Source of the DNA: Micromonospora aurantiaca ATCC 27029
Lineage (GTDB): Bacteria > Actinomycetota > Actinomycetes > Mycobacteriales > Micromonosporaceae
Direction: 5' to 3'
Length of the DNA: 64,000 bases
Assembly (NCBI RefSeq): GCF_000145235.1
Contig: NC_014391.1
Span: 4,038,001-4,102,000 of the forward strand
In this document: one piece after another, positions 1-64,000 of the stretch
Layout: each line of letters begins with the position of its first letter
Position numbering within the stretch: the stretch's first letter is position 1
Program-made: the position numbers and the translations under genes
The notes under the pieces: model-generated
What the model saw: only the letters and a program-made list of their open reading frames with translations
Told to the model about the DNA's origin: nothing
Databases searched by the model: none

Positions 1-292
1 GGATCACCAGGCGCAGCCGCGCGGCGTGCGGGGCGAGCACGTCCGGCACGGTCGAGGCCACCAGGCCGTCGAGCAGCACCGGGACGCCGTCGGGCAGCCC
101 GCCGAGCAGTCCGGCCAGGTCGGCGCGTTCCCGTGGCCCCGGGTGTGGCCAGCCGCCGGGAACCTGGTGTTCGCGTACCGTCCACCCGCGCGCGGCCAGG
201 CCCCGGCAGGCGTGCCGGTCGTAGGCGTTGCCGCCGCTGGGGTCCGCCGGGTCGTCGATGTCGCCCGGCAGCACCACGTGGACGGCTGTCAT
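1..292 (-). CDS. Glycosyltransferase family 4-like protein, N-terminal part only (cut by window edge)
   Basis: The reading frame starts at the ATG whose complement is at 290-292 and runs off the left edge, so only about 97 residues are seen. They begin MTAVHVVLPGDIDDPADPSG, the usual opening of a GT4-type N-terminal Rossmann domain, with a Gly-Gly-Asn loop for the donor/acceptor cleft. It starts 4 bases after the stop of the pterin-synthase-like gene, so it is probably the third gene of an operon with the dehydrogenase at 698-1675. The product and sugar cannot be told from this fragment. The family call is fairly sure from context and the N-terminal pattern; the function is not. Confidence 0.6.
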   Translation of the reverse strand, partial: MTAVHVVLPGDIDDPADPSGGNAYDRHACRGLAARGWTVREHQVPGGWPHPGPRERADLAGLLGGLPDGVPVLLDGLVASTVPDVLAPHAARLRLVI

Positions 293-296
293 CCGG

Positions 297-695
297 TCAG
301 AGCGACCGCTCGTAGCTCGCCCACGCGATGTGCGACTCGTGCAGGGTGACGGTGATCCCGGCGAGCCCCCGCGCGCCCTCCCCCAGCCGGCCGGCGTGCA
401 CGGCGTCGGCGAGCCGGTCGGCGATCGTCCGCGCGAGCACCTCGGTGGTGGTGTTCACCCCGGCGAAGGCGGGCTCGTCGTCGAGGTTGCGGTAGTTCAG
501 CTCGGCGAGCACGGCCTTGAGCTGCTCGGTGGCCAGCCCGATGTCGACCACGATCCCGTCGTCGTCCAGCTCGGCGCGGCGGAACGTGGCGTCGACGACG
601 AACGTCGCCCCGTGCAGCCGCTGCGCCGGGCCGAAGACCTCGCCGCGGAAGCTGTGGGCGACCATCATGTGGTCCCGGACGGTCACGCTGAACAC
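297..695 (-). CDS. 6-pyruvoyl-tetrahydropterin synthase / QueD-like protein
   Basis: About 132 residues, the normal size of the PTPS/QueD family. The protein opens [16 protein letters not shown], whose His is the first of the zinc-binding histidines, and keeps the later family stretch around 'ADAVHAG' and a C-terminal '[14 protein letters not shown]' with the active-site His-Glu. The GTG at 693-695 is preferred because a GGAG lies 5 bases upstream; an earlier GTG at 699-701 overlaps the dehydrogenase stop but has no free ribosome site. Known family members make 6-pyruvoyl- or 6-carboxy-tetrahydropterin from dihydroneopterin triphosphate. Coupling to a dehydrogenase and a glycosyltransferase suggests a modified pterin product rather than queuosine. 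That last step is inference. Confidence 0.8.
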
Positions 696-697
696 GA

Positions 698-1675
698 TCA
701 CTCCTCGCCGTAGGTGATGAGATGACACAGCGCCGGCAGCTCGCCCGAGGCGAGCCGGTCCAGCACGTCGGGCAGGTCGTCGAAGCGGGACCGGCCGGTG
801 AGCAGCGCGTCGAACGCCGGGTCGGCCAGCAGGTCGAGGGCGAGCGCGAGCCGGTCGGCGTAGCTGCGGTCGGCCCGCCGGGGCGACACGGTGCCGACCT
901 GGCTGCTGCGGATGCCCAGCCGTCGGGAGTGGAACGCGCCGCCCAGCGCCAGCGTGACCGGCCGGTCGCCGTACCAGCTCAGCTCCAGCACCGTGCCCTC
1001 GGGGCGCAGCAGCTCCAGGCCGCGTTGCAGCCCGTCGGCGGTGGCGCTGGCGTGCACCACCAGGTCGCGCTCGCCGGTGGCGTCGGCGGGCGTGGCGAAG
1101 CCGGCGCCGAGCGCGGCGGCCACCCTGGCGCGGGCCGGATCGGCGTCGACGAGTTCGACGCGTACGCCGGGGAAGCGGGCCAGCAGCGCGGTCACCGCGC
1201 AGCCGACCATCCCGCCGCCGATCACGGTGACCCGGTCGCCGACCAGCGGAGCGGCGTCCCAGAGCGCGTTCACAGCGGTCTCCACGGTGCCGGCCAGCAC
1301 CGCGCGCTCGGCCGGTACGCCGTCCGGCACGACGGTCACGGCGTCGGCCGGGACCACGTACGCGCTCTGGTGCGGGTAGAGGCAGAAGACGGTACGGCCG
1401 AGCAGCCGCTCGTCGCCCGCCTCGACGGTGCCGACGCTGAGGTAGCCGTACTTGACCGGGGCCGGGAAGTCGCCCTCCTGGAACGGCGCGCGCATGGCGT
1501 CGTGCTGGTCGGCCGGGACGCGGCCGGTGAACACCAGCGTCTCGGTGCCGCGGCTGACGCCGGAGAAGCGGGTCCGGACCAGCACCTCGCCGGGGCCGGG
1601 GGCGGCGAGCCGGACCGGCCGGATCTCGCCCTCGCCGGGGGCGCGGAGCCAGAACGCGTGGGCGTCGACCGTCAC
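698..1675 (-). CDS. Medium-chain dehydrogenase (zinc-type alcohol dehydrogenase family)
   Basis: A 325-residue protein with an N-terminal GroES-like domain (about 1-120) and a Rossmann NAD(P) domain with the GGGMVG turn near residue 150. The usual catalytic-zinc Cys is replaced in the 'FSGVSRGTE' loop, as in zinc-free quinone-reductase-like members. The GTG start at 1673-1675 has an AGGAG five bases upstream; longer frames to the left lack this. It is the first gene of a leftward operon with the pterin-synthase-like protein and the glycosyltransferase. It probably oxidises or reduces an intermediate of that pathway. The substrate is unknown. Confidence 0.78.
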
Positions 1676-1766
1676 GAACTCTCCTCTTCCCCGCATTCCG
1701 ACCGAGTTGTCGATCATAAACACGGAAGCGGGGCGTCCGCGGTTCGAACCGCCCGCGACCCGATGC

Positions 1767-2039
1767 TCAGGCGGCGCGCCGGCGCTGCTCCGTACGCCAG
1801 GTCTCCGGATCGGCCCGGTCGGCGTGGCGGTCCCCGGCCAGTTCCATTGCCCGGTGGGCAGCGGTCAGCGCGTCACACGGCGCCACCTGACCGTCACACA
1901 GCAGGCTCTCGCACCGGCCGGCCTCGTCGGGCCGGTGGGCGACTGCAACGTCGTACGCGGCCCGCCAGAGCAACGGGTCGGTGACTCCCCGTGGCAGGTC
2001 GGCGTCCAGACTGGACCTGTTGCGGATCGTGTCGGGCAC
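1767..2039 (-). CDS. Small hypothetical protein, 90 aa
   Basis: A short acidic protein starting at the GTG at 2037-2039, with an AAGGGGG ribosome site five bases upstream. It contains a compact helical stretch 'DPLLWRAAYDVAVAHRPD' and two Cys in 'CESLLCDG', and ends in an Arg-rich tail. No catalytic motif, signal peptide or membrane segment is visible, and the family is not recognised. It stands alone between the dehydrogenase operon and modC, all on the same strand. The good ribosome site and typical codon use support a real gene. Confidence 0.6.
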   Translation of the reverse strand: MPDTIRNRSSLDADLPRGVTDPLLWRAAYDVAVAHRPDEAGRCESLLCDGQVAPCDALTAAHRAMELAGDRHADRADPETWRTEQRRRAA

Positions 2040-2134
2040 CGTGTCCCCCTTTGCGTCGTCGCTACCGTCCCAGTGACCGGTTGAGCGCAGATCAAACCTC
2101 TCACCTGCGGACACGTCGCGACCAGCGGTGTTTG

Positions 2135-3183
<1,049 letters not shown>

Positions 3184-3187
<4 letters not shown>

Positions 3188-3981
3188 GTCGTCCCGACCC
3201 ATTTGTCGCGCAGGGCGGCGAGGATGACCACGGAGACGGTGAGCAGGATCAGGCTCAGCACGATCGCGGCCTGCAGGTCGGTCTCCAGCGCCAGGTAGAC
3301 CGCCAGCGGCATGGTCTGGGTGCGGCCGGGATAGTTGCCGGCGAACGTGATGGTGGCCCCGAACTCCCCGAGCGCGCGGGCCCAGCAGAGCACCGCCCCG
3401 GCCGCCACGCCCGGGGCGACGAGCGGCAGCGTGACCCGGGTGAAGGTGGTGAACCGTCCGGCGCCGAGCGTGGCGGCGGCCTCCTCGTACCGGGGGTCGG
3501 CGCCACGAAGCGCCCCCTCGACGGCGATGACCAGGAACGGCATGGCCACGAACGCCTCGGCCAGCACCACCCCGGCGGTGGTGAACGGCAGCGTCACCCC
3601 GAACGTCTCGTCGAGCCACGACCCGACCAGCCCGCGCCGGCCGAAGACCAGCAGCAGCGCCACGCCGCCGACCACCGGCGGCAGCACCAGCGGCACCGTG
3701 ACCAGCGCCCGGACCAGCCGCCGGCCGGGGAACTCCACCCGCGCCAAGAGCCAGGCCAGGGGTACGCCGAGCGCCACGCAGAGCAGCGTGGCGACGGTGG
3801 CGGTCTCCAGCGACAGCCGCAGCGCGGTGAGCACACCCGGCTCGGCCAGCCGCTGGGGCAGCGTGGTCCAGGGCGCCCGGAGCAGCAGGCCGGCGAGCGG
3901 CAGGACGAGGAAGGTCAGGCCGAGCCCGGCGGGCACGAGCAGGGCGATCGGCACCCGCTGCCGGCGTACGGTGCGGCTCAT
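3184..3981 (-). CDS. modB: Molybdate ABC transporter permease
   Basis: A 265-residue membrane protein with about five to six hydrophobic helices and the EAA loop 'EEAAATLGAGRFTTFTRVTLP', which docks on the ATPase. The N-terminal helix 'IALLVPAGLGLTFLVLPLAGL' is typical of ModB/CysT permeases. It overlaps both neighbours by four bases (modA stop and modC start), giving a tight modA-modB-modC leftward operon. It forms the channel for molybdate released by ModA. No anomalies are seen. Confidence 0.88.
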
Positions 3982-4760
3982 GCGCCGGGCGGCGCCTGGA
4001 ACCCGGCGGCGGTGAGCACGGCGAGCCCGGCGTCGGAGCGGACGAAGTCGACGAAGGCGCGGGCGCCGGCCGGGTTCCCGGCGGCGCGCAGCACCACGAT
4101 CGGGTAGTCGTTCACCGCGCGCGCCGACTCGGGGAACTCGACCGCGTCGAGCCCGGGTGCGGCGCGGACGTCGGTGCGGTAGACCAGTGCCGCGTCGACC
4201 TCGCCGAGACGCAGCTTGGCCAGCGCTCCCTTGACGTCCTGTTCGAGCGTGGCGGGGGTGAGCCGCACGCCCGCGGCGTCCAGGGCGGTACGCGCGGCGG
4301 CGCCGCAGGGCACCTGCTCGGCGCAGAGCGCCACCTTGACGCCGGGGCGGGCGAGGTCGGCCAGGCCGCCGACCCGGGCCGGGTTACCACGGGGTACGGC
4401 GACGACGAGCTGATTGCGGACCAGCACAGCAGGTTCGCCGTCGGCGTCACCGGCGTCGGTGACCGTCTTCATGGTGGCCGGGGACGCGGCCGCGAACACG
4501 TCGGCGGGTGCGCCCTGGGTGATCTGGGTGGCGAGGCCCGAGCTGCCGCCGAAGTTGAACGTGACGCTGCTGCCCGGGTGGGCGGCCTCGTACTCCTTGC
4601 CGAGCGTGGTGAACGACTCGGTGAGCGAGGCGGCGGCGAACACGGTCACCGGGCCGGCACCGTCGGGACCGGCCGGTTCGTCCGCGCCGCCACAGGCGGT
4701 CAGGCCCAGCGCCCCCACCAGCGCGGCGGCGAGCGCGGCGCGGATCCACCGTACGGTCAC
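3978..4760 (-). CDS. modA: Molybdate-binding lipoprotein of the ABC transporter
   Basis: A 260-residue periplasmic-binding-protein homologue with a lipoprotein signal; the lipobox is 'LGLTACGG', with the Cys near residue 23. The mature part opens 'VTVFAAASLTESFTTLGKEYE', the ModA hallmark in which the Ser of 'AAASL' contacts the oxyanion, followed by 'NFGGSSGLATQI' and 'VYRTDV' near the C-terminus. It is anchored outside the membrane and delivers molybdate to ModBC. Its start overlaps the stop of the upstream regulator by four bases, so the regulator and transporter are one transcript. Confidence 0.9.
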   Translation of the reverse strand: MTVRWIRAALAAALVGALGLTACGGADEPAGPDGAGPVTVFAAASLTESFTTLGKEYEAAHPGSSVTFNFGGSSGLATQITQGAPADVFAAASPATMKTVTDAGDADGEPAVLVRNQLVVAVPRGNPARVGGLADLARPGVKVALCAEQVPCGAAARTALDAAGVRLTPATLEQDVKGALAKLRLGEVDAALVYRTDVRAAPGLDAVEFPESARAVNDYPIVVLRAAGNPAGARAFVDFVRSDAGLAVLTAAGFQAPPGA

Positions 4761-5164
4761 GGACTTGTCCTTCCCCTGGGGGTGGTGGCGGGGGCGCGCT
4801 CGACCACGACGGTGGTCGACTTGATCACCGCGACGGCGACGGAGCCGACCTGGAGGTCGAGGTCGTCCACGGCCTCGCGGCTCATCAGCGACACCACACG
4901 GAACGGCCCGGCCTGGATGTCCACCTGGGCCATCACGGTGTCCTTGACGACGGCGGTGACGATGCCGCGCAGCCGGTTGCGGGCCGAGGACAGCTCGGGG
5001 TGGCCGGGCGCGCGGACGAACGCTGCCACGTCGGCGCCGTCGAGCACCCGGTGGCCGTGCTCGTCGCGGGTGGCCGGCAGCTTGCCGGCGTCGATCCAGC
5101 GGCGGACCGTGTCCGCGCTGACCCCGAGCAGTTCGGCTGCCTCACCGATCCGGAACACCGTCAC
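4757..5164 (-). CDS. Helix-turn-helix / TOBE molybdenum-responsive regulator
   Basis: A 135-residue two-domain protein. Residues 1-60 hold an excisionase/MerR-like helix-turn-helix ('FRIGEAAELLGVSADTVRRWIDAGKLP'), and residues 65-130 form a TOBE oxyanion-binding domain ('NRLRGIVTAVVKDTVMAQVDIQAGPFRVVSLMSREAV'). The order HTH-TOBE is the common actinobacterial alternative to ModE. As first gene of the mod operon it most likely senses molybdate through TOBE and controls its own transcript. No clear operator palindrome is seen in the 94 bases upstream. Confidence 0.82.
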   Translation of the reverse strand: MTVFRIGEAAELLGVSADTVRRWIDAGKLPATRDEHGHRVLDGADVAAFVRAPGHPELSSARNRLRGIVTAVVKDTVMAQVDIQAGPFRVVSLMSREAVDDLDLQVGSVAVAVIKSTTVVVERAPATTPRGRTSP

Positions 5165-5210
5165 GCGCTCACCCTAGCGGCCCGCAGGTGCAAGCCGGAA
5201 GGGGCATGGT

Positions 5211-5228
5211 GGCTCGCATCCGCGAGCC
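5211..5228 (-). terminator. Short hairpin downstream of the copper ATPase gene
   Basis: A perfect 7-bp stem (GGCTCGC / GCGAGCC) with a 4-base loop lies 31 bases past the stop of the leftward ATPase gene. There is no U-tract, which is common in high-GC actinobacteria. The rest of the gap between 5165 and 5258 shows nothing else. Confidence 0.4.
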
Positions 5229-5258
5229 GTGATGCGCCGCGGGAACCGGAACTGCGGT

Positions 5259-7340
5259 TCAGTCGGCCGGGGTGATCCGGACCCGCCGCAGCAGCTGGGC
5301 GTTGAGCGCCACCACGATCGTCGAGGCGGACATCAGCACCGCACCCAGCGCCGGACTGAGCGCGACCCCCGCCCAGGCGAGGACACCGGCGGCGAGCGGG
5401 ATCGCCACCACGTTGTAGCCGGCCGCCCAGGCCAGGTTCTGCCGCATCTTCCGGTACGACGCGCGGGACAGCCGGATCACGCCGCCGACGCCGCGCGGGT
5501 CGGAGCCGGCGAGCACCACCCCGGCGGACTCGATCGCCACGTCGGTGCCGGCGCCGATGGCCAGCCCGACGTCGGCGCGGGCGAGCGCCGGTGCGTCGTT
5601 GACGCCGTCGCCGACCATCGCCACCGTCAGTCCCCGGCCGCGCAGCTCGGCCACCGCCTTGTCCTTGTCGGCCGGGAGCACCTCGGCGAAGACCTCGTCG
5701 ACGCCGGGCCGGAACCCGAGGTCGGCGGCGACCGCCTCGGCGACCGGGCGCGCGTCGCCGGTGATCATCACGATCTTGCGTACGCCGAGGTCGCGCAGCT
5801 CGGCCACGGCGGCCCGCGCCTCCGGGCGGACCTGGTCCTCCAGCCCGAACGCGGCGGTCACCTCCGGCGGGCCACCCTCGGGCAGGCGGACCAGGTGCAG
5901 CACCGCGGCGCCCCGGCCCGACCACTCCTGCGCGGCCCGGGCCAGGTCGTCCGGCACCGCGGCGTCGAGTTCGCGCAGCAGCGCCGGACCGCCGACCGCC
6001 CAGTCCACGCCGTCCACAGTGGCGCGCACTCCCCGGCCGGTCAGTGCCCGGAAGCCGCGCGCGGCGGGACGGGCGCCGCGGGCGTCGGCGGCGGCGACCA
6101 GCGCCCGGGCCAGCGGGTGCTCGCTGTCGGCCTCCACCGCGCCGGCCAGTGCCAGGGCGGCCGTCTCGTCCGTCCCGCCGGTGGTGGCCACCCCGGTCAC
6201 CGTGTGCCGGCCGGTGGTGAGCGTGCCGGTCTTGTCGAACAGGACCGTGTCGACGGTGCGCATCCGCTCCAGCGCGAGCCGGTCCTTGACCAGGATGCCG
6301 GCGCGGGCCGACAGCGCTGTGGACAGCGCCACCACCAGCGGGATGGCCAGGCCGAGCGCGTGCGGGCAGGCGATCACCAACACGGTCACGGTGCGTACCA
6401 CCGCCTGGTCGGGGTCGCCGAGCAGCGCCCAGACCGCGAACGTCGCGAGGCCGGCGAACGCCGCCAGGTAGAACAGCAGCGCGGCGAACCGGTCGGCGAG
6501 CACCTGCGCGCGCCCGCCGGAGGCCTGCGCCTCGGCGACGAGCCGCCCGATGCCGGCCAGCGCGGTGTCCGCGCCTACCGCCTCGACGCGTACCCGGAGG
6601 GTGGAGTCGGTGGCGACGGTGCCGGCGACCACCCGGTCCCCGGCGGCGCGGGCCACCGGCCGCGACTCCCCGGTGATCATCGACTCGTCCAGCTCGGCGG
6701 CGCCCTCGACGATCCGGCCGTCGGCCGGCACCCGCCCGCCGGGGCGCACCAGCACCAGGTCGCCCACCCGCAGCTCGCCGACCGGCACCGGATGCGGCCG
6801 CCCGGCGTCGTCCAGGCGCTCGGCGTCGTCGGGCAGCAGCGCCGCGAGGGCACCGAGCGCGCCGCGCGCCTGCCCGACCGCCCGCATCTCCTGCCAGTGC
6901 CCGAGCAGCATGATGGTGACCAGCGCGGCCAGCTCCCACCAGAAGTCGAGGTCGAACAGGCCGAGGCTGGTGGCGGCCGAGGCGAGGTACGCGACGACGA
7001 TCGCCATCGAGATCAGCAGCATCATGCCGGGGGCACGTTCGCGCAGCTCACGCAGCCCGCCGGTGAGGAACGGCCAGCCGCCGTACGCGAACACCACAGT
7101 GCCGAGCACCGGGCCGACCCAGCGCACGCCCGGGAACTCGAGCGAGTAGCCGAACCAGTCCATCACCATGTGGCTGGTGGCGACGATCGGTACCGTCAGC
7201 GCCAGGCTGAGCCAGAATCGGCGGCGGAACTGCTCCGGGTCGTGCCCGGCGTGCGCGCCGTGCCCGCCGCCGTGGTCGTCCTGACCGCCGCCGTGGCCGC
7301 CGGTGTCGTGGCCTCCGTGGTGGCCGGTTCCGTGCTCCAT
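5259..7340 (-). CDS. CopB-type copper-translocating P1B-3 ATPase
   Basis: A 693-residue P-type ATPase. The first 36 residues are His/Gly/Asp-rich (repeated HHGGHD-like units), a cytoplasmic metal-binding tail typical of CopB. The intramembrane metal site is Cys-Pro-His at 325-327, the mark of subgroup P1B-3, not the CPC of CopA. The phosphorylated Asp is D369 in DKTGTLT, and the hinge is 'MVGDGVNDAPAL' near the C-terminus. The actuator loop carries 'ITGESRPV', the phosphatase TGE motif. It exports copper or silver across the plasma membrane. A perfect CsoR-like palindrome lies 26 bases before the start, so copper induction is expected. No csoR gene is in the window. Confidence 0.9.
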   Translation of the reverse strand: MEHGTGHHGGHDTGGHGGGQDDHGGGHGAHAGHDPEQFRRRFWLSLALTVPIVATSHMVMDWFGYSLEFPGVRWVGPVLGTVVFAYGGWPFLTGGLRELRERAPGMMLLISMAIVVAYLASAATSLGLFDLDFWWELAALVTIMLLGHWQEMRAVGQARGALGALAALLPDDAERLDDAGRPHPVPVGELRVGDLVLVRPGGRVPADGRIVEGAAELDESMITGESRPVARAAGDRVVAGTVATDSTLRVRVEAVGADTALAGIGRLVAEAQASGGRAQVLADRFAALLFYLAAFAGLATFAVWALLGDPDQAVVRTVTVLVIACPHALGLAIPLVVALSTALSARAGILVKDRLALERMRTVDTVLFDKTGTLTTGRHTVTGVATTGGTDETAALALAGAVEADSEHPLARALVAAADARGARPAARGFRALTGRGVRATVDGVDWAVGGPALLRELDAAVPDDLARAAQEWSGRGAAVLHLVRLPEGGPPEVTAAFGLEDQVRPEARAAVAELRDLGVRKIVMITGDARPVAEAVAADLGFRPGVDEVFAEVLPADKDKAVAELRGRGLTVAMVGDGVNDAPALARADVGLAIGAGTDVAIESAGVVLAGSDPRGVGGVIRLSRASYRKMRQNLAWAAGYNVVAIPLAAGVLAWAGVALSPALGAVLMSASTIVVALNAQLLRRVRITPAD

Positions 7341-7365
7341 CGGGCGTCACCTCCACCCGCCACCA

Positions 7366-7380
7366 TACCCCCTGGGGGTA
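7366..7380 (-). promoter_or_regulatory. CsoR-type copper operator
   Basis: The sequence TACCCCC-T-GGGGGTA is a perfect 7+1+7 inverted repeat centred on position 7373, 26 bases upstream of the copper ATPase start. This G/C-tract design flanked by TA is what CsoR-family repressors bind in actinobacteria and other Gram-positives. It probably overlaps or follows the ATPase promoter. The regulator acts in trans. Confidence 0.75.
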
Positions 7381-7407
7381 ACCGCCGGCGTCCGGTCGGC
7401 GCGGTGG

Positions 7408-7806
7408 TCAGCGCTGGGGGCGGGCGCCGACGCTCGGCCGGTCCGCCGGAGGACGGCCCTGCCAGGGCCAGCGGCCGTCCAGCTCCACCTCCAGCGAGAA
7501 ACTCAGGAACGTGCGGACCAGCACGATCAGCGCCAGCACGCCGACGCTGGTGAAGGTGGGCGACACCGCCACCGTACGGATGATGTCGCCGCCGACCAGG
7601 AACTCCAGGCCGAGCAGGATGGCCCGGCCGACCCCCTGCCGGTACGCCCGGTAGTGCGCGACCACCTGGCGGGTCCGGGCGCAGCGCACCGCGAACACCG
7701 CCGTGGCGACCGCGACGCCGACCGCGATGACGAGCACCCCGGCCAGGTCGAGCAGTGCCCCGACGTGCTGGACGATCTCCTTCGTCGGCACCCGGCACCC
7801 CCGCAC
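7408..7806 (-). CDS. DUF1622 small membrane protein
   Basis: About 127-132 residues with three hydrophobic helices: 'LLDLAGVLVIAVGVAVATAV', the conserved 'GRAILLGLEFLVGGDIIRTVAV' and 'SVGVLALIVLVRTFLSFSLE'. The middle stretch is the signature of DUF1622 proteins, whose function is unknown. The start is uncertain: GTG at 7804-7806 gives 132 residues, and GTG at 7789-7791 has a G-rich ribosome site and gives 127. It lies just upstream of the copper operator on the same strand, but the palindrome between them argues for separate transcription. Confidence 0.75.
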   Translation of the reverse strand: MRGCRVPTKEIVQHVGALLDLAGVLVIAVGVAVATAVFAVRCARTRQVVAHYRAYRQGVGRAILLGLEFLVGGDIIRTVAVSPTFTSVGVLALIVLVRTFLSFSLEVELDGRWPWQGRPPADRPSVGARPQR

Positions 7807-7870
7807 CAGCCTGACCCGTCGGCCACGCCCGCGAGCGGGTTTGCCGGTCGGGCAGCCGGTGGGGGGACGT

Positions 7871-7912
7871 CCGGCCGGGACGGCGGGGCGGGTGCGCCGC
7901 CGTCCCGGCCGG
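7871..7912 (-). terminator. Strong hairpin terminator after the pectate lyase gene
   Basis: A perfect 16-bp GC-rich stem (CCGGCCGGGACGGCGG with its complement) and a 10-base loop lie 6 bases past the pectate lyase stop. It ends the leftward pectin genes. There is no U-run, as is usual in this genome. Confidence 0.65.
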
Positions 7913-7917
7913 CCCGG

Positions 7918-9288
7918 TCACTGCCCGATGGCGGCCTGCGGCCCGGCGTACGTGCGCAGCAGTGCGGGAACCTGCGCGGCGGGGTCGAGGCGGTAGGAGT
8001 AGAAACTCGACGGGGTGAACGCCGAGCCGCCGGTCTCCCGCTGACCGGTGCAGCCGACGCAGACGCTGCCGCTCTGGCGTAGTTCCGCGGTGTCGTCCCG
8101 GTAGTAGGGGTCCTTCACGTTCTCGTAGTAGCTGTTCTCGATCACCAGCTTGGTACGGCCCCGGGAGTAGTTGCCGTACCCCCTGATGTTCTGCAGGTAG
8201 TTGTTGAAGAAGTGGGCGTACTGGACGTTGTCGGTGCTGGGATTGCGCACGTTGGTGTCGTGGATCCAGTTGTGGTGCATGGTGATCCGGGCGGTGACGT
8301 TGTCCGTCCAGCCGATGCCGAACGCCTTGTTGCCCTCGGCGATGACGTTCCAGGACACGGTCAGGTTCGTGGTGTCCTTCCGGCTGTCGATAAGGCCGTC
8401 GTTCATCCGCGTGATCGTGTTGTGGTCGATCCAGATCCGGTTCGCGGTGTCCATCTGGATGCCGTCGTAGTCGAAGTCCTTGTCGTCCGGGTCGTCCGAG
8501 GCCACCCGGGTGTCGCGGATGGTCAGGTTGCGGATGATGACGTTGGCGGTGCCGGCGCCGAGGTGGAATCCGCCGTTGACGATCTGCCCGTTCCGCCCGA
8601 CTCCGACGATCGTCTTGTTCGAGCCGACCGGGATCTCCCGGCCGTACGGGCTGACCGTGATCGCCGCGCCGACCCGGATGACGTACGGCGTGCTGGACGC
8701 CGCGTACCGCTCCAGGTCGGCCTGGCTGGTCACGGTGACCGTGGCGCCGGCCGCCCCGCCGGTGGTGCCGGCCGCGCCGGCGAACCCGTCCGGCGCGTTC
8801 GAGTACGGCACACCGGCCGGCGGCGTGGTCGGCGTCGGGGACGGCGCGCCGGTCGTCGGGGTGACCCCGCCGGTGCAGGCGGTGCCGTTGAGCGTGAACA
8901 CCGTGGGCGCCGGGTTCGTGGCGCCGCGCGAGCCGGTGAAGCCGAACGAGACGCTCCCCCCGGCCGGCAGGGCGGCGTTCCAGTCGACGTTCGTCGCGGT
9001 GACGCTCGACGTCCCGGCCGTAACGGTGGCGTTCCACGACTGGGTGACCTGCTGGCCGGCCGGGAACGTCCAGGCCAGCCGCCAGCCGTTCACCGCGTCG
9101 CCCAGGTTCGTGATCGTCACGTCGGCGTTGAAGCCGCCGCTCCACTCGCTGCTGACCCGGTAGTCGACCCGGCAGCCGGCCGCCGCCTGGGCGGTGACCG
9201 CGGTGACCGCGCCGAGCGCCGCCAGGGCCGCGGTCGTGCCGAGCACCAGCGCGGTACGCCAGGGCCGGCCCTTCTTCGTGACAGTCAT
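7918..9288 (-). CDS. Secreted pectate lyase (PL1) with N-terminal CBM2
   Basis: A 456-residue exported enzyme. A Sec signal (about 1-37, ending 'VTAQAAA') is followed by a CBM2 cellulose-binding module (about 38-140) with the typical 'WSGGFNADVTITNLGDAVNGWRLAWTF' core and terminal Cys pair, then a Thr/Pro/Ser linker and a PL1 right-handed beta-helix (about 165-456). 'IWIDHNTITRMNDG' supplies the calcium-binding Asp residues, and 'HHNWIHDTNVRNPS' holds the expected catalytic Arg. It cleaves polygalacturonate by beta-elimination outside the cell. ATG at 9286-9288 has GGAG seven bases upstream. Only 20 bases separate it from the methylesterase gene, its partner for methylated pectin. Confidence 0.92.
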   Translation of the reverse strand: MTVTKKGRPWRTALVLGTTAALAALGAVTAVTAQAAAGCRVDYRVSSEWSGGFNADVTITNLGDAVNGWRLAWTFPAGQQVTQSWNATVTAGTSSVTATNVDWNAALPAGGSVSFGFTGSRGATNPAPTVFTLNGTACTGGVTPTTGAPSPTPTTPPAGVPYSNAPDGFAGAAGTTGGAAGATVTVTSQADLERYAASSTPYVIRVGAAITVSPYGREIPVGSNKTIVGVGRNGQIVNGGFHLGAGTANVIIRNLTIRDTRVASDDPDDKDFDYDGIQMDTANRIWIDHNTITRMNDGLIDSRKDTTNLTVSWNVIAEGNKAFGIGWTDNVTARITMHHNWIHDTNVRNPSTDNVQYAHFFNNYLQNIRGYGNYSRGRTKLVIENSYYENVKDPYYRDDTAELRQSGSVCVGCTGQRETGGSAFTPSSFYSYRLDPAAQVPALLRTYAGPQAAIGQ

Positions 9289-9308
9289 GCCGTTCTCCAA
9301 CATCGTGA

Positions 9309-10667
9309 TCACAACGGGTTCCACCCGTCGGTGCCGGCGAGGTATCTCTGCGGTGTGTAGGTGGCGGCCTGGGCGTCGCTGAGCTGCGGCCGGTTGCCGT
9401 TGACCGTCGCGCCGGGGCCGGTGTTGCGGTATTCGGAGAAGCGGGCGTTCTGCCAGGTGGCGTCGCCCATGTTCGTCCACGGCTGGGCGTTGCGGACCGT
9501 GCCGCTGAGCGTGGACTCCCGGTAGAGCACCTGCGCGCCCTGGCGCCACGGCCGGCCGAGGGTGGTGTTGTTGTTCCCGGTGCCGGTGATCGTCGACCGG
9601 TAGAACAGGAAGCCGTACGTCTTGGCGGCGTCCGTGCTGGCGGCGGTGACGGTGCCGCCGCTGGAACGCTTCTCGTGGATGGTGCAGGCGTGGAAGACGA
9701 TCGTGCCGCCGCCGAAGATGAAGTCGGTGGTGCCCTCGACGTAGGAGTCGACCACGTACGCCCGGGTGCGGTCGTTGACCAGGAAGGTGTCCTGATCACC
9801 GAGGAGGCGTACGTTGCGCAGCACCGCACGGTCGGCGTTGAGGTGCAGCGCTACCGCCTGCTGGCCGCTGGTCACCGAGCCCTCGTCGAAGTCGTTGGCG
9901 ATGGTCAGGTTCTCCGCCACGAAGTCGGACCCGTCGACGAACATGCTGGCGCTGCCGGAGGTGCCGCTGCTGTTCGCCGAGTTGTTGAAGACGATCACGG
10001 TGTTCGCCGGCGACGTGCCGAGTCCCCGGAAGGTGATGTGGGGTTTGTTCGACGGCACCCGCACCACCTGGCGGTAGGTGCCCGGCTTGATGGTGACGAC
10101 CCGCCGTGTGGTGTTGTTCGCCGGCACCGCGTCGACGGCCTCCTGCACGGTGCGGTAGGTGCCGGTGCCGTCGGCCGCCACGGTCGCCGTGCCGGTCGGC
10201 GGCGGTGACGTCGGCGCGGCGGTGGGCGTGGGCGAGCCGGACGAGCCGGTGCAGGTGACGCCGTTGAGCGTGAACGTGGCCGGGCTCGGGTTCGTGACGC
10301 CGTTCCAGGTGCCGTTGAACCCGGCCTCGACGCTCGCGCCGGTGCCGATGGTGGCGTTCCAGTCGACGTTGGCCGCGACCACTGACGCGCCTGTCGAGCT
10401 GGTGGTGAAGCCCCACGCCTGGGTGACTGACTGCCCGGCCGGGAACGTCCAGCCGAGACGCCAGCCGGTGAGGCTGTCGCCGAGATTCCGGATGGTGACG
10501 GCGGCGGTGAAGCCGCCGGCCCACTGCGCGGTGACCCGGTAGCCGACCTGGCAGCCCGCGGCGGCCTGGGACGGGCCGGCGGTGGCGACGCCGACGGCGG
10601 CGGTCGCGGTGGTGGTGACGAGGACGGCGAACAGGGCCGCCGCCCGTCGTCGGACGAGATGTCTCAC
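9309..10667 (-). CDS. Secreted pectin methylesterase (CE8) with N-terminal CBM2
   Basis: A 452-residue exported esterase: signal peptide (about 1-34), CBM2 (about 35-140), Ser/Pro/Thr linker, then the CE8 beta-helix (about 160-452). All CE8 signatures are intact: 'GQQAVAL', 'GDQDTFL' with the catalytic acid Asp, 'DFIFGGG' with the nucleophilic Asp, and 'LGRPW'. It removes methyl esters from homogalacturonan, making substrate for the lyase encoded next. The GTG start at 10665-10667 has GGGGAG six bases upstream. It lies downstream of the sigma-fusion gene on the same strand with 186 bases between them, in which no clear operator was found. Confidence 0.93.
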   Translation of the reverse strand: MRHLVRRRAAALFAVLVTTTATAAVGVATAGPSQAAAGCQVGYRVTAQWAGGFTAAVTIRNLGDSLTGWRLGWTFPAGQSVTQAWGFTTSSTGASVVAANVDWNATIGTGASVEAGFNGTWNGVTNPSPATFTLNGVTCTGSSGSPTPTAAPTSPPPTGTATVAADGTGTYRTVQEAVDAVPANNTTRRVVTIKPGTYRQVVRVPSNKPHITFRGLGTSPANTVIVFNNSANSSGTSGSASMFVDGSDFVAENLTIANDFDEGSVTSGQQAVALHLNADRAVLRNVRLLGDQDTFLVNDRTRAYVVDSYVEGTTDFIFGGGTIVFHACTIHEKRSSGGTVTAASTDAAKTYGFLFYRSTITGTGNNNTTLGRPWRQGAQVLYRESTLSGTVRNAQPWTNMGDATWQNARFSEYRNTGPGATVNGNRPQLSDAQAATYTPQRYLAGTDGWNPL

Positions 10668-10853
10668 GGTTCTCCCCGGGGATCCTGGGTGTGCGGTGTG
10701 TCGGCCTCCGCCGTCACCGCCATCGCTGGCGGCGGCCCTCACGGCGGCAGCCGGTGCCCGGTGACGGATGCTGCCCGGCTACCCGTCACCACACAGACGG
10801 GGCGGTCCGGCCGCGACAACGCTTTTTCTCGCGCCGGTTTTCCGCCGGGCGCC

Positions 10854-13004
10854 TCAGCGGGCTGTCAGGTCGGCGCCGACCCGGGTGCCGGTGCCGAGGT
10901 AGCCGGTGGACGGCAACGTCCCGTCGGCGCGGCGCGGGCCCTCGGCCGTGCGCGGGTCGGTGGACCGCAGCCGGGCGGCGCTCCAGCCGTCGTCGTCCCA
11001 CGAGTTTCCGGTGGCGGCGACGCGCTCACCGCCCCGGGCCGGCGTCCGGTTGTCCAGGGCCAGGTTCCACCGGGTCGTGCCGCCGGCGCCGGTCAGGTCG
11101 AAGCCGGCGCCACCGTTGCGGAACGCGGTGTTGCCGGTGAGGTCGATCCGGCCGGCGTTGGCCTCCACACCGAATCCGTGTCCCCGGTTGCCCCAGGCGG
11201 CGTTGTCCCGCACCCGGTGACCGGCCGGGACCGGTTCCCCGCCGCCGAGCGAGAAGCCGTACCCGTTGCTGTCCCAGCCGGTCACGCCCCACCGGTTCTG
11301 CCCGTTGCCGTAGGACCAGTTCCGCTCCACGGTGACCGGGTCGGCGAAGCCGCCGAGGTCGATGCCGTCGTCGGCGTTGTGGAAGGTCCGGTTGCCGCGC
11401 AGCACGTTGCCCGCGCCGTCGCCGAACTTGACCGCGAGCCCCACGCCGGCGCCGCCCGGGTCCGCCGGGTCGTAGCTGCGGAAGAAGTCGCTGTCGAGCA
11501 CCTGGTTGCCCACTGTGCCCGGGTCGCGCAGCGTCAGGCCGGAACGGGCGTTGTCGTGCACGGACAGGCGACGGAACACGGTGTGGGAGCAGGCCCGGCA
11601 GACCCAGGCGTGGCTGCGGGAGCCGCGTACCTCGATGTCCTGCACGGTCCACCAGGCGGTCCGCTGGGTGACGGCCCAGGCGTCCGCGGGCACCGCGGCG
11701 GCGTCGAGCACCGGCCGCTCGCCCCGGTATGCGCTGAGCACGATGCGCCGGTCCGCCGTGCCGTCCGTACCGATGGTCACCGGTTCGGTCATCCGGTACG
11801 TGCCACCGCGCAGGGCGATGGTCTGGCCGGGCCGGACCACCTCGGCCGCCCGGTTCAGCGTGGCGTACGGACGGCGGAGGCTGCCGTCGCCGTCGTCGCT
11901 GCCGTCCGGGGCGACGACGATGTCGGCGTCGGTCACGCCGGTGAGCGCACGCGACGGACGCGGCGACGGGACGGCGGACGGGGCGGTGGACGGCGTTGCG
12001 GCGGCCGACGGCCCGTCCCGGACCGGGAGCGTCGGCGCGGCGGCCACCACACCGTCCCGGCCGTCCGGCTCGTGGCGCACGGCAAGGGTGAGCGCGGTGA
12101 CGGCCAGGACCGCGACCGTGCCGGCGGCGACCGCCGCCTTCGACGACAACGCCCGCCGCAGGCCGCCCACCGCGGCCGGCGCCACGGGCGGGACCGCCAC
12201 CACCGCCGGTTGCGCTTCGAGCGCCGCGCGCAGTCCGGCGGCCAGGCCGGCCGGCACCGCCAGCCCGGCCAGGCCGGGCAGGATCTGCTCCGGCGTGCCG
12301 CGGCGTTCGCCCGCGGCGAGGCAGGCCGGGCAGGCCAGGACATGCCGGCTCAGCCGTTTGCGCCACAGCGGCACGAGCGTGCCGTCCCACGCCCGGGCGG
12401 CGACGGCCAGGCCGGGGCAGCGCGGCCGGGCCCGCCACGCGGCCAGGACGGTGTACGCCTGCGCGAGCCGGGAGCGCATCCGCTGGATCCGGACCGCCGC
12501 GTGGGAGGCGCCGACCCCGAGTGCCTCGCCCACGTCGCCGCGGGTCAGCTCCCCGTCCAGCTCCCGCCACCACAGCGCGAGCACCTCACGGTCGTCGGCG
12601 TCGAGCCAGGCGACCGCGGAGAGCACGTCCCGTCGCCGGGCGTCCCGGTCCACCTCGGACAGGGCCGCGTCCGCGGTGTCCGCGTCCGGATCCGGCATCT
12701 CCGCGTACGGATCCAGCGGCACCTGGCGGGCCCCGGCCCGGCGGCGGGCGTGTTCGCGGACCTGGCGGATGGCGATGGTGACCAGCCAGGCGCGGAACCG
12801 GTCCGGCTCGCGCAGCGTGGGCAGCCGCTCGACGACGCGGAGCATGACCTCCTGCACCACGTCGTCGACGTCGGCGTGCCCGGCCAGCGCGCGTCCGACC
12901 ACGTTGTACACCAGCGGCAGATGGGCGGCGAGAAGCGCGGTGAGCGCGGCCCGGTCACCCTGGCGTGCCGCCGTCACCAGTTCGACGTCCACCGCCGCCG
13001 TCAC
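10854..13004 (-). CDS. ECF sigma factor fused through a zinc anti-sigma motif and membrane helix to an extracellular beta-helix domain
   Basis: One uninterrupted 716-residue frame from GTG at 13002-13004. Residues 17-92 are sigma region 2 ('HADVDDVVQEVMLRVVERL', 'RAWLVTIAIRQVREH'); 125-183 are region 4 ('LDADDREVLALWW...GVGASHAAVRIQRMRSRL'). Residues 196-228 hold C196 and an H221-x3-C225-x2-C228 motif, the ZAS zinc signature of anti-sigma factors. A single membrane helix spans about 288-309, then a Pro/Ser/Thr linker. Residues 360-716 are a right-handed parallel beta-helix with repeated Asn/Asp-Gly turns, resembling PL9/PL1-type pectate lyases. Topology predicts sigma inside and beta-helix outside. 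It precedes two pectinase genes, so it probably senses pectin and controls them. ECF groups with fused extracytoplasmic domains are known; this combination is rare. Confidence 0.85.
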   Translation of the reverse strand: MTAAVDVELVTAARQGDRAALTALLAAHLPLVYNVVGRALAGHADVDDVVQEVMLRVVERLPTLREPDRFRAWLVTIAIRQVREHARRRAGARQVPLDPYAEMPDPDADTADAALSEVDRDARRRDVLSAVAWLDADDREVLALWWRELDGELTRGDVGEALGVGASHAAVRIQRMRSRLAQAYTVLAAWRARPRCPGLAVAARAWDGTLVPLWRKRLSRHVLACPACLAAGERRGTPEQILPGLAGLAVPAGLAAGLRAALEAQPAVVAVPPVAPAAVGGLRRALSSKAAVAAGTVAVLAVTALTLAVRHEPDGRDGVVAAAPTLPVRDGPSAAATPSTAPSAVPSPRPSRALTGVTDADIVVAPDGSDDGDGSLRRPYATLNRAAEVVRPGQTIALRGGTYRMTEPVTIGTDGTADRRIVLSAYRGERPVLDAAAVPADAWAVTQRTAWWTVQDIEVRGSRSHAWVCRACSHTVFRRLSVHDNARSGLTLRDPGTVGNQVLDSDFFRSYDPADPGGAGVGLAVKFGDGAGNVLRGNRTFHNADDGIDLGGFADPVTVERNWSYGNGQNRWGVTGWDSNGYGFSLGGGEPVPAGHRVRDNAAWGNRGHGFGVEANAGRIDLTGNTAFRNGGAGFDLTGAGGTTRWNLALDNRTPARGGERVAATGNSWDDDGWSAARLRSTDPRTAEGPRRADGTLPSTGYLGTGTRVGADLTAR

Positions 13005-13124
13005 GGCGCACCGCCCTCCGGCTCCCGGGAGACGTGCCACCGCCGGCGACCGTGGGAGCGCGCCCACGAGGCTGGCACAGGGTCACCGGGTTGTAAACCC
13101 CGCTCGTGGTCGCGTCCGGGGCGC

Positions 13125-13790
13125 TCAGTCCTGGGCCTGCCAGCGGTAGAAGACGGTGGCCACCGAGTCCTGCGGGCCCTGCCACCGGTCCGGCCGGTAC
13201 GGCTCGATGTACGGGCCCAGGTCCTGCATCACCTTGCCGAACGCGGGCTTGTCACCGTGCTGGTCCCGGGTGGCCTCGGCCGCCGACGACTCCTGTTCGA
13301 GCAGGTGCACGTAGACGTCGTCGATCGAGTAGAGCCAGCGCCCGGTGACCCCGAGGTCGGCCGGGAGCGACCCGGCGTCGGACTCGGCGAAGACCCGTGC
13401 CACGTCCGGCTCGGCGCCCGGCTTGATCCGCCCGACGATCACGGTGAGCGTGGTGTCGGCTGGCGGCTCGCCCTCGGGCGCCCAGTGGTAGAACTCCTTC
13501 GCCACCGAGTCCGACGGGTTCTTCCAGTAGCGCGGGTAGGGCGTGACGTACGGGCCGATCTCCTCGGCGATCTTCTGGAAGGCGGGCAGGCCGCGGGTCT
13601 GCCCGGAGATCCGCGGGTCCTGCTCCCGCTCGATCACGTGGATGTAGAGGTCGTGGTGCGACAGCAGGTACCGGCCGATGACGCCCAGGTCCTGCGGCCG
13701 GGTGGCCTGGTCGTAGTGGCCGAACACGCCGCCGACGATCTGCTCGCTGCCGGGGACCATGTGACAGACGATCACGTTGCGGAAGACCAT
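13125..13790 (-). CDS. Duplicated TcmI-family aromatic polyketide cyclase
   Basis: A 221-residue protein made of two TcmI-like halves. The first (about 1-112) contains 'LGVIGRYLLSHHDLYIHVIE' and 'IGPYVTPYPRYWKNPSDSVAKEFYHW'; the second (about 118-221) repeats it as 'LGVTGRWLYSIDDVYVHLLE' and 'LGPYIEPYRPDRWQGPQDSVATVFYRW'. TcmI itself is a single dimeric ferredoxin-like unit of about 110 residues, so this protein is an internal fused dimer. The family closes rings of type II polyketides. ATG at 13788-13790 has AGGAG six bases upstream. It is the last gene of the leftward tailoring operon. Confidence 0.82.
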   Translation of the reverse strand: MVFRNVIVCHMVPGSEQIVGGVFGHYDQATRPQDLGVIGRYLLSHHDLYIHVIEREQDPRISGQTRGLPAFQKIAEEIGPYVTPYPRYWKNPSDSVAKEFYHWAPEGEPPADTTLTVIVGRIKPGAEPDVARVFAESDAGSLPADLGVTGRWLYSIDDVYVHLLEQESSAAEATRDQHGDKPAFGKVMQDLGPYIEPYRPDRWQGPQDSVATVFYRWQAQD

Positions 13791-13828
13791 GACTGCTCCT
13801 TGGTGGGTGGGTTCGGACGGCGGCGCCG

Positions 13829-15055
13829 TCACGCGGTGAAGGTGACAGGCAGTTCCAGCAGGCCGCGGAACGGCGAGGCGGCGGGGAGCCGGCGCACCTC
13901 GGCCAGCGGCACGCCGAGACGCAGCCCGGGCAGCCGGCGCAGCAGCGCGCCGAGCGCGAGTTCGGCCTCCATCCGGGCCAGCGAGACGCCCAGGCAGTAG
14001 TGGACGCCGTGACCGAACCCGAGGTGCGGGCCCCGCACCCGGCGCAGGTCCAGCCGGTCCGGGTCGGCGAAGTGCGCCGGGTCGTGGTTGGCCGCGTTGA
14101 TCGCCACCCCGACGATCGCGCCGCGCGGGATGCGTACGTCCTGGTAGTCGACGTCCTCGGTGGCGATGCGCGGGCTGGCCACGGGCAGCGGCCCGTCGAA
14201 GCGCAACAGCTCCTCGATCGCGGCGGGCAGCAGGCGGGGCGTGGCGCGCAGCAGTTCCATCTGCTCGGGGTGGGTCAGCAGGGCCAGTACGGCGTTGCCG
14301 AGGAAGTCGGCGGTGGTCTGGTGCCCGGCGAACAGCAGCAGGAACGTGGTGGTGACCAGTTCCGCCTCGGACAGCGTCCCGTCCTGGTCGACCGCCTTGA
14401 TCAGCGCGCCGATGATGTCGTCGGCCGGGTCGTCGCGTTTGGCGCGGACCAGCCCGGCCAGGTAGTGGTGCAGCCGGAGCTGGGCCTCCTGCACCGCCGC
14501 CCGCTCCTCGGCGGGGGGCCGGCTGGTGGAGCCGGAGGTGCGGATGACCTGGGTCCAGTCGAGCACCCGGCCGTGGTCGGCGGGCGGCACGCCGAGCAGT
14601 TCGCAGATGACCGTCATCGGCAGCGGGATGGCGAAGTCGTGCATCAGGTCCGCCTCGCCGTGCGGCGCCATCTTGTCGATGAGCTGGTTGACGATCGACG
14701 CCACCCGGGGGCGCAGCGCCTCGATCCGCCGGGGCGCGAACGCCTGCGACACCACCCGGCGCAGCCGGGTGTGCTCGGGCGGGTCGGAGTTGAGCATGTT
14801 GCGGTTCAGACCCTCGGAGTTCGGGCCGAAGATCTTCAGGTAGTGCTGCTCCGGTCCGTACAGGTCCTTGGACAGGCGCGGGTCGGTCAGCGCGGTGCGG
14901 GCGTCGTCGAAGCGGGTGATGAGCCAGGAGTCGAAGCGCGGCGAGCCGACCGGGCAGACCGGCCGCTCGGCGCGCAGCCGGGCCAGGGTGGGGTACGGGT
15001 CGGCCGCGAACGCGTCGGTGTAGAGCTCGCTCGCCGGCACCACGTCGTCGGTCAT
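13829..15055 (-). CDS. Cytochrome P450
   Basis: A 408-residue soluble bacterial P450. The haem ligand is C354 in FGHGVHYCLG, the I-helix oxygen-activation motif is AGHQTT at 243-248, and the K-helix ExxR is EELLR at about 281-285. Length and motifs fit actinobacterial CYP105/107-like enzymes that oxidise secondary metabolites. Its start overlaps the stop of the upstream ABM gene by four bases. No ferredoxin gene is adjacent. It probably hydroxylates or couples an aromatic polyketide; the substrate is unknown. Confidence 0.92.
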   Translation of the reverse strand: MTDDVVPASELYTDAFAADPYPTLARLRAERPVCPVGSPRFDSWLITRFDDARTALTDPRLSKDLYGPEQHYLKIFGPNSEGLNRNMLNSDPPEHTRLRRVVSQAFAPRRIEALRPRVASIVNQLIDKMAPHGEADLMHDFAIPLPMTVICELLGVPPADHGRVLDWTQVIRTSGSTSRPPAEERAAVQEAQLRLHHYLAGLVRAKRDDPADDIIGALIKAVDQDGTLSEAELVTTTFLLLFAGHQTTADFLGNAVLALLTHPEQMELLRATPRLLPAAIEELLRFDGPLPVASPRIATEDVDYQDVRIPRGAIVGVAINAANHDPAHFADPDRLDLRRVRGPHLGFGHGVHYCLGVSLARMEAELALGALLRRLPGLRLGVPLAEVRRLPAASPFRGLLELPVTFTA

Positions 15056-15372
15056 CGCCCCTCCCCCGGCTCGCCGGTCACGCTGTGCAGCACCTGGTAG
15101 GTGTGCCGGTCGGCGGACTCCCGCAGCTCACGGATGATGCTCAGCAGCCGGTCCCGGTGCGAGCTGCGCCCGAACGCGTCGAGCCGCTCGCGGTCCGCCC
15201 AGTCGCTGATGATCAGATAGCTGCGCGGGTCGTCGGCGTCGCGGACCAGGTCCTGGTGCAGGCAGCCGTCCAGGGTGCGGATCTGTTCGGCGGCGGTGAG
15301 CCACTCCGCCTCGAAGCGCTCCTCGCAGCCCTCCCGGGTCCGCATCGACAGCACGGTCCGGACCCGGCTCAC
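15052..15372 (-). CDS. Antibiotic biosynthesis monooxygenase (ABM) domain protein
   Basis: A 106-residue ferredoxin-like ABM protein, with core 'RFEAEWLTAAEQIRTLDGCLHQDLVRDADDPRSYLIISDWADRERLDAFGRS'. Cofactor-free members of this family oxidise anthrones to quinones or assist cyclisation. GTG at 15370-15372 overlaps the stop of the flavin hydroxylase gene (GTGA), with GGGAG upstream. It resembles the first N-terminal domain of that hydroxylase, which suggests related substrates. Membership of the superfamily is clear; the reaction is not. Confidence 0.8.
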   Translation of the reverse strand: MSRVRTVLSMRTREGCEERFEAEWLTAAEQIRTLDGCLHQDLVRDADDPRSYLIISDWADRERLDAFGRSSHRDRLLSIIRELRESADRHTYQVLHSVTGEPGEGR

Positions 15373-17648
15373 CGGGCGCTCCCGAACACCAGGTGCAGGT
15401 GCTTGCGCAGCGCGTCGGGGTCGACCGGCGCGCCCCGGAACCCGATGTGCCCGTCCGGGCGGATCAGGTACAGGCCGGTGCCGTCCAGCCCGTACGCGGC
15501 GCGGAAGCGGCGCTCGGCGTCGCGCACCACGGGCGGGTCGAGCAGTCGCGGTTCGTCGGCGTCCGGGTCGAGCAGCAGGTACGCCTCGACTTCCCCGCCG
15601 GCGAGCCGGCGCGCGTCGGCGCACAGGCCGGTGAACGCGGCCAACTGCCCCGCGTCGGCCGTGCGGTCGGCGTAGAGCAGCAGCGTGTGCCGGGTGCCCC
15701 GGGTCAGGTCGCGCAGCCGCAGCGGGTGGCCGACGCCGCGCCGGCGCAGCCCGTCGACGTCGGGCGCGATGTCGCCGGGGCGGGGCGCGTCACCGAGCGC
15801 GGCCGGGTCGGCGACGGTCTCCCCGACCAGCGGGCTGCCGGCGTAGCTGAGCAGCATGGACATCTCCTGGAGGAACTGCCGTTCCAGGTCGGCGCGGTCC
15901 ACCTCCTCGGTGCCGGCCATCCGTACCGCCCGGCCGACGATCTCCTCGCCCTCCGGCCGCCGCTCGGTCTCGTAGCTGTCGAGCAGGCCGGGCGCGGCGA
16001 GACCGCGTACCGCCAGGGCGAGCTTCCAGGCGAGGTTCCAGGTGTCCTGGATGCCGGTGTTCATGCCCTGGCCGCCGGCGGGCGGGTGCAGGTGGGCGGC
16101 GTCCCCGGCGACGAACACGCGGCCGTCGCGGTAGCGGTCGACGATGCCGTGGCTGATCCGGAACACCGACGACCAGCGCAGGTTGCTCGCCCGGGTGCCG
16201 GGCGGCGCGAGGCGGTCCAGCGCGGCCTGCACGTCCTCGATCGTCGGTTCGTCGAGTTCCTCGCTGAATCCGGGCGGGGCGTCGCGCCCGCCGGTCTGGG
16301 CGAAGAACCGGGGCGGGGCGAGGGTGGCGATGCGGTAGCGGTGCTCGCCGCGCAGCGGTACGCAGACGAGCATCCCGTCCATCTGCCCGTCGGTCATGTG
16401 CAGGAACCGCAGCAGGTGCCCGTCCGGCATGTCCCAGTCCACGTCGACGTCCACCAGCATGAACAGTTGCGGGAACCGGCCGAGCCCGCCGGTGAAGGTG
16501 AGCCCGAGCCGCTCCCGTACCCGGCTGTGCGCGCCGTCGGCGCCGACCAGGTACGCCGCGCGTACCGTCTCGGTGCCGCCGTCGGCGGTGCGGACTGTGG
16601 CGGTCACGCCGTCGGCGTCCTGGGTGAAGTCGACGAGTTCGGCACCGCGCTGCGGGCGGACCCCGAGCGTGGCCAGCCGGGCGGTGAGGATCCGCTCGGT
16701 CTCGTACTGCGGCAGGCCGAGGTGGGCGTACGGCAGGCCGGGCAGTTCCCAGCTCATCCGGTGGGTCTGCTCGCCGTTGACGAAGACCGTGTTGCCGGTG
16801 AGCCAGATGCCGGCGTCCATGGCCTCGCGGACGACGCCCTGCTCCTCCCAGATCTCCATGGTGCGGCAGTGCACACCGATCGCCTTGTCGGCGTGGCCGG
16901 GCGGGGTGGCCTGCTTGTCGATCACCAGGCAGTCGATGCCCCGCCGGGCCAGTTCGACGGCGGCGGTCAGCCCGGTGGGCCCCGCCCCGACGACGAGTAC
17001 GTCTGTTGTCCTGTGCACGTCGGCCTCCCAGCCCGTGGTGGGTTGTCGGCGGCCGTCCGCGTCGGGCACGACGTGGAACAGCCGGCGCCGGATGTCGAGA
17101 AGGAACGGCGCGATCGGCCCGGCCTGCGCCGAGGCGTGGGCCGGGTCGCCGATCCAGGCGAGGAACGGCGCGGCGCCGTCCCACTCGGCGAAGATGTGGT
17201 GGATGTCCGAGCCGGGCTCCCGCAGCAGTTGTTCGCGGCGGTAGCCGGGTATCGCCGCCATCCGCCGGACCACCTCGGGGTAGCCGCTGTGGAACTCGGC
17301 GAGCCGGTCGAGCGGCACTGTCAGTTCGACGTCCACGTAGACCGGACCCGTCCCGTCCCCGGTCTCGCGCATCAGCGGGTAGCCGGGGTCGCCGTCCGGC
17401 TCGGTCAGCGGCCGGAGCAGGTCGGCCAGGCGGGCCGCCACCGGCCCCCGCCGGTACGCGCGCAGCGCCGCCTCGTCGGCCCACTCGGTGACGACGACGA
17501 AGCCGCGCGGGTCGAGGGCGTCGCGCAGCAGCTCGTGCCGCAGGTTGCCGGCCAGCGCGCCGAGCTGCCCGGCGACCGTCTCGAAGGCCGGCCCGACCGC
17601 GGGCTCGCAGCCGGTGCGCGCGCGCAGCCGGAGCATCGTCCTGATCAT
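15369..17648 (-). CDS. FAD aromatic hydroxylase with two N-terminal ABM domains
   Basis: A 759-residue protein with an unusual layout. Residues 1-95 are one ABM domain ('NLRHELLRDALDPRGFVVVTEWADEAALRAY'), about 100-200 a second ('EFHSGYPEVVRRMAAIPGYRREQLL'), about 213-610 a p-hydroxybenzoate-hydroxylase-type flavoprotein, and about 620-759 the thioredoxin-like tail of polyketide hydroxylases. Flavin motifs are GAGPTG, the DG motif 'VGADGAHSRVRE' and the GD motif 'VFVAGDAAHLHPP'. It would hydroxylate an aromatic polyketide with NAD(P)H and oxygen. ATG at 17646-17648 has GAGGGG upstream. It is the first gene of the operon with ABM, P450 and cyclase. Confidence 0.85.
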   Translation of the reverse strand: MIRTMLRLRARTGCEPAVGPAFETVAGQLGALAGNLRHELLRDALDPRGFVVVTEWADEAALRAYRRGPVAARLADLLRPLTEPDGDPGYPLMRETGDGTGPVYVDVELTVPLDRLAEFHSGYPEVVRRMAAIPGYRREQLLREPGSDIHHIFAEWDGAAPFLAWIGDPAHASAQAGPIAPFLLDIRRRLFHVVPDADGRRQPTTGWEADVHRTTDVLVVGAGPTGLTAAVELARRGIDCLVIDKQATPPGHADKAIGVHCRTMEIWEEQGVVREAMDAGIWLTGNTVFVNGEQTHRMSWELPGLPYAHLGLPQYETERILTARLATLGVRPQRGAELVDFTQDADGVTATVRTADGGTETVRAAYLVGADGAHSRVRERLGLTFTGGLGRFPQLFMLVDVDVDWDMPDGHLLRFLHMTDGQMDGMLVCVPLRGEHRYRIATLAPPRFFAQTGGRDAPPGFSEELDEPTIEDVQAALDRLAPPGTRASNLRWSSVFRISHGIVDRYRDGRVFVAGDAAHLHPPAGGQGMNTGIQDTWNLAWKLALAVRGLAAPGLLDSYETERRPEGEEIVGRAVRMAGTEEVDRADLERQFLQEMSMLLSYAGSPLVGETVADPAALGDAPRPGDIAPDVDGLRRRGVGHPLRLRDLTRGTRHTLLLYADRTADAGQLAAFTGLCADARRLAGGEVEAYLLLDPDADEPRLLDPPVVRDAERRFRAAYGLDGTGLYLIRPDGHIGFRGAPVDPDALRKHLHLVFGSAR

Positions 17649-17770
17649 GCAGCCCCCTCGAACGGTGCCGTCGTCGTGCCGCGACCCTGCCGCAGCGCGC
17701 GTCACCCGCTCGTCACCGTCGACCCGCCGCACGTCCGGTCCCGGTGACGCCGCCGGGACGGCGGCGCTTA

Positions 17771-17787
17771 TTGCAAAACTTTGGCAA
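17771..17787. promoter_or_regulatory. MarR/TetR-like inverted repeat in the divergent tailoring promoter
   Basis: TTGCAAAACTTTGGCAA is a 17-base dyad with 7 of 8 pairs matching around a central C. It lies 43 bases before the methyltransferase start and 123 bases before the hydroxylase start, in the only AT-rich spot of the intergenic region 17649-17829. The size and TTGC...GCAA ends suit a MarR- or TetR-type repressor, but none is encoded nearby. Confidence 0.4.
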
Positions 17788-17829
17788 CAAGCCTCGACAG
17801 GTCCATCGGCGGTAACTATCGTGAGCGGC

Positions 17830-18588
17830 ATGACTCCTTACGATTTAGATGTGCGGGCCTGGCAGGAGAGCTGGGACCGGCAGCAGGAGGCGTACCTGCC
17901 CGACCGGGAGCACCGCTTCGCGGCGATGCTCGACGCCGTCGAGGCGGTCGCCGGCGACCGGCCGCCACGCGTCCTCGACCTCGCGGGCGGCACCGGATCG
18001 ATCAGCCTGCGGACGCTGGCCCGCCGGCCGGACGCCGAGGTGACGGTGCTCGACCTCGACCCGGTGCTGCTCACACTCGCCGAGGCGGCGCTGGCCGGGC
18101 GGGCCACTGTGGTGACCGCCGACCTCAACCGGCCCGACTGGGCCGCCGCGCTGCCGCACCGCGACTACGACGCCGTGCTCACCGCGACCGCCCTGCACTG
18201 GCTCGACGGTCCGCGCCTCGCGCGGTTGTACGGCGAGATCCGCGACGTGCTGCGCCCCGGCGGGGTGTTCGTCAACGCCGACCACATGCCCGACGAGGGG
18301 ATGCCGACGCTGACCGACCGGCTGCACACGCGGGCCGGCGAGCAGCGGGCGGCCCGGCACCGCGCGGGCGCGGCGCTGTCCTGGTCGGACTGGTGGGAGC
18401 AGGCAGCCGACGATCCGGTGCTCGGGCCGCTGGTGGAGAAGCGGCGGCAGATCTACCCGACCGGGCACAGCCCGGAGTGGAACCCGCCCGCGACCTGGCA
18501 CCTGGACGCGCTGCGCGCGGCGGGCTTCACCGAGGCCGGCGTGCTCTGGCGCGGCGGCGCGGACGCCGCGGTGGCCGCACTGCGCTGA
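17830..18588 (+). CDS. Class I SAM-dependent methyltransferase
   Basis: A 252-residue methyltransferase. The SAM-binding motif I is 'VLDLAGGTGSISL' at about 52-64, motif II 'EVTVLDLDPVLL', motif III 'YDAVLTATALHWLD', and post-motif 'VLRPGGVFVNADHM'. It is transcribed away from the flavin hydroxylase gene and shares its intergenic region, so it may methylate the same metabolite. The start ATG at 17830-17832 has a weak GTGAGC ribosome site. Acceptor atom and substrate cannot be read from sequence. Confidence 0.8.
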   Translation: MTPYDLDVRAWQESWDRQQEAYLPDREHRFAAMLDAVEAVAGDRPPRVLDLAGGTGSISLRTLARRPDAEVTVLDLDPVLLTLAEAALAGRATVVTADLNRPDWAAALPHRDYDAVLTATALHWLDGPRLARLYGEIRDVLRPGGVFVNADHMPDEGMPTLTDRLHTRAGEQRAARHRAGAALSWSDWWEQAADDPVLGPLVEKRRQIYPTGHSPEWNPPATWHLDALRAAGFTEAGVLWRGGADAAVAALR

Positions 18589-18652
18589 CCCCGGCGGCGC
18601 AGCCGGCTCGGCGGCGACCGACGCCGCGCGGGCGCCCGAGGGCGGCGGGCGG

Positions 18653-21370
18653 TCAGGACAGCAGTCGGGCCAGTTCGGTACGCGAGCGCACGCCCAGCCG
18701 GTGGAAGACGTTGCGCAGATGGTGGTCTACGGTCCGGGTGGACAGGCACATGCGGGTGGCGATCTCCCGGTTGGTCGCCCCTTCCGCGACCAGCCGGGCG
18801 ATGTGCAGTTGCTGCCCGGTCAGCAACTGCTCCGGGCCGTGCCGCACCGGCCCGACCGACTCCCCCGCCGCGCGCAGCTCCTCCCCCGCCCGGTCGGCCC
18901 AGACGGCGGCGCCGAGCAGGGTGAACGCCTCCCGGGCCCGGTGCAGGTGCGCGCGGGCGTCCCGGGGCCGGCGCCGGCGGCGCAGCTCGCGGCCGAACAG
19001 CAGCTCGGTGCGGGCGCGCTCGAACCGGTCGGTGTCGGCCGGGTGCAGCCGCAGCGCCGCGTGGAACTCCCGTTCGGCCTCCGGACCGCCGCGCGGCGCG
19101 AGCAGCGCCCGGCAGCGCGCGGCGAGCGCCCGCCGCGACGGGCTCGCCGTGCTGCTGGCCCAGTGGTCGAACACGGCGAGCGCGGCGGCCGGCCGCCCGC
19201 CGTCGTGGGCGGCGGCCTCCACGAGGTACGGCGTGGCCATCACCTGTACCAGCACCTGCCCCCGGCCGGTGCGGGTACGGGCCAGCGCGGACAGCCGGGC
19301 CACCGCGTCGGCGTACCGGCCGTCGATCAGGTCCAGCACGCCGAGCGCCCAGCGGGCGTAGGCGTCCGGCCGGCTCCCCGGCGCGGCCCCGTCACCGATC
19401 TCGGCGATCCGGGCCAGCGCGGCGTCCCGGTCGGCGCGGACCGCGGCCAGCACGGCGAGGATGCCGAGGTGCACCTGGGCGCACACGTGCTGGCCCGTGG
19501 CGCGGGCCGCGCGCACGCCCTCGCGGGCGGTCTCCGCCGCGGCCTCGTGCCGGCCCAGCCAGTACTCGGCGACCGCCCGCAGCTCCAGCGCCCGGGGCAG
19601 CAGGGACAGCTCGCCGCGTGAGCGGGCCACCTCGGCCGCCCGGCCGGCGAGCCGGTGCGCGGGACCGTCTACTGCGACCAGCAGTGCGGCCGCGGCGGCG
19701 CAGACGAGCGCGCCGGGGGTGAGCGCGGGCCCGGTCAGCCGGCCGCCGAGGACGACGACCCGGCGCAGCGCCGGGCCGCCGCGCGCGTGGTCGCCGCGCA
19801 GCGTCGCCCCGACGCCCGAGGCGAACGTGGCCAGCAGGTCGAGCTCGGGCGGGTCGCCGGGCCGCCGCAGCGCCTCGGCCCGGCGGGCCACCTCGGCGTA
19901 CCGGTACTGGTCGCCGGTGACGCAGATGGCCTCGCCGGCCCGGACCAGCGCCAGCAGCGCGGCCCGCCGGTCGGCCGGCGCGACCGCGTCGGCGGCGGCC
20001 AGCAGCGTGGCGACCGCGTCGGCGGGCGCGTCGCAGCGCAGCTGCATGTCGCCGCGGAGCAGGTCGGCCCGGCCCTCGGCGGGCGACGCGGCGGGCAGGC
20101 GTCGCAGCAGCCCTCGGGCCTGGTCCGGGTCGCCTGCTGTCCAGGCGCACCGCGCGGCCGCGACTGTCAGTTCGGCGGCGCGGCCGGGGTCGGGGCTCAG
20201 TTCGGCGGCGCGGCGCAGCACGACCGCGGCGGCGGCCCGGTCCGGCACCTCGTCGACAGCCGCGGTCAGCTCGGCGGCGAGCACGTCGGAGGGACAGTCG
20301 GCGGCGGTGGCGTGGCGCAGCGCCCGGCCCAGGGTGCCCTCGGCGAGCGTGCCGGCCAGCAGCAGGTGCGCCGCGCGCAGGTCGGCGAGCGGCGCGACGG
20401 CGGTGATCATCGTGCGGGCGAGCGGGTGCGGGAACGTCACCCCGCCCGGCCCGGTGCGCAGCAGTCCGGCGGCCTCGGCGGGGGCGAGCGCCTCGACGGT
20501 CAGCCCGGCCGCCCACGCGGCGCGGACCAGGGTGCCCGGGTCGTCTCCGGGATCGAGCGCGGCGAGCAGCACCATCCGCCGGGTCGGGACCGGCAGCCGG
20601 TCCAGGCGGGCCCGGTACGCGGCGGCGAGCGCGCCGTCCACGGGCGGCGCGTCGGGCAGCGGCGCCTCGCCCCGCCACTGGGCGGGGGTGAGCGTGCCGG
20701 CCAGGTCGGTCAGCGCCGCCGGGCTGCCCCGGCTGAGCGCGGCCAGGGCGGCGGCGACCGGCGCGGGTGGCCGCTCGCGGAGCCCGGCGAGCATCGCGTG
20801 GCACTCGTGGGCGTCCAGCGGGCGCAGCCGGTGAGCGGGTACGCCGTCGACGGTGGCCGGTGCGGTCGCGGTCAGCAGCATTGCCACCGGCAGCCGGCGC
20901 AGCCGGCGCGCCACCACGGCGAGCGTCCAGGCGCTCTGCGGATCGCCGGTGTCGAGGTCGTCCACCGTGCACAGCATCGGCCGGTCCGCGGCTACGGCGG
21001 CGAGCAGGGAGCGCACCGCCGCGGCCAGGGCCAGCCGCTGCTCGGCCGGGCACCCGTCGCCGCCCAGCGCCCGGCGCAGCAGCCGGCGTTGCCGCACCGG
21101 GAGTGCGGTGTCCGCGTCCAGCACCGGGTCGAGCAGGCGGTGCAGCCCGGCGTAGGGCAGTGTCGCCTCGTCGGCCAGGCCGCCGCCGGCGAGCACCGCG
21201 CGCTGCCCGGCCCACCTGCGGGCGTACGCCAGCAGCGCACTGCGCCCGGAGCCGGGCGGCCCGTGGAACAGCAGGGCGCCGCCGTCGTCGCGGTCGAGGA
21301 GCCGGCGGATCGCGTCGCACTCGTCGTCCCGGCCCCGCAAGGCTATATGCACTGTCGATGCAGAAACCAT
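18653..21370 (-). CDS. Large ATP-binding LuxR-family (LAL) transcriptional regulator
   Basis: A 905-residue LAL-type regulator. An N-terminal AAA/STAND ATPase has Walker A 'GPPGSGRS' near residue 35 and a Walker-B-like 'LCTVDDLD' near 145. The middle is Ala/Arg-rich helical TPR-like repeats. Residues about 845-905 form the LuxR HTH ('LTGQQLHIARLVAEGATNREIATRMCLSTRTVDHHLRNVFHRLGV'). Such proteins often activate secondary-metabolite or sugar genes. It lies convergent to the methyltransferase and beside the tailoring operon, its likely target. ATG at 21368-21370 is chosen; no strong ribosome site is visible there or at the TTG 24 bases upstream. Confidence 0.85.
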   Translation of the reverse strand: MVSASTVHIALRGRDDECDAIRRLLDRDDGGALLFHGPPGSGRSALLAYARRWAGQRAVLAGGGLADEATLPYAGLHRLLDPVLDADTALPVRQRRLLRRALGGDGCPAEQRLALAAAVRSLLAAVAADRPMLCTVDDLDTGDPQSAWTLAVVARRLRRLPVAMLLTATAPATVDGVPAHRLRPLDAHECHAMLAGLRERPPAPVAAALAALSRGSPAALTDLAGTLTPAQWRGEAPLPDAPPVDGALAAAYRARLDRLPVPTRRMVLLAALDPGDDPGTLVRAAWAAGLTVEALAPAEAAGLLRTGPGGVTFPHPLARTMITAVAPLADLRAAHLLLAGTLAEGTLGRALRHATAADCPSDVLAAELTAAVDEVPDRAAAAVVLRRAAELSPDPGRAAELTVAAARCAWTAGDPDQARGLLRRLPAASPAEGRADLLRGDMQLRCDAPADAVATLLAAADAVAPADRRAALLALVRAGEAICVTGDQYRYAEVARRAEALRRPGDPPELDLLATFASGVGATLRGDHARGGPALRRVVVLGGRLTGPALTPGALVCAAAAALLVAVDGPAHRLAGRAAEVARSRGELSLLPRALELRAVAEYWLGRHEAAAETAREGVRAARATGQHVCAQVHLGILAVLAAVRADRDAALARIAEIGDGAAPGSRPDAYARWALGVLDLIDGRYADAVARLSALARTRTGRGQVLVQVMATPYLVEAAAHDGGRPAAALAVFDHWASSTASPSRRALAARCRALLAPRGGPEAEREFHAALRLHPADTDRFERARTELLFGRELRRRRRPRDARAHLHRAREAFTLLGAAVWADRAGEELRAAGESVGPVRHGPEQLLTGQQLHIARLVAEGATNREIATRMCLSTRTVDHHLRNVFHRLGVRSRTELARLLS

Positions 21371-21416
21371 GCATGCAGTGTCACAGATGGGCAACCCGTC
21401 GGAAAAGAGGCGGACA

Positions 21417-21456
21417 CGCTCCCGGGGTGGTCGCCGCGGCGACCACCCCGGGAGCG
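21417..21456 (-). terminator. 40-base perfect palindrome, terminator of the hydrolase gene
   Basis: Two 19-base arms, exact complements separated by 2 bases, lie 8 bases past the stop of the leftward hydrolase gene. The stem is rich in CCCGGGG and should form a very stable hairpin. It also separates this gene from the LuxR promoter region. Confidence 0.65.
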
Positions 21457-21463
21457 GAGGGGA

Positions 21464-22354
21464 TCAGGAGCTGGGGCAGGTGTTGCGGTACTCCTCGATC
21501 GCCGACCCGGTCGGACCGGGGCAGAGGAACTGCTCGTAGCGGGTGTCGTCGTCGACGAACCGCTTCAGCCACGCGACCGTCTGCTTCGCCGTCGGCGTGT
21601 TCACGGTCTGCGGGAAGAAGTGGCTCGCGCCGTTCAGCTCCAGGTACGCCTTCTCCGAGGACGCCGGGATGCTGTTGTAGAACGGGATCGAGTGGCTCGC
21701 CACCGGTGCCACGCTGTCGCTCTCGCCGCCGATGATGAGCGTCGGCACCCGTACGTCGGACCAGGTCTTGTCCAGGTTCCACGGCGCGAGCGGGACGGCG
21801 GCCTGCAACGACGGCCGGGCCGCCGCGGCCTCCAGGCTGCCGCCACCACCCATCGAGTGCCCGGCCACTGCCAGCCGGGAGGAGTCGATCCGGCCCCGGA
21901 CCGAGCTGCGCTGGGTCAGGTAGTCCAGCGCGGCCAGGAGCTGGCGGCCCCGGCTGTCCGGCTGGTCCAGCCGCGTATTGGTCTCGATGCCGATCACCAC
22001 GAAGCCGTGCGAGGCGATCCGCGGCCCCAGCCAGCTCAGGCTGGACCACGAGGCGGTGTAGCCGGGCGAGATGGCGACCGCGCCGAAGGTGCCCTCGGCG
22101 GTGCTGGTCGGGTAGTAGATGACGCCGCCGCCGAAGCCGGTGACGCTCAACGAGGAGACGTTGATCGAGGAGGTGGCGAACGGCCCGCGACTGGCCTCCA
22201 GGATGGCGTTCGTGGGCGCCGGGCCGCGCTCGTAGGGGCTGGCCGCGTTCGCGGCGACCGGGACGGCGAGGGCGCCGCCGGTGGCGAGCAGTGCGGCCAC
22301 GGCGAGGCGGGCCAGGGCACGGACGGAGGTACGGGAACGGATGGTGGTGGGCAC
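21464..22354 (-). CDS. Secreted polyester hydrolase (cutinase / PET hydrolase family)
   Basis: A 296-residue exported alpha/beta hydrolase. The signal peptide ends 'VAANA', and the mature protein opens '[21 protein letters not shown]', almost the N-terminus of Thermobifida cutinases. The triad is S167 in GHSMGGGG, D213 in '[12 protein letters not shown]' and H245 in 'NGASHF'. The PET-binding residues of those enzymes are also present: Y99 after 'SPG', M168 next to the nucleophile, and W192 in 'APWNL'. C278 and C294 match the conserved C-terminal disulfide. It probably cleaves cutin or suberin polyester; action on PET is inferred. GTG at 22352-22354 has AAGGAG eight bases upstream. Confidence 0.9.
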
Positions 22355-22494
22355 GTCGGTCACTCCTTGCGCCGGAATTACATCGACATGCGTCAGCATC
22401 CGCGCCCGGACCGCCGACGCGCATCGGTGAAATCACCGGTCCCCCGGCACCGACGGTGACCCGGCCGTGACATGCACGGCGGACGATTGACCCC

Positions 22495-23820
22495 ATGCAT
22501 CCGACCCGACGGCGCCTGACCCGGCGGCACCTGCTCGGCGCCACAGCGGCGGCGGGCGTCACCGGCCTGGCCACCGGCTGCGACCCGGACCGCCCGGCGG
22601 CCGGGACCGCGGTGTCCGACGACGCGCCCGCCCTGGATCCGGCCAGCTGGGACAGCGTCCGCGCCCAGTTCGCGCTCGACCGCTCCCGGGCGCACCTGGC
22701 CACGTTCGTCTTCGCCCCGCACCCGGCCCCGGTACGGGCCGCCGTGGCCACCCACCGCGCCGGCCTCGACCGGGACGCCTCCGGCTACCTGGCCGCGAAC
22801 GAGGAACGGCTGGACCGGGCGGTGCTCGCCGCGGCGGCCGGGCACCTCGGCGCGCGCTCGGACCACATCGCGCTCACCGACTCCACGACCATGGGCCTCG
22901 GCCTGGTCTACAGCGCGATCCGCCTGCGACCGGGCGACGAGGTGCTGACCACCGAGCACGACTTCTACGCCACCCACGAATCGCTGCGGTTGCGCGCCGA
23001 ACGCGACGGGGTGACAGTGCGCCGGGCCCGCCTCTACCGCGACGCGGCCACGGCCGGGGCGGACGAGATGGTCGCGGGACTGACCGCGGCGCTCACGCCG
23101 CGTACCCGGGTGGTGGCGCTGACCTGGGTGCACTCCAGCACCGGCGTGAAGCTGCCGGTACGCCGGCTGGCCGAGGCGGTCCGCGAGCGCAGCCCGGAGG
23201 CGTTGCTCTGCCTCGACGCGGTGCACGGCTTCGGCGCCGACGCGTCCACACCGGAGCAGCTCGGCTGCGACGTACTCGTCTCCGGCTGCCACAAGTGGCT
23301 GCTCGGGCCGCGCGGCACCGGCCTGGTCTGGGCCGCCGAGCGGGCGTGGGCCCGGATGACGCCGGTGATCCCCAGCTTCGACAGGCGCGGCATCGGTCGC
23401 TGGCTCGCCGGCGGCACCGGTGGGCAGCCCGTGCCACCGGGCCCGGCGCACACGCCCGGCGGCTACCACAGCTTCGAGCACCGCTGGGCGCTCGCCGACG
23501 CGTTCGCGTTCCACCGGCGCATCGGCCCGGCCCGGGCCGCCGGGCGCACCCGGGAACTCGCGGACCTCCTCAAGGAGGGGCTGGCCGGGATCCGGGGCGT
23601 CCGGCTGGTCACGCCGCGCGACGCCGACCTGTCCGCCGGGGTGGTCTGCTGCGAGGTGCCGGGCGTGCCGGCGGACCGGGCGGTGGACCGGCTGCGGTCG
23701 GCCGGCGTGATCGCCAGCAGCACGCCCTACCGGCCGTCGTACCTGCGCTTCGGCGCGACGATCGCGAACGGCGAGCAGGACGTGGAGGCGGCGCTGCGGG
23801 CGGTCCGCACGCTGGTCTGA
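22495..23820 (+). CDS. Tat-exported lipoprotein class V aminotransferase-like PLP enzyme
   Basis: A 441-residue protein starting with a twin-arginine signal: two Arg clusters 'TRRRLTRRHLLGA', then a hydrophobic stretch and the lipobox 'GLATGC'. The mature part is a fold-type I class V PLP enzyme (isopenicillin-N epimerase / cysteine desulfurase-like). The Schiff-base lysine is K267 in 'SGCHKWLLGPRGTG', and the PLP-binding Asp lies in 'LCLDAVHGFGAD'. Most relatives are cytosolic; folding with PLP inside and Tat export would explain the signal. The substrate is unknown, and epimerase, lyase or desulfurase are all possible. Confidence 0.82.
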   Translation: MHPTRRRLTRRHLLGATAAAGVTGLATGCDPDRPAAGTAVSDDAPALDPASWDSVRAQFALDRSRAHLATFVFAPHPAPVRAAVATHRAGLDRDASGYLAANEERLDRAVLAAAAGHLGARSDHIALTDSTTMGLGLVYSAIRLRPGDEVLTTEHDFYATHESLRLRAERDGVTVRRARLYRDAATAGADEMVAGLTAALTPRTRVVALTWVHSSTGVKLPVRRLAEAVRERSPEALLCLDAVHGFGADASTPEQLGCDVLVSGCHKWLLGPRGTGLVWAAERAWARMTPVIPSFDRRGIGRWLAGGTGGQPVPPGPAHTPGGYHSFEHRWALADAFAFHRRIGPARAAGRTRELADLLKEGLAGIRGVRLVTPRDADLSAGVVCCEVPGVPADRAVDRLRSAGVIASSTPYRPSYLRFGATIANGEQDVEAALRAVRTLV

Positions 23821-24085
23821 GCCGCTCCGGCTGTCACTCGGTGAACTCGCAGAAGGACAGCACCCTGTCGAACCGCCGGGCGGCGAGGTCGTCGTGGCGG
23901 ATCAGGAACCGCGCGTTGACGTACTCCTCGTCCGGTACGCCGAACTGGGCCAGTGGCACCCACTCGCGCATCACCCGCTGCTCCTCCTCGTACAGAGCCA
24001 CCATCTGCTCCTGGCGGGGTAGCGACCTCGCCTGCCGCTCCCGCTCCATCATGATCACCTCGGGCGGGTCCTGCGCCGAGATGGT

Positions 24086-24260
24086 TTGACATCCTCTCCG
24101 CCCTAAGGGACGGAGATTCCCTCCACGCTGCGCGTGGAACACGCGGCGTCCGGGTGGGTTCCCGCTTCGTTGCGCGCCGCCGGGACGAGCCCCGGTCTTA
24201 CGTGCGCTCCACGGGCGTTGAAGTCCGCCTGCCCGGCGGCCTTGACGTTCTTCGCGGCGT
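24086..24260 (-). ncRNA. Predicted omega (reRNA) guide RNA overlapping the 3' end of tnpB
   Basis: In active TnpB elements the guide RNA scaffold comes from the tnpB 3' end plus the right end, and the guide is the flank just past the element. Here the scaffold would end at 24086 with the hairpin at about 24095-24114 and the terminal TCAA, and the guide would begin ACCATCTCGGCGCAGG in the broken host gene. The 5' limit is a guess. No transcript evidence exists. Confidence 0.4.
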
Positions 24261-25335
24261 TCACGTCCCGGTCGTGGGCTGCCCCGCAGGGGCAGTCCCA
24301 CGCTCGGACGTTGAGCGCCATCTTCTCGTTGATCCGGCCACAGTCGGAGCACATGCGGGTGGACGGGAAGAACCGATCCACCCGGCCGAAGGTGCGTCCG
24401 TACCGGGCGGCCTTGTACTCCATCATGGCGGTGAAGCTGGCCCAGCCCGCGTCGTGCACGGACTTCGCGAGCCGCGTCCGGCCGAGACCGACGACGCACA
24501 GGTCCTCGACGTACACCGCTTGGTTCTCGCGGATGATCGCCGTGGACAGCTTGTGCTGCCAGTCCCGCCGCATGTCGGCCACCCGGGCGTGCGCCCGTGC
24601 GACCTTGACGACGGCCTTCTTGCGGTTGGCCGAGCCCTTCTGCTTGCGGGACAGGTCGTGTTGCAACCGCTTGAGCTTGCGCGCGGCCCGGCGCAGGAAC
24701 GTCGGCGCCGCCACCTTCGTGCCGTCCGAGAGCACCGCGAAGTGGGTCAGGCCCAGGTCGATCCCGACCTCGGAGTCGACCGGCGGTAACGCCTCGTCCT
24801 CGCCCGTCTGCACGACGAACGACGCGAAGTACCGTCCGGCCGCATCCCGGATGATCGCCACCGATGACGGGTCTGAGGGCAGCGTCCGGGACCAGCGGAC
24901 TGCGAGGTCGCCGATCTTCGGCAACCGCAGCCGGTCGTTGTCGAGGACCTTGAACCGGGAGTTCTTCGTGAAGCGGATGGCCTGCCGGTTGTCCTTGCGG
25001 GAGCGGAACCGGGGAGGTGCGACCTTGCGGCCCTTGCGCTTGCCCGTGATCGAGTTGAAGAAGTTGCGGTACGCGGTGTTCAGGTCCGCCAGTGCCTGCT
25101 GCAACACCACGGTGGAAACCTCTCCCAGCCACGCGCGTTCCGGCGTCGCCTTCGCCTCGGTGATCAGACGCCGGGACAGCTCCCCGTCGGAGATGTACTT
25201 CTCCCCCGCCTCCCGGGCCTGCTGACGCAGGCGCAGCCCGTCGTTGAACACAACCCGCGCGCACCCGAACGCCCGCGCCAGCTCGATCTGCTGGCCAGGC
25301 GTCGGGTACACGCGGTAGTTGTACCGGAGCTGCAC
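24103..25335 (-). CDS. tnpB: TnpB RNA-guided endonuclease
   Basis: A 410-residue TnpB from GTG at 25333-25335, where the family's usual N-terminus ('QLRYNYRVYPTPGQQIELA') begins. The RuvC triad is complete: D193 in 'VGIDLGLTHFA', E277 in 'VYVEDL' and D357 in 'AHDRDVNAAKN'. A zinc ribbon sits between, with C329, C332, C348 and C350. The N-terminal HTH/wedge region and the basic linker around 213-245 are intact, so it looks functional. Such proteins cut DNA matching the element's guide RNA beside a transposon-adjacent motif and favour element retention. The gene's start lies 25 bases from a divergent Phd-like gene. Confidence 0.9.
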   Translation of the reverse strand: MQLRYNYRVYPTPGQQIELARAFGCARVVFNDGLRLRQQAREAGEKYISDGELSRRLITEAKATPERAWLGEVSTVVLQQALADLNTAYRNFFNSITGKRKGRKVAPPRFRSRKDNRQAIRFTKNSRFKVLDNDRLRLPKIGDLAVRWSRTLPSDPSSVAIIRDAAGRYFASFVVQTGEDEALPPVDSEVGIDLGLTHFAVLSDGTKVAAPTFLRRAARKLKRLQHDLSRKQKGSANRKKAVVKVARAHARVADMRRDWQHKLSTAIIRENQAVYVEDLCVVGLGRTRLAKSVHDAGWASFTAMMEYKAARYGRTFGRVDRFFPSTRMCSDCGRINEKMALNVRAWDCPCGAAHDRDVNAAKNVKAAGQADFNARGAHVRPGLVPAARNEAGTHPDAACSTRSVEGISVP

Positions 25336-25343
25336 ACACACAA

Positions 25344-25351
25344 GTGTACAC
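25344..25351. promoter_or_regulatory. Phd/YefM-type operator GTGTACAC between tnpB and the antitoxin-like gene
   Basis: The perfect 8-base palindrome GTGTACAC contains the TGTACA hexamer known as the core of YefM-family operators. It lies 8 bases before the tnpB GTG and 9 bases before the antitoxin ATG, in a 25-base divergent gap. A protein bound here would block initiation or read-out of both genes. A second copy of part of it, TTGTGT, lies next to it. The site is seen; its use by the adjacent protein is inferred. Confidence 0.55.
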
Positions 25352-25360
25352 AAGGTTACG

Positions 25361-25546
25361 ATGGCGACTATGAGTGACACCCGCGAAAATGAGATCAGCG
25401 TCCGCGAGCTGCGCAAGACGCTCGCCGGAGCGCTCAACGGCGTCGCCGTCTACGGCAAGACCCTTTACGTGACCAACCACGGACGCCGGATCGCTGCCAT
25501 CGTGCCGGTCCCCGTGGCCGAGCAGAACGAGCGGGCGCGAGGTTAA
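25361..25546 (+). CDS. Solo Phd/YefM-family antitoxin-like protein inside the IS element
   Basis: A 61-residue protein from ATG at 25361, with AAGG five bases upstream; a second ATG at 25370 is possible. 'ENEISVRELRKTLAGALNGVAVYGKTLYVTNHGRRIAAIVPV' is the Phd/YefM DNA-binding fold: an N-terminal strand-helix that recognises DNA, then 'VTNHGRRIAAIVP'. The C-terminal toxin-wrapping tail is very short, and no toxin gene follows; the left end of the element comes within 80 bases. It is transcribed divergently from tnpB. The likely role is a repressor of tnpB and itself rather than an antitoxin, which is an inference from context. Confidence 0.78.
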   Translation: MATMSDTRENEISVRELRKTLAGALNGVAVYGKTLYVTNHGRRIAAIVPVPVAEQNERARG

Positions 25547-25589
25547 GGCACTGCTCGGGCCTTGGCGGCCCTCCCAGCGCGGGCCTTCC

Positions 25590-25605
25590 CCGGCCTGAAG
25601 GCCGG
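25590..25605. repeat. Left-end subterminal hairpin of the IS element
   Basis: CCGGCC-TGAA-GGCCGG is a perfect 6-bp stem-loop 19 bases inside the element's left end. IS200/IS605 elements use such imperfect or perfect hairpins at each end for recognition of single-stranded DNA by the transposase. Confidence 0.6.
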
Positions 25606-25833
25606 AGCACTGGCCCGCACTTCGGTAGCCGCCGATGAAGACGTCCTCCGGCAGCCACGACTGCCGCTCCGGCCAGAGCTGCTCGGCCAGCGCACTCATT
25701 GAGGTGCGGCATGTCGCGCAGCAGCCGGATCTGGGTGGCGCTGAGCCACTCCTCCGAGCGGTCCAGCCAGTCCGGCAGGTCCGCCTGGACGGCGGCGTAC
25801 ATCTCGTGCTCGGGGGCGAGGAACGGCTCCAGG

Positions 25834-26988
25834 TCAGGGGCCTTCGCGTGGCCGCACCGCCGGTGACCAGGTCACGTCGTAGCGCTCGGCGGCCACCGCC
25901 TCGGCGAACGCGGTCGCCGCCGCCGGCGAGCCGGCGATGCGCCAGTCCTTCTCCTTGTCCACCTCGAACCAGATCAGCCCGATCAGGTTCGGATAGCGGG
26001 GCAGGGCGCGGAACGTGTCCCGGATCCACCGGGCCTTGTGCCCGGCGGCGTCGGCGGCGCCGGTCTCGGTGACCACGAGCGGCTTGCCGGTGACCTTGCG
26101 GATCTCCGCGATCGTCGGGCCGAAGATCTGGTCGAACGACCAGTACGTCTTGGTGAAGGCGCCGCTGCCGTAGTAGCCGGTGACACCGACCCAGTCGACG
26201 TACTCGTCGCCCGCGTAGAGGCCGGTGAGCCCGGCGGTCGTCTTGTCCCAGCGGGCGTTCGGGCTCCACACCCAGGTGACGTTCGTGGCGCCGGCCTCGG
26301 CGAAGACGTCGTGCACGTGCCGCCAGGCGCGGACGTAGTCGCCGGGGCGGTTGCCGTTGGCCCGCTCGCACCAGGGGTACCAGTCGCCGTTCATCTCGTG
26401 CGCGAAGCGGATCGCCACCGGGTAGCCCAGCGACCGGACGCCGTCGGCCCAGGAGCGCAGGTACGCGTCGAAGTCGCCGCGCGCGATCCGGGACAGCCGG
26501 TAGTCCGGCTGGGTGGCGCGCAGCCGGTCGATCTGCCTGTCGGTCAGCTCGGTGCGGCGGGCCGCCTTGTCGACCGTGTGGTCCCACGGCTCCCAGCCGA
26601 GCATCGGCATCATGCCCCGCTCGGCGATCCGGTCGAACAGGCTCCGGTCGAACGCGGCCGACACCCAGTCCGCGCCGAAGAGCATCACCTGCGGCGACCG
26701 CCCGGCCGCGTCGGCGAACCGGTCGACCGGCGCGAAGTCGTACGGTCCCTTGTCGGTCATCACCCCGAAGAACGCCTGCCCGGCCGGCGGGAACGGGCCG
26801 CCGCGCGGGCTCGGCACGACCGCCGCCGGCACGTCGGTGCTCGCCTGCGGCGTCGCCGGGGCGGGCCGCCGCACCGCGGCGTCGGTGGCCGGGTCGCGCC
26901 ACGCGCCCGGCGCCACCACGAAGGCGTACGCGAGCAGCAGCACTCCGGCCAGCGCCAGGCCCATCCGGGGCAGCGTCGGCCTCAGCAC
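25834..26988 (-). CDS. GH26-type glycoside hydrolase, membrane-anchored or secreted
   Basis: A 384-residue protein: a signal-anchor helix at about 9-27, a Pro/Ala linker, and a (beta/alpha)8 hydrolase from about 70. The acid/base is E198 in 'RFAHEMNGDWYPW', and the nucleophile is E308 in 'VVTETGA', the GH26 pattern of beta-mannanases and related endo-glucanases. GTG at 26986-26988 overlaps the glycosyltransferase stop, so the two are co-translated. A hydrolase tied to a synthase usually trims or releases the polymer made. The substrate may be mannan, beta-glucan or another exopolysaccharide. Confidence 0.85.
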   Translation of the reverse strand: MLRPTLPRMGLALAGVLLLAYAFVVAPGAWRDPATDAAVRRPAPATPQASTDVPAAVVPSPRGGPFPPAGQAFFGVMTDKGPYDFAPVDRFADAAGRSPQVMLFGADWVSAAFDRSLFDRIAERGMMPMLGWEPWDHTVDKAARRTELTDRQIDRLRATQPDYRLSRIARGDFDAYLRSWADGVRSLGYPVAIRFAHEMNGDWYPWCERANGNRPGDYVRAWRHVHDVFAEAGATNVTWVWSPNARWDKTTAGLTGLYAGDEYVDWVGVTGYYGSGAFTKTYWSFDQIFGPTIAEIRKVTGKPLVVTETGAADAAGHKARWIRDTFRALPRYPNLIGLIWFEVDKEKDWRIAGSPAAATAFAEAVAAERYDVTWSPAVRPREGP

Positions 26989-28850
26989 GGCACACCACCC
27001 TCGGCCACGGTCCGGGGCACCACCTGGGGCTCCCGGGTCACGCCGGCTACCCGGTCCCGGCGCGCCCGCAGACTCTCCACCCAGGAGATCAACGGCGGCG
27101 CGAGCCCGGTCAGCAGCGTCAGCGCCGGCCATACCCGCAGCAGCGGGTAGTCGTGGTCCAGCGCGAAGCTCGCCGCGAGCAGTCCGGCGGCGGCAAGCGC
27201 CCAGCACAGGTGCAGCCGGAACGTACGCGGCGACTCGACGGTGCGCAGCGCGCCCTTGGCGGTGACCACGAAGCCGAGTTTGCGGCGCAGCAGGGCGCCC
27301 ACCGCCGCGGCCACGTAGACCGGTCCCGCGAACAGCGCGAGCGCCATGCCGGCCATGCCCACCTCCTCCCGCTCGTGCGGGGCGATGTTGAAGCGGCGCA
27401 GCCACAGCCAGAGCAGGAACCAGGTGCCGATGGTGGACCCCCACAGCGTCGCCCAGACCTGCGGGTCGAGGCGACCCGCGTCGACGCCGGTCAGCAGGTA
27501 CAGCGCGGTGGCCGCGTTACCCAGCAGCAGGCTCACCGCCACGCTCGGGTAGTAGAACTGGAGCAGCCGGTACTGCCAGCGACGACGGGACGGCAGGTCG
27601 CGCGGTGTGCGCAGCTCGCGCCGGAGCAGGATCTCGCAGATCCCGGCCGCCCAGCGCTTCTGCTGGTTGAAGTAGTCCGCCCAGGAGGTCGGTCCCTCGC
27701 CGAGCGCCACCACGTCCGGGGTGTAGACGCCCTTCCACCGGTTGCCGGTGGCCGGGTTGACGGCGGCGTGCACGCGGATGCTGGTGAGGTGGTCCTCGAT
27801 GATCGAGTCCTGGTAGCCGCCGATGGTCCGCCAGGCCGCCGGCCGGTAGAGGTGCCCGGTGCCGGTCAGCAGCGGCGCGTCCAGGCCGTTGCCGCCACGG
27901 GCGATCAGCCCGTTGTAGAGGTACTGCTGCACCGAGGCGCCGTGGGCGACGAAGTTCTGGTGCATGTTGCCGTACACCTGGGGGGTCACCACGAACGCGA
28001 CGTCCGGGTCGCGGAAGTAGCCGAGCGTGCGTTCCAGGAAGTTCGGCAGCGGCACGTGGTCCGGGTCGACGTTGGCGACCACGTCGTAGCGGTGCTCGTG
28101 CTCGGCCCGCCAGGCGTTGTGGTTGCCGGACTTGGTGCGGGCCCGGAACTCGCCGCCGGGCCCGTTGTACTCGGGCCGGCCCTTGCGGGTGAAGTGGCGT
28201 ACGCCCAGCCGCGCGGCCATCGCCCGGACCGCCGGGTCGTCGCCCTCGTCGAGGATCCACACGTCGACGTGCCCGCAGTAGACGATCTCCCGCAGCCGGC
28301 GCAGCGTCCGCTCGGCGACCTCGATCGGCTCCTTGCTCGGCACGATGGTGGTGAGCAGGGCGACCCGCAGGCCGACCGGCGGGTCGACCGGCACCGGATC
28401 CCGGGCGTGGAAGGCGAAGACCCAGACCACCACGTTCTGCGCCAGGCGGATCAGCTCGACGCCGACGACGACGCAGAACGCGAGCCGGGCGGCGACTGTC
28501 TGCCAGCCGCCGAGCCCGACGACGCCGGGGCCGGGTACGTGCTGGGGCAGCAGCAGCCAGCCGACGAAGACCAGCCCGGCGGCGCTGTTGACGAGCACCA
28601 GCAGCGTCAGCACCAGCCGCGCGGTGACCGAGGCGGTGGGCCGGAACTCGACCGCCGCGTCGGGGCGCCGGGGCGGGCGCAGCGGACCGGCGGTGGCGCC
28701 GCAGCGCGCGTACGCCAGGCGGGCGCGGACGTTGCGCTGCCGGCGGTCCGGATCGGCCGGCGTCCCGGGCGGGACGGGTGCGATCGGGCGGGCGCCCGGC
28801 GGCCCGGCCGTCGTGGCGCGGGACGGGCGTGTATCGGCGGCGACGGCCAC
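26982..28850 (-). CDS. Cellulose-synthase-like family 2 glycosyltransferase
   Basis: A 622-residue processive GT2. After a Pro/Arg-rich N-terminus come two membrane helices (about 75-130), then the cytosolic GT-A domain with 'VWILDEGDD', the DxD-like 'NVDPDH', 'TGTGHLYR', the catalytic 'IIEDH' (ED) and the 'QQKRW' polymer-binding motif near 405. Several membrane helices follow. This is the full processive set, so it should polymerise and extrude a beta-linked polysaccharide. No PilZ domain is seen. GTG at 28848-28850 has GGGGG upstream. It forms an operon with the GH26 gene. Confidence 0.88.
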   Translation of the reverse strand: MAVAADTRPSRATTAGPPGARPIAPVPPGTPADPDRRQRNVRARLAYARCGATAGPLRPPRRPDAAVEFRPTASVTARLVLTLLVLVNSAAGLVFVGWLLLPQHVPGPGVVGLGGWQTVAARLAFCVVVGVELIRLAQNVVVWVFAFHARDPVPVDPPVGLRVALLTTIVPSKEPIEVAERTLRRLREIVYCGHVDVWILDEGDDPAVRAMAARLGVRHFTRKGRPEYNGPGGEFRARTKSGNHNAWRAEHEHRYDVVANVDPDHVPLPNFLERTLGYFRDPDVAFVVTPQVYGNMHQNFVAHGASVQQYLYNGLIARGGNGLDAPLLTGTGHLYRPAAWRTIGGYQDSIIEDHLTSIRVHAAVNPATGNRWKGVYTPDVVALGEGPTSWADYFNQQKRWAAGICEILLRRELRTPRDLPSRRRWQYRLLQFYYPSVAVSLLLGNAATALYLLTGVDAGRLDPQVWATLWGSTIGTWFLLWLWLRRFNIAPHEREEVGMAGMALALFAGPVYVAAAVGALLRRKLGFVVTAKGALRTVESPRTFRLHLCWALAAAGLLAASFALDHDYPLLRVWPALTLLTGLAPPLISWVESLRARRDRVAGVTREPQVVPRTVAEGGVPC

Positions 28851-28963
28851 GTTTCCCCCATGGTCTGCTTCCGGCTCAGGAGCCGACCGAATGCTAAGCC
28901 GACAATCAACCGCAAAAAGGGCGAATCAGGCAGACATCGCCCGTTCGTCGACCGGTCACGCGG

Positions 28964-30070
28964 TCAGCCGGGAAGCTGGGCCGCCACGGCGAGCAGCGCG
29001 ACGAGCACCAGCACGGCGACGACCCCGGCGGCACGCGCCCGGGACAGGGCCACCCCGCCGAGCACCGCCCAGGCCGGCACCGTGAACAGCAGGTTCACCG
29101 CCGACCAGACCGGCACTGCCTGCGCCAGCGCCAGCAGCCCGAGCGCCGGCACCAGCGCCCAGGCGGTGCAGATCGCGGCGGCGTACCGCAGCGGGAGGCT
29201 GAACAGGGCCAGCCCGGCCAGCACGCCGCCGAGCGCGGCGACGCCGAACAGGTCCCCGGGCGTGGCCGCGAGCACTGCGGCACCGGGACGGGCGCCGGAC
29301 GCGAGGCGCCCGCCGTCACTCAGGCCGGAGGCGAGCAGCGCGGCGACCGGGAGCAGCCCGAGGGCCACGGCGGCCAGCCACCGGAGAGCACAGCGGCGAC
29401 GGAACGCCAGCACGACCCAGCCGTGGCCGGCGAGCAGCAGCAACGCCACCGGCTGGCACACGCCCAGCAGCAGCACCGCGCCCGCGTAGGGCACGAGCCG
29501 GCGCGCGCCCGGCCGGTCGAGCGCAGGCACCAGCAGCCAGGTGGCGAGCACGGCGGCGAACACCGCCAGGGCGTACGGCTGCGCCTCCTGCGCGTACCGG
29601 ATCGAGGCCGGCAGCACCGCGAAGATCACGCCGGCGAGCAGGCCGGCGGCGGGCGTGGCGATCCGGGCGGCGAGCGCGCCGACGAGCGCCGCGGCACCGA
29701 CCATGGCCAGCAGGGACGGTACGCGCAGCGCGAGGTCCGCCGCGCCGAACAGCGCCGCCCAGCCGCGCATGAGCAGGTGGTACGGCCCGAGCGCGAGGTC
29801 GTCGCCGGTCAGCGTGACGCCGATCCCCGGCCAGGGCGACGTGGCCGCGCGCCGGGTCGCGAGTTCTCCGGCGCTCGCCCCGGATTCCGTGATCCGCGCG
29901 GCGCCGAGCGCACCCATCAGGACCGCCGGCACCAGCCACGCCACGATCCGCCACCGGAGCACGCCGGTCGCGGCGCGGACGGTGACCCGGCGCGGCCGGT
30001 CCTCGCCCCACGGATCCTCGACCGTGGCGTCCCCGAGCCGGGGCAGGACCATTGTGTCCGCGTCCATCAT
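28964..30070 (-). CDS. Polytopic GT39/PMT-like glycosyltransferase
   Basis: A 368-residue protein with about nine hydrophobic helices, an acidic N-terminus and a first extracytoplasmic loop. The stretch 'LPASIRYAQEAQPYALAVF' is the conserved loop of lipid-linked mannosyl/arabinosyltransferases (GT39/GT83 type). These enzymes move a sugar from a polyprenyl carrier outside the membrane. It lies upstream of the GT2-GH26 pair on the same strand, 113 bases away, and may decorate that polymer or a protein. The start is uncertain: ATG-ATG at 30070, or ATG at 30052. Confidence 0.7.
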   Translation of the reverse strand: MMDADTMVLPRLGDATVEDPWGEDRPRRVTVRAATGVLRWRIVAWLVPAVLMGALGAARITESGASAGELATRRAATSPWPGIGVTLTGDDLALGPYHLLMRGWAALFGAADLALRVPSLLAMVGAAALVGALAARIATPAAGLLAGVIFAVLPASIRYAQEAQPYALAVFAAVLATWLLVPALDRPGARRLVPYAGAVLLLGVCQPVALLLLAGHGWVVLAFRRRCALRWLAAVALGLLPVAALLASGLSDGGRLASGARPGAAVLAATPGDLFGVAALGGVLAGLALFSLPLRYAAAICTAWALVPALGLLALAQAVPVWSAVNLLFTVPAWAVLGGVALSRARAAGVVAVLVLVALLAVAAQLPG

Positions 30071-30236
30071 CGTGACTCACGCATCCCTGTGGGTGCCGGC
30101 GACGGGGATCCAGCCGACCGGGCGGCGAGGCGCGATCCGCGCGTGGCGGGCGGCACCGGAAGCCCCGGGTCACGGGCTGGATGACATCCTGGAGCCTACT
30201 GAGTCAAAAACGGCATAACGCCAATATGCACTGAAA

Positions 30237-30273
30237 GGGTCCGCCGGCCGCCCCGTGGACGACCGGCGGACCC
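30237..30273 (-). terminator. Terminator of the xylan uptake operon
   Basis: A perfect 11-bp stem GGGTCCGCCGG / CCGGCGGACCC with a 15-base loop, 4 bases past the GH3 stop and followed on the leftward strand by TTTCAG. The remaining 160 bases up to 30071 hold only the AT-rich promoter region of the polytopic glycosyltransferase. Confidence 0.7.
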
Positions 30274-30276
30274 GGC

Positions 30277-32601
30277 TCAGCGAAGGTCGGTCGTCGTCCA
30301 GCGGGGCGAGGCGGCGGTGATCGCGGCGGTGTCGCCGGTCAGCGTCGTCCGCGCCTGGGCGTCGCGCCGGGCGCTCGTGCCGACCCAGACGTCGACCTCC
30401 CCGGGCTCCACCACCCGGGTGAGCGTGCGGCCGGTGAACGCCAGCCGCGTGGTGGGGACGGTCAGCTCGACGGTCACCGAGGCGCCCGGCTCCAGGCGCA
30501 CCCGCCGGTAGCCGAGCAGCTGCGCGACCGGCCGGGTCACCGAGGCGACCAGGTCGCGGCCGTAGAGCTGCACCACGTCGTCACCGGCGACCGGGCCGGT
30601 GTTCGTCACGCGCACCGACACCCGCAGCGCCCCGTCGGTCGGCACCTCGGCCGGCACGGTCAGATCGGTGTACGCGAACGTGCTGTAGGACAGCCCGTGC
30701 CCGAACGGCGCCACCGGAGTCGCCGGCAGGTTGGTCCCGTTCATGCCCTCCCCCAGCTCCGGGTGCAGGTACGAGTACGGCTGCGCGCCGGCCGAGCCGG
30801 GCAGGCTGACCGGCAGCCGGCCGGACGGGTTGACCCGCCCGGAGAGCACACCCGCGATCGCCCCGGCGCCCTCCTCGCCCGGGAAGAACGTCTGCACCAC
30901 CGCCGCGCACCGGGACAGCGCCCAGCCGAGCGCGTACGGGCGGCCGGTGAGCAGCACGAGGACGACCGGGGTGCCGGTGTCCAGCACCGCCTCGACGAGC
31001 TGCCGCTGCACGCCGGGCAGCTCCAGGTCGTCCCGGTCGCAGCCCTCGCCGACGGTGCCGCGGCCGAACAGGCTCGCGTGGTCGCCGACCACGAGAACTG
31101 CCACGTCGGCGGCGGACGCGGCGGCGACCGCCTCGTCGAACCCGGACCGGTCCGCCGAGTCCACCTCGCAGCCGGCCGCGAAGGTGACCCGGTCGGCGCC
31201 GAACTCGGCACGCACCGCCTCCAGCACTGTCGGCACCTCGAACCCGGTCTCCACGCCCGGGTGGTGGGCCAGCACGTGGTTGAGGAACGAGTAGCAGCCG
31301 AACAGCGCGCCCTGCCGGTCGGCGTTCGGGCCGACCACGGCCACCCGCCGGCCCGCCGGCAGCGGGAGCACGCCCTCGTTGGCGACCAGGACGACCGACT
31401 CCTCGGCGAGCCGGCGGGCGATCGCCCGGTGCTCCGGCGAGTCGAGGTCGATCGCGCCCGGCGGCTCGTCGTCGAACGTGGCGTCGAGCAGTCCGAGTTC
31501 CTGCTTCTGGCGCAGGACCCGCAGCACCGCCCGGTCGACCAGCGCCTCGTCGACCTTGCCGGCCCGCACCGTCTCGGTCAGGGTCAGGTAGGCGTCGCCG
31601 GTGGGCAGCTCGATGTCGAGGCCCGCGCTCAGCGCCTGCACGGCCGCGTCCGCGTTGTCGGCCGCGACGTGGTGCAGCAGGTTGAGGAAGGCGACCCCGT
31701 AGTAATCGGCCACCACGGTCCCGTCGAACCCCCACCGGTCCCGCAGCAGGTCGGTGAGCATCGTCGGGTCGGCGGCGACCGGCACGCCGTCGATCTCCGC
31801 GTACGAGTGCATGACGCTGCGCGCGTCACCGTCGAGGATCGCCATCTCGAACGGAGGCAGCAGCACGTCGGCGAGTTCCCGGGGACCGGCGTGCACCGGG
31901 CCGAAGTTGCGCCCGGCCCGCGAGCCGGAGTAGCCGGCGAAGTGCTTCAGCGTCGCGAGCACGCCCTGCGACTGGAGCCCTCGCACGTACGAGGTGCCGA
32001 TGGTGCCGACGAGGTACGGGTCCTCGGCGATGCACTCGTCGACCCGGCCCCAGCGGGGATCCCGGATCACGTCGAGCACCGGGGACAGTCCCTGGTGGAT
32101 GCCGAGCGCGCGCATCGAGGCCCCGATCGCCGCCGCCATCTCGGCGACCAGATCGGGATCGAACGCGGCGCCCCAGGCCAGCGGCGTCGGGAAGGTGGCC
32201 GCCTTCCACGCCGACAGGCCGGTCAGGCACTCCTCGTGCACGATCGCCGGGATGCCCAGCCGGGTGCCGGTCACCAGGTCCCGCTGGAACTTCCACAGCC
32301 AGGCCGCGCGGGCCGCGGCGTCGACCGGGCGGGTGCCGTAGGCGCGGGTGAGGTGACCCAGCCCGTGCCGGGAGAAGTCCTCGAGCCGGCCGGTGTCGGC
32401 GAACTCGCCCTGCAGTGGCGCGACCGCCTCACCGTCCTCCTTCTCCCAGAACCCGACGAGCTGCGCGACCTTCTCCTCGATCGTCATGCGAGCGAGCAGT
32501 TCCCGTACGCGCGCCTCGGCGTCGTGCCCGTCCGGCCGGTCGTGGTCCGAACCTGCCTGAGCCGGTACCGGCCCGTCCACCACCGCGTGGACCTCTGTCA
32601 T
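30277..32601 (-). CDS. GH3 beta-xylosidase / beta-glucosidase
   Basis: A 774-residue cytosolic GH3 enzyme with no signal peptide. The N-terminal barrel holds 'LKHFAGYSGSRAGRN' and the nucleophile Asp in 'GTVVADYYGV', the GH3 SDW-like motif. A Rossmann-like second domain ('VVGPNADRQG...') and a C-terminal fibronectin-III-like domain ('GLSYSTFAYTDLTVP...') follow. It lies last in an operon with a sugar ABC transporter, under a LacI regulator and next to a xylanase; this is the arrangement of Streptomyces bxl loci. Hydrolysis of imported xylo-oligosaccharides is the best guess, and beta-glucosidase is the alternative. ATG at 32599-32601 has AAAGG upstream. Confidence 0.87.
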   Translation of the reverse strand: MTEVHAVVDGPVPAQAGSDHDRPDGHDAEARVRELLARMTIEEKVAQLVGFWEKEDGEAVAPLQGEFADTGRLEDFSRHGLGHLTRAYGTRPVDAAARAAWLWKFQRDLVTGTRLGIPAIVHEECLTGLSAWKAATFPTPLAWGAAFDPDLVAEMAAAIGASMRALGIHQGLSPVLDVIRDPRWGRVDECIAEDPYLVGTIGTSYVRGLQSQGVLATLKHFAGYSGSRAGRNFGPVHAGPRELADVLLPPFEMAILDGDARSVMHSYAEIDGVPVAADPTMLTDLLRDRWGFDGTVVADYYGVAFLNLLHHVAADNADAAVQALSAGLDIELPTGDAYLTLTETVRAGKVDEALVDRAVLRVLRQKQELGLLDATFDDEPPGAIDLDSPEHRAIARRLAEESVVLVANEGVLPLPAGRRVAVVGPNADRQGALFGCYSFLNHVLAHHPGVETGFEVPTVLEAVRAEFGADRVTFAAGCEVDSADRSGFDEAVAAASAADVAVLVVGDHASLFGRGTVGEGCDRDDLELPGVQRQLVEAVLDTGTPVVLVLLTGRPYALGWALSRCAAVVQTFFPGEEGAGAIAGVLSGRVNPSGRLPVSLPGSAGAQPYSYLHPELGEGMNGTNLPATPVAPFGHGLSYSTFAYTDLTVPAEVPTDGALRVSVRVTNTGPVAGDDVVQLYGRDLVASVTRPVAQLLGYRRVRLEPGASVTVELTVPTTRLAFTGRTLTRVVEPGEVDVWVGTSARRDAQARTTLTGDTAAITAASPRWTTTDLR

Positions 32602-32640
32602 GGTGTGCCTTTCCACTGGTTGTGCTGGTACCGCTGCCGC

Positions 32641-33507
32641 TCAGCCCTTGACCGCGCCCTGGAGGCCGCCCACGATCTGCTTCTCCGCCAGGGTGAAGAA
32701 CAGCAGCGCCGGCAACATCGCCAGCGACGTGAAGGCGAGGACGCCCGCGGTGTCGGTGGTGTACTGGCTGGAGAAGTTCTGCACGCCCAGCGGCAGGGTG
32801 TGCAGGTTGACGTCCCCCAGGACGAGCAGCGGCAGGAGGAACGCGTTCCAGCTCGCCACGAACGCGAGGATGCCGACGGTGACGACCGCGGGCCGCGACA
32901 GCGGCAGCACGATCCGCCAGAGAAAGCCGAGCCGGCCGGCGCCGTCGATGGCGGCCGCGTCCTCCAGCTCCCGCGGGATGGCCGACAGGAACGGCCGCAG
33001 GATGACGATCGTCAGCGGCAACGAGAAGGCCACCTGCGGGAGGATCACCGCGTAGTAGGAGTTGATCAGGTTCAGGTCGCGCAGCATGAGGTACAGCGGC
33101 AGGATCGCCGCGCCGGCCGGGAACAGCAGGCCGAGGGTGAAGAAGGTGTAGAGCCCCTCGCGGCCCCGGAACGTGTACCGGGCGAGCACGAACGCGGCGG
33201 CCATGCCGAGCACCACCACGCCGAGCGTGGTGCCGAGGGCGACCACGGCGCTGTTGAACGCCTGTTTCCAGAAGCCGCTCTGCGTCAGCACCCGGTAGTA
33301 GTTCTCCCAGACCCACGGGTCCGGCAGGCCGGCCGGGTCGTTCACGATCTGCGGCGTGGTCCGGAAACCGCCGACGACGACGTACACGACGGGTGCGATC
33401 GAGACGGCCGCGACCGCGAGCGCGAGCGCGTACGTCAGCGGCGCGCTCCACTGGACCGGCCGGCGCCCGGCCGAGGGGGCGGGTACGGAGTTCACGGCCA
33501 CTGTCAC
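32641..33507 (-). CDS. Sugar ABC transporter permease, MalG type
   Basis: A 288-residue protein with six predicted membrane helices and the EAA loop 'EDAAAIDGAGRLGFLWRIVLPLSRP' near 195-218. The C-terminal 'EKQIVGGLQGAVKG' is the classic ending of the second permease of CUT1 sugar importers. Its GTG overlaps the stop of the partner permease (GTGA). With that partner it forms the channel for oligosaccharides bound by the lipoprotein at 34499-35809. Confidence 0.9.
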   Translation of the reverse strand: MTVAVNSVPAPSAGRRPVQWSAPLTYALALAVAAVSIAPVVYVVVGGFRTTPQIVNDPAGLPDPWVWENYYRVLTQSGFWKQAFNSAVVALGTTLGVVVLGMAAAFVLARYTFRGREGLYTFFTLGLLFPAGAAILPLYLMLRDLNLINSYYAVILPQVAFSLPLTIVILRPFLSAIPRELEDAAAIDGAGRLGFLWRIVLPLSRPAVVTVGILAFVASWNAFLLPLLVLGDVNLHTLPLGVQNFSSQYTTDTAGVLAFTSLAMLPALLFFTLAEKQIVGGLQGAVKG

Positions 33508-34502
33508 TTCCCCTTCCGGGTGATGGCGCCCTCGATGTCACGGCGGAGCAGGAAACGCTGGAACAGCAGCGCCGCGACGAAGGAGATGGCGAACAGGATC
33601 ACGGCCACCGCGTTGCCGTAGCCCCAGAGCCGGGCGAAGAAGCCGTTGTCCACCATGTACGTCGCCATGGTGGCCGAGGCGCCGAGCGAGCGCACGGCCG
33701 GCACCGAGGTCACCCAGACCATGTCGAAGACCTGCAACGAGCCGATCATCGACAGGAACATCCAGATCCGGATGGTGGGGCCGAGCAGCGGCAGCGTGAC
33801 GTGGCGCTGGATCTGCCACCAGCTCGCGCCGTCGATCTCCGCGGCCTCGTTCAACTCCTGCGGCACGTTCGACAGGCCGGCGAGCAGCAGGATGATGGCG
33901 AAGCCGACGTACTTCCAGGTGAGGACGAACAGCAGCGTCCAGATCACCACGTCCAGGTCGGCCAGCCACGCCTGCACCAGCCCGCCGAGCCCGATCGACT
34001 GCAGCAGCGCGTCGAGCGTGCCGTTCTCGGTCAGGATCAGCTTCCACATGATGCCGACGGTGACCTCGGCCAGCACGTACGGCACGAACACCAGCAGGCG
34101 GAACGCCGAGCGCCCGCGGAAGCGGCGGTTGAGCAGGAGGGCGATGCCCAGCGCGACCGGGCCCTGGATCAGCAGCGACCCGAACACGATGATCGCGTTG
34201 TTGCGCAGCGCGTCGAGGAAGATCGGGTCCTGGAAGGCGAGCGTGTAGTTGCGGAAGCCGACGTACTCGGTGGGCGGGCCGACGCCGCGCCAGCGGAACA
34301 GGCTGTAGTAGAACGCGAAGCCCATCGGCACCAGCACGAACATCACGTAGATGACGATCGCGGGCGTGGTCAGCCCGATGATCTCGTACCACTTGCGACG
34401 GGTCTCGGCGCGGCGGGAGGCGGCCCGTGCGCCGGGCCGGAGGCCCGCCGGCGGCGCTTGCGCACCGACGGCGGGCGTACGGGTCTGCGATGCGGACGTC
34501 AC
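33504..34502 (-). CDS. Sugar ABC transporter permease, MalF type
   Basis: A 332-residue protein with a cytosolic N-terminal extension and six helices. The EAA loop is 'LNEAAEIDGASWWQIQRHVTLPLLGP'. It is the first permease of a CUT1 importer, and the GTG start overlaps the binding-protein stop. No ATPase gene is present. CUT1 systems of actinobacteria often share a housekeeping MsiK-type ATPase encoded elsewhere, which would fit here. Confidence 0.9.
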   Translation of the reverse strand: MTSASQTRTPAVGAQAPPAGLRPGARAASRRAETRRKWYEIIGLTTPAIVIYVMFVLVPMGFAFYYSLFRWRGVGPPTEYVGFRNYTLAFQDPIFLDALRNNAIIVFGSLLIQGPVALGIALLLNRRFRGRSAFRLLVFVPYVLAEVTVGIMWKLILTENGTLDALLQSIGLGGLVQAWLADLDVVIWTLLFVLTWKYVGFAIILLLAGLSNVPQELNEAAEIDGASWWQIQRHVTLPLLGPTIRIWMFLSMIGSLQVFDMVWVTSVPAVRSLGASATMATYMVDNGFFARLWGYGNAVAVILFAISFVAALLFQRFLLRRDIEGAITRKGK

Positions 34503-35809
34503 TTGCTTGCGGCCGCCTTCATGGCCGAGACGACCTTCTCAGGTGTCCCGTTGCCGGCGAAGATCGCGACGATCGCGTCGTTCATCGCGGTGCCGACGGT
34601 GCTGCCGTAGGCGGTGTCCAGCCAGAGCTGCACGTAGGTGGCGTCGGACGTGGCCTGGAGGATCGACTTCAGGGCCGGGTCGGTGACGCCGTCGGCCGCG
34701 CCCTTGGCGACGGGCAGGCCGGTGCCGGTGGCGGCGTAGCCCTTCTGCACCTCGGGGCTGACGAGGTACTTGAGGAACTCGACGCACTCGGCCGGGGCGT
34801 TCTTGGAGCAGGCGAACCCGTCGCCGCCGCCGAGGGCCGCCTTCGGGTCACCGGCGGAGCCGGAGATCGCCGGCACCGGGAACCAGCCGAGGAACTTGCC
34901 CAGGGCCGCCTTGTCGGTGGCGACGGTGTCCAGGGTGCCGCGGTTCCAGTCACCCATCAGCTCCATCGCGGCCTTGCCGTTCGCGAGCAGGCCGTTGGCG
35001 CTGGTCGGGTCGTTCTGACCCGGCGTGGCGATGAAGTTGTTCTGGAACGGCTTGGTGTCGATGAAGGTCTTGAGGTCCTGGCCGGCCTTGACGAAGCACG
35101 GGTCGTCGAAGTTCCGGTCCTTGGTCGCCTTCTTCAGCGTGTCGACCGAGCAGGCACGCAGCGCGAAGTTGTACCACCAGTGCGCGGCGGGCCACTTGTC
35201 ACCGGCGCCGAGGGCGATCGGGATGACGTTGATGGTCTTGAGCTTGGTGACCGCGGCGTTGAGTTCCTCGAAGGTGGTCGGCGGCGCCGTGATGCCCGCC
35301 TTCGCGAACATGTCCTTGTTGTACCAGATGCCCTCGATGCCCATCCGGTACGGCAGGCCGTACTGCTTGCCTTCGACCTGCCAGATCTCGGCGGCGTTGC
35401 CGATGTCGGCGACCTCGCCCTTCACCTGGTCGGTGATGTCCTTGAGGTAGTCGGCCTCGACCTGCTCGCGCATCTCGCCGCCGCCCCACGCCTGGAAGAT
35501 GTCCGGCGGGTCGTTGCTCAGCAGCGCGGCGGGGAGCCGGGTGCGCTGGAGCTGGTTCGTCTCGATCGCCTCGATCTCGATCTTGACGGTCGGGTGGGCC
35601 GTGGAGAAGTCCTTGGCGACCTTCTCCCAGTACGTCTTGCCGGGCCCGTCCTGCGACGCGTTGTGCCACCAGGTCAACGTCACCGGGTTCTTGTACAGCT
35701 CACTCTCGGCGGCCTTCTCCTCGTCGCCACCACCACTGCACGCGGAGGCCAGCAGAGCACTTGTCACAAACAGTGCCAGGACGGCGCCAGCACGGCGCTT
35801 CATCACCAT
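34499..35809 (-). CDS. Sugar-binding lipoprotein of a CUT1 ABC importer
   Basis: A 436-residue family 1 solute-binding protein with a lipobox 'LLASACSGGG' (Cys near 22). The mature part starts 'VTLTWWHNASQDGPGKTYWEKV', the usual sugar-binding-protein opening. Many Trp residues ('KWPAAHWWYNF', 'LMGDWNRG') suit stacking on sugars. It resembles BxlE/XylE-type proteins that bind xylobiose and xylotriose, which the nearby GH3 and GH10 enzymes support. ATG at 35807-35809 has GAGGAG seven bases upstream. It is the first gene of the operon, read away from the LacI gene. Confidence 0.88.
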   Translation of the reverse strand: MVMKRRAGAVLALFVTSALLASACSGGGDEEKAAESELYKNPVTLTWWHNASQDGPGKTYWEKVAKDFSTAHPTVKIEIEAIETNQLQRTRLPAALLSNDPPDIFQAWGGGEMREQVEADYLKDITDQVKGEVADIGNAAEIWQVEGKQYGLPYRMGIEGIWYNKDMFAKAGITAPPTTFEELNAAVTKLKTINVIPIALGAGDKWPAAHWWYNFALRACSVDTLKKATKDRNFDDPCFVKAGQDLKTFIDTKPFQNNFIATPGQNDPTSANGLLANGKAAMELMGDWNRGTLDTVATDKAALGKFLGWFPVPAISGSAGDPKAALGGGDGFACSKNAPAECVEFLKYLVSPEVQKGYAATGTGLPVAKGAADGVTDPALKSILQATSDATYVQLWLDTAYGSTVGTAMNDAIVAIFAGNGTPEKVVSAMKAAASK

Positions 35810-35884
35810 AGATGTCTCCTCGACCACTCAGTCGGGTTACCTGCCGGGGAGTTTTACAGGGCCGTAACGTGAAGTCAATCGGTA

Positions 35885-35900
35885 TCGATAACGTTTTCGA
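35885..35900. promoter_or_regulatory. LacI-family operator between the binding protein and lacI-type genes
   Basis: TCGATAACGTTTTCGA is a 16-base dyad centred on CG with 14 of 16 bases symmetric. A central CG and AACGTT core are typical of LacI-family operators. It lies 75 bases upstream of the transporter operon and 44 bases upstream of the regulator gene, so one site can repress both. Confidence 0.6.
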
Positions 35901-35944
35901 CATCGTCTTCGATCGACCTGAGAGAGCCCTCTATCATCGTCGGC

Positions 35945-36949
35945 GTGGTGTTCCAGGAGCGCGTCAAGATGTCGGACGTGGCACGTACGGCCGGCGTCTC
36001 GGTGGCAACCGTATCCAAGGTTGTCAATGGCCGATACGGCGTCGCGCAGGCCACCGTCGAGCGCGTCCAGCAGGTCATCCACGAGCTCGGGTACGAGGCC
36101 AGCCTGGGGGCGCAGAGCCTGCGCAGCCACCGCACGAACGTGCTGGGCATCCTGGTCGCCGAGTTCGAGCCGTTCTCGACCGAGCTGCTCAAGGGCGCGT
36201 CCCGGGAGGTCGCCGGCAGCGGCTACCAGTTGCTCGCCTACTCCAGCGGTGACGGGGAGGGCGCGGCCATAGGGTGGGAGCGGCGCTCGCTGGCCCGGCT
36301 GTCCGGCACACTCATCGACGGCGCGGTGATCGTGACGCCGACAGTGGTCGAGACCAAGCACGGCTTCCACGTGGTGGCCGTCGACCCGCACACCGGCCCG
36401 TCCGGTCTGCCCACCGTCGACTCCGACAACTTCGCCGGCGCGGTGCTGGCCACCGACTACCTGCTGTCGCTCGGGCACCGGCGGATCGCGCACATCAGCG
36501 GCCGCCCCGACCTGGAGTCGGCCCGCCTGCGCGAGGCCGGGTTCCGCAAGGCGATGGCCGACGCGGGCCTGACGGTGGACGAGCGGCTCGTGCGGGTCGG
36601 CGGGTTCCGCACCGAGAGCGCCGCGAGCACGGCCGCCGAGCTGCTCGCGCTCCCCGACCGGCCCACCGCGATCTTCGCCGGCAACGACCTCTCGGCCATC
36701 TCCACGGTGGACGTCGCCCGCGGCCTCGGCCTCGGCGTACCGGACGACCTGTCGGTCATCGGCTTCGACAACATCCCGGAGTCGGCGCTCGTCGACCCTC
36801 CCCTCACCACGATCCGGCAGCCGCTGCAACGCATGGGCGCCGAGTCACTGCGTCTGCTGATCGACCTCATCGCGGGCGTCGAGCGGGACACGCACATCCG
36901 GCTCCCCACCGAGCTGGTCGTCCGGGCCTCCTGCCGCCCGCTGCGCTGA
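35945..36949 (+). CDS. LacI-family repressor of the xylan locus
   Basis: A 334-residue LacI-type regulator. Residues 8-55 hold the HTH and hinge helix ('MSDVARTAGVSVATVSKVVNGRYGVAQATVERV', 'AQSLRSHRTNVLGI'), then a two-lobe sugar-binding core with 'VVAVDPHTG', 'GHRRIAHISG' and 'FAGNDLSAI'. It lies divergent from the sugar importer-GH3 operon and 210 bases upstream of the xylanase. It probably lets go of the operator at 35885-35900 when a xylo-oligosaccharide binds. The start is GTG at 35945. Confidence 0.9.
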   Translation: MVFQERVKMSDVARTAGVSVATVSKVVNGRYGVAQATVERVQQVIHELGYEASLGAQSLRSHRTNVLGILVAEFEPFSTELLKGASREVAGSGYQLLAYSSGDGEGAAIGWERRSLARLSGTLIDGAVIVTPTVVETKHGFHVVAVDPHTGPSGLPTVDSDNFAGAVLATDYLLSLGHRRIAHISGRPDLESARLREAGFRKAMADAGLTVDERLVRVGGFRTESAASTAAELLALPDRPTAIFAGNDLSAISTVDVARGLGLGVPDDLSVIGFDNIPESALVDPPLTTIRQPLQRMGAESLRLLIDLIAGVERDTHIRLPTELVVRASCRPLR

Positions 36950-37017
36950 GGCGCCACCTCACCCTCCCGGCCCGGGTGATTGACGGACGGCTATCGGCGT
37001 CCGTAATGTTTCGGGCT

Positions 37018-37041
37018 ACTTCCGGAAGCGAGACCGGAAGT
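37018..37041. promoter_or_regulatory. Inverted repeat upstream of the xylanase
   Basis: ACTTCCGG and CCGGAAGT are perfect 8-base arms spaced by 8 bases, with a third copy of the half-element, CGGAAG, at about 37044-37049. It lies about 120 bases before the xylanase ATG in an AT-richer stretch and may be an activator or repressor site. It does not match the LacI-type site at 35885. Confidence 0.4.
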
Positions 37042-37159
37042 TTCGGAAGCCCGCACCGTCCGTCCACCCGGGCGCCCGCCGGTCCGTTCCACGCCGCGGC
37101 GTTCCCGGCACCGCCACCGCCGGCCTCCGGCCGCGCGCACCCTCCCGAAAGGAACGACC

Positions 37160-38353
37160 ATGAAGCTGAGACGTTGGCTCGCCGCCGGCGCCGTCGCCGT
37201 CGCGACCGCCACCGCCCTCAACGTCGTCCCCGCGACGGCCGGCCGCCCCTACGACCCGGCCGCGCAGAGCCTGCGCGAGCTGGCCAAGCGCCACGGCCTG
37301 TACGTGGGCACCGCCGTCGACATGGCCGCCCTCAACGACGCCGCCGAGCCGCGGTACCGCGAGCTGGCCGCGTCCGAGTTCTCCACCGTCACCGCCGAGA
37401 ACGTCATGAAGTGGGAGAGCCTCGAACCCACCCGGGGCACATACAACTGGGGGCCGGCCGACGAGCTGATCGACTTCGCCCGCAAGAACAACCAGCGGGT
37501 CCGGGGCCACGTGCTGGTCTGGCACAACCAGTTGCCGGCGTGGCTGACCAGCGGCGTCGCGGACGGCTCGATCAGCAAGGCCGAGCTGCGCCAGATCCTG
37601 CGCAACCACATCACCGCCGTGGTCACCCACTTCAAGGGCAAGATCTGGCAGTGGGACGTGGTGAACGAGGCGGTCAGCGACCCCTGGGACACCCCGTCCA
37701 CCCTGCACTACAAGGGGTTCTGGGCGCAGAACCTCGGGCCCGGCTACATCGCCGACGCGTTCCGCTGGGCCCGCGCCGCCGACCCGAAGGCGCTGCTGTT
37801 CTACAACGACTACAACATCGAGGCGTTCGGCTCCGGCAACCCGGCCGACGACAAGACGCAGTTCGTCTACGACATGGCCCGTGACCTGCGGGCCAAGGGC
37901 GTGCCGATCGACGGCGTGGGCGCACAGGGCCACCTCGGCACCCAGTACGGCAACTTCAGCACGCTCCAGGTGGCCGCGGCCCTGCGCAAGTTCGCCGGGC
38001 TCGGGCTGGCCACGGCCCTCACCGAGGTGGACGTGCGCAGCCAGATCACCGAGGGGGTGGAGGCCGGCGACTCCGCGGAGATCAACCCGCGTCTGCAGGC
38101 GTCCGCGGCGAACTTCAGCGTGCTGATGCAGGCCTGCCTGGCCGAGCGGCACTGCCTGTCGTTCACCCTCTGGGGCTTCACCGACAAGCACTCCTGGGTA
38201 CCCGGCGCGTTCTCCGACCCGCCGGAGGGCCTGGCCACCGTCTACGACGAGAACTACCAGCCGAAGCGGGCGTACCACGAGCTGAAGGCCGACCTGATCT
38301 TCTCCGGTCCGCCATACGTGCTGCCGCGCATCCCGCAGCACCCGCGCCGCTAG
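37160..38353 (+). CDS. Secreted endo-1,4-beta-xylanase, GH10
   Basis: A 397-residue exported GH10 enzyme with a signal peptide of about 28 residues ('MKLRRWLAAGAVAVATATAL'). The acid/base is E170 in 'WDVVNEAV' and the nucleophile E289 in 'ALTEVDVR'. Conserved 'TAENVMKWESLEP', 'GHVLVWHNQLP' and 'FTLWGFTDKHSW' line the glycone cleft. It has no carbohydrate-binding module. It cuts xylan outside the cell into oligomers for the importer at 32.6-35.8 kb. AAAGGA precedes the ATG. Confidence 0.94.
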   Translation: MKLRRWLAAGAVAVATATALNVVPATAGRPYDPAAQSLRELAKRHGLYVGTAVDMAALNDAAEPRYRELAASEFSTVTAENVMKWESLEPTRGTYNWGPADELIDFARKNNQRVRGHVLVWHNQLPAWLTSGVADGSISKAELRQILRNHITAVVTHFKGKIWQWDVVNEAVSDPWDTPSTLHYKGFWAQNLGPGYIADAFRWARAADPKALLFYNDYNIEAFGSGNPADDKTQFVYDMARDLRAKGVPIDGVGAQGHLGTQYGNFSTLQVAAALRKFAGLGLATALTEVDVRSQITEGVEAGDSAEINPRLQASAANFSVLMQACLAERHCLSFTLWGFTDKHSWVPGAFSDPPEGLATVYDENYQPKRAYHELKADLIFSGPPYVLPRIPQHPRR

Positions 38354-38369
38354 ACGACCGGCGCACCAC

Positions 38370-38399
38370 GGCGGGGCCGGTCCGGTGACCGGCCCCGCC
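38370..38399. terminator. Bidirectional hairpin between xylanase and DUF5872 genes
   Basis: A 12-bp perfect stem GGCGGGGCCGGT / ACCGGCCCCGCC with a 6-base loop, 16 bases past the xylanase stop and 23 bases past the end of the convergent gene. It can end both transcripts. Confidence 0.65.
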
Positions 38400-38422
38400 G
38401 CCTGTGCCCGGCCGGCACACGC

Positions 38423-38983
38423 TCACGCCGCCCGGCGCCGGCCCAGTTCCGACTCCAGCCGCCCGATGAGCGTCTTGCGGGCCTTGCCGCCGCGTTCCCG
38501 GCGCAGCGCCGCGTCGAGCTGACGGGTGTCGAGGTCACGGACCAGCTTGACCGCCTCGGTAACCGGCAACTCGTTGATCTGCTCGGCGGCCGTGGCGTCC
38601 CGGCGGGCCCGCTTCGCCGGGCCGGTGTTCGGCACGTACTGGCGGCCGGAGCGCGACGCGCGGCGCTTGCGGGTGTCGGTGGCGCGCCGCTCGTTCTCCG
38701 ACAGCTCCTCCCACGCCTGTTTGGGCAGGTAACGGCGGGTTTCGCCGCCGTTGCGGGCGCGCGTATCGCCGCTGCGGGTCTGCCACTTCTCGCCGCCCCA
38801 GCGTTGCAGCGAGCGCTGCCGTGCGTCCTTCGGGCCCTCGAATCCCCCGCCGGCCTTCTTGTACTCGTTCGTCAGCAGCTGCGACTTGCGGGCCGACCAC
38901 TGCCCCGGCCGTCCGCCCTTGTCGGAGGCGCGGATCTCGGCCTTGAGGCGCTCCCGCAGTTCCGGCTCGGTGTACTTCGCCAT
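38423..38983 (-). CDS. DUF5872 protein
   Basis: A 186-residue, highly basic protein. It opens 'KYTEPELRERLKAEIRASDKGGRPGQWSARKSQLL', the DUF5872 signature, continues with 'RSLQRWGGEKWQT' and 'RYLPKQAWEELSENE', and ends in a Lys/Arg-rich region. The family occurs in bacteria and some large viruses; its function is unknown. The charge suggests nucleic-acid binding. It stands alone and convergent to the xylanase. Confidence 0.78.
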   Translation of the reverse strand: MAKYTEPELRERLKAEIRASDKGGRPGQWSARKSQLLTNEYKKAGGGFEGPKDARQRSLQRWGGEKWQTRSGDTRARNGGETRRYLPKQAWEELSENERRATDTRKRRASRSGRQYVPNTGPAKRARRDATAAEQINELPVTEAVKLVRDLDTRQLDAALRRERGGKARKTLIGRLESELGRRRAA

Positions 38984-39020
38984 GACGCAGCGTTACCCGG
39001 ACCGGGAGCGGCCATGCCGG

Positions 39021-39539
39021 TCAGCCGAGCGCCGGTCGATAGACCAGATCCATCGTGTCGGTGCGGCCCGACCAGTCCAGCCGCAGCCGCCAGCACCCGG
39101 CGGCCGGCAGGTCGACGATGGACGGCCCGGGTCCGCCGGGCACCTCCCGGACGGCCCGGGCACCCGTCCCGTCGAGCGTCGCGGTGATCACCAGGGGGCT
39201 GAGTTGCGCCGGTTCGGACCGGCCGGGATCGGGGCGGGCCACCCAGAGGATCTTGTTGTTCGCGCCGTCCCCGCGCGCCTGCACCAGCGGGTACGCGAAC
39301 AGGATCGCCACGATGTCGCCCCCGGTGCCGAAGACGTGCCGCACCCGGGTGTCGCCGGTGAACCCGGCGTCCGCCCAGTCCGGTAGCCGGCCGGTCTCCA
39401 GCCGCTCGGCACAGGCCGACGGCGCGGCCGGGCCGGTGGCGGGCGTGGTGCCCGGGGCCGTGTCGGGCACGCCGGCCGGGCCGGTGCACCCGGCCAGCAG
39501 CAGGACCGACACCAGCAGGACTCTTCTCGGAACGGACAT
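39021..39539 (-). CDS. Lipoprotein of unknown function
   Basis: A 172-residue protein with a clear lipobox ('VLLLAGCTG', Cys near 17) and a Pro/Thr/Ala-rich linker. The folded part has a 'GGDIVAILFAYPLV' strand and ends in a beta-rich stretch 'AAGCWRLRLDWSGRTDTMDLVYR', an immunoglobulin-like pattern. ATG at 39537-39539 has GGGGGAG upstream. It lies 67 bases after the anti-sigma-like gene on the same strand and may be part of the same stress regulon. Confidence 0.6.
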   Translation of the reverse strand: MSVPRRVLLVSVLLLAGCTGPAGVPDTAPGTTPATGPAAPSACAERLETGRLPDWADAGFTGDTRVRHVFGTGGDIVAILFAYPLVQARGDGANNKILWVARPDPGRSEPAQLSPLVITATLDGTGARAVREVPGGPGPSIVDLPAAGCWRLRLDWSGRTDTMDLVYRPALG

Positions 39540-39606
39540 CCGGCCTCCCCCGTCGACGACTCTCGTCAACAGGACACCGCCCGGCGCCCCGGGGTTCCCG
39601 GCGCCC

Positions 39607-40320
39607 TCACTCCAACGAGGACGCGACGTCCAGCGCCTGTTCGCGGGTGAGGTCGCCCTCCAGCCGGTAGCTCACCCCGGCCCGCTCCCAGATCAGCGTG
39701 GCGGCGGACAACCGCGCGGTGGCGACCCGTTCCGTCCCGGACCGGTCCACGTACGCGAGCGCGTGCGGCCCACCGACCCAGATCGCGAACTCGCCGCCGA
39801 CCTGGGTGAGCGTCACGTCCGCCCCGACCGACCGCTTGTGGAACACGATGTCGAGCGAGCCGTCGAACGCGTCCAGCCGGACCGTCCCGCCCCGGTAGAG
39901 GAGGCTGACGACCCGGTGGGCGCCGGCACCGTCCGGATCGGCGACCAGCACCCGTTCCGGCACGCCGAGCCGGGCCGGGACGCGGATCGGGAAGCGGACC
40001 TGCCGCTGCGCCTCGGCGAGCGCAACCTGGTGCTGCGCGGGCAACGGCGACGGCGTACCGGCCGGTGGCGGCGCGGGTGCGGTGTCGATGACGACCCCGG
40101 AGAACCGCAGCAGCCCGGTCACCGCGCCGGCGACCGCGGCCCGCCCCGGCGGCAGCGCCGCCACCAGCAGGGCGGCGAGCGCGCCGGCCAGCACGTATCG
40201 CCACCGGCGGCGCGGCGCGGGCGCGTCGAGCCGGGCCCGGACCCGGGCGGTCAGATCCGGCGTCCGCGCCGGCTCCAGCCAGCCGGTCAGCTCCCGCAGC
40301 TCCCGTTCCAGGTCATCCAC
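39607..40320 (-). CDS. Membrane-anchored anti-sigma-like protein
   Basis: A 237-residue protein: a short cytosolic N-terminus (1-38, 'MDDLERELRELTGWL...LTARVRARL'), one membrane helix (about 40-65) and an external domain rich in beta strands with DUF4367-like repeats. Its ATG overlaps the end of the sigma gene by eight bases, the usual sigma/anti-sigma coupling. No HxxxCxxC zinc motif is present. It should hold the adjacent ECF sigma factor at the membrane. The signal is unknown. Confidence 0.65.
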   Translation of the reverse strand: MDDLERELRELTGWLEPARTPDLTARVRARLDAPAPRRRWRYVLAGALAALLVAALPPGRAAVAGAVTGLLRFSGVVIDTAPAPPPAGTPSPLPAQHQVALAEAQRQVRFPIRVPARLGVPERVLVADPDGAGAHRVVSLLYRGGTVRLDAFDGSLDIVFHKRSVGADVTLTQVGGEFAIWVGGPHALAYVDRSGTERVATARLSAATLIWERAGVSYRLEGDLTREQALDVASSLE

Positions 40321-40924
40321 GGTGCGCCACCTCCCGGTCCAGCAGGGCCCGCAGCTTCGCCAGCGCCCGGTGGGTCCGTGACTTCACGGTGCCCCGGGCC
40401 ACCCCCAGCACTGTCACCGTCTCGTCCTCGCCGAGGTCGAGCAGATAGCGGCAGACGATCACCTCGCGGTCGCGGACGGGCAACCGCCGCAGCGCACCCA
40501 CCAGCGCGGCGCGGCGCTCGGCCGCCAGCACGGCGTCGAGCCCGTCGTCGCCGGTGACCGCCGCGACCGGCTCCGCCGCCGCCGCGCGCAGCGCCAGCCC
40601 GTCCCGCCGGGTGCGGGCACGGTGCAGGTTCCGGGTCTCGTTGGCGACGATCGCGAGCAGCCAGGACCGGAACGACGCCTCGGCCCGGTAGCGGGACAGT
40701 TTCCGGTACGCCTTCACGAACGCCTCCTGGACCACGTCCTCGGCGTCCGGACCGGCGCCGAGCAGCACCGCCGTCCGGTACGCGGACGCGGTGTGCCGGG
40801 CGACCAGGGCGTCGTACGCCTCCCGGTCGCCGGCGCGTACGCGGGTGACGAGTTCGTCGTCGTCCAGGGCAGCCTCCGCCGTCGGTCCGCTTTCATGACA
40901 CCGCCCGGGGCGGCCGGGTTCCAT
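40313..40924 (-). CDS. ECF RNA polymerase sigma factor
   Basis: A 203-residue sigma-70 family protein. Region 2 covers about 40-105 ('AEDVVQEAFVKAYRKLSRYRAEASFRSWLLAIVANETRN') and region 4 about 140-195 ('LPVRDREVIVCRYLLDLGEDETVTVLGVARGTVKSRTHRALAKL'). The frame from ATG at 40922-40924 is preferred; it starts 40 bases from the divergent glutamate-synthase-like gene. It is co-transcribed with the membrane protein at 39607-40320 and the lipoprotein beyond. Confidence 0.88.
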   Translation of the reverse strand: MEPGRPGRCHESGPTAEAALDDDELVTRVRAGDREAYDALVARHTASAYRTAVLLGAGPDAEDVVQEAFVKAYRKLSRYRAEASFRSWLLAIVANETRNLHRARTRRDGLALRAAAAEPVAAVTGDDGLDAVLAAERRAALVGALRRLPVRDREVIVCRYLLDLGEDETVTVLGVARGTVKSRTHRALAKLRALLDREVAHRG

Positions 40925-40964
40925 CAGGCGTTTGACCGGGTGCCGGGCCGGAAAGAGTGGCGGG

Positions 40965-42539
40965 ATGAGCTGGGCGAGAAGAGCCGTACCCGCAGCCGTC
41001 GCCGCCGTCGCCGCGCTGGCGGCCCGGGACCTGCTGCAACGCGACCACGCGCTGCGCCGCAACTTCCCCGTGCTGGGCCGGGCGCGGTACCTGATCGAGT
41101 CGATCGGCCCGGAGCTGCGGCAGTACATCGTGGCCGGCAACGACGAGGAGCGGCCGTTCACCCGCGACCAGCGGCGCTGGGTGTACGCCTCGGCCAAGCA
41201 GGAGAACAACTACTTCGGTTTCGGCACCGACAACGACATCGAGCACACCTCCGGCTATCCGATCATCAAGCACCGTACGTTCGGCCGGGCGGTCCCGCCG
41301 TCGACGCCGACCGCCGGGCACGACGTGACGCTGCCCTGCGCCAAGGTGCTCGGCGCGGCGCGCGGCCGGGCGCAGGCGTTCCGGCCGGAGTCGGTGGTGA
41401 ACATCTCCGGGATGAGCTTCGGTTCGCTGTCCGGCAACGCGGTGGAGGCGCTCAACCGGGGCGCCGCACTGGCCGGCTGCCTGCACAACACCGGCGAGGG
41501 CGGGCTGTCGCCGTACCACCGCAACGGCGGTGAGCTGGTCTTCCAGCTCGGCACCGCGTACTTCGGCTGCCGCGACGAGCAGGGCCGGTTCAGCCTGGAA
41601 CGGCTCAAGGACCTGGTGGCGTCGGCACCGGTACGCGCGCTGGAGATCAAGCTCAGTCAGGGCGCCAAGCCGAGCCTCGGCGGCCTGCTGCCGGCGGCGA
41701 AGGTCTCCGCCGAGATCGCCGCCACCCGGGGCATTCCGGCCGGGCGGGACTGCGTCAGCCCGTCCCGGCACGCCGAGTTCTCCGACTGCGACAGTCTGCT
41801 CGACTGGGTGGAGCTGCTCGCCGCCGAGACCGGCCTGCCGGTCGGCATCAAGTCCGCCGTCGGTGACCTCGGGTTCTGGGAGGAGCTGGCCACGCTGATG
41901 CGCGACACCGGGCGCGGCGTGGACTTCGTGACTGTCGACGGGGGCGAGGGCGGCACCGGCGCCGCGCCGCTGATCTTCAGCGACTCGGTCTCGCTGCCGT
42001 TCCAGCAGGGCTTCTCCCGGGTCTACCGCACCTTCGCCGAACGCGACCTGCACGAGAGCGTGGTGTTCGTCGGCGCCGGCAAGCTCGGCCTGCCGGACAA
42101 CGCGGTGGTGGCGTTCGCGCTCGGCGCCGACATGGTCAACGTCGGGCGGGAGGCGATGCTGGCGATCGGCTGCATCCAGGCGCAGAAGTGCCACACCGAC
42201 ACCTGCCCGACCGGCGTCGCCACCCAGAACGCGTGGCTGGCCCGGGGTCTGGACCCGGCCCGCAAGTCGGTGCGGGCCGCGAACTACATCCGTACGCTGC
42301 GCCGCGACCTGGTCAAGGTGGCCGAGGCGTGCGGCGTCGAGCATCCCGGGCTGATCGGCACCGACGCGGTGGAGATCCTCGACGGCCGGACCTCGTCGAT
42401 CCCCCTGGACCGGGCGTTCGGCTACCGGCCGGAGTGGGGGATGCCGTCGGCAGCCGACCGGGCGGAGATCGTGCGGCTGATGACGGCCGAGGCGCCGCAG
42501 GGCGGCAGCGCGCCGCCCTCCCCCACCGCCGTCGGCTAG
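40965..42539 (+). CDS. FMN-binding glutamate-synthase-like oxidoreductase
   Basis: A 524-residue protein homologous to the FMN/Fe-S synthase domain of GltB, without the glutaminase and FAD parts. An N-terminal hydrophobic segment (about 5-20) may anchor it. The barrel holds 'NISGMSFGSLSGNAVEALNRGA', 'HNTGEGGLSPYH', 'VTVDGGEGGTGAAP', and the 3Fe-4S cysteines in 'CIQAQKCHTDTCPTG'. Stand-alone members are common in bacteria with unproven substrates. ATG at 40965 is chosen because an upstream frame adds only unsupported residues. Confidence 0.85.
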   Translation: MSWARRAVPAAVAAVAALAARDLLQRDHALRRNFPVLGRARYLIESIGPELRQYIVAGNDEERPFTRDQRRWVYASAKQENNYFGFGTDNDIEHTSGYPIIKHRTFGRAVPPSTPTAGHDVTLPCAKVLGAARGRAQAFRPESVVNISGMSFGSLSGNAVEALNRGAALAGCLHNTGEGGLSPYHRNGGELVFQLGTAYFGCRDEQGRFSLERLKDLVASAPVRALEIKLSQGAKPSLGGLLPAAKVSAEIAATRGIPAGRDCVSPSRHAEFSDCDSLLDWVELLAAETGLPVGIKSAVGDLGFWEELATLMRDTGRGVDFVTVDGGEGGTGAAPLIFSDSVSLPFQQGFSRVYRTFAERDLHESVVFVGAGKLGLPDNAVVAFALGADMVNVGREAMLAIGCIQAQKCHTDTCPTGVATQNAWLARGLDPARKSVRAANYIRTLRRDLVKVAEACGVEHPGLIGTDAVEILDGRTSSIPLDRAFGYRPEWGMPSAADRAEIVRLMTAEAPQGGSAPPSPTAVG

Positions 42540-43438
42540 CCGGTTCCCTCGCCGGTGCGGTGCCGGCCCCGGCGGCGCGGCGGGCGCGGCCGGAGCACGA
42601 CCGGCGCCACCACCAGGACCGCCGCCGCACCGAGCAGTCCCCAGGGGTGGCGGCTGGTCTCGATCACGAACGCCACCGGCCGTTCCGGCAGGTCGACGCG
42701 GCCGTGGAGTTCGTGTGCCCCGAGCACGGCGACGTCCACCGGCACCGGGATCTCGTACGTCCGGACCTGCCCGGCGCCGATGGTGCCCAGGGGCGGGGCG
42801 GCGACGATGGTGTGCGCCCGTCCGGGCCGGCCGAACAGCAGCGTGAACGTCGGGTCGACCACGTCGGCCGGGCCGGGGTTGCGCAGCGCGACGCGTACGG
42901 TGAGCGTCTCGGGCAGCCCGAACCATTCCCGCAGCGGGCGGCGGCCGGCGACGCGCAGGTCGTCGAGGTGCAGTCGCGGCGTGGCGGCCGGCGCGGGCGC
43001 CGGGGCGGCGGTCACGCCGCTGACCGGCAGCGCGGCGGTGGCCTGGACGGTGCCGGTCAGGGCATGCGCGCGCAGTACGCAGGGACAGGCGACGGGCGGT
43101 GCCGCCAGCACGATCGGCACCGCCGTCGTGCCCGCCGGCACCTGGACGGTGGTGGCCTGCTCGTTGGCGCAGTCGAGCGCGCCCCGGTGGGCGTCGTTGC
43201 CGCAGACCGTGAGGTGGACCGGGCCGGCCGGCCAGCCGCGCAGCGTGACGGTGACCCGCTGCCCGACAGTCAGCGGGCCGGACGGCACGACGACAGCGGG
43301 CCGCGGCGCCGCGGAGGCCGCAGTGGACGAGGGCGCGGCCGGGGCGGCGACGGCGGTGCCGTCCGGGGTGTACGGCGGCGCCGGGGCCGGCGCGGCCAGC
43401 GCGAGGATCGCGGCGGCGGCCGGCAGGACCGGGGTCAC
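42536..43438 (-). CDS. Exported Pro/Ala-rich protein with C-terminal membrane anchor
   Basis: A 300-residue protein from GTG at 43436-43438, which overlaps the DUF916 gene stop. A signal peptide (1-17, 'VTPVLPAAAAILALAAPA') leads into two immunoglobulin-like parts: one with a Cys-containing region ('VHLTVCGNDAHRGALDCANEQ') and one 'LTVRVALRNPGPADVVDPTFTLLFGRPG'. A membrane helix at about 262-285 and a Arg-rich tail close it. The topology is outside-in, tail in the cytosol. The operon with the WxL-type genes suggests a part of that surface complex. The family is not recognised. Confidence 0.6.
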   Translation of the reverse strand: MTPVLPAAAAILALAAPAPAPPYTPDGTAVAAPAAPSSTAASAAPRPAVVVPSGPLTVGQRVTVTLRGWPAGPVHLTVCGNDAHRGALDCANEQATTVQVPAGTTAVPIVLAAPPVACPCVLRAHALTGTVQATAALPVSGVTAAPAPAPAATPRLHLDDLRVAGRRPLREWFGLPETLTVRVALRNPGPADVVDPTFTLLFGRPGRAHTIVAAPPLGTIGAGQVRTYEIPVPVDVAVLGAHELHGRVDLPERPVAFVIETSRHPWGLLGAAAVLVVAPVVLRPRPPRRRGRHRTGEGTG

Positions 43439-44550
43439 CGGGCACCGGCCGCCGCGCCGCCCGCCGGGGGTTCGGCCGTCCCCGCGACGGGGGCCCTGGA
43501 CGCATCCGCCGGCCCGGCGGCAGCGGCCGAGGTGGGACGGCGACGACGGCGACGCAGGTAGAGCCAGGCTCCGGCGGCCGCCAGTGCGGCGATCAGCAGC
43601 CAGGGCGGCGCCCACACGCTCGCGGTGCGCTGCACCGGGGGCAGCGCGGTGTCGACGGTGGTGGGTGCGAGGTCGACTGTCGCGGTCAGCCGCAGCGCGG
43701 GCGGCACCCCGGTGACCCGCTCGGTGACAGTGAACTCGGCGCCGGGCAGCAGCTCCGGCAGGTCGACCGGGCTGGTCCGGGACAGCGTCCAGCCACCGGG
43801 GCCGGCGACGACCACCGCGCCGGTGCCGCCGACGCGGACGTTGCCGCTGTTGCGGATCCGGTAGGTGACTGTGAGGTCGGCGCGGCCGATCGGGTTGAGC
43901 GGGGTGTCGTAGCCGACGCGTACCGATTCGACAGTCACGGCGGGGCGGACCTCGCCGGCCACACGGAGGTAGAGCCGGGCGGCGATCCGCTGGTCGAGCC
44001 GGACCCGCTGCCCGTCGGCGGTCACGCCGTCCTGGGCGACCGCGGCGATCACGCCGCCGGTGTGGTCGCCCGGCGTGGCGTTGCGCGGCACCGTGAGGCG
44101 GAACGGGATGTCCGCGCGCCTGCCGGGCTGGACGGTCCAGCTTCGCCGCTCGACGCCGATCCAGGCGCCGACGTCGGTGGCGGCCCGGTCGGAGGGCAGC
44201 AGCGCGAAGGCGCCGTCGGTGGTGGTGTACGCGTCGGTGCCGTACACCGCGAAGGTGAGCGGTCGGTCACCGAGGTTGGTGACGCCGACGTGGTCGGTGA
44301 CGCTGTCGCCGGGCGCCAGGTCGTACGTGAAGTAGTTGCGCCCGGTCGGCCCGCCGGGCCCGGACGGCTGGACCGCCCAGCGGACGGCACCGGGGTCGGC
44401 GGACGGTGCGGGCCGGGGGGCGGCCTCGCCGGCGGCCGGCGGCCCGAGCAGCACCGCGAGCAGCACGGCGGCGAGCGCGGCGCCGAACCGCGCGGCCGGG
44501 CCGGGCGTGCGCCGCCGCGGGGTGCGGGTGGAGGGCGTGAGGAGGGGCAT
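43435..44550 (-). CDS. DUF916 WxL-interacting-type surface protein
   Basis: A 371-residue protein with a signal peptide (about 20-45), an N-terminal DUF916 domain (about 60-175; 'YFTYDLAPGDSVTDHVGVTNLGDRPLTFAVYGTDAYTTTDGAFAL', 'WTVQPGRRADIPFRLTVPRNATPGDHTGGVIA') and a second immunoglobulin-like domain (about 190-320). A membrane helix (about 330-350) and an Arg-rich cytosolic tail follow. In Firmicutes these WxLIP proteins bind WxL proteins at the cell wall. The HtaA-WxL gene lies just upstream, 92 bases away, as a matching partner. Confidence 0.78.
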   Translation of the reverse strand: MPLLTPSTRTPRRRTPGPAARFGAALAAVLLAVLLGPPAAGEAAPRPAPSADPGAVRWAVQPSGPGGPTGRNYFTYDLAPGDSVTDHVGVTNLGDRPLTFAVYGTDAYTTTDGAFALLPSDRAATDVGAWIGVERRSWTVQPGRRADIPFRLTVPRNATPGDHTGGVIAAVAQDGVTADGQRVRLDQRIAARLYLRVAGEVRPAVTVESVRVGYDTPLNPIGRADLTVTYRIRNSGNVRVGGTGAVVVAGPGGWTLSRTSPVDLPELLPGAEFTVTERVTGVPPALRLTATVDLAPTTVDTALPPVQRTASVWAPPWLLIAALAAAGAWLYLRRRRRRPTSAAAAGPADASRAPVAGTAEPPAGGAAAGAR

Positions 44551-44642
44551 TCCGTGCTCCGCTGCGAGGTGGTCGCCGGGAGGCGGCTGGTGGGGCACGG
44601 GCGACGTGCCCGCGCCCCACCAGGTCCGACCCGGTCGGTGAA

Positions 44643-46136
44643 TCAGGAGAGGGTCAGGGTGAGCGTGGCGACGTAGTCACCCGCCGCGGCGGACGCCGGC
44701 ACACCGAGGTTGAGCTCGGCGCCGCAGGCGAAGACGCCGTTGCTGGTCCCGGCTCCGGCCGTGCACAGGGCCCGGGCCTCACCGAGACCGGCGCCGGGAG
44801 CGGCCACCGCGCCCGGGGTGACGGCACCGGTCGTGCCGCCCAGCGGGTCGTCCACCACGCTCGCCGTCGGCGCCCAGCCGAGGTAGTTCCCGGCGATGAC
44901 GCCACCGGCGGCGGAGGTGAATTCGGAGACCTGTCCGACCAGGCTCCAGCCGGTGCCGGCGCCGCGCAGGTCGGCCACCGTGGCCGTGTTCAGCGGCGCC
45001 CGGGCGTACTCGCCCTTGCCGACCGGCGGCAGGGCGACTGTCGCGCCGGCGACGCTCAGGCTGAGCGGACCGCCGGTCACGGTGCTGGTGATCCGCTGCT
45101 GGGCCGAGTTCCCGCCCGCCCCGGTCCGGGTGAAGGTGATCGGGGTGAACGTGTCCTGGCGGCGGTCGGCCGAACCGCGGGCGGCGAACGTGATGACGTA
45201 GCACTGCACCTCGGTGCAGTCCACCTCGTCGCCGTTGCGGTCGGTGTAGACGGCGCTGATCGGCAGCGTCGTGGTGAAGCTGCCGTCGGCGGCCATCCGG
45301 TCCCGGGCGTCGGTCGGCTCGTTGGTCTTGTTGACCCACTTGGTGACCTGGAGGACGCCGGCGTTGGCCCAGTGCTCGTCGACCTTCGGTCCGAACGAGA
45401 CGTAGATGCCGGCCCCGTTGTTGAAGTCCGGGTCGAAGCCGGTGCCGCGTACGGTGACAGTCGCGCCGGCGGGGTCGAGACCCTGGGCCGGGTCGACGGT
45501 CACCGCCGGGGTGGCGGGCGCGGTGCCGCCTGCCGTGGTGAACGTGAACGACACCGGGTCCAGCGCCTCACCGGCGGCGTAGAAGCCGTTGAAGGCGCCG
45601 GCTCCCACGCTGGTGAGCGCCGCGGCGAGGTTGCTGCCGGTCACCGTGTTCCCGCTGGCGGCGGGACTGCCGGTGAGGGTGGCGACGGTGGCCTGCTTCA
45701 CCGAGACCGGCTCGGTCATCGTGGTGGCCAGGTCGACGTCCGCCTTCAGCGAGGCGGTGCCGCCGGAGACGGCGACGGTCGGGTTGGCCAGCGTGATGGT
45801 CAGCAGGTGCGCCGGGTACGAGAACACCACTGTGCCGCCGTACGTGGCGTTGGTCGTACCGGCGGCGGCGTCGTGCGTGCCGCCGGTCGACGGGAACGTG
45901 AACGTGCCGTCGGCGTTGACAGTGGCGCCGTTGCTGACAGCGATCGGCGGATCCCCGTTGCCGGCCTTGACGTAGTTGCGGAAGCTGGCCTTGAAACCCC
46001 AGGTCAGGCTGCCACTGGTGATCTCGGCCTCGGCCGCCGAGGCGGGTCCGGCGCCCACGAGCGCACTCGACACGCCGAGGGCGAGCACCGCCGCCCAGCG
46101 CATCGACCGGAGGGCTCCGGCTCTGGATCTGAACAT
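44643..46136 (-). CDS. HtaA-domain haem-binding protein with C-terminal WxL-like domain
   Basis: A 497-residue exported protein. After a signal peptide (1-34, ending 'GPASAA') comes an HtaA domain (about 39-200, 'GSLTWGFKASFRNYV', 'VVFSYPAHLLTITLANPTV'), then a TIG/immunoglobulin-like domain (about 210-335, 'DPAGATVTVRGTGFDP') and a WxL-like domain (about 355-497) with W397 in 'GTGWSLVGQVSEF'. HtaA domains bind haem at the actinobacterial surface. WxL domains attach to peptidoglycan or WxLIP partners. There is no membrane helix. A DtxR box lies 32 bases upstream, so iron starvation should switch it on. Confidence 0.82.
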   Translation of the reverse strand: MFRSRAGALRSMRWAAVLALGVSSALVGAGPASAAEAEITSGSLTWGFKASFRNYVKAGNGDPPIAVSNGATVNADGTFTFPSTGGTHDAAAGTTNATYGGTVVFSYPAHLLTITLANPTVAVSGGTASLKADVDLATTMTEPVSVKQATVATLTGSPAASGNTVTGSNLAAALTSVGAGAFNGFYAAGEALDPVSFTFTTAGGTAPATPAVTVDPAQGLDPAGATVTVRGTGFDPDFNNGAGIYVSFGPKVDEHWANAGVLQVTKWVNKTNEPTDARDRMAADGSFTTTLPISAVYTDRNGDEVDCTEVQCYVITFAARGSADRRQDTFTPITFTRTGAGGNSAQQRITSTVTGGPLSLSVAGATVALPPVGKGEYARAPLNTATVADLRGAGTGWSLVGQVSEFTSAAGGVIAGNYLGWAPTASVVDDPLGGTTGAVTPGAVAAPGAGLGEARALCTAGAGTSNGVFACGAELNLGVPASAAAGDYVATLTLTLS

Positions 46137-46167
46137 GCTGTTCCTCTCGGGAGGGGAAGCGAAGACA

Positions 46168-46186
46168 TTAGGTTAGGCAAACCTAA
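46168..46186 (-). promoter_or_regulatory. DtxR/IdeR iron box of the HtaA-WxL operon
   Basis: TTAGGTTAGGCAAACCTAA matches the 19-base DtxR/IdeR consensus TTAGGTTAGSCTAACCTAA at 18 of 19 positions. It lies 32 bases upstream of the HtaA-WxL start, so an iron-loaded DtxR-type repressor would block the leftward promoter. The DtxR gene is not in the window. Confidence 0.88.
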
Positions 46187-46260
46187 TATCATCGGGTGAT
46201 CCACGAAGCGTCCCAAGATCTTCAACCGAACGGACCCCTTGCCACCTGCGGGTTTGCCGC

Positions 46261-46279
46261 TTAGGTTAGCCAAACCTAA
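46261..46279 (+). promoter_or_regulatory. DtxR/IdeR iron box of the hmu operon
   Basis: TTAGGTTAGCCAAACCTAA matches the 19-base consensus with one change and is the second site in this 193-base divergent region. It lies 51 bases upstream of the first rightward gene. The sites are 93 bases apart centre to centre and probably act on separate promoters. Confidence 0.88.
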
Positions 46280-46329
46280 GTTGTTGCCCGGTCGGTGCAC
46301 CCGGCCGGACCTGTCGTGTGAGGAGCCCG

Positions 46330-47157
46330 ATGCGAGCACGGCGCCGCACCATCCTGACCACCGTTCTGCTCACCGCCGCCGTCGTCGCCACGCCCGCGCC
46401 GGCCCACGCCGGCACCGCCACCGGCAGCGGCGGTCAGAAGCTCACCGTCACCCCGAGCACCGGCCTGAGCCGCTCGGGCGCCACCGTGTCCGTCTCCGGG
46501 CGCGGCTACGACGTCGACAAGGGCATCTACGTCGCGTACTGCGTCGACAACGGACCGGGCGTGGCGGCCACCCCGTGCGGCGGCGGCGCCGACACCACCG
46601 GCAGCCTGGGCGCCTCGCAGTGGATCTCGTCGAACCCGCCCGCCTACGCCGAGGGCCTGCCGAAGCCGTACGGCCCGGGCGGCTCCTTCTCGGTGACGGT
46701 CAAGGTGACCCCCACCATCGGCGACGTCGACTGCACCGTCCGGCGCTGCGCGGTCGTCACCCGCGCCGACCACACCCGGGCCTCCGACCGGTCCCAGGAC
46801 GTACGGGTGCCGGTCACGTTCGCCGCCGGCGCCACGAGCGCCCCGCCGAAGGCCGGCCCGGCGCCGAAGGCGACCACGCCCGCCGCCGCGCCCCGGACCA
46901 CCACCGCGCAGGACGCGCCGGCCCCGGCCGCCTCCGGCAGCGCGCCGGCCGCAGCGGGGGCGGCAGGGGTGACAGGCGCCGCGACCGGGGCCGGGGCGCC
47001 GTCGCAGGCCGCGGCCGGCGACCTCCACGTCACCCGGGTCAGCGACACCTCCGGGGCCGGACGCGGATGGACCGCCGGGGTGGTGGCCGCCGCACTGGCC
47101 CTGGCCGTCCTGCTCGGCCTCGGCCGGTGGCGGCGCCGTCGCGGTGCCGGCCGGTGA
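46330..47157 (+). CDS. Surface protein of the haem locus with C-terminal membrane anchor
   Basis: A 275-residue exported protein: signal peptide (1-28), an immunoglobulin/TIG-like domain (about 35-165, 'LTVTPSTGLSRSGATVSVSGRGYDVDKGIYVAYC') with four Cys, a long Ala/Pro/Thr linker (about 170-235), a membrane helix (about 248-268) and an Arg-rich tail. The domain is the same fold as residues 210-335 of the divergent HtaA-WxL protein. It is the first gene of the rightward hmu operon; AGGAG precedes ATG 46330 (GTG 46318 is an alternative). A haem-relay role on the surface is inferred. Confidence 0.68.
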   Translation: MRARRRTILTTVLLTAAVVATPAPAHAGTATGSGGQKLTVTPSTGLSRSGATVSVSGRGYDVDKGIYVAYCVDNGPGVAATPCGGGADTTGSLGASQWISSNPPAYAEGLPKPYGPGGSFSVTVKVTPTIGDVDCTVRRCAVVTRADHTRASDRSQDVRVPVTFAAGATSAPPKAGPAPKATTPAAAPRTTTAQDAPAPAASGSAPAAAGAAGVTGAATGAGAPSQAAAGDLHVTRVSDTSGAGRGWTAGVVAAALALAVLLGLGRWRRRRGAGR

Positions 47158-48188
47158 GCCGCCCGCACCGGCGACCAGGCCGGGGACCGCTCGTCGCGCT
47201 GCTCGCGGTGACCATGGCGGCGACCGGCTGCGCCGCGCCGGGCCGATCGGGTACGCCGTCCGCCGCCGGCTGCGGGCCGGTCACCGCCACAGTGGACGAC
47301 GCCGACGTCGACCCGGTCCGCCCGGCGCCCACACCAGCGCTGCCGGCCACCGTACGCTCCGGCGACGGCACGACGGTGACTGTGGACGACGTCAGCCGCA
47401 TCCTCCCGGTGAACCTGCACGGCTCGATCGCCGAGATCGTCTTCGGCCTCGGCCTGGGCGGCAACGTCATCGGGCGGGACACCTCGACCACGTTCCCCGC
47501 CGCCGCGCACCTGCCGGTGGTCACCCCGGGCGGGCACGACCTCTCCGCCGAGGCGGTGCTCGACCTCGACCCGAGCGTCGTGCTCGTCGACGACGGCGTC
47601 GGACCGCCCGAGGTGCTGCGCCAGCTCCGCGCCGCCGGTATCCCGGTCGTCCAGGTACGCGCCGAGCCGACCCTCGAGGGCGTCCCGGCCCACATCCGCG
47701 CGGTCGCGGCGGCGCTCGGCGTACCCGGGGCCGGGGAGCGGCTGGTGACCCGCGTGCAGAGCGAGACCGCCGAGGCCCGGCGTACCGCCCCGGCGGGCCG
47801 GGCGCCACGGATCGCGTTCCTCTACCTGCGCGGCACCGCCGGGGTGTACCTGATCGGCGGCCGGGGCGCCGGGTCCGACGCGATGATCGAGGCGATCGGC
47901 GGCGTCGACGCCGGCAGCGCCGCCGGGCTGTCCAGGTTCCGTCCGCTGACCAGCGAGGGCCTCATCAACGCCGCGCCAGACGTGATCCTGGTGATGAGCG
48001 CCGGGCTCGCCTCCGTCGGCGGCGTCGACGGCCTGGTGAAGCTGCCCGGCGTGGCGCAGACGCCGGCCGGGGCAAACCGGCGCGTCGTCGACATGGCCGA
48101 CGGCACGCTGCTCACCTTCGGCGTCCGCTCCGGCCGGGTCGTCCAGGCGCTGGCCCGCGCCGTCTACTCCTGCGAGGACCCGTCGTGA
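47154..48188 (+). CDS. hmuT: Haem ABC transporter substrate-binding lipoprotein
   Basis: A 344-residue type III binding protein. The GTG start overlaps the stop of the previous gene, and the lipobox is 'MAATGCAAP' (Cys near 26). The core has 'ILPVNLHGSIAEIVFGLGLGGNVIGRDTSTTFP', 'VLDLDPSVVLVDDG' and 'YLRGTAGVYLIGGRGAGSDAMIEAIGG', the HmuT pattern. It binds haem handed from surface proteins and feeds HmuU. Its place between HtaA-locus and permease genes fits the Corynebacterium hmuTUV order. Confidence 0.9.
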   Translation: MSRPHRRPGRGPLVALLAVTMAATGCAAPGRSGTPSAAGCGPVTATVDDADVDPVRPAPTPALPATVRSGDGTTVTVDDVSRILPVNLHGSIAEIVFGLGLGGNVIGRDTSTTFPAAAHLPVVTPGGHDLSAEAVLDLDPSVVLVDDGVGPPEVLRQLRAAGIPVVQVRAEPTLEGVPAHIRAVAAALGVPGAGERLVTRVQSETAEARRTAPAGRAPRIAFLYLRGTAGVYLIGGRGAGSDAMIEAIGGVDAGSAAGLSRFRPLTSEGLINAAPDVILVMSAGLASVGGVDGLVKLPGVAQTPAGANRRVVDMADGTLLTFGVRSGRVVQALARAVYSCEDPS

Positions 48189-49288
48189 CCACGCTACGGA
48201 AGCGGCCCGCGCCCGCCGCCGCCCCGGCGACGGTCACCGGCGCGCCCCGGTCCCCCGGCCGGCGGGGCACCGTGCTGGTGGCCGGGCTCGGCGTCGCCCT
48301 CGTGCTCGTCGCCCTGCTGGCCGCCGGGCGCGGCCAGGTGGCGATCTCCCCCGCCGAGGTGCTCGGCTCCGTGCTGCACCGCCTCGGGCTGGACCTCGGT
48401 CCGCTGCCGTCGGCGGCGCAGGGCGAGAACGCGCTCTGGATCGTCCGCTTCCCCCGGGTGCTGCTGGCGGCCGTCGTCGGCGCCGCCCTCGGCTGCGCGG
48501 GCGCGGTCATGCAGGGCGTCTTCGGCAACCCGCTCGCCGAGCCCGGCGTCATCGGGGTGTCGGCCGGCGCGGCCGTCGGCGCCGCCCTGGCCATCGTCAC
48601 CGGCGTCACCGTCCTGGGCGGATGGACCGTGCCGCTCGCCGCCTTCGCCGGCGGCCTCGCCACCACCTACCTGGTGTACGTGCTGGCTCGCTCCGGGGGC
48701 CGGACCGAGGTGGTGACGCTGGTCCTGACCGGCGTCGCCGTCAACGCGGTCGCCGGCTCGGTGATCGGGCTGCTCATGTTCGTCACCGACCAGTCCGGCG
48801 TGCAGGCCATCGCGTTCTGGAACCTCGGCAGCCTCGCCCAGGCCGGCTGGACGGCCGTCGGTCTCGCCGCGCCGTGCCTGCTCGCCGGGCTCGCCGTCGC
48901 CTGCGCCGACGCGCGCCGCCTCGACCTGCTCGCCCTCGGCGAACCCGCCGCCCGGCACCTCGGCGTGAACGTCGAACGCCTGCGGCTGCGGCTGATCGTC
49001 GTCACCGCGCTTCTCGGCGCCGCCGCTGTCGCGTTCACCGGCATCATCAGCTTCGTCGGACTGGTCGTGCCGCACCTGATCCGGATGGTCGCCGGACCGG
49101 GTCACCGGGTGCTGCTGATCGCCAGCGCGCTCGGCGGGGCCGTCGTGGTGATCGGCGCCGACCTCGCGGCGCGTACCCTCGTCGAGCACCAGGAGCTGCC
49201 CCTCGGCGTGCTCACCGCGGTCATCGGCGGCCCGGCGTTCTTCTGGCTGCTGCGCCGCACCCGCGACCGGGCCGGAGGCTGGGGATGA
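48185..49288 (+). CDS. hmuU: Haem ABC transporter permease (FecCD family)
   Basis: A 367-residue FecCD-type permease with about nine to ten helices. Conserved stretches are 'WIVRFPRVLLAAVVGAALGCAGAVMQGVFGNPLAEPGVIGVSAGAAVG' and 'AFTGIISFVGLVVPHLIRMVAG', the latter the coupling region for the ATPase. GTG at 48185 overlaps the hmuT stop. It dimerises to form the haem channel across the membrane. Confidence 0.92.
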   Translation: MTTLRKRPAPAAAPATVTGAPRSPGRRGTVLVAGLGVALVLVALLAAGRGQVAISPAEVLGSVLHRLGLDLGPLPSAAQGENALWIVRFPRVLLAAVVGAALGCAGAVMQGVFGNPLAEPGVIGVSAGAAVGAALAIVTGVTVLGGWTVPLAAFAGGLATTYLVYVLARSGGRTEVVTLVLTGVAVNAVAGSVIGLLMFVTDQSGVQAIAFWNLGSLAQAGWTAVGLAAPCLLAGLAVACADARRLDLLALGEPAARHLGVNVERLRLRLIVVTALLGAAAVAFTGIISFVGLVVPHLIRMVAGPGHRVLLIASALGGAVVVIGADLAARTLVEHQELPLGVLTAVIGGPAFFWLLRRTRDRAGGWG

Positions 49289-50823
49289 GCCTCCCACGTA
49301 CGCCGCGCCGGTTCGCCGCCGCCCGGCCGCCGCGCCCGGCGCCCGCCGGGCACCTCCGGATCCGGGTGGCCGGGCTGCGCGTCGAGCGCGCCGGCCGGAC
49401 CGTGCTCGACGGGATCGACCTTCAGGTACGCGCCGGCGAGGTGCACGCCCTGGTCGGGCCGAACGGCGCCGGGAAGTCGACGCTGCTCGGCGCGATCAGC
49501 GGTGACGTGCCGGCCGCCGCCGGCCGGATCGAGGTCGACGGGCTGCCCCGCGAGTCGTGGAGCCCGGTGGAGCTGGCCTGGCGCCGCGCCGTGCTCACCC
49601 AGCGCAACACGCTGAGCTTCCCGTTCACGGTCGGGGAGGTGGTGCGGATGGGCCGGGCGCCGTGGGCGGGGCGGCCGGAGCGGGAACAGGACGACGCCGT
49701 CGTCGCCGACGTGCTCGAACGCTGCGACGTCGCCCGTTTCGCGGCCCGGCCGTACCCCGCGCTGTCCGGCGGCGAGCAGGCCCGCGCCGCGCTGGCCCGG
49801 GTCCTGGCGCAGCGGGCCACCACGCTGCTGCTCGACGAGCCGACCGCCGCGCTCGACCTGCGGCACCAGGAACTGGTCATGCGCATCGCCCGGGAGCGGG
49901 CCCGCGCCGGGGACGCCGTGGTCGTGGTGCTGCACGACCTGACGCTGACCGGTGCGTACGCGGACACCGTGACCCTGCTCGGCGACGGACGCGTCCGCGC
50001 CGCCGGGACACCCCGCGAGGTGCTCACCGCCCCGCTGCTCAGCGAGGTCTACCGGTACGACATCGACGTCGTCCCCCACCCCCGTGACGAGCTGCCGCTG
50101 ATCGTGCCCCGACGCGGCCGGCCCGCAGGACCATCAGCCGACGAGGAGAGACAGCAGATGGATACACAGACGTTCGCGGCCCGGCTGCGCGCCGAGACAC
50201 GCGACGCGCACCGGAGCGCCGAGTCCCAGCGGTACGTCTCCGCGCTCACCGCCGGTGAACTCGACGTCGCCGGCTACACCGCGCTCGTCGTCGCGCACCA
50301 CGGCATCTACGCGGCGCTGGAGGGCGTGGCGGACACGATGCGCGACGACCCGCTGGCCGGCCCGTTCGTCGACGACGCGCTGACCCGGCTGCCCGCGCTC
50401 GCCGCCGACCTGCGGTTCCTGCTCGGCCCGCGCTGGCGCGAGGTGATGGAGCCTGTTCCGGCCGCTGTCGCGTACGCCGCGCGGATCACCTCGGCCTGCG
50501 CCGGATCGCCCGAGCGGTTCATCGCGCACCACTACATCCGCTATCTCGGCGACCTGTCCGGCGGGCGGCACATCGGGCGCTGCGTGGCCCGGTACTACGG
50601 GGTGACCGAGGAGGCCGGGGCGTCGTTCTACACGTTCCCGGGGATCAGCGACCCGAAGTCGTACAAGGACGCCTACCGGGCGAGGCTGGACGCGCTCGCG
50701 CTGGACGAGGCCGGCCGGCCCGCGCTGCGCGACGAGGTGCTGGTGGCGTACGAGCACAACATCGCGGTCTTCACCGACCTGGGTCGCCTGGTGGCGGCGA
50801 GCGGCCGGCAGGGCGCCGCGTGA
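49285..50823 (+). CDS. hmuV: Haem importer ATPase (HmuV) fused in frame to a haem oxygenase
   Basis: A 512-residue single frame with two full enzymes. Residues 1-275 are an HmuV ATPase: Walker A GPNGAGKS at 58-65, signature LSGGEQAR at 160, Walker B LLLDEPTAALD at 181-191, H-loop 'VVLHDLTLTG'. After a 15-residue Pro/Glu linker, residues 292-512 are a biliverdin-type haem oxygenase of normal length: proximal His H309 in 'TRDAHRSAE' and the distal helix 'YIRYLGDLSGGRHIG'. No stop separates them. ATG 50158 (residue 292) has GGAG 10 bases upstream, so a free oxygenase may also be made. Haem would be imported and opened by one protein, releasing iron. Confidence 0.88.
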   Translation: MSLPRTPRRFAAARPPRPAPAGHLRIRVAGLRVERAGRTVLDGIDLQVRAGEVHALVGPNGAGKSTLLGAISGDVPAAAGRIEVDGLPRESWSPVELAWRRAVLTQRNTLSFPFTVGEVVRMGRAPWAGRPEREQDDAVVADVLERCDVARFAARPYPALSGGEQARAALARVLAQRATTLLLDEPTAALDLRHQELVMRIARERARAGDAVVVVLHDLTLTGAYADTVTLLGDGRVRAAGTPREVLTAPLLSEVYRYDIDVVPHPRDELPLIVPRRGRPAGPSADEERQQMDTQTFAARLRAETRDAHRSAESQRYVSALTAGELDVAGYTALVVAHHGIYAALEGVADTMRDDPLAGPFVDDALTRLPALAADLRFLLGPRWREVMEPVPAAVAYAARITSACAGSPERFIAHHYIRYLGDLSGGRHIGRCVARYYGVTEEAGASFYTFPGISDPKSYKDAYRARLDALALDEAGRPALRDEVLVAYEHNIAVFTDLGRLVAASGRQGAA

Positions 50824-51125
50824 GCGCCGGTTTCCCGCCGGAGGTGGTCGCCGCCGTCAGCCGGCACATGAACGACGACCACGCCGGGGACGCGCTGCTG
50901 ATCTGCCGTACGCTCGGCGGCCGGCCGGACGCCACCGCGGCCCGCACCACCGGCCTGGACGCCGACGGCATCGACTTCGCCGTCACAGTCGGCGGCACGG
51001 AGGTCCCGGTGCGCGTCCCGTTCGCCCACCGGCTCACCGAACGGGCGCAGATCCGCCGGGAGGTGGTGCGCATGTACCGGGAGGCCTGCGACCGGGCCGG
51101 CGTACCGCCCCGGCCGGCCGGCTGA
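50820..51125 (+). CDS. DUF2470 haem-linked protein
   Basis: A 101-residue protein from GTG 50820, which overlaps the oxygenase stop (GTGA). 'FPPEVVAAVSRHMNDDHAGDALLICRTLGG' is the DUF2470 signature, also found as the C-terminal part of HugZ-type haem oxygenases, where it helps hold haem. Its position right after the oxygenase suggests it binds or stores haem for it. It is the last gene of the iron-regulated operon. Confidence 0.83.
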   Translation: MSAGFPPEVVAAVSRHMNDDHAGDALLICRTLGGRPDATAARTTGLDADGIDFAVTVGGTEVPVRVPFAHRLTERAQIRREVVRMYREACDRAGVPPRPAG

Positions 51126-51193
51126 GCACCGGGACCGTCCGGGCTGCGGAAACCCGGTCGGCTGCCGCACCGCCGCGGCGTACAGTCCGCCGC

Positions 51194-52396
51194 ATGGCTG
51201 TGGACACGAGGCCGGCGGTGCGCGCCGGCCGATTCCGGCTGCTCCCGCTGGGCGTGGTCTTCCTGACCGTCGGTCTGTCCACCGCCGTGGTACTGCCGTT
51301 CCTGTCGCTGTTCCTCGACCGCGAGGTCCACGCCAGTCCGTTACGGGTGACCGTGTTCCTGGTCGTCGCCCCGCTGTCCGGGGTGGTCGCCTCCGCGCTG
51401 ATCGGCCGGCTGTCGGACCGCCTGCCGATCCGGCGCGCGCTTCTCGTCGGCGCCGCGCTGGCCGGTGTGGTGGGCGCGGGGACGACCGCGTACGTCCGGG
51501 ACTACTGGATCCTGCTGGGGCTGACCGCGACAGCCACCGCGCTGGCGAACTCGCTGTTCCCGCAGTCGTTCGCGTACACCCGGGCGCTGTTCGACAGGGA
51601 CGATCCGGGGCGGGCCGCGTTCGGCGTCAGCCTCATGCGTACCGTGTTCTCGCTGGCCTGGGTGGCCGGGCCGGCGCTGGCCGCGGTGCTGCTCGACGTC
51701 GGCGGCTTCCGCCTGGTCTACGGCATGGCCGCCGTCATGTACGCGCTGGCCGCGCTGGTGGCCGCGTTCCGGCTGGAGGAGCTGCCGCTGCCGGCGCGGC
51801 CGGTCCCCGGCGATCCGGACGGCGCGGTGCCCGCCCCGCCCGGCGCGTCCCGGCTGCGGCTGGCGCTGACGGCGCTCGCGTTCGTCCTGCTCCAGTGCCC
51901 GCTGACGCTCGCCGTGCAGGCGCTGCCGCTGTTCATCGACGCCGAACTGAACGACGACCCCTCCCGCGCCGGGCTGGTGCTGGGCCTGTGCGCGGCGCTG
52001 GAGATCCCGCTGATGCTCGGGCTGGGCGCACTGACCGCGCGGGTCCGGCTGCGGCCGCTGATCCTGGTCGGCGGCGCCTGCGGGGTCGCCTACTACGCGA
52101 CCGCCGCGACGGCGCCGGGCGTGGCGGTCCTGTTGCTCGCGCAGCCGGTGAACGCGCTGTTCATCGCCGCGGTGTCCGGCGTCGGCATCGCCTACGTGCA
52201 GGATCTGCTGCCGGGCGAGCCGGGCCGGGCCACCACGCTGTTCACCAACACGTTCCCGATCGGCGCCATGCTCGCCGGGCCGCTGCTCGGGCTCTCCGCG
52301 CAGGTCGGCTACCGGTGGGCGTACGGAATGAGCACCGCGCTGTGCGCGGCCGGGCTGCTGGTGCTGCTGCTGACCCGGCCGCACGCGCGGGCCTGA
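51194..52396 (+). CDS. MFS transporter, sugar-efflux (SET)-like
   Basis: A 400-residue protein with about twelve hydrophobic helices in two bundles, joined by a Pro-rich loop near 200. The loop 'GRLSDRLPIRRALLVGAALAG' is the MFS signature between helices 2 and 3. Overall pattern and length fit the SET family of sugar/drug exporters. It is 68 bases after the DUF2470 gene and read in the same direction; it may be separately transcribed. The substrate is unknown. Confidence 0.8.
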   Translation: MAVDTRPAVRAGRFRLLPLGVVFLTVGLSTAVVLPFLSLFLDREVHASPLRVTVFLVVAPLSGVVASALIGRLSDRLPIRRALLVGAALAGVVGAGTTAYVRDYWILLGLTATATALANSLFPQSFAYTRALFDRDDPGRAAFGVSLMRTVFSLAWVAGPALAAVLLDVGGFRLVYGMAAVMYALAALVAAFRLEELPLPARPVPGDPDGAVPAPPGASRLRLALTALAFVLLQCPLTLAVQALPLFIDAELNDDPSRAGLVLGLCAALEIPLMLGLGALTARVRLRPLILVGGACGVAYYATAATAPGVAVLLLAQPVNALFIAAVSGVGIAYVQDLLPGEPGRATTLFTNTFPIGAMLAGPLLGLSAQVGYRWAYGMSTALCAAGLLVLLLTRPHARA

Positions 52397-52408
52397 CCGG
52401 CCCGGCGG

Positions 52409-53059
52409 TCAGCGGCGCCGCACCAGCACCACGTGGTCGATCAGCTCGCCGGTCCGGCCGTCCGGGCCGGTGGCGGTACGGCGCGCCGCGCCCAGCCGCT
52501 CGGTGTCCCAGCCGTCCGGGTCGAGGTTCATCGCGGCCAGGATCTCCTCCGGGCTGGCGAACCGGTGGTGGCCGGTGTCGGGCCCGGCCCAGGGCGGCGG
52601 CGCGCCGTGCTCGACGACGAGCAGCCGGCCGCCGGGCGCGACCGCCTCGGCCGCCGGGGGCAGCACCTTCTCCCGGGGCAGGACCAGCGGCGACTGGAAG
52701 AACTGCGCGGACACCAGGTCGTACCGGCCGGGCGGGAAGCCCTGGGTCAGGTCGTGCCGGACGGTGGTGATCCGGTCCGCCACCCCGGCCCGCTCGGCCT
52801 CGACGGTGAGCCGGTCCAGCGCGACGGACGAGATGTCCACGGCGGCGACCCGCCATCCCTTCGACGCGAGCCACACCGCGTCGCCGCCCTCACCGGAGCC
52901 CAGGTCGAGCACGGTGCCGGGCGGCAGCGCGCCGGCGACCTCGGCGAGGACCGGGTTCACCCGGCCGCTCCAGATCCGGTCCCGCTGGCCGTACCGCTCG
53001 TCCCAGAACCGGGCCGGGTCGGTGTCCGCCGCCGGCTGCTCGTGGTGGTGCCCCGTCAT
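52409..53059 (-). CDS. Class I SAM-dependent methyltransferase, TehB-like
   Basis: A 216-residue protein. It opens 'FWDERYGQRDRIWSGRVNPVLAEV', the lead-in of TehB/thiopurine-like methyltransferases. Motif I is 'VLDLGSGEGGDAVWLASKGWRVAAVDISS', and later come 'FFQSPLVLPREKVL' and 'GGRLLVVEHG'. ATG at 53057-53059 has GAGGAGG upstream. Family members methylate small thiols, tellurite or similar. It lies divergent from the sulfur operon; a role in sulfur/thiol handling is possible but unproven. The gene ends 12 bases from the convergent MFS gene. Confidence 0.8.
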   Translation of the reverse strand: MTGHHHEQPAADTDPARFWDERYGQRDRIWSGRVNPVLAEVAGALPPGTVLDLGSGEGGDAVWLASKGWRVAAVDISSVALDRLTVEAERAGVADRITTVRHDLTQGFPPGRYDLVSAQFFQSPLVLPREKVLPPAAEAVAPGGRLLVVEHGAPPPWAGPDTGHHRFASPEEILAAMNLDPDGWDTERLGAARRTATGPDGRTGELIDHVVLVRRR

Positions 53060-53215
53060 GTCTGCCTCCTCGCCGCCGGCCGTCTCCCGTCCGGTCACGC
53101 CATCGTGCGCCGCCGCCGACCGGACAGCAAGGAACCTTGCCGTTCCGGCAAAACGAGCACACCGGACGAGCGGGGGGTGGCGGGCGGCCGGACGCTGCGC
53201 TACCGTCGAGAGCAG

Positions 53216-53231
53216 ATACCCCCGGGGGTAT
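53216..53231 (+). promoter_or_regulatory. CstR/CsoR-type operator of the sulfur operon
   Basis: ATACCCCCGGGGGTAT is a perfect 16-base palindrome, 23 bases upstream of the first rhodanese ATG. This form matches operators of the persulfide sensor CstR, a CsoR-family paralogue. It differs from the copper site at 7366-7380 only in the spacing at the centre (no middle base). The regulator is outside the window. Confidence 0.8.
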
Positions 53232-53254
53232 ATGGATCCGGAAGGAGAACGCCC

Positions 53255-53569
53255 ATGCACGAGGTCGACGTGACCACGTTCGCCACCGCCCACGCCGACG
53301 GGGCGACTGTCATCGACGTCCGGGAGACCGCCGAGTACCTCGGCGGACACGTCCCGGGTGCCCGTTGTGTGCCGCTGGGCCACCTGGCCACCCAGATGGC
53401 GCAGGTGCCGCGCACCGGCCCCGTCTACGTGATCTGCGAGGCCGGCGGGCGGAGCCGGGTCGGCGCCGAGCTGCTGGAACGCGCCGGCATCACCGCCCTG
53501 TCGGTGGCCGGCGGCACCTCCGCCTGGGTGCGCTCGGGCCGCCCGGTCACCGCTGGCAGCCGGCCATGA
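53255..53569 (+). CDS. Single-domain rhodanese (thiosulfate/persulfide sulfurtransferase)
   Basis: A 104-residue cytosolic rhodanese with the active cysteine C61 in 'VICEAGGRSR', a six-residue loop typical of persulfide carriers. 'VIDVRETAEYLGGHVPGARCVPLGHL' is the CH2A motif. AAGGAG stands seven bases before the ATG. It is the first gene behind the CstR-type operator and overlaps the next rhodanese by four bases. It would move sulfane sulfur to the dioxygenase or to acceptors. Confidence 0.9.
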   Translation: MHEVDVTTFATAHADGATVIDVRETAEYLGGHVPGARCVPLGHLATQMAQVPRTGPVYVICEAGGRSRVGAELLERAGITALSVAGGTSAWVRSGRPVTAGSRP

Positions 53570-53961
53570 CCGGCCGGCCGGAGACGGCAGCCGCTCCGCG
53601 CACCGGCTTCCTCCGCCGCCTGCTCGGCCCTCGCGTCGCCCGGGTCACCCCGGCGGAGGCGGCGGCGCTGTCCGGCGCGGGCGCGCTGCTGCTCGACGTC
53701 CGCGAGCCGGCCGAGTGGCGGGCCGGACACGCCCCCGGCGCCCGGCACATCCCGCTCGGCCAGCTCGCGGGCCGGCTGTCCGAGGTGCCGGCGGACCGGC
53801 CCGTGACCGTCTGCCGCTCCGGCGCGCGGTCGCGACGGGCAGCCAAGCTGCTCGCCGCGGCAGGCCACGAGGTGCACGACCTGACCGGCGGCATGCGGGC
53901 GTGGACGAACGCCGGGCTGGCGGTACGAGCCAAGGGCGGCAGGCCGGGCCACGTGGCCTGA
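53566..53961 (+). CDS. Second rhodanese
   Basis: A 131-residue rhodanese with a basic N-terminal extension (1-25), the motif 'LLLDVREPAEWRAGHAPGARHIPLGQL', and C83 in 'VCRSGARSR'. The start ATG overlaps the first rhodanese stop. The extension 'GFLRRLLGPRVARV' may mediate binding to partners. It lies 39 bases before the persulfide dioxygenase gene and completes a three-gene sulfur detoxification operon. Confidence 0.9.
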   Translation: MTGRPETAAAPRTGFLRRLLGPRVARVTPAEAAALSGAGALLLDVREPAEWRAGHAPGARHIPLGQLAGRLSEVPADRPVTVCRSGARSRRAAKLLAAAGHEVHDLTGGMRAWTNAGLAVRAKGGRPGHVA

Positions 53962-54000
53962 GCAGACGCCCGTCCATCACCAGGAGAAGGAGCACGGCCG

Positions 54001-55380
54001 ATGTTGTTCACCCAGTACTACCTCGACTGCCTGTCCCAGGCCTCGTACCTGATCGCCGACGACCGCACCGGCCGGGCCGTGCTCGTCGACCCGCGCCGGG
54101 ACATCGACGAATACCTCACCGACGCCAAGGCGCACGGCCTGACGATCGAGGGGGTCGTCAACACCCACTTCCACGCCGACTTCCTCGCCGGGCACCTGGA
54201 GGTGGCCGCCGCGACCGGCGCGTGGATCGGCTACGGGAGCCGGGCCGAGACCGAGTACCCGAGCCGCAAGCTCGCCGACGGCGAACGGATCAGCCTCGGC
54301 GACGTGACGCTGGAGATCATGGAGACCCCGGGCCACACGCCCGAGTCGATCAGCATCCTGGTCTACGAGCGCGCCGACGACCCGGTCCCGTACGGCGTGC
54401 TGACCGGCGACGCGCTGTTCATCGGCGACGTGGGCCGGCCCGACCTGCTCGCCTCGTTCGGCGTGACCGCCGAGGAACTCGGCCGCATGCTCTACGACAG
54501 CGTGCAGCACAAGCTGATGGGCCTGCCCGACGAGGTGCGCGTCTTCCCCGCCCACGGCGCCGGCTCGGCCTGCGGCAAGAACCTGTCCACCGAGCGGCAG
54601 TCCACCATCGGCGAGCAGCGCCGCACCAACTACGCCTGCGCGCCGATGAGCGAGGAGCGCTTCCTCGCCCTGGTCACCGGCGGGCAGCCGGCCGCGCCGG
54701 GTTACTTCGCCTTCGACGCGGTGCTCAACCGCAAGGCGCGTGAGCTGTTCGACCACGCCCGGCCGGCCCGCCCACTCACCCCGGCCGAGTTCCTGGCCGC
54801 CCGGGCCGACGGCGCCGTCGTGGTCGACGCCCGCGACCCGCAGGAGTACGCGACCGGGCACCTGCGCGGCGCGCTCAACGTCCCGGCCGACGGCCGGTTC
54901 GCCGAGACCGCCGGCAGTGTCGTGGCGCCCGACCGGCCGGTGCTCGTGGTGGCCCCGCAGGACCGGGAGGAGGAGATCGTCGTCCGCCTCGCCCGGATCG
55001 GCTTCGACCGGGTGATCGGCTACCTGCGCGAACCCGAGGGCGCCTTCCTGGAGATGGTCGCCGAGATGACCCGGGCCAGCCGGGTCACCGCCACCGAGCT
55101 GCGCGCGGCCCTCGACGGTCCGGACGCGCCGGTGGTGCTGGACGTCCGCAACGCCGGCGAGCGGGAGCAGGGAGCGGTGGACGGCTCCCGGCACATCCCG
55201 CTGGCCGAGCTGACCCACCGCCTCGGCGAGGTGCCCACCGACCGCCCCGTCGTCGTGCACTGCGCCGGCGGCTACCGCTCCTCGGTGGCCGCCAGCCTGC
55301 TGCGCAACGCCGGTCACGCCGACGTGTCCGACCTGCTCGGCGGCTACGGCGCCTGGCAGGGCCTGCACGCCGCCGCGTGA
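54001..55380 (+). CDS. cstB: CstB-type persulfide dioxygenase with pseudo-rhodanese and rhodanese domains
   Basis: A 459-residue three-domain enzyme. Residues 1-240 are an ETHE1-like metallo-beta-lactamase fold with the iron/metal ligands H56, H58, D60, H65, 'TPGHTPES' and 'FPAHGAG'. Residues about 258-350 are a rhodanese fold that lacks the active Cys (loop 'VVAPQDREEE'), a pseudo-rhodanese. Residues about 360-459 are an active rhodanese with C421 in 'HCAGGYRS'. That exact MBL-RHD*-RHD order defines CstB, which turns persulfide into thiosulfate. It is the last gene of the CstR-type operon. GGAGAAGG precedes the ATG. Confidence 0.9.
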   Translation: MLFTQYYLDCLSQASYLIADDRTGRAVLVDPRRDIDEYLTDAKAHGLTIEGVVNTHFHADFLAGHLEVAAATGAWIGYGSRAETEYPSRKLADGERISLGDVTLEIMETPGHTPESISILVYERADDPVPYGVLTGDALFIGDVGRPDLLASFGVTAEELGRMLYDSVQHKLMGLPDEVRVFPAHGAGSACGKNLSTERQSTIGEQRRTNYACAPMSEERFLALVTGGQPAAPGYFAFDAVLNRKARELFDHARPARPLTPAEFLAARADGAVVVDARDPQEYATGHLRGALNVPADGRFAETAGSVVAPDRPVLVVAPQDREEEIVVRLARIGFDRVIGYLREPEGAFLEMVAEMTRASRVTATELRAALDGPDAPVVLDVRNAGEREQGAVDGSRHIPLAELTHRLGEVPTDRPVVVHCAGGYRSSVAASLLRNAGHADVSDLLGGYGAWQGLHAAA

Positions 55381-55386
55381 CCCACC

Positions 55387-55429
55387 GGTCCGGCCCGGGT
55401 TGGGGCCCCTCCCCCGCCCGGCCCGGACC
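55387..55429 (+). terminator. Imperfect GC hairpin after the sulfur operon
   Basis: Thirteen-base arms GGTCCGGCCCGGG and CCCGGCCCGGACC pair with one mismatch over a 17-base loop, 6 bases after the cstB stop. There is no U-tract. Confidence 0.45.
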
Positions 55430-55512
55430 GTCCGATCGCGCCGCCAGGATTAGCACTCCCCTCGCATGGGCAGACATTTGTCATCGGACACGCGAACGAG
55501 GGAGCTGACGGC

Positions 55513-55743
55513 ATGGCGAAGGGCGACATCGACACCTACCAGCAGGACGGGCAGTGGAAGAACCGCCCGGAGGGCAACGAGCGCGCGACCAGCCGCCACG
55601 ACACCAAGGCGGAGGCCGAGGCGGCCGGCCGGGAGATGGCGGCCGAGCGCGGCGCCGAGCACGTGATCAAGAAGCAGGACGGCACGATCGGCGAGAAGAA
55701 CACGTACCCCCGCAGCCGCGACCCCCGGGAGATCCCGGGCTGA
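55513..55743 (+). CDS. DUF2188 small protein
   Basis: A 76-residue hydrophilic protein. 'WKNRPEGNERATSRHDTKAEAEAAGREMAAERGAEHVIKKQDGTIGEKNTYP' is the DUF2188 pattern, a small alpha/beta fold of unknown role. GAGGGAG precedes the ATG. It is a single gene with its own terminator at 55763-55796. The region before it (55430-55512) holds only an AT-richer promoter-like stretch. Confidence 0.8.
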   Translation: MAKGDIDTYQQDGQWKNRPEGNERATSRHDTKAEAEAAGREMAAERGAEHVIKKQDGTIGEKNTYPRSRDPREIPG

Positions 55744-55762
55744 GCACGCAGCGCAGGCGATG

Positions 55763-55796
55763 TACGGCGCCGGACCCGAGCGGGTCCGGCGCCGTA
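55763..55796 (+). terminator. Terminator of the DUF2188 gene
   Basis: A perfect 15-bp stem (TACGGCGCCGGACCC with its complement) and a 4-base loop, 20 bases past the stop. The rest of the 235-base gap to 55979 holds only an AT-rich patch near 55825-55850 that may be the carboxylase promoter. Confidence 0.7.
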
Positions 55797-55978
55797 TCGC
55801 GTACCGGCGGGTAGTGAGTGGCTGGCTAAAAACTTTTGTTCGGTTCCTACAACGGTCCCCGCTCAGGCTTCGGCCGTTACGACATGGCGCCGCCCGCGCA
55901 TAGGCGGAAAGGTGAGGCGAGCCGGGGGCATCGCCGCGCCCGGCGCGCCACCGTGGGTCAACCGAAGGGGACGGTCAC

Positions 55979-61444
<5,466 letters not shown>

Positions 61445-61462
61445 CACGTTGCACCGCCGGGC

Positions 61463-61490
61463 GGCGGGCGGGCCTTCGGGTCCGCCCGCC
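61463..61490 (+). terminator. Terminator of the carboxylase gene
   Basis: A 12-bp stem GGCGGGCGGGCC / GGTCCGCCCGCC (one G-U pair) with a TTCG tetraloop, followed by GTTTCG, 18 bases past the stop. This is the best-formed intrinsic terminator in the window. Confidence 0.75.
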
Positions 61491-61583
61491 GTTTCGCGTG
61501 CGCCGGTCCTTGACGGGCCTGCCGTCGCATGATGTGCTCAATCGGTAATGGAAACCGTGTTCGTTAGCGATGACGGAGGACCC

Positions 61584-61976
61584 ATGTCGCTCACCGTTCC
61601 GCCCGCCCTGCTGCACGCCGCCGAGACCGGTCCCGTGGACGAGGAGGCGTTCGTCGCCTGCGTCCGCGACTCCCTGCCGTACGCCTGGGAGACGGTCAGC
61701 CGGGTGGCCGCCGACCTGGCCGCGTCCGACGCCGAGTTCGCCGACAACGTGGTGCCGCCGCCGGGCGACGCCGAGCGCGGGCAACTGCTGCGCGCGATGG
61801 CCAGCGACGCGATCCGCGCCGGCCTGGAACGGCACTTCGGGGTGACGCTGGCGTTCCAGAACTGCCACCGGGTGGCGGCGTTCCGCCCCGGCGCGGCCGG
61901 CTCCGAGGCGTACCGCCGGTTCACCTCCAGCCGCGGCCAGTTGCTGAACCAGTCACCGGCACTGCGCAACTGCTGA
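61584..61976 (+). CDS. SCO5389-family protein
   Basis: A 130-residue protein conserved among actinomycetes. 'VDEEAFVACVRDSLPYAWETVSRVAADL', 'FADNVVPPP', 'RGQLLRAMASDAIRAGLERHFGVTLAFQNCHRVA' and the C-terminal 'SSRGQLLNQSPALRNC' match the SCO5389 family. The function is unknown; it lacks a signal or membrane helix. GGAGG stands four bases before the ATG. It converges on the Zur-type gene with a shared hairpin. Confidence 0.85.
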   Translation: MSLTVPPALLHAAETGPVDEEAFVACVRDSLPYAWETVSRVAADLAASDAEFADNVVPPPGDAERGQLLRAMASDAIRAGLERHFGVTLAFQNCHRVAAFRPGAAGSEAYRRFTSSRGQLLNQSPALRNC

Positions 61977-61985
61977 CGGCGACGC

Positions 61986-62011
61986 GCCGCGGGCGGGTCA
62001 CCGCCCGCGGC
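61986..62011. terminator. Bidirectional hairpin between SCO5389-family and Zur-type genes
   Basis: A perfect 11-bp stem GCCGCGGGCGG / CCGCCCGCGGC with a 4-base loop in the 38-base convergent gap, able to end both transcripts. Confidence 0.65.
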
Positions 62012-62014
62012 GGC

Positions 62015-62419
62015 TCAGGCGGCGCAGCGGTCGCAGGTGCCGAAGATCTCCAGGGTGTGCCCGACGTCGGTGAAGCCGTGCTGCGCGGCGACCTGGTCGG
62101 CCCACCGCTCCACGGCCGGGCCGGCCACCTCCACGGCCCGGCCGCAGCGGCGGCAGACCAGGTGGTGGTGATGGCGGCTCTGGCTGCACCGCCGGTAGAG
62201 GTGCTCGCCGCCGGGCAGCCGGGCCGAGTCGATCTCGCCGTTGTCGACGAGCATCTGGAGCGTCCGGTACACCGTGGTGAGGCCGACCTTCGCCTGCCGC
62301 TGGACGAGCATCTGGTGCAGCTGCTGCGCGCTGTGGAAGCCGTCCAACTCCCGCAGCAGCGCCAGCACCTCGGCGCGCTGACGGGTGTTGCGGGTCGCCC
62401 CGGTCGTCGCCTGGGTCAC
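62015..62419 (-). CDS. Fur-family metalloregulator, probably Zur
   Basis: A 134-residue Fur-family repressor. The winged helix covers 'TRQRAEVLALLRELDGFHSAQQLHQMLVQRQAKVGLTTVYRTLQMLVDNGEI'. Metal sites are in 'RHHHHLVCRRCG' and the C-terminal 'CDRC', giving the structural zinc Cys4 set of Zur/Fur. The HTH 'VGLTTVYRTLQ' and the short size fit actinobacterial Zur. GTG at 62417-62419 has GGGAGG upstream. An inverted repeat over its -10 box at 62494-62517 suggests autoregulation. Iron or another metal cannot be excluded. Confidence 0.85.
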   Translation of the reverse strand: MTQATTGATRNTRQRAEVLALLRELDGFHSAQQLHQMLVQRQAKVGLTTVYRTLQMLVDNGEIDSARLPGGEHLYRRCSQSRHHHHLVCRRCGRAVEVAGPAVERWADQVAAQHGFTDVGHTLEIFGTCDRCAA

Positions 62420-62493
62420 CGTCGCCTCCCTCGTCCGGGCGCCCGCCCGGCACCCTCGTCCGGCCGCGGCCGCGCCCGGCGCGCCACGTGACA

Positions 62494-62517
62494 CCCGGAA
62501 CCATTATGCCTTCCGGG
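62494..62517 (-). promoter_or_regulatory. Inverted repeat enclosing the Zur-gene -10 box
   Basis: CCCGGAA and TTCCGGG are perfect 7-base arms around a 10-base core containing ATTATG, which on the leftward strand reads CATAAT, a good -10 hexamer. It lies about 85 bases before the regulator's start. A repressor bound here would block that promoter. It resembles Zur boxes only loosely. Confidence 0.4.
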
Positions 62518-62648
62518 CGCACCGCCGATCCCGGGTCCGTGACGGCCCGCCGCCCGGGATGTGACGTGCCCGACCGCCCCGGCCGGAACTATCCGGCGTA
62601 CCGCGCCGACAAACGGTACGAACACCGGATCTTCGAGGGGACGACGTC

Positions 62649-63206
62649 ATGCCCAGCACCACCAGCCGCCGGTTCCTGCGCGCGGCGGCCCTGATCGGCG
62701 CCGCCGTGCTCGCCGCGTCGGTCACCGCCTGCGGATCCTCCGGCACGCCGTCCGCCGCCACGTCGGCGTCCGCCTCGGCGTCGGCGAGCGCGGCGGCGGG
62801 CGTGCTCACCGTCCGCGACCCGTGGGTGAAGGCCGCCGACAAGGGCATGACCGCCGCGTTCGCCACGCTCGCCAACGACGGTGACACCGACGTCACGATC
62901 ACCGGCGTGACCACCGACGTGTCCCGGGCCGAGATCCACGAGATGGCCATGACCGACGGGAAGATGGCGATGCGGCAGAAGCAGGGCGGCGTCGTGGTCG
63001 CCGCCCGCTCCCAGGCCGCCCTGGAACCCGGCGGCGACCACCTGATGCTGATGGACCTGACCCGCCCGGTGCGCCCCGGCGACCAGCTCGACATCACGCT
63101 CACCTTCGCCGACGGCCGGACCCAGACGTTCACCGCCGTGGCGAAGCCGTTCACCGGCGCCCAGGAGAGCTACGCGCCCGGCCACGGCCCGAGCCCGGCG
63201 TCATGA
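62649..63206 (+). CDS. PCu(A)C copper chaperone lipoprotein
   Basis: A 185-residue exported copper chaperone. The lipobox is 'ASVTACGSS' (Cys near 28), followed by a Ser/Ala linker. The copper site H-x-M-x-M...M-x-M lies in 'EIHEMAMTDGKMAMRQ' and 'GGDHLMLMDL', the full PCu(A)C motif. It hands Cu(I) to oxidases or peroxidases outside the membrane. Its stop overlaps the DyP gene start (ATGA). In Streptomyces the homologues ECuC and DtpA form a similar pair needed for copper-radical oxidase maturation. Confidence 0.9.
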   Translation: MPSTTSRRFLRAAALIGAAVLAASVTACGSSGTPSAATSASASASASAAAGVLTVRDPWVKAADKGMTAAFATLANDGDTDVTITGVTTDVSRAEIHEMAMTDGKMAMRQKQGGVVVAARSQAALEPGGDHLMLMDLTRPVRPGDQLDITLTFADGRTQTFTAVAKPFTGAQESYAPGHGPSPAS

Positions 63207-64000
63207 CCGGCAGGCGGGTGAGCCGGCGCGGCCTGCTCACCGGAGGCGCGATGGCCGCCGGGGGCGCGCTGGCCGGCGCCGGCGCCCTCACCGCCGTCCG
63301 TTCCGGCCCTCCCGGGGTACGCCCCGGCGACGCCGTCCCGGTGGCCCAGGTCGGCAGCGCGGCCGAGCCGTTCCACGGCGCCCGGCAGTCCGGGGTCACC
63401 ACCGACCCGCAGGCGCACGCGGCGTTCGTCGCGTTCACGCTGCGCCCCGGCACCGACCGGGCGGCGCTCGGGCGGATGCTGCGGCTGCTCTCCGACGACG
63501 CGGCCCGGCTCACCCAGGGCCGCCCGGCGCTGGCCGACACCGAGCCGGAACTGAGCGTCCTGCCGGCCCGGCTGACCGTCACGTTCGGCTTCGGTCCCGG
63601 GCTCTACGCCGCCGCCGGGCTCGACGGCCGGCGGCCCGCCTCGGTGGCCGACCTGCCCGCGTTCGGCATCGACCGGCTGCAACCCCGCTGGTCCGGCGGG
63701 GACCTGCTGCTCCAGATCTGCGCCGACGACCCGCTCACCGTCGCCCACACCCAGCGGGTCCTGGTCAAGGACAGCCGTCCGTTCGCCGTCGTCCGCTGGG
63801 TGCAGCAGGGCTTCCGCCGGGCGGCCGGCGCCGAGCCGGGGCGTACCCAGCGCAACCTGTTCGGGCAGCTCGACGGCACCGCCAACCCCAAGCCCGGCAC
63901 GCCCGCGGACACCGCGGTGTGGGTGACCGACGGACCGGACTGGTTGCGGGACTCGACCACGCTCGTGGTGCGGCGGATCAGCATGAACCTGGAGACCTGG
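63203..64000 (+). CDS. Tat-exported DyP-type haem peroxidase, N-terminal part (cut by window edge)
   Basis: The frame starts at ATG 63203 and runs off the right edge, giving 266 residues. A twin-arginine signal 'TGRRVSRRGLLTGGAMAAGGALAG' leads a DyP fold ('QAHAAFVAFTLRPGTDRAALGRML', 'LTVTFGFGPGLYAAAGL'). The distal catalytic Asp lies in 'GQLDGTANPKPG', the GxxDG motif. The proximal His and C-terminus are beyond the window. Pairing with a PCu(A)C chaperone fits DtpA; EfeB-like proteins are an alternative. Confidence 0.88.
   Translation, partial: MTGRRVSRRGLLTGGAMAAGGALAGAGALTAVRSGPPGVRPGDAVPVAQVGSAAEPFHGARQSGVTTDPQAHAAFVAFTLRPGTDRAALGRMLRLLSDDAARLTQGRPALADTEPELSVLPARLTVTFGFGPGLYAAAGLDGRRPASVADLPAFGIDRLQPRWSGGDLLLQICADDPLTVAHTQRVLVKDSRPFAVVRWVQQGFRRAAGAEPGRTQRNLFGQLDGTANPKPGTPADTAVWVTDGPDWLRDSTTLVVRRISMNLETW

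What the first reader, a model, noticed from the sequence alone, without database searches (positions are those of the whole stretch)
24086..25624. TnpB element with a divergent solo Phd/YefM gene and a TGTACA operator: a possible transposon-encoded switch for an RNA-guided nuclease
The element carries only two genes: an intact tnpB (RuvC D193/E277/D357 and zinc ribbon present) and, 25 bases away and divergent, a 61-residue Phd/YefM-type protein without a toxin. Between the two starts lies GTGTACAC, whose TGTACA core is the known YefM operator hexamer. Seen: gene layout, motifs, palindrome. Known: Phd/YefM proteins repress through such sites. Inferred: an antitoxin fold has been recruited as a dedicated repressor of TnpB, linking nuclease level to an unstable regulator, or the pair works as a two-part addiction module with TnpB as the toxin.
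Basis: partly seen in the sequence, partly recalled or inferred. Interest (0 to 1): 0.78.

Follow-up and report, generated by a model that had tools for sequence, protein, structure and literature searches.

The report
Antitoxin-type repressor replaces transposase beside TnpB
A tiny jumping gene carries an RNA-guided DNA cutter, and where its relatives keep the enzyme that moves them it carries a short DNA-binding protein of the antitoxin kind that probably keeps the cutter switched off; related elements made the same exchange more than once.

Summary
The element is exactly 24086-25624: related genomes show the uninterrupted site. It holds an intact tnpB and a divergent 58-residue protein with the Phd/YefM N-terminal fold.

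Of 80 tnpB relatives picked by TnpB alone, 51 carry transposase tnpA or a piece of it where this element has phd; 14 carry a Phd gene or remnant, none both, 15 neither. Four Phd queries gave 47 places: 37 lie divergent to tnpB or a remnant, 6 do not, 4 end at a contig edge.

The gap between the genes holds GTAC palindromes: two or more in 23 of 37 phd gaps, 0 of 36 tnpA gaps. They sit on the predicted -10 boxes of both genes, spaced 10 bp (types 1/1b) or 9 bp (types 2/3). Antitoxin-length host Phd genes (81-98 aa) have the same 9-bp arrays. The element Phd lacks the toxin-binding tail and has no toxin beside it.

Best reading: a stand-alone repressor of tnpB and of itself. TnpB as toxin of an addiction pair is not supported. 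Binding and repression are inferred. No held paper found describes the pairing; a main TnpB survey was not held.

The parts
24086..25624 (-). Whole IS200/IS605-type element without tnpA; left end at 25624, right end at 24086
   Evidence: Right end GGATGTCAA shared by relatives with different flanks, left end preceded by GCTAC; uninterrupted site in L171, L173, L174
24103..25335 (-). tnpB, 410 aa, GTG start, RNA-guided nuclease with intact RuvC and zinc-ribbon residues
   Evidence: NF040570 339 bits against a cut-off of 100; residues; coordinates
25370..25546 (+). phd, 58 aa, short Phd/YefM-type DNA-binding protein without toxin-binding tail
25344..25351 (.). GTGTACAC operator palindrome; a near-site (TTAC in place of GTAC) lies 10 bp further at 25356-25359
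25343..25348 (-). Predicted tnpB -10 box TACACT, 7 nt before the start codon, inside the palindrome
   Evidence: prediction only
25357..25362 (+). Predicted phd -10 box TACGAT, 7 nt before the start codon
   Evidence: prediction only
24086..24260 (-). Right end with strong hairpins, probable 3' part of the guide RNA scaffold; guide would be read from the flank below 24086
   Evidence: Fold; role from recalled knowledge of IS605 elements; no Rfam match

Best explanation
This is an IS200/IS605-type element in which the place of the transposase gene tnpA is taken by a gene for a short, stand-alone Phd/YefM-type repressor: the dimerising, DNA-binding half of a Phd antitoxin without the toxin-binding tail. 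It most likely binds GTAC-centred palindromes in the gap between the two divergent genes. These overlap the -10 boxes of both leaderless-type promoters, so binding should repress tnpB and phd together and keep the nuclease low. Shown here: layout, recurrence, mutual exclusion with tnpA, conserved operator arrays with a protein-specific register, intact TnpB active-site residues, amino-acid conservation of Phd. Inferred: promoters, dimerisation, binding, repression, and that low TnpB benefits element or host.
For: Recurrence: 37 of 47 unique Phd places lie divergent to tnpB or a tnpB remnant, 6 do not, 4 end at a contig edge (cut at E<=1e-11, 14, 27, 29, 30; neighbours). Same slot as tnpA: of 80 loci picked by TnpB alone 51 have tnpA or a piece, 14 a Phd gene or remnant, 0 both, 15 neither. 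Operator: two or more GTAC in 23 of 37 phd gaps against 0 of 36 tnpA gaps (21 of 37 if type 1 gaps are not extended to the likely start). Spacing 10, 20 or 30 bp in 20 of 20 intervals of types 1/1b, and 9, 18 or 27 bp in 17 of 18 of types 2/3. GTAC on the tnpB -10 box in 28 of 37 phd against 8 of 36 tnpA loci, on the regulator -10 box in 27 of 37 against 4 of 36. Host Phd genes of 81-98 aa: 35 of 37 intervals are 9 bp (20 genes). Fold: Phd truncated to residue 57, and Phd on operator DNA. Mean pN/pS of phd 0.17-0.48, of their tnpB genes 0.30-0.37. RuvC D, E and D present in 34, 34 and 33 of 34 phd-linked TnpBs, the one miss being cut by a contig end.
Against: No binding or expression data. The window has one perfect GTAC and one near-site, fewer than most relatives. 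Part of the GTAC signal comes from the -10 box itself: tnpA gaps hold 9 GTAC against 2.95 expected by shuffling. The 4-mer that best separates phd from tnpA gaps is TGTA/TACA, with GTAC next. 6 of 37 phd gaps have no GTAC (L037, L110, L131, L164, L168, L169): L037 has a tnpB fragment, L110 and L131 a decayed phd, but L164, L168 and L169 have open tnpB and phd frames, with phd lacking the usual start codon. Four phd-linked tnpB frames hold a stop (L121, L128, L151, L163). Loci are related, so p-values overstate independence. Pfam match below cut-off.
Confidence: 0.8

Rival explanations
1. Phd is a passenger that represses only itself; it took the slot when tnpA was lost, and its nearness to tnpB has no effect on the nuclease.
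For: Host Phd genes carry the same arrays, so phd could have arrived with its own operator. Several copies look decayed: L080, L109-L111, L131.
Against: GTAC lies on the tnpB -10 box in 28 of 37 phd loci against 8 of 36 tnpA loci; in 24-bp type 3 gaps one GTAC belongs to both -10 boxes. Different Phd types took the same slot in several TnpB branches.
Confidence: 0.12
2. Phd and TnpB form a two-part addiction module in which Phd restrains TnpB, or a host toxin, as an antitoxin by direct contact.
For: The protein belongs to the Phd/YefM fold, whose members are mostly antitoxins; the genome has a ParE-family toxin beside another Phd.
Against: The toxin-binding C-terminal part is absent: 58 aa against 89 aa for the toxin-paired Phd of the same genome; the Pfam match covers profile positions 2-43 of 74. 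No toxin gene in the element.
Confidence: 0.05
3. The short Phd acts mainly in trans, on operators of host toxin-antitoxin genes that have the same GTAC arrays.
For: Host Phd genes have GTAC arrays (23 of 25 with two or more); types 2/3 share their 9-bp register.
Against: The window's Phd is of type 1, whose relatives use a 10-bp register; this does not explain the GTAC on the tnpB -10 box.
Confidence: 0.03

Closest known systems
IS200/IS605 elements with divergent tnpA and tnpB, and tnpA-less IS1341-type elements
   Same: Ends, TnpB clade, place and direction of the second gene. A relative with a tnpA piece (L101) is 93% identical in TnpB over 316 columns; L102, with a whole tnpA, is 91% over its matched part.
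   Different: The slot of tnpA holds a Phd gene with GTAC operators; no tnpA match in this genome.
Phd-Doc and YefM-YoeB toxin-antitoxin operons
   Same: N-terminal fold; operators with a TGTACA core overlapping the promoter (passages of PMC7730913 and PMC4803016).
   Different: No toxin, no toxin-binding tail, divergent to a nuclease gene; sites 9 or 10 bp apart in relatives against 12 bp reported for YefM and Axe.
TldR, RNA-guided repressors derived from TnpB
   Same: TnpB-related gene tied to transcription control (start of the abstract of PMC13418256 in a search listing).
   Different: Here TnpB keeps its active-site residues and would be the regulated party, not the regulator.

Membership tests
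RNA-guided nuclease TnpB | TnpB profile match with RuvC D/E/D and zinc ribbon | tested here: met
   NF040570 339 bits, cut-off 100; residues present
RNA-guided nuclease TnpB | Makes a guide RNA and cuts DNA | not testable with these tools
   Right end conserved and folds; activity needs the bench
IS200/IS605 element | Defined ends and an empty site without target duplication | tested here: met
IS200/IS605 element | Own Y1 transposase TnpA | tested here: not met
   None in the element; no match in the genome by one TnpA query, which did find its source genome and a second tnpA genome
Phd/YefM family protein | N-terminal DNA-binding fold | tested here: met
   the sequence profiles stay below cut-off
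Phd/YefM type II antitoxin | C-terminal toxin-binding part and a toxin gene next to it | tested here: not met
   58 aa; profile positions 2-43 of 74; the element holds no further gene
Phd/YefM operator | TGTACA-type palindromes overlapping the promoter | tested here: met
   the promoters are predictions
Transcriptional repressor of tnpB | Binds the operator and lowers tnpB transcription | not testable with these tools
   Needs a bench test

The most novel reading that the evidence does not exclude
Exchanging tnpA for a Phd repressor turns the element into a regulated homing unit. In an established host Phd keeps TnpB silent. On entry into a cell without Phd, tnpB is briefly unrepressed (zygotic induction), cuts the recipient's empty allele with the guide that the element's own flank supplies, and repair copies the element in without a transposase.
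Probability: 0.25. Interest if true: 0.86.

Novelty: new variant of a known kind. Interest (0 to 1): 0.68.

Why it matters
How tnpB genes without a transposase are kept and controlled is an open question. Here the slot of tnpA was taken more than once by an antitoxin-type repressor whose sites lie on both predicted promoters, which makes control of an RNA-guided nuclease by a dedicated repressor directly testable. It also shows an antitoxin DNA-binding domain used without a toxin.

Tried and rejected
Rejected: (1) chance neighbourhood, because the pairing recurs in many genomes and insertion sites; (2) a nuclease-dead TldR-like protein, because the active-site residues are present; (3) a toxin inside the element: no further gene fits. 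Led little further: the plasmid collection gave no match to the window Phd at E<=1e-3 and one weak Streptomyces match to a type 3 Phd; phmmer against the Protein Data Bank gave mostly designed repeat proteins above two weak antitoxin rows; no Rfam match in the window at gathering scores. Fold search: no Foldseek match passed E 0.001 (best 8e-3, probability 1.00).

Papers: no description of the pairing was seen in the listings, or in passages of PMC12737573 and PMC9956272. Listed papers were otherwise not opened, except for passages of PMC7730913 and PMC4803016. The TnpB/Cas12 classification paper PMC10691335 is not held, so prior mention cannot be excluded. One search found no paper with Phd, operator and GTGTACAC; that P1 Phd uses such a site is recalled.

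Rows dropped or handled: one search entered the census only at E<=1e-11 (10 of 35 rows); of the lower rows fetched (L011-L033), L014 and L020 held tnpB or a piece in another arrangement, the others no tnpB match. Intergenic statistics use 37 phd and 36 tnpA gaps with a readable junction and distinct sequence; the type 1 gaps were extended by 9 bases toward the likely start (without this 21 instead of 23 of 37). L107 has a Phd-like stretch in a longer ORF about 500 bases from tnpB and was counted as neither. Three of the 80 loci have shortened upstream DNA (L059, L063, L098). In the tree many forks are weak (24 of 100 inner branches starred, 47 open), and the forced changes of the tnpA label include losses to loci with neither gene. 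One search used a loose pattern and its output was cut.

Full report
What is there. The element is 24086-25624 (1,539 bp). Its right end ...GGATGTCAA is shared by relatives with different flanks, and on the tnpB strand its left end follows GCTAC, as in many relatives (loose pattern, output cut). Joining the flanks gives a continuous open frame. Of 150 other genomes searched, three match across the junction over 96-99 of the 99 query bases (G287, G892, G271), and a fourth over bases 7-45, which also spans it. It contains tnpB (minus strand, 24103-25335, 410 aa) and phd (plus strand, 25370-25546, 58 aa). The genome gave one tnpB match and no match to a relative's TnpA. The same TnpA query matched its own source genome and a second tnpA genome, and 15 of 19 genomes that hold Phd places, some only as fragments; it missed G149, G078, G230 and G791. 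A transposase in trans is therefore present in most, not all, of them.

Same slot as tnpA. Of 80 tnpB relatives chosen by TnpB alone (the best 80 of 189), 51 have tnpA or a recognisable piece upstream of tnpB, 32 of them at least 125 of 138 residues; 14 have a Phd gene or remnant (L064, L069, L076, L087, L095, L106, L121, L128, L132; decayed L109-L111 and L131; remnant L080); none has both and 15 have neither. The end of phd resembles the end of tnpA...AEQNERARG against ...YIEQQNRPG, followed by the same GTTAAGGCACTGCTCGG. This suggests a swap that kept the left end of the element.

Recurrence. Four Phd queries covered 300 genomes of the window's family twice, 394 of the class and 220 of another family twice. 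The window's family is Micromonosporaceae by inference (G204 contig 83 and the Actinoplanes cyaneus record have the same length). They gave 47 unique places including the window (cut at E<=1e-11). 37 lie divergent to tnpB or a remnant of it; six do not (L010, L036, L138, L144, L165, L166); four end at a contig edge on the tnpB side (L007, L152, L154, L157). Some of the 37 tnpBs are damaged (for example L035/L167, L037/L161, L149, L150, L160; L145 keeps only a C-terminal piece). On a TnpB tree of 103 sequences, phd and tnpA are interleaved: 18 changes at the fewest between the two states. Well-supported branches alone force 7 changes of the tnpA label (losses to loci with neither gene included), 4 of type 3 and 4 of type 1b; many forks are weak, so the number of exchanges is uncertain, and some may be tnpA coming back. 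One type 3 Phd (L153) stands beside a TnpB only about 31% identical to the window's.

The regulator. The predicted structure (mean pLDDT 87.8) matches Phd truncated to residue 57, the DNA-binding domain of Phd, Phd bound to its operator, and YefM (E values from 8e-3, probability 1.00; Z up to 8.5, with unrelated CBS-domain rows at 4.2 and below). Pfam covers profile positions 2-43 of 74. In the same genome a toxin-paired Phd has 89 aa and stands beside a ParE-family protein. Of 25 other Phd loci examined, 20 encode 81-98 aa and five less (62, 56, 56, 48 and a frame with an early stop); only L002 was checked for a toxin by profile. So the element's Phd has the DNA-binding half without the toxin-binding half. 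Mean uncorrected pN/pS is 0.48, 0.17, 0.45 and 0.42 for types 1, 1b, 2 and 3, against 0.30, 0.32, 0.31 and 0.37 for their tnpB genes: phd is under purifying selection, by a rough measure.

The operator. Two or more GTAC occur in 23 of 37 phd gaps and 0 of 36 tnpA gaps; one or more in 31 of 37 and 9 of 36. Totals are 69 against about 5 expected by shuffling in the phd set, and 9 against 2.95 in the tnpA set. In the first 25 nt of each gap, which treats both sets alike, the means are 1.57 and 0.28. The spacing is type-specific: 20 of 20 intervals in types 1/1b are 10, 20 or 30 bp; 17 of 18 in types 2/3 are 9, 18 or 27 bp. In front of the 20 longer host Phd genes, 35 of 37 intervals are 9 bp; the three short ones with intervals (L010, L019, L023) show 10 bp. 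Among 266 GTAC in the window no neighbours lie 9 or 10 bp apart. Published YefM and Axe operators have TGTACA cores 12 bp apart (passages of PMC7730913; PMC4803016).

The promoters. Candidate -10 boxes (TANNNT) stand 4-9 nt before the starts, as in leaderless genes. The tnpB box lies in a GTAC in 28 of 37 phd loci against 8 of 36 tnpA loci, the regulator box in 27 of 37 against 4 of 36; among boxes that begin TAC, the preceding base is G in 28 of 28 against 8 of 13 for tnpB, and in 27 of 29 against 4 of 15 for the regulator. In the 24-bp type 3 gaps one GTAC belongs to both boxes. In the window the tnpB box TACACT lies in GTGTACAC, and the phd box TACGAT overlaps a near-site 10 bp away. The promoters are predictions.

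How it likely works. Phd dimers bind the GTAC sites and cover both -10 boxes, so phd is autoregulated and tnpB is held low. TnpB keeps its active-site residues, so it could act when repression lapses: on entry into a new cell, or if Phd is degraded. The guide would come from the flank below 24086, so the natural target is the empty site (recalled IS605 biology). With no tnpA match in this genome, TnpB-driven retention or homing may be how the element persists; this is a hypothesis.

Limits. There are no binding or expression data; loci are related; part of the GTAC signal is forced by the -10 box; several copies are decayed, and three (L164, L168, L169) keep open frames without GTAC sites. The novelty claim reaches only as far as the searches named in Tried and rejected.

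Noticed in passing
L002 and L011-L033, upstream of Phd genes: Antitoxin-length Phd genes of these actinomycetes carry GTAC arrays in a strict 9-bp register at the promoter (35 of 37 intervals in 20 genes), unlike the 12 bp reported for YefM.
   Followed up: partly
L019, L023: 56-residue Phd genes with GTAC sites 10 bp apart but no tnpB match in the 3-kb loci: further short solo Phds, or remnants of such elements.
   Followed up: no
window 23830-24085 and 25625-25802: The element interrupts a gene of unknown function; joining the flanks gives a continuous frame, and related genomes have it uninterrupted.
   Followed up: partly
L153: A type 3 Phd divergent to a TnpB only about 31% identical to the window's, so the pairing is not confined to one TnpB clade.
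   Followed up: partly
L056, L060, L062, L065, L071, L073, L075, L125: tnpA-bearing elements with a GTAC at the tnpB -10 box: a trace of an earlier phd, or chance within the -10 box.
   Followed up: no
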